DNA of 35,255 nt from Spirochaetales bacterium (lineage in GTDB: Bacteria; Spirochaetota; Spirochaetia; Treponematales; UBA12059): assembly GCA_016928955.1 (NCBI GenBank), contig JAFGJV010000038.1:1-35255 (forward strand), written 5' to 3'. A program made the translations under genes and the position numbers. Positions 1 through 35,255 of the stretch are shown here, one piece after another. Position 1 is the stretch's first letter; each line of letters opens with the position of its first letter. The notes under the pieces are model-generated. The model had not been told where the DNA came from, searched no databases, and was given only the letters and a program-made list of their open reading frames with translations.

Positions 1-281
1 CTCTGAGTTCTCGACAAACCCATGGAAGACCGGATCGGCCCACCGCTTCAAGCCCCACCAATTTACAGAAAGAACTTTACACTACCAGCTTTTTCACGGA
101 CATTCCTTGTTGTTAGTACCCCGGAGGTCGGATTGCCGCCCTCCGGGGCATCAATCGCTACTGCTTCTCTATGCGGTGGGCTGGGCAAACAGTCCCGTTG
201 GCTGCCAGCCGCGTCTTAGCCTTTGGCTAGCGCGGACACGCTTCCCTATAGGGTTCGCGGCCGGCCCTTCATCTATCCAGC
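1..281. other. Non-coding stretch with one strong hairpin; possible mobile-element remnant
   Basis: No convincing gene is seen on either strand. The most obvious structure is a perfect 9-bp inverted repeat (CCCCGGAGG at 119-127, CCTCCGGGG at 140-148) with a 12-nt loop and no T-tract, so it is not a typical terminator. A 5-bp dyad lies near 213-225 and a 10-bp palindrome CCCTATAGGG at 244-253. Such structured, gene-poor sequence could be the edge of an insertion sequence or an uncharacterised RNA, but nothing here identifies it. It lies just downstream of the leftward lipoprotein gene. Confidence 0.35.
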
Positions 282-953
282 TCAGGATCCGCGTGACGAC
301 ACGGTGAACACAAAGTCCTTCTCTGCCTGGTCCTCGCCCACCACCACCGTTATGCCTTCTTCCGTGAAGGTGCTCCTTCTCATAGTTTCCAGGCGTATGG
401 TCACGGAATACTGGCCGGCGGGGAGCGTCGCGTCCCAGACACTCTCAGCCACCTGGCTGTTACAGTTTTTCCATTCTCCATCCACATGCTCGCTGGGCTC
501 GCCAATATAGGAACATGTGGTCCTCCGCTGCCAATCCAGCTCGTTATGGTCCAGGTCCCCAAACTCTATATCCATGGGGAAGTCCGCGGCGTAGCTGTCT
601 GCTTCCGCCCCGGAGGCCTTCAGGATCAGCTTGAAGCCGGACTCCGCCCGATCCGCGCTCTGGCTCGGTTCCAGAAAAAAGGGTTTGTCCGACAGCTTGA
701 AGAACACGTCCTCACGTAGCGGCGTGATGGAATATTTTACGACCAAAAGCGTCCGTGATGGACTGCCGGACCCAGCCTCACCCTGAATCCGCCGTTCCGT
801 CACCTCAACCAGGCTGACCCTTATGCCGTCCAGCTCTATGGACAAAGCTTGGGCAAGCGTGCGCTCGGACAGCATGGCTGTAGCTGCGGGTGGCCGAGCG
901 CAGGCCGCCATGAGGAGGAAGAGCGCCGGCAGAATAAAACTTTTGAATTTCAT
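282..953 (-). CDS. Predicted lipoprotein, function unknown
   Basis: A 223-residue protein not recognised from any family. It starts with a lipoprotein signal: basic MKFK, a hydrophobic core, then LMAAC with the lipidated cysteine at residue 18, so it should be anchored to the cell envelope. The rest is soluble, beta-rich in appearance and contains three further Cys residues that could form disulfides. The ATG has a well-placed AAAGG six bases upstream. It is the last gene of a leftward set containing an ABC ATPase and permease, separated from the permease by about 110 bp, which suggests a role with that transporter (inference). Its base composition is AT-richer than the window's core genes, like the other genes of this block. 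Confidence 0.75.
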   Translation of the reverse strand: MKFKSFILPALFLLMAACARPPAATAMLSERTLAQALSIELDGIRVSLVEVTERRIQGEAGSGSPSRTLLVVKYSITPLREDVFFKLSDKPFFLEPSQSADRAESGFKLILKASGAEADSYAADFPMDIEFGDLDHNELDWQRRTTCSYIGEPSEHVDGEWKNCNSQVAESVWDATLPAGQYSVTIRLETMRRSTFTEEGITVVVGEDQAEKDFVFTVSSRGS

Positions 954-1063
954 ACAGTACCTTTCTACCTATACCTGAGTTGAATGCAAGCTAGCTTAAA
1001 ACCCCAAGAGCTTCAAGGATCCTCGGAAAATCGAGTCTCAATAGGCCGCGCAAGACTAAGTTG

Positions 1064-1858
1064 CTAATAATCCTTCTTCCCTGCTATATGCCTGGCCAAT
1101 AAAGTTATTCCCCCAATCCATACCGCCTGGTACACCTGCACCGGCACCCCCATCCTGAAAATGAAGGGTATCCAGCTGGGAGCACGGGTTTCATCCCGCA
1201 AGGCCTCTATCGAAGGCCAGAATGAAGGGAAGAGAAACATGCCCACTTCTCTCACGGCGTGCGGCAAGCTTACCGTTATGTTCACAAAGGGTATATTGGA
1301 AGACTGAACGATGTTGACCATGATAAAAAATCCCAGACACAGTATTAGCCCGCTCCATCCGTAGAATAAGACGCTGGCCAAAAACCCCACGGCGCAATAT
1401 ACGCCGAAACTGAACAGTGTGGACAGGCACCAGGCCAGAAAGTCGGAAGAGTCCACCGGAAGCTTTGAAACCAGGTGCAGGGCTAGGCCATTCAGGGAAA
1501 TCACCACGACATAGAACAAGGCTATGGCCCATACCACTTTCAGATATGAATCGTACACGCTCTCCTTGCGCTTGGCGTGAGCCAGCTCGATGTAGTACTG
1601 TCCCGTGGCCAGGGAAGGACCTATTGCCTTAAGTCCAAGATACATGGCCACGAACGGCGGTATCAATTCCGTGACCGACAATAAAGCGCTCCAGAACAGC
1701 TGGTATTTGTATTTCAGAGACAAGGAAAGCGCGGAAGCCTCAAACACCCCGGTAGACCAGAATGCCACGTTGAGCAGCACAATGCTGGAAAGCACCAGGC
1801 TGACCATTACGGGATCCCGGGAAAGTTCGTCCAGCCGATAGCGGGTAGAACCTCTCAT
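1064..1858 (-). CDS. ABC-2 type transporter permease
   Basis: A 264-residue polytopic membrane protein with about six hydrophobic segments, near residues 17-37, 58-80, 108-130, 142-165, 167-187 and 241-258. This layout is that of ABC-2 type permeases, which work with a separate ATPase to export lipids, peptides or drugs, or to deliver envelope proteins. Its start codon overlaps the end of the upstream ATPase gene by four bases (ATGA), strong evidence that the two are co-translated as one transporter. The family assignment rests on topology and pairing rather than a diagnostic motif, and the substrate cannot be told. A lipoprotein gene follows downstream. Confidence 0.7.
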   Translation of the reverse strand: MRGSTRYRLDELSRDPVMVSLVLSSIVLLNVAFWSTGVFEASALSLSLKYKYQLFWSALLSVTELIPPFVAMYLGLKAIGPSLATGQYYIELAHAKRKESVYDSYLKVVWAIALFYVVVISLNGLALHLVSKLPVDSSDFLAWCLSTLFSFGVYCAVGFLASVLFYGWSGLILCLGFFIMVNIVQSSNIPFVNITVSLPHAVREVGMFLFPSFWPSIEALRDETRAPSWIPFIFRMGVPVQVYQAVWIGGITLLARHIAGKKDY

Positions 1859-2700
1859 GGCAAAGCTCCTTCGTGCTCCAGACAGTCATGATACCAGTCC
1901 TCCAGATCCCTGGTAGCGTAGTCCAGATCCGCAAAGCGGTAGCTGCCCTCCGCAATCTCACAATCGTTGCCAAGTGCCAGTGTAAGCGTTGCCCCTCGCT
2001 CCAGATTTTCCAAACGTGCGCTAGCCACCCTACTGTCTCTCCGATATTCGGCTAGTACGATTTCAGAAACGAGCCTTCCGCCATAGAGCAAGCCGGCCCT
2101 GTCACAGACCCGTTCAAGGTCGGTAAGGATGTGAGAAGTCATAAGTACGCTCGTGCCGCCAGCCTTTGCATCGGCAACCAGGGAAAGCACGGCCCTTCTG
2201 GCCACGGGGTCCAGGTCCGAGGTGGGCTCATCGAGGATTATAAGCTCAGCCTTGCCCAGGAAAGCCTGGATCACGCCTACTTTCTTACGCATACCCTTGG
2301 AAAAAGTGCCTATGCGCTTGTTGAGCACCTTGTCCATATCGAGTTTCTTCGCCAGCTCCTGCATGAGCTCCCTGGCCTGGATTTCCGGTATGCCTTTAAG
2401 CAAGGCGACAGCGGACAGGTACTCCTTCATCGTTGAACTGCGCGGCAGGATCAAACTCTCCGGCAGATAGGAAAGCCCCTTGGATTCTTTCAGATGATCC
2501 AGGCTTTTGTTGTTGTACAATAGCTGGCCTTCTTGCGGGCTCACCGCACCGATAATGCACTTAATGGTAGTGGATTTTCCGGCTCCATTGGGTCCGACCA
2601 AGGCATAGGTTTCCCCCGAGACCAAAGAAAGGGACAGATCGTTCAAGACCTTCTTACCTGGTGAATAAGACTTATGAACATGCTCTACATGCAAACTCAT
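1855..2700 (-). CDS. ABC transporter ATP-binding protein
   Basis: A 281-residue nucleotide-binding subunit that hydrolyses ATP to power the permease encoded immediately downstream. All core motifs are visible: Walker A GPNGAGKS (residues 36-43), the signature in the form FSKGM (133-137) followed by basic residues, Walker B LIILDEP (153-159), D-loop SDLD (161-164) and the switch histidine at 190. The signature FSKGM and the overall length fit the ABC-2 exporter ATPases (CcmA-like group). The last 70 residues form a C-terminal extension as common in that group. A GGAG lies five bases before the ATG. The stop overlaps the permease start. Confidence 0.93.
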   Translation of the reverse strand: MSLHVEHVHKSYSPGKKVLNDLSLSLVSGETYALVGPNGAGKSTTIKCIIGAVSPQEGQLLYNNKSLDHLKESKGLSYLPESLILPRSSTMKEYLSAVALLKGIPEIQARELMQELAKKLDMDKVLNKRIGTFSKGMRKKVGVIQAFLGKAELIILDEPTSDLDPVARRAVLSLVADAKAGGTSVLMTSHILTDLERVCDRAGLLYGGRLVSEIVLAEYRRDSRVASARLENLERGATLTLALGNDCEIAEGSYRFADLDYATRDLEDWYHDCLEHEGALP

Positions 2701-2870
2701 GGACTCCGCTCCTCGAAAGACTCACGGAAACATTCGGATAGGAATTGCACTATCTTGCAGCGAAGGCATAATTCCAATGCTTGGGTGATCGTCACAAGAG
2801 AACACCTAAAACTGACGCTCTATCCTGCAACCCTCATGATTACTAGGACCCATAGAGCACCCTGCCCCAA

Positions 2871-3068
2871 TTATTCACCTCCCTGCCCATCTTGCTCTTC
2901 CATGAGAGCGGCAAGATCGGCGTACCTTGATGGCTGCACGACCTCGGGAGAGAAAGATACAAATCGATATTTTTCCACGCCGCAGCTTTCGACCCTGATC
3001 GCCGGATGGAAATACACCACGGTATTCGTAAAATCAGACTCCGGCGAATAATAGACAGGATACCAAGC
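2871..3068 (-). pseudogene. 65-codon open frame continuing in frame past the amber stop of the preceding gene
   Basis: Immediately after the TAG at 3069-3071 the same frame stays open for 65 codons to a TAA at 2871-2873. The encoded stretch is protein-like (it begins AWYPVYYSPESDF, contains VVYFHPAIRV and ends in an acidic EEQDGQGGE) and has no methionine before residue 56, so it cannot readily be a separate gene. The simplest reading is that it is the original C-terminus of the upstream protein, cut off by a nonsense mutation. Regulated readthrough of UAG is possible but nothing here proves it. The following 170 bp up to the ATPase start show no gene. Confidence 0.55.
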
Positions 3069-4133
3069 CTAAAGAGCCTTCACCCCGTCCATATCAGGCG
3101 CCAATTGCTCATCGTCGATCGCTCCGGGAAACCGTGTGTCTATATTCTCCCTCTTGAAGGAGTTGTATTCGTCTGGGAGAAAAAGCAAGGGGTTCTTGTC
3201 CCGTAGCTCTTCTCGGGAGTAATGATTCTTGTTCGTTACATATACCAAGACGTTGAAGTACGAATCCGCGCCTGTTTCCAGCTCAGGATCTTCCTCAGAA
3301 CGCGCCTTCAGCTCCTCTTTCACCGCCATGACCACAGGAGGCCGATTTTTCATCCCCTCTGAATACAATGGATGCCGCCAATCAACATATATTCCGTCTA
3401 TTCCTATATCAATCCCCAACAATCTTTCCCCGTCGCCCAGTTGGGAGGCGCGACTCAACTCGTTCGTTGCAAAGGGAATCCGTACGGCCAAATTCGTAAA
3501 CTGCATCCCTAAAGGCGCATCACCCAGCTGATACGTTTCACCGTTATAGGCAAGGGTACCAGCCCACCGTCCAAACTGCAGGTTAGTCAACCCTCCAATG
3601 AGAACCAGTTCATCGGGCACCGCCTTGAAAACGAGCCGCCCAATGGGAAATTCCTCTGCAACCCCGTCATTGAAATAGAAACGGATCCCGGTAACGCTCA
3701 CACTGCTGTCTTGGTTGGGATATAGAACACCCACCCTGATAGTACGCTCAAACAAAGCTCCGCCAAAGCGTGAACTATACTCCTTGCCCGCGGGCATATA
3801 GCCAAGATCGCGCGGAGCGCCTATTCCCTGCAATTCCACCTCGAAAGCAGAGCCGTCTTCAGCAAGCAAGTAAATGGATTCAATATTCGACGCCTGTGAG
3901 AACTCAGACACCTTGCGCTCGTCTATCAGATACAGCATTAGATTCTGCGGTTTAGGCGGGCCCTTCAAGAGAGGGTTCTTGGCAAAATACACGGTACCGA
4001 CATGGCGCAGGAAAGCCTGCCGCACATGGCCTTTTTGGGCATCATCACGTTTGTTATGAAAGGAAAAAACCAGGAAGATTATCGACAGGGATGCCAACAA
4101 CACTAGCGCGAATAACATGAGCATTCTTTTCAT
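3069..4133 (-). CDS. Membrane-anchored protein of unknown function, possibly truncated by an amber codon
   Basis: A 354-residue protein that I do not recognise. The first 28 residues form a basic start followed by a long hydrophobic helix (LMLFALVLLASLSIIFLVF), so it is anchored in the membrane with a large extracytoplasmic part. The chosen ATG has GAGGTGG about six bases upstream; a longer reading from 4220 lacks such a site. The frame ends at TAG but continues open for another 65 codons, so the complete protein may have had about 420 residues. It sits first or second in the AT-rich ABC-transporter operon, which suggests a partner role in export or envelope function (inference). Confidence 0.65.
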   Translation of the reverse strand: MKRMLMLFALVLLASLSIIFLVFSFHNKRDDAQKGHVRQAFLRHVGTVYFAKNPLLKGPPKPQNLMLYLIDERKVSEFSQASNIESIYLLAEDGSAFEVELQGIGAPRDLGYMPAGKEYSSRFGGALFERTIRVGVLYPNQDSSVSVTGIRFYFNDGVAEEFPIGRLVFKAVPDELVLIGGLTNLQFGRWAGTLAYNGETYQLGDAPLGMQFTNLAVRIPFATNELSRASQLGDGERLLGIDIGIDGIYVDWRHPLYSEGMKNRPPVVMAVKEELKARSEEDPELETGADSYFNVLVYVTNKNHYSREELRDKNPLLFLPDEYNSFKRENIDTRFPGAIDDEQLAPDMDGVKAL

Positions 4134-4236
4134 GGCCACCTCTTTTAAAGAGTGTCTTATTGAATACTTCCATCTCTTCAGCCAATACGGTGGATAAAGA
4201 TAGCGACAAGACCGCTGCAAAAAATAGTATCTTCAT
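4054..4236 (-). CDS. Small predicted exported peptide overlapping the next gene
   Basis: A 60-residue frame starting MKILFFAAVLSLSLSTVLA, a textbook signal peptide with a likely cleavage after VLA, which would leave a mature peptide of about 40 residues with a basic middle. Its 3' part overlaps the start of the following gene by 80 bases in another frame. A weak AGG precedes the ATG. It would be the first gene behind the candidate promoter at 4276-4304. It may be a real small secreted peptide handled by the downstream ABC transporter, or the surviving 5' end of a decayed exported protein; the extensive overlap favours the second reading. Confidence 0.35.
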   Translation of the reverse strand: MKILFFAAVLSLSLSTVLAEEMEVFNKTLFKRGGHEKNAHVIRASVVGIPVDNLPGFFLS

Positions 4237-4275
4237 GGAACCTGCCACACTTTTTTCCACGGCGTATATATGGGT

Positions 4276-4304
4276 AATTTTTCACGAAATAAAAACAGTG
4301 TCAA
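4276..4304 (-). promoter_or_regulatory. Candidate sigma-70 promoter of the AT-rich ABC operon
   Basis: On the minus strand a perfect TTGACA (4304-4299) is followed after 17 bases by AAAATT (4281-4276), a poor -10 match. The surrounding sequence is strongly AT-rich, and transcription would begin about 35 bases before the small exported peptide gene. Confidence 0.35.
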
Positions 4305-4424
4305 TTGATAGATTAACCGGAAGTTGGCTGTTTCAAAACTGGACTCGTGAACTGTGGGCATGATTTGCAGGCGCTTGATAATATGTCAGCACACGAGTGG
4401 TTTCTACAAGAACCGTCCGTTTAT

Positions 4425-4460
4425 GGGAATCTCTAAAACCCGATGGCCCTTAGGGACTCT
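4425..4460 (-). repeat. Degenerate fragment of the 109-nt hairpin element
   Basis: GGGAATCTCTAAAA, then CCC, a base, ATGG and TTAG align with the hairpin III end of the copy at 31901-32009 with one gap and about six mismatches over roughly 31 bases. The second arm is partly destroyed. It lies at the junction between the AT-rich block and the GC-rich housekeeping genes, downstream of the gene ending at 4545. Confidence 0.4.
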
Positions 4461-4544
4461 ATTCAAAAAGAAGAGCCCAATACGGCATCTGTCTGGCAAA
4501 TAGAGCCCCCCTCAACCTCAGGTCAGACGAGAATTACTGTCCGA

Positions 4545-5759
4545 TCAACCCATCGCGAACTGTATGATGGGTATGATGCACACGATGATGAACACAATTT
4601 CCAGCACCAGCATGGTGCGCTCGTTCTTGTCGCCCTTGACGATCTCGTACACGTTCTGGAGGGCGTCCAGGCGCCGTTCCACCGAGCGGGTCCAGCCGGC
4701 CGTGTTGAATATGCCGCACAGGTGCTCGTACACGATGCCCAGGAAATAGTCGCCTATGATCTTGGCGCTGTTCTCCAGGTTTTCCAGGATAAACAGGGCG
4801 TCCAGGCGCAGGGCCTGGATGACGGCCAGCTTGCGCTGCAGGGCGCCTGCCTTGATGGTCCGCTTTTTGGGCCGCTTGCCCGGGCGCTCGCGGCGGTAGA
4901 AGGCGTTGACGTCGTCCTCCGCCTCGTCCAGCCAGCGGTCCAGGAGCCTGTCCAGGGTGCGTAGTTCCAGGAACTGGTAGTTGGCCAGCTCGGTGATCAG
5001 GAGCACGTCCTCGTAGTCGCGCTCGGCGTCTATGATCAGGCAGCGGTCCATGTCAAAGACCACCAGGTCGTTCTGGCTGTAGGAAAAGGGGTTGGACATG
5101 GAGCGGCGTATCTGCGACGCGTGTATGGGCGTGTCCCAGGGCTCTCCGCCGAGCAGGGTGGTCAGGGGCCGCTCGTTGGCCGACACAAAGTCCGCGGGCG
5201 CCATGCCCACGTCGGCAAAGCAGAAGGCCGTGTAGGTTTCCTTCTCCATGCGCTCGGTGTCGTAATGCTCTGCGGCCACCGCGGGCTCCACCTGGGCCAG
5301 AACGGCGCGGTAGCGCTCGTCGGTGTATGTATCCAGGTCGGATATGCCGGGCGACACGGGCCGCGACTCAACGCCGTGGAGTTCCTCAAGGCTGGCGCTG
5401 ACCTTGAGCCTGGCTACTATGGATATGACGCCGTCCGCGTATATGCGGGCCATGGCTGAGAAGCCTTCCACGGCGTCGTCGCAAAAGGCTTTCTGGGAAC
5501 CGGAACGGAGGTCCACGCACAGGGGCGTGGGCATGGTGAGCGACGCCGGGGTGTCGCGGCGCCTGAGTATGCGCATGCCCGGCGTGCCGGGAAGGAGGGC
5601 CGCAGCCTTCTTGATGTCCACCGATCGGCCCACGTCATACAGGGCCATGCGGACTATCTCCACATGGTAAACCGGCGCCTTCCTGACCGCCTTGCGGCGC
5701 TTGGGTGGGGCCGCCTGCGGCGACTTGGCTACCCTGGCTCTCCTTGGCCCGTCGCTCAC
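4545..5759 (-). CDS. RMD1/DUF155-like protein with C-terminal membrane anchor
   Basis: A 404-residue protein starting at GTG, which overlaps the stop of the upstream PASTA gene (GTGA). The N-terminus is very basic (residues 1-30). The middle holds a segment SYSQNDLVVFDMDRCLII, and a helical region leads to a coiled portion (SVERRLDALQNVYEIVKGDKNE) followed by a final hydrophobic helix of about 20 residues. This order, ending in LD..Q.....(N)ER...LE and a terminal membrane helix, resembles the RMD1/YagE (DUF155) family, whose members anchor by the C-terminus; the biochemical role of the bacterial proteins is not established. The family call is by eye and moderate. It ends the leftward def-fmt-PASTA gene set. 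Confidence 0.55.
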   Translation of the reverse strand: MSDGPRRARVAKSPQAAPPKRRKAVRKAPVYHVEIVRMALYDVGRSVDIKKAAALLPGTPGMRILRRRDTPASLTMPTPLCVDLRSGSQKAFCDDAVEGFSAMARIYADGVISIVARLKVSASLEELHGVESRPVSPGISDLDTYTDERYRAVLAQVEPAVAAEHYDTERMEKETYTAFCFADVGMAPADFVSANERPLTTLLGGEPWDTPIHASQIRRSMSNPFSYSQNDLVVFDMDRCLIIDAERDYEDVLLITELANYQFLELRTLDRLLDRWLDEAEDDVNAFYRRERPGKRPKKRTIKAGALQRKLAVIQALRLDALFILENLENSAKIIGDYFLGIVYEHLCGIFNTAGWTRSVERRLDALQNVYEIVKGDKNERTMLVLEIVFIIVCIIPIIQFAMG

Positions 5760-6775
5760 TGGCCGACCTCCTGCCTGGCAACCACCTTGTTGAGCACCTG
5801 CAGCTCGAGCACGCTGCCGTTCGGCAGGACATAGGGCCAGCTGAAGGGCCCGCCCGGATGCTCCACGGACACCAGGGTGGTCCGTGGGCCGGTGGGCGTT
5901 TCGGCGTACAGGGTAACGCTCAGTGGATAGGGATATTCAGGCAGGTCCCGGGTAAAGAGGCCGGAACTCATGCCGCTTTGTTCCTTGGGCAGGGTGAACA
6001 CCAGCTGGACCGGTTCGGCGGGGTTCTGCACCGTGCCGGGCACGGGCAGCTGGGCAACCACCACGCCGGATTTCTCCGACCCTTCAGCTGGCCGCACGGT
6101 AAAGCTGAAATTGATTCCGGCCTTTTCAATGGCCCTGGCGGCCGCCTCTGAATTGAGTCCGGCGAGTTCAGGCACCGTGACCTTGGACTGTTCGGGACCT
6201 CGGGACACCACAAAGGTCATCTGCACGGCCCCGGTCAGCTCGGTTTCGGCCTGGGGCGACTGCTGGAGTATGGTTCCCGCCGGGCTGGGGTCGTACACGT
6301 AGACGGGCGGCTCGTGCACGGTGATCAGCTGGCGCGACGAGCCGAACACAGTCTGGAGCGACAGCCGCACCTCGTCCAGGTCCTGGCCCACGTAGTCGCC
6401 CACGCGGTTCTGCGCGGCGCCCCTGGACACGACGATGGCTATGCGGCGGCCGGCCTTTACCACGGCTCCGGGAGGCGGATCCTGCTCGATGATCAGGCCG
6501 CGGGTGGCCGGGTCGTCGGAGAAGCGGAGCGACACGCGGGGATACAATTCCTTTTCCTGCAGCTTGATGAGGGCCGTGGACAGCTCCAGGTCCCGCACGT
6601 CGGGGACCAGGGTCTGCTCGGCGCCGCGCAGGGTCAGGAAAAAGGCCACAACCGCGGACACGGCCATGAGTATGATCACGCCCGACAGGGACACTATCGT
6701 CATGCGCGCATGCTTGGGATCCAGTTCGTCGAGTTTCTTGAAGCTGAAAAAGGATCGCATGTCGTTAAAATCCAT
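5756..6775 (-). CDS. PASTA-repeat membrane protein without kinase domain
   Basis: A 339-residue protein with a short cytoplasmic N-terminus, one transmembrane helix (about residues 26-49) and an extracytoplasmic part made of three PASTA repeats, at about 55-118, 120-192 and 196-265, each with the usual V-P-x-(V/L)-x-G-x2-x3-A and SRG-type ends. PASTA domains bind peptidoglycan fragments or beta-lactams and usually sit on Ser/Thr kinases or penicillin-binding proteins; here neither enzyme domain is present. The C-terminal 70 residues are a separate, unassigned region. A GGGAG lies seven bases before the ATG. It lies between fmt and the RMD1-like gene, a position that suggests a wall-sensing or structural role rather than catalysis. 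Confidence 0.85.
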   Translation of the reverse strand: MDFNDMRSFFSFKKLDELDPKHARMTIVSLSGVIILMAVSAVVAFFLTLRGAEQTLVPDVRDLELSTALIKLQEKELYPRVSLRFSDDPATRGLIIEQDPPPGAVVKAGRRIAIVVSRGAAQNRVGDYVGQDLDEVRLSLQTVFGSSRQLITVHEPPVYVYDPSPAGTILQQSPQAETELTGAVQMTFVVSRGPEQSKVTVPELAGLNSEAAARAIEKAGINFSFTVRPAEGSEKSGVVVAQLPVPGTVQNPAEPVQLVFTLPKEQSGMSSGLFTRDLPEYPYPLSVTLYAETPTGPRTTLVSVEHPGGPFSWPYVLPNGSVLELQVLNKVVARQEVGQ

Positions 6776-6833
6776 TATGGTCTCCCGTCAGGTGGCGTGA
6801 TCAGCATCGGAGCTCCGGCCGCGTCGCCCCGGC

Positions 6834-7781
6834 TCATGGAAGTCCGAGCACAGAGCCGACGAATCCCCGCGCCCCGTTGAGAAAATCCTTGTAGCCGAGG
6901 GGTTTCTTGCCCCTCAGTTGTAGGCGCTTGAGGGCAACGAGGCCTTGTCCAGTTTGTACCATTATACCTTTCGGCGTGTCTACCGAGAGCACCGTGCCCG
7001 GCTCCGCGTCCGACGAGCCGCCGGACGGCTCCAGGTCCAAAAGGGCCAGGCGCTCGCCGTTCCAGGTAGTCCACGCCCCAGGCCAAGGATAGTAGGCGCG
7101 GGCCCTGGCGTCTATATCCAGGGCGTCAAGGGACCAGTCCACGCGGCCGTCGTCCTTGCTGATGGCAGAGCTGTAGGTGGCCTGCGACTCGTCCTGCGCT
7201 TCCGGGGCTTCTCTGCCGGCCATGGCGTTTTCCACGGCCCTGGCCAACAGCCTGGCGCCCGCGGCGGCAGCCTTGGCGCTCAGGGACTCGGTGGTTTCCC
7301 GCGCGTCCAAGGCCATGGTTTCCCGCAGGAGCACGTCGCCCGAGTCCATGCGGAGCGCGAGCTTCTGGACGGATACGCCCGTCACTTGGTCGCGGGACAG
7401 GATGGCGTAGGGAATGGGCGCGCATCCCCTCCAGCGCGGGAGGAGCGAGGGATGGGCGTTGATGCCGCCGCGCGGGAACAAGGACAGGAACTTGGGACCA
7501 AAGAGGCGGCCGTAGGCAAAGACCACGAGCAGGTCGGGCTCGAGCGCGGCCACGGCCTCGCGCTCGGCCGGACCGAGCCGCCCGGGCTCAAGTACAGGCA
7601 CGCCGGGCAGGATTTCTGCAGCCTTGAGCGCAACCGGCGTGGGCTCGGGCTTGAGGCCGCGTCCCTTGGGCGCCGGAGGATTGGTCAGCACGCCTACCAC
7701 GTGGGCCACGGCGGCCACGGTTTCCAGAGACGGTACCGCTATCTCTGGGCTGCCAGCAAAGAGGACGCGCACGGGCGTCAT
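6834..7781 (-). CDS. fmt: Methionyl-tRNA formyltransferase
   Basis: A 315-residue cytoplasmic enzyme that transfers a formyl group from 10-formyltetrahydrofolate to initiator Met-tRNA. The N-terminal half has the formyltransferase fold beginning VRVLFAGSPE, and the folate-site loop GINAHPSLLPRWRGCAPI is intact. The expected catalytic triad is present as Asn108, His110 and Asp146. The C-terminal half (from about residue 205) is the OB-like tRNA-binding domain. Length matches the family. Its ATG overlaps the def stop codon (ATGA), giving the common def-fmt pair, so deformylase and formyltransferase are co-translated. Confidence 0.97.
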   Translation of the reverse strand: MTPVRVLFAGSPEIAVPSLETVAAVAHVVGVLTNPPAPKGRGLKPEPTPVALKAAEILPGVPVLEPGRLGPAEREAVAALEPDLLVVFAYGRLFGPKFLSLFPRGGINAHPSLLPRWRGCAPIPYAILSRDQVTGVSVQKLALRMDSGDVLLRETMALDARETTESLSAKAAAAGARLLARAVENAMAGREAPEAQDESQATYSSAISKDDGRVDWSLDALDIDARARAYYPWPGAWTTWNGERLALLDLEPSGGSSDAEPGTVLSVDTPKGIMVQTGQGLVALKRLQLRGKKPLGYKDFLNGARGFVGSVLGLP

Positions 7782-8266
7782 GCCCTCATGCGTTTTTCGT
7801 ATTGCTTGAGCAGGCGCTCTCGCACGCGCTCGGGCAGGCGGTCGGTGAACAGGACGCCGTCCAGGTGGTCCAGCTCGTGCTGGATGACCCTGGCCAGGAG
7901 GCCGTCGGCTTCCATGGTGAAGGGCCTCCCGCGCTCGCTGTATGCCTGGACCTGCACGGACGCCGAGCGCTGGAGGTCGGCGTAGGTGCCCGGTATGGAC
8001 AGGCAGCCCTCCTCGTACTCGGACAGGTCCTGGCTGGTTCCTATGATCTCCGGGTTGATGAACACAAAGGGCTTGCCGCCTTCCAGTTGGATCACGAACA
8101 GGCGCTGGCCTATGCCCACCTGGGGACCGGCCAAGCCTATGCCACGCCCGAATTTCATGGTGGTGAACATCGTTTCTATGGTCTTGGACAGCTCGGCGTC
8201 GAAATTTTCCACCGGGGCGGCCTTTTGCCGCAAAACCTCGGCTCCGATTGTATAAATATCGAACAT
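7778..8266 (-). CDS. def: Peptide deformylase
   Basis: A 162-residue metalloenzyme that removes the formyl group from nascent proteins. All three signature motifs are present: GIGLAGPQ (residues 42-49), EEGCLS with the metal-binding Cys88, and QHELDHLDG with His130, Glu131 and His134. An upstream GTG at 8272 is possible but it falls inside the Shine-Dalgarno sequence GAGGGAG; the ATG at 8266 has the correct five-base spacing, so that start is preferred. The stop overlaps the fmt start. It follows the DUF192 gene by about 70 bp, which hold no clear terminator. Confidence 0.97.
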   Translation of the reverse strand: MFDIYTIGAEVLRQKAAPVENFDAELSKTIETMFTTMKFGRGIGLAGPQVGIGQRLFVIQLEGGKPFVFINPEIIGTSQDLSEYEEGCLSIPGTYADLQRSASVQVQAYSERGRPFTMEADGLLARVIQHELDHLDGVLFTDRLPERVRERLLKQYEKRMRA

Positions 8267-8335
8267 GGACACTCCCTCAAAGACCGCCGTCGCGGTTCCT
8301 ACAAATATACCTACAGAGAAGCACCCTGTAAAACC

Positions 8336-8812
8336 TCAGGGCTCGGCGCTCAGGTCTAGGGGCAGCTCAAACCGGTCGCCGGGCTCAAGGCCAACCCTCT
8401 CGAACCAGCCCTTGGGCACTTCCAGGGCGTAACGGGCGTAACGCTCTGACCTGACGACGCTTTCCGACAGGGGCTCCATGTCGTGGATCTCGCGGATGGT
8501 GCCGTCGGACGCGATAAAGGCTATGGACAGGGGGACCAGCGTGTTCTTCATCCAGAACGACATGCGCTGGTCGCTGTTCCACACAAAGAGCATGCCCGTG
8601 CCGTCAGGCAGCTTGGTGCGGTGCATGAGGCCCGTCTGGCGCTCTTCCTGGGTGAGGGCCAGCTCGACCCTCACTTCAACGCCGCCCGAGCGCAGCACCG
8701 CCGTGGCCAAGCCGGACTGCGGCCGATCGCCCGTGCACGACACGGCACTTGCCGCCAGCGCGCAGGCCAGCGCGAACACCCACCCAGATCCCCGAACGCC
8801 AACGCGTCGCAT
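8336..8812 (-). CDS. DUF192 family lipoprotein
   Basis: A 158-residue protein: a signal sequence ending at a lipobox AVSC (Cys26), then a DUF192 domain over about residues 35-155. Typical landmarks are ERQTGLMHR, GMLFVW, MSFWMKNTLVPLSIAFI and YALEVPKGWFERVGLEPGD. DUF192 proteins are small envelope or periplasmic proteins of unknown biochemical role. Both GTG and ATG starts are available three bases apart; the ATG at 8812 has GGAGG five bases upstream and is preferred. It is separated from rpsU by the terminator at 8902-8933 and so probably has its own promoter in the roughly 90-bp gap, though none is clear. Confidence 0.88.
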   Translation of the reverse strand: MRRVGVRGSGWVFALACALAASAVSCTGDRPQSGLATAVLRSGGVEVRVELALTQEERQTGLMHRTKLPDGTGMLFVWNSDQRMSFWMKNTLVPLSIAFIASDGTIREIHDMEPLSESVVRSERYARYALEVPKGWFERVGLEPGDRFELPLDLSAEP

Positions 8813-8901
8813 CACAACCTCCGGCCGGAACGCGTCATCGCTCAGTCCGGCCAGCCTCTACTGTAGCAGGAAGCGAAGCCCGGGGCTAGCGGGGCGAGGG
8901 C

Positions 8902-8933
8902 AAAAGAAAACCGCCCGGCTTGAGCGCGGGCGG
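8902..8933 (-). terminator. Rho-independent terminator of rpsU
   Basis: On the minus strand the arms CCGCCCG and CGGGCGG enclose a 9-nt loop and are followed directly by TTTTCTTTT. It lies about 35 bp past the rpsU stop. Confidence 0.9.
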
Positions 8934-8966
8934 TGTTTCTGAGGGCCAAGGTCGGGCCTAAAGGGC

Positions 8967-9176
8967 TTAGTAGGACTTGCCCTCACGAGCCTTGCGCGTC
9001 TTGCGCAGGAGCTTGCGCTCAATGGCCTTCATCTTGCGATTGCGGATGGCGGAGGGTTTCTCAAAGTACTCGCGCTTTTTCCACTCTCGGATGATGCCCT
9101 CCTTCTCCACCATGCGCTTGAAGCGCTTGATGGCCTTCTCGAGGGGCTCGCTCTCATCGACGATAATTTGGCTGAT
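8967..9176 (-). CDS. rpsU: 30S ribosomal protein S21, with apparent AUC start codon
   Basis: A 69-residue, very basic protein (first part [18 protein letters not shown], later [14 protein letters not shown]) that matches S21, the small-subunit protein that helps initiation near the anti-Shine-Dalgarno region of 16S rRNA. No ATG, GTG or TTG exists between the in-frame TGA at 9183-9185 and the conserved SQIIV; the codon at the position of the initiator Met is ATC (9174-9176). The next in-frame ATG is at codon 22, inside the conserved core. A very strong Shine-Dalgarno sequence precedes ATC. That TGA is the stop of the upstream M23 gene and is in the same frame, so translation may be coupled. 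A terminator follows. Confidence 0.92.
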
Positions 9177-9180
9177 AGGA

Positions 9181-9193
9181 AATCACCTCCCTT
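9181..9193 (-). promoter_or_regulatory. Extended Shine-Dalgarno sequence of rpsU overlapping the upstream stop codon
   Basis: Minus-strand AAGGGAGGTGATT is an unusually long match to the 16S rRNA 3' end. The TGA inside it terminates the M23 peptidase gene. Six bases (TTTCCT) separate GGAGGTGA from the ATC used as start, which fixes that codon as the initiation site. Confidence 0.85.
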
Positions 9194-10220
9194 CAATCGC
9201 GGGCATCATTGTACGGAAATCGGGCATTTTGTCAATCCCGAGCAGGGCTTCAGGGTCGCAGGCCACTCCGAGCACCCTGAGTTCCCAGTGCAGGTGGGGA
9301 CCGGTGGACAGGCCGGTTGACCCCACGGCCCCCAGGGATTGCCCGCGTTCCACAATCTGGCCGGGGAGGACGTCCATGCGGCTCAGGTGCATGTAAATGG
9401 TATACACGCCGGGCAGGTGCTCCACGATGACGGTCAGCCCGGTGGTTATGCGCTCCTCAGCCATGACCACCTTGCCCCGCCCCGGCGCCGATACCGGCGT
9501 GCCCGTGGGATAGCCGTAGTCTATGCCGGCGTGCACGCTGTAGGCGGACGTGCCTGATGAGTATTTATAGGTGCGCTGGTCGCCAAAGAAGGCCGTTCTC
9601 CGGTTGCCGCTCAGGGGGGCTGAGAAGCCGCCGTCAAGATACACGGCGCCGGGATCCACGGTCAGGAGCACGGCGTTGTAGTGCTCGGCCTGCTCGTCCT
9701 TACGGGGGTCCGGCTGGGCGCGTATGCGCGTTAGGGCAGCGTTCAGGACCAAGGTTTCCTTGTTCCAGGTCCGCTTCCGCAAATCCATGTCCACCGTGGC
9801 CAGCTCGACGCCGGCAGAGTACGCCACAACGGTGGCCGTGCCCACGGGGGCGTCGGTGGGCACGCCGACCAGGGCCATCCAGGCGGCCCGGGGCGACGAC
9901 GGCCTGGCCGAGGGACCGGCGCCGGGTACCGGTTCGCCTGGCACGCGGTCGGTCCTCCGGGGCACGCGGTGGGCGGGCGCTCTGGGGCTCTCACTGCCGT
10001 CAGGGTAGCGGATGCTCAGCTCCACGGGCAGGGCTGGCAGGCTCTGCCCGGAACGCACGGCCAGGGACACGAACACGGGGTCGCCCTGCCGGACAGCCGC
10101 CGGGGCTACCACGGCGCAGCCCGGATCCGCCGGCGCGGCCGCCTGGGCTTCCTGGGCGCGGATGGCGTGCGCCCCCGCTATGCAGGCTGCCATGGCGAGA
10201 ACGCGGACAAGATGTTTCAT
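9183..10220 (-). CDS. M23 family metallopeptidase (LytM-type), secreted
   Basis: A 345-residue exported protein. Residues 1 to about 22 form a signal peptide (hydrophobic core, then AHA/IRAQ). A proline-rich middle (about 75-110) links a beta-type N-terminal domain to the C-terminal LytM/M23 domain (about 225-330). Zinc ligands are visible as His230 and Asp234 (HAGIDYG) and His311 of HLH, with His278 (MHLS) and His309 completing the active site, so it should be an active endopeptidase cutting peptidoglycan cross-bridges. Its last codons form the Shine-Dalgarno sequence of rpsU, an odd pairing. The start has only a weak ribosome site (GGCGGC). Confidence 0.93.
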   Translation of the reverse strand: MKHLVRVLAMAACIAGAHAIRAQEAQAAAPADPGCAVVAPAAVRQGDPVFVSLAVRSGQSLPALPVELSIRYPDGSESPRAPAHRVPRRTDRVPGEPVPGAGPSARPSSPRAAWMALVGVPTDAPVGTATVVAYSAGVELATVDMDLRKRTWNKETLVLNAALTRIRAQPDPRKDEQAEHYNAVLLTVDPGAVYLDGGFSAPLSGNRRTAFFGDQRTYKYSSGTSAYSVHAGIDYGYPTGTPVSAPGRGKVVMAEERITTGLTVIVEHLPGVYTIYMHLSRMDVLPGQIVERGQSLGAVGSTGLSTGPHLHWELRVLGVACDPEALLGIDKMPDFRTMMPAIEGR

Positions 10221-10283
10221 GCCGCCATGCTAACCCAAGGGGGACGCGCCCATCAAGGACGCACCGAGACGCCGTATCCGCAT

Positions 10284-10312
10284 TTGACCACCACCGGGGC
10301 TCGTCCTATACT
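10284..10312 (+). promoter_or_regulatory. Sigma-70 promoter of the SpoIIE-type phosphatase gene
   Basis: TTGACC (10284-10289), a 17-base spacer and TATACT (10307-10312). Transcription should begin about 10318-10320, exactly where an ATG occurs, raising the possibility of a leaderless message; a second ATG at 10345 has GGGG upstream. Confidence 0.75.
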
Positions 10313-10344
10313 GGTGTATGCCCGACCAGGGGCCCCGGGGTAGC

Positions 10345-11598
10345 ATGAGTTCCCAAACCGTTTCTATGGACGACAAGCCCAGCGCCGCGGACCTGAACAC
10401 CCTGGCCGCCAGCCTTTCCCAGGGCGAGGCGCTCCCGGCGGCGTCGGCGGAACTGTCCCGAGCCTATGAGGAAGTGCAGAAGCGGAACGACGAATTCCGC
10501 CGCGAGCTGGCCATGGCTCGCAAGGTACAGGCAACCTTCATACCGCAGGACAATGACTTCCCCCAGCGCTCCGAGTTGGCCTTTGGCGGCTATTACGAGG
10601 CCATGGCCGACGTTGGCGGCGACATATACGACATCATACGCATAGGCAAGAACGCCTACGGCCTGATCATAGCCGACGTGTCCGGCCACGGCGTGGCGGC
10701 CGCCCTGGTCACGGCCCTGGTCAAGATAGCCTTCCGTTCGCGCATGTCCTGGGGCGTGCGCACCGACGACGTGTGTTCAGCCGTCAACGCGTCGCTCCAC
10801 GAGATCCTGGGCGACGGCGAGCGCTACGTCACGGCCTTTGTGGCCATACTCAACCTGGAAACGGGCATCCTGGAGTACACCAACGCGGCCCACCACCCGG
10901 CCCTGCTGATCCGTGGCGACCAGATGTTCAAGCTGGATTCGGACGGCGGATTTCTGGGCATATTCACATCGCCGCGTTTCGGCCGGGAATTCATAGCCCT
11001 GGAACCCGGCGACCGGGTATACCTGTACACCGACGGCATACCGGAGTCGCGCAGCTACCTGGGAGAAGAGTACGGTTTTGATCGTCTGGCCGCCCGCATC
11101 ATGAGCGCGCCGGAGGCGTCGCCGTCTGAGCTGGTGTCCTGGCTCATGCGGGACGTCATGGCCTTTACCATGGGCGCCCCGCCCCACGACGACCGGGCCG
11201 TGCTGTGCGTGTCGTTCAATGGGCTGGCTCCGGAGCGCAAGCCGGGCGACGCGCACGCCGGCCAGGAGGGAACAGCCTCTACCCCCGAGTGGCTGGAAAC
11301 GGCCGGTCAAGAACCCGAACCTCCTCCCAGGCCCCCCGAGGATCCCGTGCGTAAGGGCGCGTACCGCGCGGCCACGGCCGTCCACGACCCCAAGGCCGCC
11401 CTGGATGCCTGGAAACGCTACCTGGACGCCTACCCGGACGACGCCCGAGCCATGAACAACGCCGGCGTTATCCTGTACCGCCTCGGGCGCATGGACGAGG
11501 CAGAGGCCATGCTCAGGAGCGCGGTCATAGCGTCGCCCGGGGACAGGAAACTGCTCCACAACCTTGCCCTTGTATCGAAAGGCGGGCGGAGGATATAA
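10345..11598 (+). CDS. PP2C-type (SpoIIE/RsbU) serine phosphatase with C-terminal TPR
   Basis: A 417-residue cytoplasmic protein. Residues 35-62 look like a coiled coil, residues 65-295 are a SpoIIE-type PP2C phosphatase, and about 330-417 contain TPR-like helices. Metal-binding acidic motifs are intact: ADVGGDIYD (Asp89, Asp93), ADVSGHG (Asp111), YTDGIPE (Asp230) and DDRA (Asp282-283). Such RsbU-like enzymes dephosphorylate anti-sigma-factor antagonists in partner-switching systems. A nine-residue longer version from 10318 would be leaderless. The small membrane protein gene follows by 7 bp. No sensor domain is present, so the input probably comes through the TPR or coiled coil (inference). 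Confidence 0.93.
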   Translation: MSSQTVSMDDKPSAADLNTLAASLSQGEALPAASAELSRAYEEVQKRNDEFRRELAMARKVQATFIPQDNDFPQRSELAFGGYYEAMADVGGDIYDIIRIGKNAYGLIIADVSGHGVAAALVTALVKIAFRSRMSWGVRTDDVCSAVNASLHEILGDGERYVTAFVAILNLETGILEYTNAAHHPALLIRGDQMFKLDSDGGFLGIFTSPRFGREFIALEPGDRVYLYTDGIPESRSYLGEEYGFDRLAARIMSAPEASPSELVSWLMRDVMAFTMGAPPHDDRAVLCVSFNGLAPERKPGDAHAGQEGTASTPEWLETAGQEPEPPPRPPEDPVRKGAYRAATAVHDPKAALDAWKRYLDAYPDDARAMNNAGVILYRLGRMDEAEAMLRSAVIASPGDRKLLHNLALVSKGGRRI

Positions 11599-11605
11599 AG
11601 GAAGC

Positions 11606-12112
11606 ATGAACATCTTCCTGTCGCTGACCGGCAAGCCGCGGGGCGGCACCCCCCTTTCCTACGTATACGCCATACCCGTCTGGTACCGCCTGGCGGCTAC
11701 CCTGATCACGGCCATCCTGCTGGCCGGGGCTCTCGCGGTGGAAGGCGTGGCCCTGGGCTGGGTGGTGGTGGTCCTGTCAGCCATCGGAGCCCTCTATGAG
11801 GAACGCTGGACCTTCTCATCGGAGTCCCGCACGGTGACGGCCCGCCTGGGCCTTCTGTTCCTGGCAAAAGGGCCGAGCTTCTCCTTTGACGACGTGGCCC
11901 TGGTAACGGTGGACATCTTTGCCAAAGGCAGGATGGACCAAAGCGTCAAACCGGAGGCAGACAAGATGCCCCTGGGATCCCAGGCGCGCCTGGTCGTCGA
12001 GCTCAAGGACGGCACCCGCTATCTCCTGGATTCCGTGCCGTTCCGCGCCCGGGAACGTATCCGCAGGAACGCCGACACTTTGGCGGCCTTCATGGGCGTG
12101 CCCGCCCGCTAG
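11606..12112 (+). CDS. Small membrane protein, PH-like C-terminal domain possible
   Basis: A 168-residue protein of unknown function. Two adjacent hydrophobic segments (about residues 26-65) form a membrane hairpin, followed by a soluble domain of about 95 residues (from RWTFSSESRTVTARLG onward) with alternating strands and a final helix, an arrangement seen in bacterial PH-like (bPH) membrane proteins. That fold guess is weak. AAGGAAGC precedes the ATG and overlaps the end of the phosphatase gene, only 7 bp apart, so the two are co-transcribed. The next gene, serA, has its own promoter. Confidence 0.7.
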   Translation: MNIFLSLTGKPRGGTPLSYVYAIPVWYRLAATLITAILLAGALAVEGVALGWVVVVLSAIGALYEERWTFSSESRTVTARLGLLFLAKGPSFSFDDVALVTVDIFAKGRMDQSVKPEADKMPLGSQARLVVELKDGTRYLLDSVPFRARERIRRNADTLAAFMGVPAR

Positions 12113-12124
12113 CCCGCCCTTGCC

Positions 12125-12152
12125 TTGACATTCGGCGCCCGCATGCTAAGAT
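12125..12152 (+). promoter_or_regulatory. Sigma-70 promoter of the serA-serC operon
   Basis: TTGACA (12125-12130), a 16-base spacer and TAAGAT (12147-12152), just after the stop of the preceding gene. Transcription from here would leave a leader of about 285 nt before serA. Confidence 0.7.
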
Positions 12153-12443
12153 GGTGCCACGATTTCCCGTCAATCATCCATGCTGGAGTATTCTCGCCCA
12201 GGCGGCTGTCCAGGCCGCGCCGAGCGCTTCCAGCCTGGGCTGGCGGGCAATCCACAGAGGAGGCGCCTTGCAACCCACCGGTGTTTGGCGTCTTTCGACA
12301 AATTACTACAGGGAGCCGCTTAAAAACTTCGGTTTTAAGCGGGTTACCTTAGGAAACGAGCGTTTTCGACCGAAAACGCAGGGAACATCCAATAACCATG
12401 GGGTTAGTGGATGCTCCCTATTGAACCTTAAAAGGAGGGTTCC
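12153..12443 (+). promoter_or_regulatory. Long structured 5' leader of serA
   Basis: No gene is visible in this leader of about 285 nt. It contains a 7-bp stem CCCAGGC (12197-12203) with GCCTGGG (12233-12239), then the complete hairpin element at 12311-12419. Next come GAACC and GGTTC, which could pair around the Shine-Dalgarno sequence AAGGAGG just before the ATG at 12444. The layout suggests post-transcriptional control of serine synthesis, but no known riboswitch class is recognised. Confidence 0.5.
12311..12419 (+). repeat. 109-nt three-hairpin element, copy A (in the serA leader)
   Basis: Same length and order as the copies at 14423 and 31901: hairpin I (arms CCGCTTAAAA and TTTTAAGCGG), conserved linker GGTTACCTTAG, hairpin II (GCGTTTTC and GAAAACGC), then a long imperfect hairpin III between GGGAACATCC and GGATGCTCCC. 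Relative to the other copies both arms of hairpin I have changed together, so the pairing is kept. It ends about 10 bases before the serA ribosome-binding site. Confidence 0.9.
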
Positions 12444-13316
12444 ATGCGTATCCTGCTGGCGGACGCGTTCACGCCTGACCTGCCCAAACGCCTTGAGGCC
12501 TTTGGGGACGTGTCCCAGGATCTGGGCACGGTAGCTGAAGCCGAGATCGTCATAGTCCGGTCCAAGACCAAGGTGGACAAGGCCATGATCGACAAGGCTC
12601 CCAAACTGAAGTACATCATCCGGGGAGGCGTGGGCGTGGACACCATAGACGTTGACTACGCCAAGACCAAGGGCATAGCCGTGGACAACACGCCGGAAGC
12701 GTCCAGCGTGGCCGTGGCCGAGCTGGCCTTTGCTCTGATGATGGCCCTGCCCAACCACATAGCGCGCGCGGACGCCTCCATGAAAGAGGGCAAGTGGCTC
12801 AAGAAAGAGCTCGAGCGCACTGAACTCCTTGGCAAGACCCTGGGCCTGGTGGGCATAGGCCGCATAGCCCGGGAAGTGGCCGCGCGGGCCAAGGCCTTTG
12901 GCATGCGCGTGATTGCCTATGACAAATACGTGGACTCAAGCGACGCCGCCGAGATGGTCAGCCTGGACACGGTATACGCCCAGGCCGACTACATATCCCT
13001 CCATACGCCGCTGACGGACGAGACCCGCGGCATGATCAACAAGACCACCATCGGCACGATGAAAAAGGGCGCGCGCGTGGTCAACACCTGTCGCGGCCAG
13101 GTCATCGTGGATGCCGACGTGGCGGCCGCGTTGGCATCCGGCCAGCTCGGCGGCTACGCGGCGGACGTGTACGACAAGGAGCCGCCGGAAGGATCTCCCC
13201 TCCTGTCGGCGCCCAACGTGGTCCTCACGCCCCACATAGGGGCCAGTTCCGAGGAAAACCTCCTGCGCCTGGCCGACAGCATCGTCGACCGCGTCCAGAA
13301 GTACGCAAAGAAGTAA
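12444..13316 (+). CDS. serA: D-3-phosphoglycerate dehydrogenase (short form)
   Basis: A 290-residue NAD-dependent oxidoreductase that oxidises 3-phosphoglycerate to 3-phosphohydroxypyruvate, the first step of serine synthesis. The nucleotide-binding motif GLVGIGRIA spans residues 134-142 with Asp160 as the NAD-selecting acid. Catalytic residues are Arg217 (NTCRG), Glu246 (DKEP) and His264 (TPHIG). It lacks the C-terminal ACT domain found in longer, serine-inhibited forms, so feedback by serine through ACT is not expected. A strong AAGGAGG precedes the ATG. serC follows after 10 bp, which supports SerA over other 2-hydroxyacid dehydrogenases of the family. Confidence 0.93.
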   Translation: MRILLADAFTPDLPKRLEAFGDVSQDLGTVAEAEIVIVRSKTKVDKAMIDKAPKLKYIIRGGVGVDTIDVDYAKTKGIAVDNTPEASSVAVAELAFALMMALPNHIARADASMKEGKWLKKELERTELLGKTLGLVGIGRIAREVAARAKAFGMRVIAYDKYVDSSDAAEMVSLDTVYAQADYISLHTPLTDETRGMINKTTIGTMKKGARVVNTCRGQVIVDADVAAALASGQLGGYAADVYDKEPPEGSPLLSAPNVVLTPHIGASSEENLLRLADSIVDRVQKYAKK

Positions 13317-13326
13317 GGAGTCACCG

Positions 13327-14421
13327 ATGAAACGCGTCATCAACTACGCGGCCGGCCCCGCCGCCATACCCATGGAAGTCCTTGAGCAGGCCCGCGACGA
13401 AATGCTGGACTGGAACGGCACCGGCTGCTCCGTCATGGAAGTGTCGCACCGCGGCAAGGAATACGACGCCCTGCACATGGGCACCATGGACCTGTTCCGC
13501 GAGATAGCCGGGCTCCCGTCAGACTACCACGTCCTTTTCACCACCGGCGGCGCCAGCACCCAGTTCCTCATGCTCCCTATGAACTACCTGGGAGCCGGCA
13601 AGGAAGCCGACTACGTGATCACCGGCAACTGGTCCAAGGGCGCCGTCAAGGAAGCCAAGCGTTACGGCAAGATCTCCCACCCGGCCAACATGGAGCTGGA
13701 GGGCGAGCGCTTTGTGGCCATACCCAAGCAGGCCGAGCTGAATTTCAACCCGGCCGCCGAGTACGTGCACTACACCAGCAACAACACGGTGGAAGGCACC
13801 CAGTGGCACTACATACCGGACGTCAAGGGCAAGCCCCTGGTGTGCGACATGTCCAGCGACATATTCAGCCGGCCCCTGGACTTTACCAAGTACAGCATGA
13901 TCTACGCCGGCGCCCAGAAGAACCTGGGTCCCTCCGGAGTGACCGTGGTGGCCATCAAGGACGAGTTCCTCCAGAAGGCCAACGCCGACCTGCCCACCAT
14001 GATGTCGTACAAGGTGTTCAAGGAGAAATTCTCCATGCACAACACCCCGCCCTGCTTCTCCATCTACATCCTGAACCTGGTGCTCCGCTGGCTCAAGAAG
14101 AACGGCGGCCTGGCGGCCATGGGCAAGATCAACGAGCAGAAGCAGAAACTCCTGTACACCGCGGTTGACGGCTCCGGCGGCTACTACCAGGGCCTGGCCC
14201 AGCCGGAGTCCCGCTCATGGATGAACATAGACTTCAAGCTTCCCACGCCGGAGCTGGACGCCAAATTCGTGACAGACGCCAAAGCGGCTGGCATCGTGCA
14301 AACCAAGGGCTACCGCACCATGGGCGGCATACGCCTGTCCGCGTACAACGCGGTGTCCCTCAAGGACGTGGAGACCACGGTCCAGTTCATGCAGGATTTC
14401 AAGGCCAAGAACCCAGCCTAA
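13327..14421 (+). CDS. serC: Phosphoserine aminotransferase
   Basis: A 364-residue PLP enzyme (class V aminotransferase fold) that transfers an amino group from glutamate to 3-phosphohydroxypyruvate, giving phosphoserine. The start FxAGPAAIP and the SVMEVSHRG motif are typical of SerC, and the PLP-binding lysine is Lys198 in YAGAQKNLGPSG. Length equals that of the family. AAGGAG overlaps the serA stop, with 10 bp between the genes, so they form one operon. The phosphatase for the last step (serB) is not in the window. Copy B of the hairpin element starts two bases after the stop, followed by a bidirectional terminator. Confidence 0.97.
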   Translation: MKRVINYAAGPAAIPMEVLEQARDEMLDWNGTGCSVMEVSHRGKEYDALHMGTMDLFREIAGLPSDYHVLFTTGGASTQFLMLPMNYLGAGKEADYVITGNWSKGAVKEAKRYGKISHPANMELEGERFVAIPKQAELNFNPAAEYVHYTSNNTVEGTQWHYIPDVKGKPLVCDMSSDIFSRPLDFTKYSMIYAGAQKNLGPSGVTVVAIKDEFLQKANADLPTMMSYKVFKEKFSMHNTPPCFSIYILNLVLRWLKKNGGLAAMGKINEQKQKLLYTAVDGSGGYYQGLAQPESRSWMNIDFKLPTPELDAKFVTDAKAAGIVQTKGYRTMGGIRLSAYNAVSLKDVETTVQFMQDFKAKNPA

Positions 14422-14422
14422 A

Positions 14423-14531
14423 GGGAGCCTCTAAAAACTTCAGTTTTTAGAGGATTACCTTAGAAAACCTTGCGTTTTCAGCCGAAAACGCAGGGAACAT
14501 CTAATAACCATTGGGTTATTAGATGTTCCCT
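14423..14531 (+). repeat. 109-nt three-hairpin element, copy B (3' of serC)
   Basis: The best-preserved copy. Hairpin I: CCTCTAAAAA (14428-14437) with TTTTTAGAGG (14444-14453). Hairpin II: GCGTTTTC (14472-14479) with GAAAACGC (14484-14491). Hairpin III: a perfect 16-bp stem, 14493-14508 with 14515-14530, loop CATTGG. The element begins GGGAGCC and ends GTTCCCT. It would be transcribed as the serC 3' end. Confidence 0.93.
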
Positions 14532-14550
14532 AAAGTCCTACTGACACGAC

Positions 14551-14587
14551 ACAAAAACCCGCCCGGTCAGACCGGGCGGGTTTTTGT
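14551..14587. terminator. Bidirectional Rho-independent terminator between serC and a lipoprotein gene
   Basis: A perfect 17-bp inverted repeat (ACAAAAACCCGCCCGGT, loop CAG) with A-tract on the left and T-tract on the right; it can end serC on the plus strand and the convergent lipoprotein gene on the minus strand. Confidence 0.95.
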
Positions 14588-14601
14588 ACAGGGACAAACG
14601 A

Positions 14602-15072
14602 TCAGAAGGCAACCGTGCAGTCAAAGGTATTGGCGCCTATGACGCCCTGCAAAGTCACGGAGCCGTTACCGGTATCCGTGTTGAGGCTGATGGTTGCAGT
14701 GTAATCCATGGCCAGGGTGTAGTTCAGGTCCGGGCCGGTGATTGACAGGCCTGAGCTGTGGACGGCCATCGTATAAACTACCAAAGGCAGATTGGTATCA
14801 TCTACGCCCATGGACGCACTGAAAGCGCCTTGAACATGATAGGTCTTGCCGTCCACCAAAACGTCGGCGTTGATGGTGTAATTGTAGGTGGCGGTCGCGG
14901 ACGAGCGGGCCACCGCCGCTTTGGCTGCCTCTTCCACTGCCTGGGGCATCCCGGCATTGACAATCCGGGCCGCCAGTACCGCTTCCTCATCAGTCAGGTT
15001 GCCACTGAAGGGGTTGGCGCACGACGCCAAAACCAGGGCCGCGGCCAAGGCCGCGAACAGAATTTTTCTCAC
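14602..15072 (-). CDS. Small predicted lipoprotein, function unknown
   Basis: A 156-residue lipoprotein not matched to a family. Translation from GTG at 15072 is favoured because AAGGAGG lies six bases upstream, and it gives a clean lipoprotein signal: RKILFAALAAALVLASC with Cys18 as the acylated residue. A short helical segment (residues about 25-58) is followed by a Ser/Thr-rich, strand-forming domain with regular alternation (for example TATYNYTINADVLVDGKTY), consistent with a beta-sandwich exposed at the cell surface or in the periplasm. The gene is monocistronic and shares a bidirectional terminator with serC. Confidence 0.75.
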   Translation of the reverse strand: MRKILFAALAAALVLASCANPFSGNLTDEEAVLAARIVNAGMPQAVEEAAKAAVARSSATATYNYTINADVLVDGKTYHVQGAFSASMGVDDTNLPLVVYTMAVHSSGLSITGPDLNYTLAMDYTATISLNTDTGNGSVTLQGVIGANTFDCTVAF

Positions 15073-15225
15073 GTTTATCCTCCTTGCCCGGAGGCAGGGG
15101 CTCCCGTAGAGAGCGCTGCCACCCATGGGACTTTGAATAAACCACAGTCTATCGCGGAGAATTCTTCTTTTCAGGAGATGTTGTCCGAATTAGGAGCGGC
15201 GTTCTTTCCCTGTCAGCGGGGCCGT

Positions 15226-16026
15226 TTACGGAAAGAGGCGACGCTCCAGGGCGGAAAGATTTCCGCCGGAGGCGAGCACATCGGCCACAGCCCTGCCAAA
15301 GGCGTCAGTGCCCATGCCGGATGACCCGGCCCGCCTGGCAAACTCAGCCACGTGACCGAACTGGCCAACATGCAAGCGCGAGGCGGCAATGATACGAGCA
15401 AGGTCGTCACGGCAGGGCTGGCCAAAAGCGTAGGCCACGGCCGCCGCCGCTGTCAGCGCCGCCCCAGCGCGCTCGGGGTCGCCGCCGCTGGCCATGGCCC
15501 AGGCATGCACGCCGCGCACCGCCTCAAGGCCAAGTCCGTTCCGCAGGGCAGCTCCGGCGCTCAGGTAGAAAACGGACGCCTTGTCCGACGGAGGCCATAC
15601 GTCAAAACCCGGTAGCCTGACTATACGGGTCCAGGCATCGGCGTCTACCGCGAGGGCGTCCAGGATGGCCGCGGGACTGGCCCGTTTGGCCACAGCTTCC
15701 CTAATACGCTGGCTGAAGGCGCCCTCCGGCACGCCGGCGGCCAGGGCCGGGGCGGCCAGCTCAAGTATGGCCGTTTTTGTGCCAGCGTCCAGGTATCCGG
15801 CCTCCGCTGAGCCCAGGAAGGAGCGGAGAGCGTCCATGCCTGAGTCCGCCTGCCCGGAACCCGAGCGTTCCCTGGTTTTGTCCTCAGTTCCCTGGGCGCT
15901 CGGCGTGTCGACGCCGCTGCCCGGGTTTTGGGGCTGGGCTGGCCTGCCTCCGGGCTGGGCATAGGCCGATACGGCCAGGGCTGCCACAAGGAAGGCGCTT
16001 ACGCAGATCACGCGCAGTCGGGTCAT
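15226..16026 (-). CDS. Secreted helical protein of unknown function, third gene of the ECF sigma operon
   Basis: A 266-residue protein with a signal peptide (cleavage likely after AYA, about residue 23), a Gly/Pro/Gln-rich low-complexity linker (24-62) and an all-helical Ala-rich body. The only recurring feature is a pattern of short helices rather than a recognised domain. GGAGGAG lies three bases before the ATG, and only 9 bp separate it from the preceding membrane-protein gene, so it belongs to the leftward operon sigma factor, membrane partner, secreted protein. It may act in the envelope upstream of that sigma system (inference). Confidence 0.7.
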   Translation of the reverse strand: MTRLRVICVSAFLVAALAVSAYAQPGGRPAQPQNPGSGVDTPSAQGTEDKTRERSGSGQADSGMDALRSFLGSAEAGYLDAGTKTAILELAAPALAAGVPEGAFSQRIREAVAKRASPAAILDALAVDADAWTRIVRLPGFDVWPPSDKASVFYLSAGAALRNGLGLEAVRGVHAWAMASGGDPERAGAALTAAAAVAYAFGQPCRDDLARIIAASRLHVGQFGHVAEFARRAGSSGMGTDAFGRAVADVLASGGNLSALERRLFP

Positions 16027-16035
16027 ACGCTCCTC

Positions 16036-16605
16036 CTACAGGGCCAGGGACGACATGGAGCCCCCAAAGCCGTCGTCCAGCAACATGGGCGCGTTGGGAT
16101 CGGCCACCCAGCGCTCGCCGTCTATGATAAAGTTGTACGTGTATGCCCTGCCCTTGCGCAGGGGGACGACGATGGACCAGGTGCCGTCGTGGGCGCTCCG
16201 CGTAAGCTCGTAGCCCTCGGGCGACCAGCCGTTGAAATCGGCGGCCAGAACCACGCTGCTGGCTTCCGGCGCCTCCAGGGTGAACCGCACCTCTACCACG
16301 TCCAGCGGACGCAGAAGAGTCGCTGTCAGGGTGGAACTGATGGCTATGAGGGCGACGGCGGCGGCGGCCAGGGCCGCCACGCGCCACGCGCGTGGGGCGC
16401 GCGCGCTTTGCGGACGTTTTGCGCCGTTCGGCCGGCCAAAGGCGCGCGCCGCCTCCATGATGGCGTCGGCGCTGGCCGCCGCGGCTTGCCTGTTGCGGGG
16501 AAACAGGCGCGCCCCGGAGCCCGGCTCCGGAGAGTCGAACACCCAGGCGGCCCGTTTTCTGGCCTGCGTAACCTGTGGCATGTCCGTCGGCTTCAATCCC
16601 TTCAT
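16036..16605 (-). CDS. Single-pass membrane protein with AMPK/CBM48-type glycogen-binding domain, candidate anti-sigma partner
   Basis: A 189-residue protein: about 70 cytoplasmic residues (basic, Ala-rich), one transmembrane helix (about 74-98) and an external domain (105-172) with the AMPK-type glycogen-recognition signature VLAADFNGWSPEGYEL, then GTWSIVVPL and YTYNFIIDGERWVADPNAP. Such early-set domains bind starch-like glucans. Lying directly downstream of an ECF sigma gene (4 bp gap) with anti-sigma topology, it could tether the sigma factor, but no zinc-finger HxxxCxxC motif is present in the cytoplasmic part. The ATG at 16605 is preferred; its GGAGGG is 11 bases upstream, rather far. 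Confidence 0.75.
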   Translation of the reverse strand: MKGLKPTDMPQVTQARKRAAWVFDSPEPGSGARLFPRNRQAAAASADAIMEAARAFGRPNGAKRPQSARAPRAWRVAALAAAAVALIAISSTLTATLLRPLDVVEVRFTLEAPEASSVVLAADFNGWSPEGYELTRSAHDGTWSIVVPLRKGRAYTYNFIIDGERWVADPNAPMLLDDGFGGSMSSLAL

Positions 16606-16609
16606 ACTT

Positions 16610-17191
16610 CTATCTACCCTCCAAGGCCGTGTCCGGTTGCCCGGCAAGCCGTCTGGCCAGCTCTTTTCTGGCCCGAAACAGCCTGGACTTCACTGCTTCC
16701 GTGCCCAGGCCAAGGCTGGCGGCCACCTGGGCCACGTCCAGCCCGGCAAAATAATAGAGTTCCACGGGAGCGCGCATGGAAGCAGGTAGCCCGGCAAGTG
16801 CCGATCTGAGCTCGGCCGCGGCCAGGTCTCGCAGGACGCCGTCCTCCGCGCTGGCCTCGGCTGGCCCGTCGCCCGCCAGGAGTTCCTTCCCGGCCGCCTC
16901 CACCAGCTGTCCGGCGGCCGACCTGGACGCGTACCTGGATTTGACCCGGTTGGCCGCGATGGCGAACAGCCAAGGGGCAAAGCCCCGGGCGGGATCAAAA
17001 GAAGAAAGCGAACGGTAGGCCCGGATGAACACGTCCTGGACGGCGTCCTCCGCCTCGTCCGCGTCGCCAAGCCGGGCGGCGCAGAAACGGTACAGCCGGT
17101 CGCTGTAGCGGTCCACCAGGATGCGGAAAGCTTCTGTGTCGCCGCTCACGACGCGCTCGAGCGCGGTACGGTCGTCCGTTTCCTCGTTCAT
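16610..17191 (-). CDS. ECF-type RNA polymerase sigma factor
   Basis: A 193-residue sigma-70 family regulator of the extracytoplasmic-function group. Region 2 spans about residues 20-85 (FRILVDRYSDRLYRFC, the DEAEDAVQDVFIRAY helix and the FAPWLFAIAANRVKSR segment that melts the -10). Region 4 spans 128-182 (LPASMRAPVELYYFAGLDVAQVA, then the recognition helix TEAVKSRLFRARKEL). A longer reading from 17311 adds residues without family character; the ATG at 17191 is natural. The preceding TATACT lies only 8 bases upstream, so the message may be leaderless. It is co-transcribed with the membrane protein downstream, a standard sigma/anti-sigma order. Confidence 0.93.
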   Translation of the reverse strand: MNEETDDRTALERVVSGDTEAFRILVDRYSDRLYRFCAARLGDADEAEDAVQDVFIRAYRSLSSFDPARGFAPWLFAIAANRVKSRYASRSAAGQLVEAAGKELLAGDGPAEASAEDGVLRDLAAAELRSALAGLPASMRAPVELYYFAGLDVAQVAASLGLGTEAVKSRLFRARKELARRLAGQPDTALEGR

Positions 17192-17199
17192 TGAAGCCC

Positions 17200-17205
17200 A
17201 GTATA
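17200..17205 (-). promoter_or_regulatory. Candidate -10 hexamer of the ECF sigma gene
   Basis: Minus-strand TATACT in the context CGCGC-TATACT-GGG, 8 bases before the ATG. The -35 at 17 bases (TTTTCT) is poor. If used, the transcript would start at or next to the start codon. Confidence 0.35.
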
Positions 17206-17325
17206 GCGCGGAGTGGCCGCTTAGAAAATCCGCGCGGCGGGCGCAACCGGACGGCGGGTCGGGCGGTATACCCTTGCGTAGGCGCTGAAGGCGGCAAGCC
17301 GGGGCGCCCACCAGGAGGTTTGACC

Positions 17326-17772
17326 ATGAAGAAGACCCTTACTGTCCTGTTGTTCATGGCTTTGGCCGTTTCGGCTTTTGCCATGGGAGCCAGGCAAGCC
17401 ATGACTGAAGACGAGGCCCTGGCCATGATCGACGCCAAGGTTACCGAGCTCGAGCTCACCCTTGAGGATTCCCAGGCGGCCAAGGAGGCTTTTGCCGCCA
17501 TGGTGGAAGCCCAGGTCCGCGTCGAGAACGCCTTCCGCGTGGTGTCCGACGCCATGGACGGCGGCCTCAAGGCCAAAGAGATGACGGCCCTGGCCGAGCA
17601 GGTACGCCAGCGCTCCAAGGCTGGTGGTTCGGCTGGCGAGTGCGAAGAGGCCGCCAAGCTGATGGTACGCGAGCAGATCCGCACCCGCGACCAGGCGCAG
17701 CTGAAAGACGGTTCGGGCGACGGCGTCACCGATCAGCCGGGTACCGGAGCCGGAGCGGGAGCCGGCAACTAA
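17326..17772 (+). CDS. Small secreted helical protein, function unknown
   Basis: A 148-residue protein with a signal peptide (MKKTLTVLLFMALAVSAFA, cleavage near residue 19). The mature part is charged and almost entirely helical (residues about 25-125), with long amphipathic stretches such as EDEALAMIDAKVTELELTLED, and it ends in a flexible Gly/Ala/Asp tail (GTGAGAGAGN). No catalytic motif is seen. GGAGG lies seven bases before the ATG. It is divergent from the ECF sigma gene, 134 bp apart, so it is a plausible target of that sigma factor, though no shared promoter motif could be shown. A terminator follows at 17845. Confidence 0.75.
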   Translation: MKKTLTVLLFMALAVSAFAMGARQAMTEDEALAMIDAKVTELELTLEDSQAAKEAFAAMVEAQVRVENAFRVVSDAMDGGLKAKEMTALAEQVRQRSKAGGSAGECEEAAKLMVREQIRTRDQAQLKDGSGDGVTDQPGTGAGAGAGN

Positions 17773-17844
17773 TCCTTGGCACGACGGGTTGCCGCGGAAC
17801 GCGCTGGACCGCGGCTGCCCTCCTTGCATCCCCCCCCTTTCTTT

Positions 17845-17880
17845 GGACCCCGTCGGGATGGCCGGCGGGGTCCTTTCTTT
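17845..17880 (+). terminator. Rho-independent terminator
   Basis: Arms GGACCCCG (17845-17852) and CGGGGTCC (17866-17873) followed by TTTCTTT. It ends the secreted helical protein gene. Confidence 0.88.
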
Positions 17881-17918
17881 GCCGGCGGTCCGCGCTATGA
17901 AGCCCGGCGGTTTCGCGC

Positions 17919-17924
17919 TATAGT
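17919..17924 (+). promoter_or_regulatory. Candidate -10 hexamer directly before the beta-barrel-like gene
   Basis: TATAGT in the context CGCGC-TATAGT-TG, 8 bases before the ATG at 17933 and resembling the site before the ECF sigma gene. No good -35 is seen. It implies a leaderless or nearly leaderless transcript. Confidence 0.3.
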
Positions 17925-17932
17925 TGTGGGTG

Positions 17933-18586
17933 ATGAAATACCTAGTCGTCGTATTCCTGGTCCTGGCGTCGGCCCTGCCAGCCGCGGCCATGGACCTGGA
18001 CGCCATAACCGGACGCTTCGGCGTGGCCATCATCAACAACACCGCGCCCACCGCGCCCAATCCCGTGATCAACACCCTGGGAGCGTCCTTCAACCTGCCC
18101 TTCTCCGAGGATTCCCTATTTTCCTTCGACCCGGCCCTGGACATCCTGTGGACCAACTATGAATGGTACGACGGGCGGGCAGCGCCCACCGAATCGGAAA
18201 CCGGCGAGGGCAACAACGTGTTCGTGCTGGGATTCCTTCTGGACCTGCCCGTGGTGGTCAACGTCCGCTTTTCTGACAAGCTCGGCGGGGCCTTCTCCCT
18301 GGGTCCTGCCTTCCTCCTGCGGGTGTCCTTCAAGGGCGACACCACGGAGGGGCTTGAGGCGACCATGGACGAGAACCTGCGCCTGGTTTCGGCGTACTTC
18401 TGGCAGTCGGGACGCTGGCTATACCCGTCAACGGCGTTCAGGTTCGACGTGTTCCTGCAGGAGGGCATCACCTTCAGCATAGGCGCGCGCGGCTTCCTGC
18501 CACTGTTCAACGCCTGGGATCCGGGCATAGCCTTCTGGGACCACGCCATGATCCACGTGACCTTGGGCATGAGGATACGCCTCTGA
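17933..18586 (+). CDS. Exported beta-barrel-like outer-membrane protein, function unknown
   Basis: A 217-residue protein with a signal peptide (KYLVVVFLVLASALPAAAMD, cleavage near residue 19) and a body of alternating hydrophobic and polar residues rich in Phe, Trp and Gly. Turns are formed by short charged loops, and the last strand is HVTLGMRIRL; such a final strand and the absence of internal membrane helices fit a small outer-membrane beta-barrel. The family is not recognised. No clear Shine-Dalgarno sequence precedes the ATG. The stop overlaps the region of the ThrE-type exporter start, so the downstream genes may be translated from the same message. Confidence 0.7.
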   Translation: MKYLVVVFLVLASALPAAAMDLDAITGRFGVAIINNTAPTAPNPVINTLGASFNLPFSEDSLFSFDPALDILWTNYEWYDGRAAPTESETGEGNNVFVLGFLLDLPVVVNVRFSDKLGGAFSLGPAFLLRVSFKGDTTEGLEATMDENLRLVSAYFWQSGRWLYPSTAFRFDVFLQEGITFSIGARGFLPLFNAWDPGIAFWDHAMIHVTLGMRIRL

Positions 18587-18597
18587 TGGGAGGCTAC

Positions 18598-19404
18598 ATG
18601 GCTGCCGACGGGCGCCTGGCTGGAGAATCCGGCGCGGGAGACGTGGACGCGGCCCTCCGCGTGGCCGCCGAGGCCGGCCGCATCGTGCTCGAATCCGGCG
18701 GCGAAACCTACCGGGCAGAAGACATCATCATGGCCATCGCCGGGGCCCTGGGAGCGCTCAGCGTGGAAAGCTTTGCCACCCCGACCGGCCTCATGGCGTC
18801 CTGCGAAGACGACGAGGGCCGCAGCCGCGCCGTCATCCGCCGCATACGCAAGGGACAGATGAACCTGGACAAGATAGCCAGGGTGAACGCGGTTGCCCGG
18901 GACGCCGTGGCCGGCTCCTGCGACCTGGACGAGGCCGAGCGGCGCCTGTGCGAGATAGACGCCCTGCCGCCCTACCCAAAACCGGTGCCCGCCCTGGGCT
19001 CGGCCCTGATCACCGGCTTTTTCTGCCTGCTGTTCGGCGGGGCCTGGAACGACGCGCTGACCGCGGGCTTGGTCGGCCTGGCCATGGGCAGGCTGACGTC
19101 CTGGCTGGGAGCCATGCGCCTGCCCGGTTTCTTTATCAACATAGCCGGAGGCGCGTTTAGCGCGGCCATAGCCCTGGGCGCAGGGGCGGCGGGGCTCGCC
19201 GCCAGCGTAGACGCCGTGATCATAGGGTCGATCATGCTCTTGGTGCCGGGGGTGATGATAGTCAACGCCATACGCGACACGATAGCCGGTGACCTGGTGG
19301 CCGGGGTTGCGCGCGGGGCCGACGCCGTGATATCGGCGGCCGGCATATCCATAGGCGTGGGCGTTGCGCTCAAGCTGTGGGCCCTGGCGGGCCAGGCCTT
19401 ATGA
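18598..19404 (+). CDS. ThrE-type threonine/serine exporter, large (DUF1212/YjjP-like) subunit
   Basis: A 268-residue protein of the threonine/serine exporter family. The cytoplasmic N-terminal half (ETYRAEDIIMAIAGALG, then FATPTGLMAS and RIRKGQMNLDKIARVN) is the conserved domain; the C-terminal half contains about five membrane helices with LPGFFINIAGG and LVPGVMIVNAIRD. The family exports threonine or serine in actinobacteria; exact substrates in other phyla are not settled. It forms a pair with the overlapping next gene, the small subunit. GGGAGG lies four bases before the chosen ATG; an in-frame ATG at 18586 overlapping the previous stop is an alternative. Confidence 0.88.
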   Translation: MAADGRLAGESGAGDVDAALRVAAEAGRIVLESGGETYRAEDIIMAIAGALGALSVESFATPTGLMASCEDDEGRSRAVIRRIRKGQMNLDKIARVNAVARDAVAGSCDLDEAERRLCEIDALPPYPKPVPALGSALITGFFCLLFGGAWNDALTAGLVGLAMGRLTSWLGAMRLPGFFINIAGGAFSAAIALGAGAAGLAASVDAVIIGSIMLLVPGVMIVNAIRDTIAGDLVAGVARGADAVISAAGISIGVGVALKLWALAGQAL

Positions 19405-19871
19405 CGGAAGCTCTTGCCCAGCTTGCCTGGGCCCTGCTTGCCACCTGCGGCTTTGGGCTCTTGTTCCGGGCGCCGCTCCGAGACCTGCCGGTGGCCGCCC
19501 TGGGCGGCGCCTTGGCCTGGGGGGCCTTCCTGGCGTCCAAGGCGCTCACCGGTTCGCCGAACCTGGCATATTTTGCCGCGTCCTTTGCCGTGGGCGTATA
19601 CGCCGAGTTCATGGCTGCGCTGCTCAAGCGGCCGGCCACCCTGTTCATCCTCAGCGCCATCATTCCGCTGGTGCCCGGCGGGGGCATGTACTACACCATG
19701 TTCCACGCGGTGTCCGGCGACGCGTCCAGGGCGGCATCGGCGGGTTTTGACACGATCCTGGCCGCCGGCGGCATAGCCGGGGGGCTGGCTGTGGCGTCGG
19801 CCGCGTCGCGTATCCTCTGGCTCAAAAAGCCCCGCCCAAGGACGCCCGGGCATGGACGCCGGACTACCTAG
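19401..19871 (+). CDS. ThrE-type exporter, small (DUF3815/YjjB-like) subunit
   Basis: A 156-residue polytopic protein with about four membrane helices. The segments RDLPVAALGGALAWGAF, FAVGVYAEFMAALLKRPATLF and LVPGGGMYYTMFHAV match the YjjB/DUF3815 half of the threonine/serine exporter, which in single-chain family members is fused behind the DUF1212 half. Its ATG overlaps the stop of the large subunit gene (ATGA), so the two halves are made together. The C-terminus is a basic cytoplasmic tail. The alr gene follows after 8 bp. Confidence 0.87.
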   Translation: MTEALAQLAWALLATCGFGLLFRAPLRDLPVAALGGALAWGAFLASKALTGSPNLAYFAASFAVGVYAEFMAALLKRPATLFILSAIIPLVPGGGMYYTMFHAVSGDASRAASAGFDTILAAGGIAGGLAVASAASRILWLKKPRPRTPGHGRRTT

Positions 19872-19879
19872 GGGCTACT

Positions 19880-21022
19880 ATGCCATCCATGGATTCGGTC
19901 ATACCCTTTGATTCCGACCGGCCTACGCGGGCCGAGATCCGCCTGGGCGCCCTACGCCGCAATTTGGCCAGGGCCCGCGCCCTGGCCGGCAACGCCAAAA
20001 TCATGGCCGTGGTCAAGGCCGACGCGTATGGTCACGGCCTCCTCCGGACGGCGCGCGAGTTCTCCGACTCGGGCGCGGACTACCTGGGCGTGGCCCTGGT
20101 CGAGGAGGGCGTATACCTGCGCCGGAACGGCATCCGCGTGCCCATACTGGTGCTCGGACCCCTGGACCTACGGCAGGCCGGACAGTTCATCTCGCACGGG
20201 CTGGACATAACCCTGCCGTCCATGGAAAAGGCTGCCGCCATATCGGAAGCGGCCCTGGCCGCCGGACGGAAGGCCCGAGTACACCTCAAATTCGACACGG
20301 GCATGGGCAGGATAGGCGTGCAGTGGGACCGCGATCCCGGGGGCTTTGCCAGGGCCGTGCTGGGCCTGCCCGGCCTCGAGCTGGCCGGCGTGTTCTCGCA
20401 TTTTTCGTCGGCTGATACGGACGACGACTACAGCGCCGAGCAGGAGCGCCGTTTCCGCCTGGTACTGGACGCCGTACGCCGCGAAACCGACGCGCCCTTC
20501 CTGGCCCACTTGGCCAACTCGGCCGGCCTGGTGACGCGGCCGTCGTCCCGCTTTGACTTGGTACGGACCGGCCTGATGCTGTACGGTTACGAGCCGGCGC
20601 CGCCTGCGCTCACCGGCGTGGAACCGGCCATGCGCTTCATGTCCAAGGTGGCGTATTTCAAGGCCCTGGACAGGGGAGCGTCCCTGAGTTACGGCCGGCG
20701 CTGGACCCTTGAGCGCTTCAGCCGCGTGGCCACCGTACCCGTTGGGTACGCGGACGGCTACCCGCGCGCCCTTGGCTGCCAAGCCAGGGCCATCATTCGC
20801 GGGCGGAGCTACCCCGTGGCGGGCACCGTGTGCATGGACCAGCTGATGCTGGACCTCGGGCCGGACGGAGAAGCGTACAACGGCGACGACGTGCTGCTGT
20901 TCGGGGTCAAGGGCGACCAGCGGCTCCCCCTGGAGGAACTCTGCGCGATCGCGGGTACCATACCCTACGAGCTTGTGTGCCGCGTCAGCGCCCGCGTCCC
21001 CAGGGTGTACGTGGAAGACTGA
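19880..21022 (+). CDS. alr: Alanine racemase
   Basis: A 380-residue PLP enzyme that interconverts L- and D-alanine, supplying D-alanine for peptidoglycan. The PLP lysine is Lys46 in AVVKADAYGHG, and the second catalytic base is Tyr271 in LSYGRRW. Other hallmarks are HLKFDTGMGRIG, SHFSSAD, GYADGYPR and VAGTVCMDQLM. The fold is the usual TIM barrel with a C-terminal beta domain. Two ATGs lie nine bases apart; the first is used. It closes the rightward set of exporter genes and is convergent with the haemolysin III gene, only 18 bp away, with no clear terminator between them. Confidence 0.97.
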   Translation: MPSMDSVIPFDSDRPTRAEIRLGALRRNLARARALAGNAKIMAVVKADAYGHGLLRTAREFSDSGADYLGVALVEEGVYLRRNGIRVPILVLGPLDLRQAGQFISHGLDITLPSMEKAAAISEAALAAGRKARVHLKFDTGMGRIGVQWDRDPGGFARAVLGLPGLELAGVFSHFSSADTDDDYSAEQERRFRLVLDAVRRETDAPFLAHLANSAGLVTRPSSRFDLVRTGLMLYGYEPAPPALTGVEPAMRFMSKVAYFKALDRGASLSYGRRWTLERFSRVATVPVGYADGYPRALGCQARAIIRGRSYPVAGTVCMDQLMLDLGPDGEAYNGDDVLLFGVKGDQRLPLEELCAIAGTIPYELVCRVSARVPRVYVED

Positions 21023-21040
21023 GCGGGCGCTGCCGGTCGT

Positions 21041-21691
21041 TTAGGGCAGGAGCGACAGGACGGCAAAAAAGTGCAGGATAGTGCCCGCGCCCACGAACAG
21101 GTGCCACACGGGGTGGCTCCAACTGGCCTTGCCGGCGTAAAATGCCACGCCGAGGGTGTACGCCAGCCCGCCGCCCATCAGGAACCAGAGGGTATCCGCG
21201 CCCACCGACGCCGCCAGCGGTTTCCAGGCAAACACCACTATCCAGCCCATGGCCACATAGGCCACGGAGGTGAGAATCTTGGTCTGGCGGGTACGGAAGG
21301 GCTCCAGGGCTATCCCCAACAGGGCCGCTCCCCACACGATACCGAATATCCACCAGCCAACGCCCGGCCTCAGGGCCACCAGCGCAAAGGGCGTGTATGT
21401 GCCTGCTATCAGGACGTAAATGGACGCATGGTCCAGAACCTTGAATACCCGCTTGGCTCGCGGCGAGCGTATGGCGTGATACAGCGTGGACATGAGATAC
21501 AGAAGCAAAGCCGACGCGGCGAACACGGAAAACGACACCACATGCCAGGCGTTGCCCCTGGACAAGCCGGCTGCCACGAGCACCACGGCGCCGACCGCCG
21601 CCAACACGGCCCCCAAGCCGTGGCTGATGGCGTTGGCCAGTTCGGCGCCCGCTGAATACGGCCGCGTTTGTTGAAGTGCAGTCTGAGACAT
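21041..21691 (-). CDS. Haemolysin III family (PAQR-like) membrane protein
   Basis: A 216-residue protein with seven predicted membrane helices. It carries the family motifs: Glu17 and His24 in the first segment (AELANAISHGLG), STLYHA with His72, KVLDHASIYVLIAGTYTPF with Asp87 and His88, and HPVWHLFVGAGTILHF with His193, His197 and His207. In PAQR relatives the conserved His and Asp residues bind zinc and support a hydrolase-type site; the physiological role in bacteria is uncertain despite the haemolysin name. AAAGGTAGG lies close before the ATG. It is monocistronic and convergent with alr. Confidence 0.93.
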   Translation of the reverse strand: MSQTALQQTRPYSAGAELANAISHGLGAVLAAVGAVVLVAAGLSRGNAWHVVSFSVFAASALLLYLMSTLYHAIRSPRAKRVFKVLDHASIYVLIAGTYTPFALVALRPGVGWWIFGIVWGAALLGIALEPFRTRQTKILTSVAYVAMGWIVVFAWKPLAASVGADTLWFLMGGGLAYTLGVAFYAGKASWSHPVWHLFVGAGTILHFFAVLSLLP

Positions 21692-21785
21692 GTACCTACC
21701 TTTCTGAGTCCTTTGACCCTGGCATATCGCTCTGGTTGCGTTTCCCGAGGTTTTTCGGTGTTGAACGGGCGCCAGGGCTCAGGGC

Positions 21786-21820
21786 AAAAAAAAACGGAAC
21801 GCCGGCCCTGGCGTTCCGTT
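21786..21820 (-). terminator. Rho-independent terminator, minus strand
   Basis: Arms AACGGAACGCC (21793-21803) and GGCGTTCCGTT (21810-21820), loop of six bases; on the minus strand it is followed by a run of nine T. It lies upstream of the haemolysin III gene and could stop readthrough from the signalling operon. Confidence 0.88.
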
Positions 21821-22145
21821 CTCTGGGCTTCCGCCCTTTTACCTTGTCCCCCACACGGCTGTTTTTACCTGATACATTTTTACTTGTTTTGGGGACCTTA
21901 CCAACCGCCATCTATAGAGCAGGAATCATGCCAAAAGCATGGAGGAACAGTCAAAATGCAAGAAATTTCATGCGTTCGTATTTCGTTATATTACATACAC
22001 TTATCTAGTTTGTCTGACAGAACCCTGCAGAAACGAACATCAGGGCTTCCCGAGCCCCTGTGCGTTTTATCCGTACCACAACCGTATTCGCTGTAAAAGT
22101 TAAGAATAATTCCTTGGCCATCAAGGTGTTACATGCTTGTAGCAA

Positions 22146-22172
22146 AAACGACAACTGTGCAAAATCGCACAG
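22146..22172 (-). terminator. Probable weak terminator of the signalling operon
   Basis: Six-bp stem CTGTGC (22155-22160) and GCACAG (22167-22172), followed on the minus strand by TTGTCGTTTTT, just past the response-regulator stop. The stem is short, so termination may be completed at 21786-21820. Confidence 0.5.
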
Positions 22173-22181
22173 GGCACCCAG

Positions 22182-23582
22182 CTAGTCGTCTTCATTACTC
22201 CGTACGCTGCGGTTCAAGGCCGAGCGCGATATGCCAAGGAGGCCAGCGGCCACGCCCTGGTTGTCCCCGCTTCTGGCCAGAGCCTCCCGTATCAGCTCCG
22301 CCCTGGCCTCCCTGAGCGTCGGGAGGACGGCCAGCCGGGAGAACAGGCCATCAGCGTCGCTCTTGGCCGGCACGTGAGCCTTGCCCCCGCGGAATACGCG
22401 GGCCTTGAACGAATCCAGGGCCAGCACGCGCGAGTCCGAGCGGGCAACGGCGTCATGGACCATGGATTCCAGCTCGCGGACGTTGCCCGGAAAATCATAG
22501 GTCCGCAGCAAATCGTACAACTCGGGCGGTATGATGGGTTTTTTCTTGCCGAATCTCCCGGCCGCCGCCTCGGCAAAGCGCTCGACCAGGAGCGGGAGGT
22601 CGTCGCGACGCTCCCTGAGGGGCGGCAGGCGTATCCGGTGGGTTTCTAGCCGGTAGTACAGGTCCTGGCGAAACTGCCCTGCGGCCGCCGCAGCCTCCAA
22701 GTCCCGATGCGTGGCTGTCACCACCAGGGCATCGGATGTCTTCATGGCGTCCGAGCCCAGGGGGTAGTAGCGTTTCTGCTCGATCAGGCGGAGCAACTTG
22801 ACCTGGCTCTGGGCTGAAAGGTCGCCGATTTCGTCCAGGAACAGGGTGCCGCCCGCCGCCCGCTCTATAAGGCCCGGACGGTCGGTATCCGCGCCCGTGA
22901 ACGCTCCCCGGCGGTGGCCAAACAGAGTATCGCTGAACATGGTGTCGTCAAGTCCCGCCACGTTCACCGCCACCAGCTCGCCCGAGCGCCCGGACGCCGC
23001 GTGTATGGCGCTTGCTACCAGTTCCTTGCCCGTGCCGGATTCGCCCGATATGAGCACGGGCCGGTCGCTGGCGACAATGGCTTCTATGTACCGGAAGATG
23101 GACAGCATGCGGCCGTCCCGGGTGATGATGCGGTCAAAGCTAGGAGACGGGGGCTTGGCAGCCTCCAAAAAGCTTTGCCTGAGGGCGCGATTGTCCTCTT
23201 TAAGGCTGGCTATCAGGGCGGCGTGCTCGATACTGGCCAGAAGACGGGCGCTCTCAGCCGACTTGGGCACATAGTCAAAAGCTCCTGCCTTCATGCAACG
23301 GACCACGGCGTCCAGATCGTCCACGGCCGTGCCCACGATGACCGGCACGTTCGGATAGTCCTCCCGCATGCGCTCGAGCACCTGATACCCGTCCATGCCG
23401 GGCATGAGCAGGTCCACGACCATGGCCACCGCGGGCTTCTCGTCCAGGGCGGCAAAGGCGTCCTCGGCGCGTTCGCAGAGGGCCACGTCCGTCCAGCCCT
23501 CGAAACGCAGCACGCGCCCCATCCTGGCAAGCACGTCCACGTCGTCGTCAAGCACCAGGATACGCCCGGACTTGTCTATCAT
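22182..23582 (-). CDS. NtrC-family sigma-54-dependent response regulator
   Basis: A 466-residue transcription activator with three parts. The receiver domain (about 6-122) has phosphorylation site Asp57 and Asp12-Asp14. The AAA+ domain (about 150-385) has Walker A GESGTGKE (180-187), the sigma-54 contact loop GAFTGA (226-231), Walker B LFLDEIGD and FPGNVREL. A Fis-type helix-turn-helix closes the protein (about 430-462). After phosphorylation such proteins form rings that open sigma-54 promoters. The gene overlaps the upstream histidine kinase gene by four bases (ATGA), so that kinase is the evident partner. Its target genes are not identifiable here. Confidence 0.96.
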   Translation of the reverse strand: MIDKSGRILVLDDDVDVLARMGRVLRFEGWTDVALCERAEDAFAALDEKPAVAMVVDLLMPGMDGYQVLERMREDYPNVPVIVGTAVDDLDAVVRCMKAGAFDYVPKSAESARLLASIEHAALIASLKEDNRALRQSFLEAAKPPSPSFDRIITRDGRMLSIFRYIEAIVASDRPVLISGESGTGKELVASAIHAASGRSGELVAVNVAGLDDTMFSDTLFGHRRGAFTGADTDRPGLIERAAGGTLFLDEIGDLSAQSQVKLLRLIEQKRYYPLGSDAMKTSDALVVTATHRDLEAAAAAGQFRQDLYYRLETHRIRLPPLRERRDDLPLLVERFAEAAAGRFGKKKPIIPPELYDLLRTYDFPGNVRELESMVHDAVARSDSRVLALDSFKARVFRGGKAHVPAKSDADGLFSRLAVLPTLREARAELIREALARSGDNQGVAAGLLGISRSALNRSVRSNEDD

Positions 23583-26500
23583 GTAGCCCCTTCCTTGTCT
23601 CTCAGCGCGGGAAGGCGGATGATCGCCTCCGTTCCCCTACCGAGGGTGGAGTGCAATTCTATGGCCCCGCCCAGCTCGCGCACAATGCCCGCGGATACCG
23701 GCATGCCCAGACCGGTGCCCCCCCGCTCGCGGCGGGTGGTAAAAAAGGGGTCGAACACGGAACTCAGCACGTCGGGGCTCATGCCCGCTCCCTCGTCGCG
23801 CACGCGAACGCACACCCAGGACGGAGAGTCGCCTCCGCCTTCCGCGTACGTGGACACCTCTATGCCCTTGTCGGGGTCCGGCAGGGCCTGCAGGGCGTTT
23901 TCCATGACGTTGACCACAACCTGCGTGAGCTTGAGCCTGTCCGCGCGCACGGGCGGAAGGCCGGAAGCTTGGTTGAACACGGCCCTGCGCGTGCACACCG
24001 ATATCGTGTGCCTGAGGAGGCGGGACGCGTACCCCACCACCTGGTTGACGTCCACCGCCTCGGCCTGGCCGGCGCTTGAGCCGCGGGCGTAGTCCTTGAG
24101 GTCGGACACTATCCTGCGTATGTGCTGGGCGCCCATGTACAGGTCGTTGAGCATCTCCGGAACCTCGGCCGCCAGATCCTCGGCGGAAAAGCCCTGGACG
24201 GCGAATTCTCGCTCGCGCCCGAGCCTGGTGACTTCCGGGGCAAGGGCCGCCCATATCTCCCTCAGCATGGGCACGTTCCTGAGCACGGCGTTGTTGGGGG
24301 TGTTGATCTCATGGGCCACGCCCGCCGTCAGCCAGCCGAGCGTCTTGAACTTGTCCACCTCGGCCATGCGGGCACGCTGTTCCCGGTCCCTGGCCACGCC
24401 CTTGGCCAGGTCCACCTGGGTACGCACTCGGGCCGACAGCTCGGAACCGCCGACAGGACGGACAACAAAATCCCGGGCTCCCGCGCCAAAGGCCTTGCCC
24501 AGATCTTCCTTGCGGGCGGAATCCAATATAAGGATGACAGGCGGGGCGTCGTGCTCCTTGGACACGCGTATCAGCGTGCAGAGCTCAAAGCCGCTGATCT
24601 CGGGCATGTCCGCGTCCACCACGGCCGCCTGGTATTCGCTGCCGGTGGACACCGCGTTCAGGGCATCCAGGGCCGATACCCGGGCGTCCACGGACCAGCC
24701 GTCCTCCTCCAGGCGCCGCTTGAGGGCAAAAAGGCTCAGGGGGTCGTCGTCCACGGCCAGGATCATGCCGCCCGGCCTTGCCTTGGCCGCAAGGTCCACG
24801 CTCAGGGCCTCCGGGCTCCCGTACTCCCTGTGTGCGTCCGCCGCGTCGCCATACTGCCGCCAGCTCATGGAGCGGGGGAACACAAAGGAATAGCGATTGC
24901 GGCCGCCGTCCCTGGAGTAGGAAAAGCTTCCGCCCAGTTCCCGTGCCAGGCGCGAGCACACCACCAGGTCCACCGCGCCAGCTTCCTCGGCCAGGAGCCT
25001 GGCCGGACCGCCGGAGTCGTCGCCCCGATACTCGGACGGCAACCCCTCCACTTCGGGACCGGTGTCCGCCTGCTCCACGCCGTCGTCGCTCAGCTCAAAC
25101 CTGACCAGGTGGGAATCCGCGGACGCTTCCACCCGGTACTCTCCCAGGCCCCGGGTTTTCATGACGCGGCACAGCACCATATAGGCAAGCTGCTGTATGC
25201 CCTTGAAGTCGTTGCGCAGCTCGATGAGGGGCACTTCAAAGCGCTCGCGAATGTCGCGGCCGGCGCGCAGGTAGGCGGTAAGGTTGACGGCGGCCCTGAG
25301 CACGGGCGCCAGGTTGAAGGTTTCGGCCTGGGGCCGTAGGACGCCGGCGCGCAGGCGGAGATACACCAGGGTGTTGGCGACCAGGGTGGCCACGCCGATC
25401 AGCTGGGCCCGCGCCAGGGCCAGTACCGACCCGGACGCGTGGTCGGCCGGCTTGATTTCCTCGACCAGGGCCAGGGCAGTGTCCAGGGGTTCGGCCAGGG
25501 CCCGAGCCGTGCCCAGTATGTAGGTGTCCCTGTCGGCGGTCACGCGCTCCAGGCGCTTGAAGGCCCGGGCGTAATCCTTGTCGGCGTTGAGCCTGGTCTG
25601 GATGGCCAGAGTGCCCAGGGCAAAGCTCATGAGCAGGGCGTGGAGAAACAGGGCTATGGGCAGCAGATGAAAGAACACGTCCAGTTCCGACAAACGGGGT
25701 GCGGCCGCCGCGAGGAACGCGCCCGCCAGGCCCGACGCGGGCAGGAGCCACAACGCGTTCTTGGACGAGCGCAGCCACCGGTCGGTCCTGAAAGCCGCCA
25801 CGCCCCGGACGCCCTCCTGCACGAGCTGGACCAGGAGTATCCCCATCATCGCGAGGTGGGGAACGGTTGACGGCAGAAGCGCGGACAGAAGGAGAATAGC
25901 CGCGTAGGCGGCCGGGCATACGATCCCCGGCCTCCATGCCCGGGCCTTCCCCTCGCCGTAACGCTGTCTGCCAACGGCCAAAAGCGACAAACCCTGGGCG
26001 CAGAAGAGCAGGTCAAGCGCCAGCCTTCCGCCCGTGGGGCCAAGGGCCAAACCCGCGGTGCCCGCTCCCCTCAGGCTCAGCATCACGAGGAGCAGGGACG
26101 CCGCCGCGAACACGAGATATCCGGGCATATTCACGGATCGACCCACCACGATGACCATGGCGGCCAGGTACAGTATCGCCATGGCGCCCACCACGATGCC
26201 TGCCACCCGGGTAAACAATATGAGCCTGCCCGTCAGGGCGCCCAGCCTCCACAGCCTGAGATCCCAGAAGAAACGGCCATGCCCCTCCATGCGCACGTAC
26301 ACGGTCCAGCGCGTGCTGGAGGTCAGGGACAGGGACAGGGCGGACACGTTGGACAGACCCGTGTCCAACACGCGGTCGTCCAGGTCAACGCCCCTCCACA
26401 CGTGGCGGGTGCCGTCTTCTGCCACGGCGACGAGAAGGCTTGGCCGTGCGTCCGAGAGGTAGGACGTAAGCACCCAGTCGTCATAGCCGGACAGGTTCCT

Positions 26501-26842
26501 GACCGTCAGGGCCACCCAGCGCGACCCCGAGCCGTAGCGGCCGGCCTGGTCGGGATCAAAGCTTCTGAACACCAGGGCGTCGGGTATAAACCCAAGACCG
26601 GCGGGATCCAGCTTGGCTCCGGCCGAGTCGTACACCAGCATGTCGCCGGAAATGCTCATGGCCTGGGCGCCTTCCCAGAGCACCAGGGTGGGGAGGCTGG
26701 GCCTGGGCTCTGACCCGAGCGGGGTTTCCGCGCCCCCCTGGCCGGGCCGAGCGTCCGTGGGCGACGCCCAAAGCGGGGCGACCAGGGCGGCAAGCAAGCC
26801 CAGGGCGTACATCCGGCGCGCGGCCGCTGGTTTTCCGCTCAT
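23579..26842 (-). CDS. Giant hybrid histidine kinase: 7TMR-DISM sensor, degenerate kinase core, receiver, active kinase core
   Basis: A 1087-residue membrane kinase. Order: signal peptide (to about 27); extracytoplasmic 7TMR-DISMED2-like domain (about 45-205); seven membrane helices (about 206-418); a first HisKA/HATPase-like unit (about 420-660) where the usual phospho-histidine segment reads YILGTARALAEP without His; a receiver domain (about 692-815, Asp743 in VVDADMP); and a second, intact kinase core with His844 in AGVAHEINTP, N-box NVMENALQAL (978-987), G1 box DEGAGM (1016-1021), FDPFFTT and GGTGLGM. So the second core is catalytic and the first looks like a pseudokinase. The ATG at 26842 overlaps the PHP stop; GGAG lies eight bases upstream. 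It phosphorylates the regulator encoded next (inference). Confidence 0.94.
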   Translation of the reverse strand: MSGKPAAARRMYALGLLAALVAPLWASPTDARPGQGGAETPLGSEPRPSLPTLVLWEGAQAMSISGDMLVYDSAGAKLDPAGLGFIPDALVFRSFDPDQAGRYGSGSRWVALTVRNLSGYDDWVLTSYLSDARPSLLVAVAEDGTRHVWRGVDLDDRVLDTGLSNVSALSLSLTSSTRWTVYVRMEGHGRFFWDLRLWRLGALTGRLILFTRVAGIVVGAMAILYLAAMVIVVGRSVNMPGYLVFAAASLLLVMLSLRGAGTAGLALGPTGGRLALDLLFCAQGLSLLAVGRQRYGEGKARAWRPGIVCPAAYAAILLLSALLPSTVPHLAMMGILLVQLVQEGVRGVAAFRTDRWLRSSKNALWLLPASGLAGAFLAAAAPRLSELDVFFHLLPIALFLHALLMSFALGTLAIQTRLNADKDYARAFKRLERVTADRDTYILGTARALAEPLDTALALVEEIKPADHASGSVLALARAQLIGVATLVANTLVYLRLRAGVLRPQAETFNLAPVLRAAVNLTAYLRAGRDIRERFEVPLIELRNDFKGIQQLAYMVLCRVMKTRGLGEYRVEASADSHLVRFELSDDGVEQADTGPEVEGLPSEYRGDDSGGPARLLAEEAGAVDLVVCSRLARELGGSFSYSRDGGRNRYSFVFPRSMSWRQYGDAADAHREYGSPEALSVDLAAKARPGGMILAVDDDPLSLFALKRRLEEDGWSVDARVSALDALNAVSTGSEYQAAVVDADMPEISGFELCTLIRVSKEHDAPPVILILDSARKEDLGKAFGAGARDFVVRPVGGSELSARVRTQVDLAKGVARDREQRARMAEVDKFKTLGWLTAGVAHEINTPNNAVLRNVPMLREIWAALAPEVTRLGREREFAVQGFSAEDLAAEVPEMLNDLYMGAQHIRRIVSDLKDYARGSSAGQAEAVDVNQVVGYASRLLRHTISVCTRRAVFNQASGLPPVRADRLKLTQVVVNVMENALQALPDPDKGIEVSTYAEGGGDSPSWVCVRVRDEGAGMSPDVLSSVFDPFFTTRRERGGTGLGMPVSAGIVRELGGAIELHSTLGRGTEAIIRLPALRDKEGAT

Positions 26843-27585
26843 GCCGGCCGCTCCATCCAATACGGCCGGGCCTTGCCATCGGCCAGGGCCCTGGCCAGGA
26901 CCGACAGGTCCACGGAGCCATCAGCCCGCTTCCAGTCCGGACCGGTGTCCAGCCTGAACGGCCGGCGTCCTATATGCTCCGGATAGTGGGCATCGGAACC
27001 CGATATGACCGGGTAGCCGCGGGCCGTTCCCTCCGGCAGGGGGCGAACGGCTTCAATGGCGGCGTACGGCCCGTCCGGGAGAAAACCCAGCTGGGTAAGG
27101 ACGCCGAACATGGGCCTGTCAACGTGGGCCGGTATGACCAGGGCCCCGTGGGCCAGCGCCTGGTCGCACAGCTCCCCATAGGCCAGGTCCAGGGCGCCGC
27201 CCAGCCAGCGCTCTGGCAGATCCACCACGTAGTCGTCGGCGTCGACCACGGCCTGGTCGCCCAGAATTTCCGGGTCATAGGGATAGTCCGGGGTATGGCC
27301 GCCAAGAAAGCGGCCAAAGTCCAGGGCCGCGTCGGGATCGGAGAACAGGCACAGGACATGCACCTCCTCCACGCTGCACGCCTCCATGCCGTACAGGGCG
27401 GAAAGGCCTTCCCTCCGGGCGCACAGCGCGAAGGCCGGCGCGTTGAGCGCGGCGTTGTGGTCGGTCAGGGCGACGATGTCGATACCCTGGCCGGCGGCCG
27501 CTCGGGCCAGGAGCGACGGTGACATGTCCAGGCTGGCGCAGGGCGAGAGGCAGGAATGGTTATGCAGGTCGCAGACGACGCTCAC
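26839..27585 (-). CDS. PHP-domain metal-dependent phosphoesterase
   Basis: A 248-residue protein of the PHP family. Metal-binding motifs are all visible: DLHNHS (His8, His10), LTDHN (Asp42, His43), GMEAC (Glu68), EVHV (His76), IPAHVDRP (His154) and GSDAHY (Asp198, His200). PHP domains hydrolyse phosphoesters such as oligonucleotide ends, histidinol phosphate or signalling nucleotides; this lone domain cannot be assigned a substrate. It starts at GTG overlapping the DRTGG stop (GTGA) and ends overlapping the kinase start (ATGA). DRTGG-PHP pairs recur beside [FeFe]-hydrogenase genes of anaerobes, which suggests a redox-linked role. Confidence 0.92.
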   Translation of the reverse strand: MSVVCDLHNHSCLSPCASLDMSPSLLARAAAGQGIDIVALTDHNAALNAPAFALCARREGLSALYGMEACSVEEVHVLCLFSDPDAALDFGRFLGGHTPDYPYDPEILGDQAVVDADDYVVDLPERWLGGALDLAYGELCDQALAHGALVIPAHVDRPMFGVLTQLGFLPDGPYAAIEAVRPLPEGTARGYPVISGSDAHYPEHIGRRPFRLDTGPDWKRADGSVDLSVLARALADGKARPYWMERPA

Positions 27586-27929
27586 CGTCCGCCCGCACCG
27601 CCGCCCATGGCCTGGTAGACGAGGCCCGTGGCGTGGAACTGGTCCAGGTCGGTGGCAAAAACGGCCAGCCCTTCGGCCCGGGCGGCGTCCAGCATGTCCT
27701 CTGGGGCCTTCCGGCCGCCGCACAGCACGATGGCCGCCAGGTTGGCCAGGGACGCCACGGCCACCGTATTCTTGTGGGCCTGTATGGTCAGCAGCACCGA
27801 ACCGGCGCCCGCCTTGGCCATCACGTCGGACAGGAGGTCGGACGTGTAGCCGCCGTCCAGAGGACGGTCCTGGTAGTGGTCCTGGACGGGCTGAAACCCC
27901 AGCTCCGTGCCGAGCTCGCGTATGGTCAT
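27582..27929 (-). CDS. DRTGG-domain protein
   Basis: A 115-residue stand-alone DRTGG domain. Diagnostic residues are DRPLDGGYTSDLLSDVMAKA (21-40, the family's name motif in the variant D-R-x-L-x-G-G), followed by VLLTIQAHKNTVAVASL and AAIVLCGG. DRTGG domains occur with CBS domains and in phosphotransacetylase-type proteins and are thought to bind small ligands, perhaps nucleotides. AAGGAG precedes the ATG by seven bases. Its stop overlaps the PHP start. The neighbouring CBS-HATPase gene, 28 bp upstream, makes a combined ligand-sensing unit likely (inference). Confidence 0.9.
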   Translation of the reverse strand: MTIRELGTELGFQPVQDHYQDRPLDGGYTSDLLSDVMAKAGAGSVLLTIQAHKNTVAVASLANLAAIVLCGGRKAPEDMLDAARAEGLAVFATDLDQFHATGLVYQAMGGGAGGR

Positions 27930-27957
27930 GCGTTTTCTCCTTGCAGCTTAGGCCGTT

Positions 27958-28905
27958 CTACCCGGACGCGCCGGTCTCCGCCGCCCCGCCGCCCAGCAAT
28001 ATGGCGGCCTTCACCGTCGTGCCTGCGCCGGCTGACGATACTATGGAAAACTCGTCGGACGAGCGCCGGGCGTTGGGCAGGCCCAGGCCGGCGCCAAAGC
28101 CGAGCGAGCGTATCCACTCGTTGGCCGTGGAGTAGCCTTCCGTCAAGGCGGCGTCCACGTCCGGTATGCCGGGGCCCTTGTCCACGGCCAGAATGTCCAC
28201 CCGGCCGTCCGCCAGGCGGAACTCCATGACACCGCCGTGCGAGTGGATGACCTGGTTCAGCTCCAGCTCGTAGCTGGCCACGGCGGCGCGGCGCACGGTC
28301 TGGGGGTCGGCTCCCGCCGTCTTCAATGCCTTTTTGAGTTCTGCCGACGCCCGCCCCGCGTTCTCGAAATCGAAGCGCCGCGTGGTGAAACGCAGTATCC
28401 GGGGTCCTGCCGCCGGGTCTGCGGCCGGGCTTACCTTGGCGATCCCCTCCTCCAGACGCTCAACCTCGCGGTTCATCTCCACCAGCAGGGCCCGGATGAT
28501 GTCGGTGGCCGTCACTATGCCGACCAGGCTGCCGTCCCGGTTGAGCACGGGAAAGCGCCGGTAGTGGTAGCGGTTCAGGTAGGTGATGGCAAAGCTGAGC
28601 GGCATGTCGGCTTCCAGCACCGTAAGGCCCGTGGTCATCCTGGAGCCGGCCCGTTCGTCTATGTGGCCGCCGTCCAAGGCCTCTATGATGTCGCCTATGG
28701 TGACGATGCCCGCCAGGCGGCCGCCGTCCATGATGGGCACGCCCGTGATGCCGTGCTCGCGCATGAGCTCTTGGACGTGGCGCAGGCTGTCGAGAGGCGT
28801 CGCCCAACGCACGTCCGCGCTCATGACGTCGGCCACCTTCAGCCGGTAGATCAGGTCAAGGACGACCTTGGGTCCGCCGTCCGTGTCCAGGGGTATGGAA
28901 TCCAT
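27958..28905 (-). CDS. CBS-pair protein with C-terminal anti-sigma-type HATPase
   Basis: A 315-residue cytoplasmic protein: two CBS domains (about 24-78 and 88-143; GIVTIGDII and GIVTATDII mark them), a short helical link and an RsbW-like HATPase domain (about 175-300) with N-box SYELELNQVI, G1 VDKGPGIPD and G2 GFGAGLGLPNA. CBS pairs bind adenine nucleotides, so the protein could switch the kinase-like part according to energy charge. RsbW-like ATPases usually act as anti-sigma factors or Ser kinases of antagonists; the partner is not identifiable. The ATG at 28905 is chosen from the start of homologous sequence; its ribosome site is weak. Only 8 bp separate it from the DUF4954 gene. Confidence 0.92.
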   Translation of the reverse strand: MDSIPLDTDGGPKVVLDLIYRLKVADVMSADVRWATPLDSLRHVQELMREHGITGVPIMDGGRLAGIVTIGDIIEALDGGHIDERAGSRMTTGLTVLEADMPLSFAITYLNRYHYRRFPVLNRDGSLVGIVTATDIIRALLVEMNREVERLEEGIAKVSPAADPAAGPRILRFTTRRFDFENAGRASAELKKALKTAGADPQTVRRAAVASYELELNQVIHSHGGVMEFRLADGRVDILAVDKGPGIPDVDAALTEGYSTANEWIRSLGFGAGLGLPNARRSSDEFSIVSSAGAGTTVKAAILLGGGAAETGASG

Positions 28906-28913
28906 GGCCGGTC

Positions 28914-31127
28914 TCAGGCGTCCGCCGGACCCAGGCGGACGAGCAGGGCGTCTGCCCGGCTTCGTAGGCGTTCCATGTCCAGCCGGGCCTGCCGCACGAA
29001 CGGCGACGACTCGGGCGTGGACAGGACGGCCCGCATCTCGTCGTCGTCGCGGAACGTGGCCTTGCGGAAGGCGTTGGTATAGTCCTTTCGGCGCGTCAGG
29101 TATATCTGTTCCTCCACAAAGCGCGTGGTTTCCATGAAGTGGGCCGTCTCCCGGGCCAGGTCCCCGGCTTCCAGGCGCTCCGTCCTGCACAGGCCGGCCA
29201 GCGTGGCCCATGCGTGCTGGGCCTTGTCCAGGGGATACTCGGCCCATAGCCGCTCGTACTCGGCGTGCACGTTGTCCCAGCAGGCAAGCTGCCCGGACTT
29301 GACGCGGGATACCAGGGCCTCGACCTTTTCCCGGGGTACCAGCTGGCCGCCAAGGTTTTCCCAGTCCCGCACCCGGGGGCCTTCCAGCACCTCGGCCGCG
29401 TCCTGGAAGCCTAGGTCCGGCCGCTCCTCAAAGTAGTCCAGCAAGGTCCTCACGGCGTACCACCTGAGCATGTGCCGGTAGGCCTTGTACGCCCGGCGCG
29501 GCTTCAGGACGACCACGGCCCGCCGCGAGTTTTCCACACCGGGGGCGCGCACGTCCAGGGCGTCCACATCTTCCTTTGAGCCGGCCAGCAGGGCTCGGCC
29601 TCGCTCGCGCGCCTCGGCAGGCTCCGGGGTTGCGTCGCCCTTGAAGGCGTACCATGCCTCGCCGACCAGGCGCTCCAGCAGGGCCAGCGACCCGAACATC
29701 TCCTCGGCCGTGTCCGGGGCAAAGGGAGAGAACTCCACGCGCTGCACCTTGACCTTGCGTCGGTCGCGCGAGGCGAATTTGTCCTCGTTCCGGATCAGGG
29801 CGTACATGTTGTACATCCACCAGTAGGCCGGCATGAGCTCCAGCCGGTCCCTGGCCGGATCGTCGGCCACCAGGGCAAAGGGAAAGGGCACGTCCAGCTC
29901 AAAGCGGTAGTCGCCCTTGGCCAGGAGGCAGTAGCTGGCAAAGCGGGAACTGTGCTTGACCGAGGTGGACAGCCCCGGCCAGAAGCCGCGGCCCGCGTCT
30001 ATCTCGCCGTCGTTGGAGCGCGAGTTGTGGTTGGAGCCAACCGTGGCGCCGGCGGCCATGTTCGACTGGCCCCGGACCACGGCGGCCACCAGGAAACTGG
30101 TGTTGTGGTGTTGCTCGTGGGCCGGGAATACCAGGTTGTTCAGCATCTCGCAGCACGACACGGTGGAATTGTCGCCCAGCACGGAATGGATGAGCCGGGC
30201 CCCGTACTTGAGCGCCGAGTTGGAGCCCATGACAAAGCGCACGGCCTTGCAGCCGTAGAATATCCGGCAGCCGTATCCCACGATCCCGTTGACCAGCTCC
30301 ACGCCCTCGCCTATCTGCGTGCGCTCGGCGTCGCTGGAGCGTATGGTCAGGTTCTTGAGCTTGTTGGCGCCCTTGATATAGGCGCAGGCGCCGACGCGGA
30401 CGTCTTTGATGATGCGGTTGCTCTTGATCACGCTGTGCGGTCCAATGACGCCGTATTCCCCGCGGCGCGTTTCGAAGCAGGCCTGGGTCATGCCGCGGAA
30501 GCGGTCCATGAGGGCGCCGTCTTCCCGCCGCTTGGCCCACAGCCAGGCGTCCGCGCATATCATGGACTCGAACGGCAGGACCGAGCGGCCGCCGGCCTCG
30601 TTCATCAGGTCCAGCCACACGCGCAGGTCCTCGGTCTCGCCGTCCTTGATGATGCCGTTGCCCCACTTGGCGTGGTTGGTCACGTGGATCTCGTCGTTGT
30701 TGAGGAGGATGCACCCGTCGCCTATCAGGTAGTGGGCTATGTACGCGCATGAGTGGATGGCGCAGTCGTCGCCCACGTCGCAGGACACCAGGCGGGACGA
30801 GGTGATGCCAACCGGTACCACCATGTCGTGGTGCTCGAGCGCGACGCTCGACACGCGGCCGATGCGCACCAGGCCCGCGAACTCGCTGTTCCTCACCAGG
30901 CCGGCGTCAAACCGGTCGCTGACCAGCACCGTGGACCAGTCCGCGGCGCGGTTGCCGTTGCGCTCGAGGGCGGCTATCTCGTCCGCGCCGAGCCTGCGGT
31001 ACTCCGAGTCAGCCTTGCCGGACTCGAGCCTGCGCAGATAGAACTCGTCCTGGCCGTCGGGCAGGAAAGCCGGGGGCACAAAGCCGTAGCCCAGATCAGC
31101 TCTCCCATGGACTTGTATGTCGTTCAT
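28914..31127 (-). CDS. DUF4954 family protein with hexapeptide (left-handed beta-helix) repeats
   Basis: A 737-residue cytoplasmic protein. The region from about 105 to 400 shows repeated hexapeptide periodicity (for example SRLVSCDVGDDCAIHSCAYI and later IGEGVELVNGIVGYGCRIFYG), the left-handed beta-helix typical of acyl- and nucleotidyl-transferases. Flanking regions and the long helical C-terminus (about 500-730) are specific to DUF4954, a family seen mainly in Bacteroidetes and spirochaetes whose function is unknown. The conserved HHNTSFLVAAVVRGQSNMAAGATVGSNHNSR part may hold the active site. It is the promoter-proximal gene of the signalling operon; how an enzyme-like protein fits there is open. 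Confidence 0.85.
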   Translation of the reverse strand: MNDIQVHGRADLGYGFVPPAFLPDGQDEFYLRRLESGKADSEYRRLGADEIAALERNGNRAADWSTVLVSDRFDAGLVRNSEFAGLVRIGRVSSVALEHHDMVVPVGITSSRLVSCDVGDDCAIHSCAYIAHYLIGDGCILLNNDEIHVTNHAKWGNGIIKDGETEDLRVWLDLMNEAGGRSVLPFESMICADAWLWAKRREDGALMDRFRGMTQACFETRRGEYGVIGPHSVIKSNRIIKDVRVGACAYIKGANKLKNLTIRSSDAERTQIGEGVELVNGIVGYGCRIFYGCKAVRFVMGSNSALKYGARLIHSVLGDNSTVSCCEMLNNLVFPAHEQHHNTSFLVAAVVRGQSNMAAGATVGSNHNSRSNDGEIDAGRGFWPGLSTSVKHSSRFASYCLLAKGDYRFELDVPFPFALVADDPARDRLELMPAYWWMYNMYALIRNEDKFASRDRRKVKVQRVEFSPFAPDTAEEMFGSLALLERLVGEAWYAFKGDATPEPAEARERGRALLAGSKEDVDALDVRAPGVENSRRAVVVLKPRRAYKAYRHMLRWYAVRTLLDYFEERPDLGFQDAAEVLEGPRVRDWENLGGQLVPREKVEALVSRVKSGQLACWDNVHAEYERLWAEYPLDKAQHAWATLAGLCRTERLEAGDLARETAHFMETTRFVEEQIYLTRRKDYTNAFRKATFRDDDEMRAVLSTPESSPFVRQARLDMERLRSRADALLVRLGPADA

Positions 31128-31145
31128 GCGCCGCCTGTCCCTTCA

Positions 31146-31182
31146 GGTTCCGCCCCGGGGGGCGCGGAACCGCAACGGTTCC
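31146..31182. promoter_or_regulatory. Overlapping inverted repeats at the signalling-operon start, candidate operator or switch
   Basis: Three related arms: minus-strand GGAACCG (31182-31176), CGGTTCC with GC extension (31172-31164) and GCGGAACC (31153-31146). The middle arm can pair with either neighbour (7 bp with loop TTG, or 8 bp with a 10-nt loop), so the two hairpins exclude each other. The first dyad straddles the expected transcription start, where a repressor or activator could bind. Confidence 0.55.
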
Positions 31183-31211
31183 ATCCTACACGCAGACGGT
31201 CGGCTTTTCAA
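31183..31211 (-). promoter_or_regulatory. Sigma-70 promoter of the six-gene signalling operon
   Basis: Minus-strand TTGAAA (31211-31206), a 17-base spacer and TAGGAT (31188-31183). Start near 31176, giving a leader of about 50 nt before the DUF4954 gene. Confidence 0.72.
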
Positions 31212-31305
31212 CGCTCGGGCGTGGCCAGCGCGGGCCGTGGCCTTCCTGCGGGGAGCCCGTGCGCCATGATTGACAAAGCCGGCGGCTGAATGACATGGTA
31301 GTCCC

Positions 31306-31872
31306 ATGGACGCCGTCTTTGCCGTGGACAGCCAAGAGGACCTGGATACCGAACAGGCCGCCTTCGAGCTCTTTCCCCTCCTCGCGTCCGCCGGCAACGC
31401 CGTGCTCCGGGCGGAGTACGCCATTGCCCTGGCCGACCTCATTGGTAGCCCGGGCGAATTCCACAAATACGTGCGTGGCAACTCAGGCGACCTGGAAACG
31501 CGCAGGACGCGCCTTCTGACGGTATTCAGGGACAATATCCTGCTCCTGGTGGGCAAGACCTGGGTGGACCACCACGACGAAAAGCGCCGGGACGCCGCCA
31601 TCAAGCTGGTGGACGAACTTTGGGACCTGTCGCGCGCCGGACAATGGGCCACCGCCCTGTCCCGTTTCCGCTCCCTGTCCGCGGACCTGGCCTGGCTGCT
31701 GTTCGGCGAATCGCCCCTGGACCGCGGCTTTATGGACTACGTGTTCCGCATCGATCCCAAGCTCGGCATTTTCTACTGGTACGTGGACGCCCTGGGCCAG
31801 CAAGACCAGCCGGAGCCCGATCTTGCCCGGCTGGAATTCCTCATCGGCATATACGCCCTGTCAAGCTTCTGA
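31306..31872 (+). CDS. Hypothetical cytoplasmic protein
   Basis: A 188-residue protein I do not recognise. It is helix-rich and acidic, has no signal peptide or membrane helix, and shows no catalytic motif; a Tyr/Trp-rich stretch (IFYWYVDALGQQ) lies near residue 148. No Shine-Dalgarno sequence precedes the ATG. A perfect TTGACA (31270-31275) with a weak CATGGT 18 bases later would start transcription almost at the ATG. It is divergent from the signalling operon and ends 28 bp before a copy of the 109-nt element. It is convergent with the malic enzyme gene. Confidence 0.7.
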   Translation: MDAVFAVDSQEDLDTEQAAFELFPLLASAGNAVLRAEYAIALADLIGSPGEFHKYVRGNSGDLETRRTRLLTVFRDNILLLVGKTWVDHHDEKRRDAAIKLVDELWDLSRAGQWATALSRFRSLSADLAWLLFGESPLDRGFMDYVFRIDPKLGIFYWYVDALGQQDQPEPDLARLEFLIGIYALSSF

Positions 31873-31900
31873 CGCCCGCCCTCATCCCGAGCAGGCTGTT

Positions 31901-32009
31901 GGGAACCTCTAAAAACCCCATGGTTATTAGAGGTTCCCTGCGTTTTCGTCCGAAAACGCAAGGTTTTCTAAGGTAACCCTCTAAAAACTGCAGTTTTTAG
32001 AGGCTCCCT
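31901..32009 (-). repeat. 109-nt three-hairpin element, copy C (between convergent genes)
   Basis: Reverse orientation, differing from copy B at about eight positions. The ends, minus-strand AGGGAGCCTCTAAAAAC and the complement of the other end AGGGAACCTCTAAAAAC, are 17-bp terminal inverted repeats with one mismatch. Direct repeat CTGTTG occurs at 31896-31901 and 32008-32013 across both edges, and an outer imperfect repeat GCAGGCTGTTG / CAATACCCTGC (31891-31901, 32030-32040) encloses it. These edges look like the traces of an insertion. Confidence 0.92.
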
Positions 32010-32039
32010 GTTGAAACGCAGCGAGTTTTCAATACCCTG

Positions 32040-33503
32040 CTAGGCCTCGGACAGCGCCGTGCTGAGGGCGTCGGCCAGCATGGATGCCGGAGGTTCGGGC
32101 AGGGTGGCAAGCACGACCCTGAACAGCTCCCTGGACGCGTGTATGTCCGCGCGGGCCCTGGCGTACGCCTGGTCCCTGCCCAGCGGCACCCTGGCCAGGC
32201 CCTCGGCCACCGCCTGGTCGGCCACCTCGGCGGCCTCCAGCTCGAAGAGTCCGTCGTCGTCCATGGTCGGGAGTATGGATTCCGGCGTGATGCCCTCGGG
32301 CCTGTTCCTGGCAAAGTCGGCCAGGGCGTGGGCGCAACGCAGGGCCATGCTGTCCGATATGGCCTTGGCCCGTACCAGGAGGGCCCCTTTCAGGATACCG
32401 GGAAAACACACTGAATTGTTCACCTGGTTGGGAAAGTCCCCCCTGCCCGTGGCGACTATGTAGGCGCCTTCCTCTTTGGCGGCGTGCGGCCATATCTCGG
32501 GCACCGGGTTGGCGCACGCAAAGACCACGGCCTTTGGCCCCATGGACCGTACCCAGGGCCGCTTGACGGTGTCCGGCCCCGGCGACGACAGGGCTATCAG
32601 GGCGTCCGCCCCCTTGAGCGCGTCTTCCGGCAGCTTGAAGCGTTCCGGATTGGTGGCCAGGGCCAGCTCCCATTGCCGGTAGGCGTCGGGATCGGCCTCA
32701 AGGTCGGCCCTGCCCGCGTGTATGCCGCCTTTGCGGTCAAAAAGGCTGAGCCGCGCGGGGTCCGCCCCGTCGGCCATGAGAAGCCGGGCTATGGTCGTGT
32801 TGGCCGCGCCTGCCCCCAGAAGGACGATGCGGGCGTCGGCCAGGCGCTTGCCAGCCAGGTCCAGGGCGTTCCGGAGCCCTGCCAGGGTAACGCAGGCCGT
32901 GCCCTGGGCGTCGTCATGCCACACCGCTATGCCGGCAGAGTCGCGCAGGGCGTCCAGCACACGGAAGCACTGCGGCTGGCTGATATCCTCCAGGTTGACC
33001 GCCCCGAACGACGGGCTGGCCATCTTGACGAACTGTATCAGGCGCTCGGGATCGGGACGGCCCCTCTCGTCGCGATCGTTTACGCAGAGGGGCACGGCGT
33101 CCACGCCGCCCAGGTATTTCATCAGGAAGGCCTTGCCCTCCATGACGCCAAGCCCACCGGGCGGGGTAACGTCGCCGTCGCCCAGGACCCTGGTGGAGTC
33201 GCTGACCACGGCCACCGTGTTGCCCCTTCCGGACAGCTCGAAGGACGCGTCGTTGTGGTCGCGTATGGCCGTGGACACGGAGGACACGCCGGGCGTGTAC
33301 CAGGCGTTCAGCCAGGCGGGGCCGTACAGCCCGCAGCGGGGAGCGGTCTGTATCTTGCCCCCGTAAAAGCGGTGGGCGGCCTCGGACAGGACGCGGTAAA
33401 AGCGCGTCTGGACGCGGGCGCGTCGGTCGGGATCGGGTTGCAGGCGCTCCAGAACGGCGCTCAAGTTCCCCAGGTCCAGGTCGATACTTTCGTTATGGGG
33501 CAT
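32040..33503 (-). CDS. NAD(P)-dependent malic enzyme (decarboxylating)
   Basis: A 487-residue cytoplasmic enzyme that converts malate to pyruvate and CO2 while reducing NAD(P). The catalytic tyrosine is Tyr69 (WYTPGV) and the lysine is Lys124 (MEGKAFLMKYL). Metal ligands are Glu172-Asp173 (VNLEDI) and Asp197-Asp198 in VWHDDAQGTA. The dinucleotide fold is GAGAAN (230-235); later come FACANPVPEI and ATGRGDFPNQVNNSVCFPGI. The coenzyme cannot be assigned with certainty. GGAGG lies five bases before the ATG at 33503. A divergent pair with zwf, 58 bp apart, both of which generate reduced cofactor. Confidence 0.94.
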   Translation of the reverse strand: MPHNESIDLDLGNLSAVLERLQPDPDRRARVQTRFYRVLSEAAHRFYGGKIQTAPRCGLYGPAWLNAWYTPGVSSVSTAIRDHNDASFELSGRGNTVAVVSDSTRVLGDGDVTPPGGLGVMEGKAFLMKYLGGVDAVPLCVNDRDERGRPDPERLIQFVKMASPSFGAVNLEDISQPQCFRVLDALRDSAGIAVWHDDAQGTACVTLAGLRNALDLAGKRLADARIVLLGAGAANTTIARLLMADGADPARLSLFDRKGGIHAGRADLEADPDAYRQWELALATNPERFKLPEDALKGADALIALSSPGPDTVKRPWVRSMGPKAVVFACANPVPEIWPHAAKEEGAYIVATGRGDFPNQVNNSVCFPGILKGALLVRAKAISDSMALRCAHALADFARNRPEGITPESILPTMDDDGLFELEAAEVADQAVAEGLARVPLGRDQAYARARADIHASRELFRVVLATLPEPPASMLADALSTALSEA

Positions 33504-33518
33504 TGCGTCCTCCGCGCC

Positions 33519-33532
33519 ACAGTATATGCTGT
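33519..33532. promoter_or_regulatory. 14-bp imperfect dyad between malic enzyme and zwf
   Basis: ACAG-TATATG-CTGT, palindromic except at the central pairs, in a 58-bp divergent region. On the minus strand it includes TATACT, a likely -10 for malic enzyme, so a regulator binding here could control that gene and perhaps zwf. Confidence 0.4.
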
Positions 33533-33561
33533 AAGGCGGCTGGAATAGAAGCGGGAGAGGT

Positions 33562-35067
33562 ATGGACCTGTACTCCATGCGCGACATGCGCCAGGGTATG
33601 CTCAAGCTGGACACGGCCGGAACGGGCCAGCGGGTGGACGCCACGGTGGTCCTGCTCGGGGGCACGGGCGACCTAGCCACGCGCCGTGTGGCGCCGGCCC
33701 TGTGGAAACTGTGGCTCGGCGGCCAACTCGGCAGGCGGTTCAGGCTGGTGGGCATGGCCAGGCGGGAGCTGGACGACCAGGGCTACCGGGCCCTGCTGGA
33801 CGCGGCCATCCGCGCCTCCCTGCCGGCTGGCATGCCAGGCGACCCCGCGCGCGACGGCTTCCTGGACCGCGTATCCTACCTCCGGGGCGACGTGTCCGAC
33901 CCCGCTCCCTACGCCGCCCTGGCCCGCCTTCTTGCCGACCCTTCCGAAAACGCGCTGTTCTACCTGGCCTGCACGCCGGACCGTTTTGGCGACGCCGCCA
34001 GCCGCATAGCGGAAGCCGGTCTGGCCGGCACAAACTCGGGTACCGCCGGCTGGAGGCGCCTGGCCGTGGAAAAGCCCTTTGGCACCGACCTGCCCAGCGC
34101 CCGCGCGCTGAACCAGCTCCTTCACGAGCGCTACGACGAGGACGATATCCTGCGCGTGGACCACTACCTGGGCAAGGAAGCCGTCCAGAACATCCTATAT
34201 TTCCGCTTCTACAACGCCATCTTTGAGCCCCTGTGGAACCGCAAGCATATAGAACGGGTGGAAATATCCGCTACCGAGACAGGCGGCATAGGGGACCGCG
34301 GCGGCTACTACGACGACTCGGGCGCGGCCAGGGACATGCTCCAGAACCACCTCATGCAGCTGTTCTGCCTGGTGGCCATGGAACCGCCGGGCGATTTCTC
34401 CCCGGAGGCGGTGCGCGACGCCAAGGTTCGCCTCCTACGGTCGGTACCCCACGCCGGTCCCCTGGAAGCGCCGCTGGACTGCGTACGCGGGCAGTACGCC
34501 CAGGGCACTGACGGACCTGCCTACCTGGACGAACAGCGGGTCAGGCCGGGTTCCACCACGGAGACCTTTGTGGCCGCCCGGCTCACGGTGGACAACTGGC
34601 GCTGGAAGGGCGTGCCCTTCATCCTGAAAACCGGCAAGGCCCTGGCCGAGCGCGCCTGCCACATTGTCGTCCATTTCCGCAAGGACGATGATACCGCCTC
34701 GGAGGCCAACCGCCTCCTCCTGTCCATCCAGCCGGACCAGCGCGTCGTGCTGACCATCAACGCCAAGACCTCAGGCGGCGACTCCAGCGAACGCGAGGAG
34801 CTGGTGGGAGCCCTGCGCGACACGGCCGGCGCCTACCCTGACGCCTACGAGCGCATCCTGGGCGACGCTCTGCGCGGCTACTCGCAGCTGTTCATACGCT
34901 TTGACGAGGCCGAAGAGGCTTGGCGCCTGGTGCAACCCTTCCTTGAGTACTGGAAACGCCATCCCTCCAGCGGACTTGCCCTCTACCCGGCCGGCGGCAA
35001 CGGCCCGGACCTGGGCGCTCTGTACCGCCCAGACGCCGGCCAGGACAAGGCGGCCCGCGGAGCCTGA
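33562..35067 (+). CDS. zwf: Glucose-6-phosphate 1-dehydrogenase
   Basis: A 501-residue enzyme that oxidises glucose 6-phosphate to 6-phosphogluconolactone with NADP or NAD, the entry to the oxidative pentose phosphate pathway. The coenzyme site is LLGGTGDLATRRVAP (31-45; the usual motif is GASGDLA). EKPFG (170-174) and RVDHYLGKE (198-206, His201) form the substrate site and are followed by NILYFRFYNAIFEPLWNRKHIE. A short 25-residue N-terminal extension precedes the Rossmann domain. GGGAGAGG lies close before the ATG. It is divergent from malic enzyme; no 6-phosphogluconolactonase gene follows within the window. Confidence 0.96.
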   Translation: MDLYSMRDMRQGMLKLDTAGTGQRVDATVVLLGGTGDLATRRVAPALWKLWLGGQLGRRFRLVGMARRELDDQGYRALLDAAIRASLPAGMPGDPARDGFLDRVSYLRGDVSDPAPYAALARLLADPSENALFYLACTPDRFGDAASRIAEAGLAGTNSGTAGWRRLAVEKPFGTDLPSARALNQLLHERYDEDDILRVDHYLGKEAVQNILYFRFYNAIFEPLWNRKHIERVEISATETGGIGDRGGYYDDSGAARDMLQNHLMQLFCLVAMEPPGDFSPEAVRDAKVRLLRSVPHAGPLEAPLDCVRGQYAQGTDGPAYLDEQRVRPGSTTETFVAARLTVDNWRWKGVPFILKTGKALAERACHIVVHFRKDDDTASEANRLLLSIQPDQRVVLTINAKTSGGDSSEREELVGALRDTAGAYPDAYERILGDALRGYSQLFIRFDEAEEAWRLVQPFLEYWKRHPSSGLALYPAGGNGPDLGALYRPDAGQDKAARGA

Positions 35068-35123
35068 GCTCCCGCCTTGTGTGCCAAAGCCTTGATGTCA
35101 AACATGCTGAGCCAATTTCAAAA

Positions 35124-35171
35124 AGGAGCCTCTAAAGCTGCAGGTTATAGAGGTTTACCTTAGAAACCTTG
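35124..35171 (+). repeat. 109-nt element, copy D (truncated)
   Basis: AGGAGCCTCTAAA, then a changed loop and TAGAGG, followed by TTACCTTAGAAACCTTGC, aligns with hairpin I and the linker of the full copies. The match ends where hairpin II should begin. It lies about 56 bp after the zwf stop. Confidence 0.75.
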
Positions 35172-35255
35172 CTTACTGCCGCGAACCTTATTGGTCGCTC
35201 TGGGAGCTAGGGCTTCGTCCGACCTCAGGCAAGGGCGAACCTCGGCGTATACGCC
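35172..35255 (-). other. Window-edge open frame, unassigned
   Basis: On the minus strand a frame reads in from the window edge and ends TAA inside the truncated repeat (near 35162). The segment (YAEVRPCLRSDEALAPRATNK and so on) is not recognised and could be the C-terminus of a gene to the right or chance. The 12-bp palindrome GGCGTATACGCC lies at 35244-35255. Confidence 0.2.

Follow-up and report, generated by a model that had tools for sequence, protein, structure and literature searches.

The three-hairpin repeat at positions 14423-14530 is very probably a non-autonomous MITE of treponeme-like spirochaetes, likely moved in trans by a DDE transposase of the IS5 family. By every criterion testable here the repeat is a MITE, and it moves or has moved. 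The window, 35,255 nucleotides in length, makes up the whole of contig G000:C51 in a spirochaete genome of 2.87 Mb in 59 contigs. An initial annotation of this DNA described three full and two broken copies of a 109-nt element. The three full copies, at 12311-12418(+), 14423-14530(+) and 31901-32008(-), are real and far beyond chance: blastn against the 2.87-Mb genome gives 40 same-strand matches that span all or nearly all of the element, with E values of 1e-19 to 1e-56. The unit, however, is 108 nt long, running from GGGA to TCCC, and base 109 is part of a target duplication. The features are as follows, with covariance-model scores where they apply.

14423..14530, forward strand: copy B, complete three-hairpin MITE (130.0 bits, E 6e-27), with flanks TAAA/TAAA
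14419..14422, forward strand: left target-site duplication (TSD) of copy B, TAAA, which takes in the stop codon TAA of the ORF at 13327-14421
14531..14534, forward strand: right TSD of copy B, TAAA, read from the sequence
14423..14459, forward strand: hairpin I of copy B, the left palindromic end, GGGAGCCTCTAAAAACTTCAGTTTTTAGAGG plus its ATTACC foot
14423..14439, forward strand: left terminal inverted repeat (TIR) of copy B, GGGAGCCTCTAAAAACT, the same as in the IS5-family IS of relatives
14472..14491, forward strand: hairpin II of copy B, GCGTTTTC-AGCC-GAAAACGC
14493..14530, forward strand: hairpin III of copy B, the right palindromic end
12311..12418, forward strand: copy A, full length, diverged (104.4 bits, E 2e-21)
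31901..32008, reverse strand: copy C, full length (133.1 bits, E 1e-27)
31897..31900 and 32009..32012, reverse strand: TSDs of copy C, reading AACA on the strand of the element (locus L005)
35124..35218, forward strand: copy D, decayed (31.1 bits, E 2e-5)
4425..4511, reverse strand: copy E, a doubtful remnant of hairpin III (12.6 bits, E 0.22, not significant)

The element codes for nothing. Its ends read GGGA(G/A)CCTCTAAAAAC on both sides, forming TIRs, and each end is itself a palindrome of 36-38 bp, with a third palindrome between the two. The inverted ends were previously put at 17 bp with one mismatch in copy C; the length of about 17 bp stands, but mismatches are more numerous: most copies have one at position 5 (G/A), and A and B have more. 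In copy A, hairpin I is CCGCTTAAAA/TTTTAAGCGG and the TSD is no longer exact (TACA/TATT). Of the two broken copies, the one at 35124 is significant, with hairpin I and the linker retained and hairpins II and III degraded; the one at 4425 is not, though by eye it resembles a remnant of hairpin III. The GC content of the first 5000 positions of the window is 53%, compared to 62-68% in the rest. At copy B, the duplicated TAAA contains the stop codon of the aminotransferase-like gene lying upstream, and hence the end of that gene is intact. A strong terminator-like hairpin, AAAACCCGCCCGGTCAGACCGGGCGGGTTTTTG, lies directly 3' of copy B at window positions 14554-14587 and is presumably the terminator of the same gene.

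Target duplications and empty sites provide the evidence for movement. Exact 4-bp TSDs were found directly outside GGGA...TCCC in 19 of 27 copies, compared to a mean of 1.97 and a maximum of 7 in 5000 shuffles. The excess is seen at 4 bp only, with nothing comparable at other lengths, and the target consensus, C-TAAA-G, is AT-rich. All 27 copies examined are intergenic by simple ORF calling, with none inside a gene. Tandem copies lie in the same or the opposite orientation to genes in 6 and 5 cases, with 8 copies between divergent and 5 between convergent genes, showing no preference for orientation or gene side. A comparison of sites with and without the insert, as the initial annotation had proposed, was possible for related elements in G024, whose genus belongs to another family of the order than the window's species. 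There, the element at G024:621490 has empty orthologous sites in the same-genus genomes G055 and G067, and that at G024:1084719 is lacking in G055, G067, G027 and G070; the empty sites carry a single TGAA or TATA. At a third orthologous site, the element is missing from three genomes, complete in G024 and reduced in G055 to hairpin I and the linker, indicating decay by deletion.

The element is abundant and widely distributed. A covariance-model search, the check suggested for finding further copies, located it at at least 51 distinct places in the genome, a count of places drawn from at most 65 scored candidates, some of which are reverse-strand shadows. The end motif GGGARCCTCTAAAAAC occurs 188 times in the genome at two or fewer mismatches, compared to once for the reversed control. 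Contigs of the assembly stop at element copies (G000 C42:25512, C27:62224 and C53:1); the true number of copies is therefore probably higher than counted, and the assembly may lack an IS. Among relatives, 17 of 59 were positive with the covariance model, spread over four families of the order. When the hairpin I core was compared with 84,980 species genomes, all 80 of the matches listed were from Spirochaetota, mostly Treponema, with T. vincentii and T. parvum among them, a result that confirms a spirochaete as host and speaks against a Desulfovibrio. Searches of plasmid, phage and viral collections gave no match to the element.

The element had been taken to belong to no known family, and our searches agree. 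None of 4227 Rfam families scored above the gathering threshold, and the sub-threshold matches are due to chance or pick up the terminator next to the element. The literature searched, mostly outside subscription journals, describes no such element in treponemes; a review of prokaryotic MITEs mentions neither Treponema nor spirochaetes, and none of the papers matched by a text search with the end motif dealt with bacterial repeats. Judged against Rfam and this literature, the element appears to be a new, order-wide and structurally unusual MITE, with palindromic ends and a replaceable middle hairpin.

We then looked for a transposase with matching ends, another proposal of the initial annotation, and found IS5-family IS in relatives but none in the element's own genome. 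Searches of this draft genome for DDE_Tnp_1 and for a homologue of the partner transposase found neither, and the mover is thus absent, lost or unassembled here. Pairs of TIRs lying 1.3-2.5 kb apart in the same genome were considered as IS candidates; the intervening ORFs were not transposase-like, and these pairs were set aside as separate insertions. The two genomes of the same family that contain the full element, G001 and G012, both have DDE_Tnp_1 genes, and the partner transposases score 278.5 and 294.4 bits against NCBIfam NF033581 (IS5 family; cut-off 140). In G001 the gene sits in an IS of 1261 bp with perfect GGGAACCTCTAAAAAC on both ends; this single full IS lacks an exact TSD. The IS5-family IS of relatives end in GGG[AC]ACCTCTAAAAAC and make 4-bp duplications. 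The complete genome G054 contains three IS copies with element-type ends and TSDs TAAA, ATAT and ATAT, and an IS of this type in G081 has the TSD TAAT. Such IS, with GGG[AC]ACCTCTAAAAAC ends or close variants, are seen in G054, G081, G039 and G093 (L110-L125), genomes with no detected MITE.

The common ends and the equal TSD length make the IS5 group the likely mover of the element, acting in trans. On this model, an IS5-family DDE transposase would recognise the ends GGGA(G/A)CCTCTAAAAAC that the non-coding element holds in common with the IS, and would cut a 4-bp AT-rich target (C-TAAA-G), leaving it duplicated. The transposase family is present in 11 of 99 relatives. In G054 the IS occurs with no detected MITE, and conversely several MITE-rich genomes have no detected IS. 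The IS ends hold the TIR without the palindromes of the MITE, so the latter did not arise from the known IS by simple internal deletion.

The earlier suggestion of a mobile unit of the MITE or REPIN kind holds for its first half. As a REPIN, the repeat would consist of paired palindromic REPs and depend on a RAYT (Y1) transposase for its movement, and it does have an inverted pair of palindromes, tens of intergenic copies and GGAG ahead of a hairpin. We reject this reading, to which we give next to no credence, because no Y1 transposase or RAYT gene was found (Y1_Tnp, PF01797, has 0 matches in the genome, compared to 10 of 14 control genomes positive) and because the TSDs are precise, while single-strand Y1 transposition makes none; the empty sites likewise contradict it, and the element's ends are of the IS5 type. 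A different possibility is that the mobile unit is the 36-bp palindrome, with the 108-nt element being a composite in which two of these units enclose a passenger hairpin. Units of the form GGGARCCTCTAAAAACTnnAGTTTTTAGAGGYTCCC do occur apart from the full element, as solos of the two element ends (e.g. G000:C40:9944-9979, C5:63861-63896 and C56:40207-40242), some with perfect 4-bp TSDs. Exact TSDs flank 10 of 30, compared to a mean of 1.5 and a maximum of 6 after shuffling, and solos with TSDs are found in other genera too. At one orthologous site, G024 has a solo, G067 is precisely empty and G070 has a hairpin III fragment, a pattern that fits either deletion or direct insertion. Yet some solos in G024 and G058 join the left end type of hairpin I to the right end type of hairpin III (GGGAACC...GAGATGCCC), the combination that a deletion running from one end palindrome to the other would leave; the end types of solos in G000 are mixed. 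The partial element in G055 likewise speaks for decay by deletion, and, from general knowledge, two abutting TIRs in 36 bp leave scant room for a paired-end synapsis. We therefore regard an independently mobile 36-bp unit as rather unlikely; most solos would instead be products of deletion between the two end palindromes, as with solo LTRs.

The paired stem changes originally quoted for hairpins I and III are correct, and their excess extends well beyond the window. Two-sided changes affect 12 of 35 pairs in the element's own genome (2.3 in shuffled controls), where hairpin II is nearly invariant. In alignments within two other lineage groups they affect 18 of 51 pairs (6.0 in controls) and 18 of 37 (6.3). 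Within hairpin II, they number 6 pairs in one cross-lineage alignment and 2 in the other. Elements built on the three-hairpin plan are found across four families of the order, with lengths of 108 to 144 nt and a hairpin II wholly different in sequence and length. The middle segment is almost always a hairpin in these other lineages, with z-scores mostly of -2.4 to -8.5, the exceptions being L250 (-1.6) and L253 (-0.3). In one family (L187 from Treponema vincentii, and L244-L249), the foot of hairpin II is near-constant (GCGA ... CTCGTC) and the distal stem shows paired changes.

Preservation of the fold, as initially claimed, thus stands as a pattern, but the paired changes do not prove that an RNA fold is under selection. 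The element could in principle be a structured RNA (a regulatory element, terminator or small RNA) whose dispersal was secondary and whose hairpins are kept by selection on the transcript. The covariation is strong, hairpin II is exchanged elsewhere for unrelated sequences that still fold, and copy B has a stop codon on one side and a terminator-like hairpin on the other, all of which speak for this reading. Against this, copies lack any preferred orientation relative to genes, Rfam gives no match, and one-sided changes show no significant wobble strand bias (GU versus AC 21:13, p=0.23). Cross-lineage alignments, furthermore, have two-sided changes far in excess of one-sided ones (31:13 and 38:6), as predicted by template switching, which is described as homogenising palindrome arms during replication and making two-sided changes (PMC8794818, PMC7202029). 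With few one-sided intermediates, no significant strand bias and no orientation preference, maintenance of the palindromes at the DNA level fits better than an RNA function, and we consider the structured-RNA reading improbable. Template switching may keep the palindromes intact, in combination with the persistence of mobile master copies. A further view is that of a MITE super-family with the tripartite plan itself as its conserved functional feature: mobility or silencing by the host would require extruded hairpins, of DNA or RNA, and the middle hairpin would be a replaceable cassette that lineages have exchanged throughout the history of the order; this we hold possible, if on the unlikely side.

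As a MITE with a likely mover now identified, the element accounts for numerous dispersed repeats of treponeme-like spirochaetes, oral Treponema species among them. It also offers a natural experiment on palindrome pairing, with one plan in many copies, sequence swapped between lineages, two-sided changes and few intermediates, so that maintenance by template switching versus selection on the fold becomes directly testable with its copies. Orthologous sites that differ in holding a full, partial or solo form can serve as markers of insertion and decay.

Among known systems, IS5-family MITEs and IS (NF033581) are alike in their terminal repeats, 4-bp TSDs, AT-rich target, intergenic position and dependence on a DDE transposase. 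The present element differs in having a full palindrome at each end and a third hairpin between them, whereas the partner IS is without palindromes. REP/REPIN elements with RAYT resemble it in their short inverted pairs of palindromes, high copy number and intergenic position; in contrast to these, it makes TSDs, and a Y1 transposase was not found. ERIC, BOX, Correia/NEMIS and the Rickettsia palindromic elements are similarly non-coding, dispersed and about 100-150 nt long with stable stems, and, compared by description rather than by sequence, they differ from this element, which has three separate hairpins and was found in spirochaetes only. Coxiella QMITE2 (PMC10969869), also a MITE of bacteria, resembles it in having TIRs and a transcript predicted to fold stably, but it is longer, with a core of 113-145 bp, direct repeats of 7-9 bp and TIRs of 23-29 bp.
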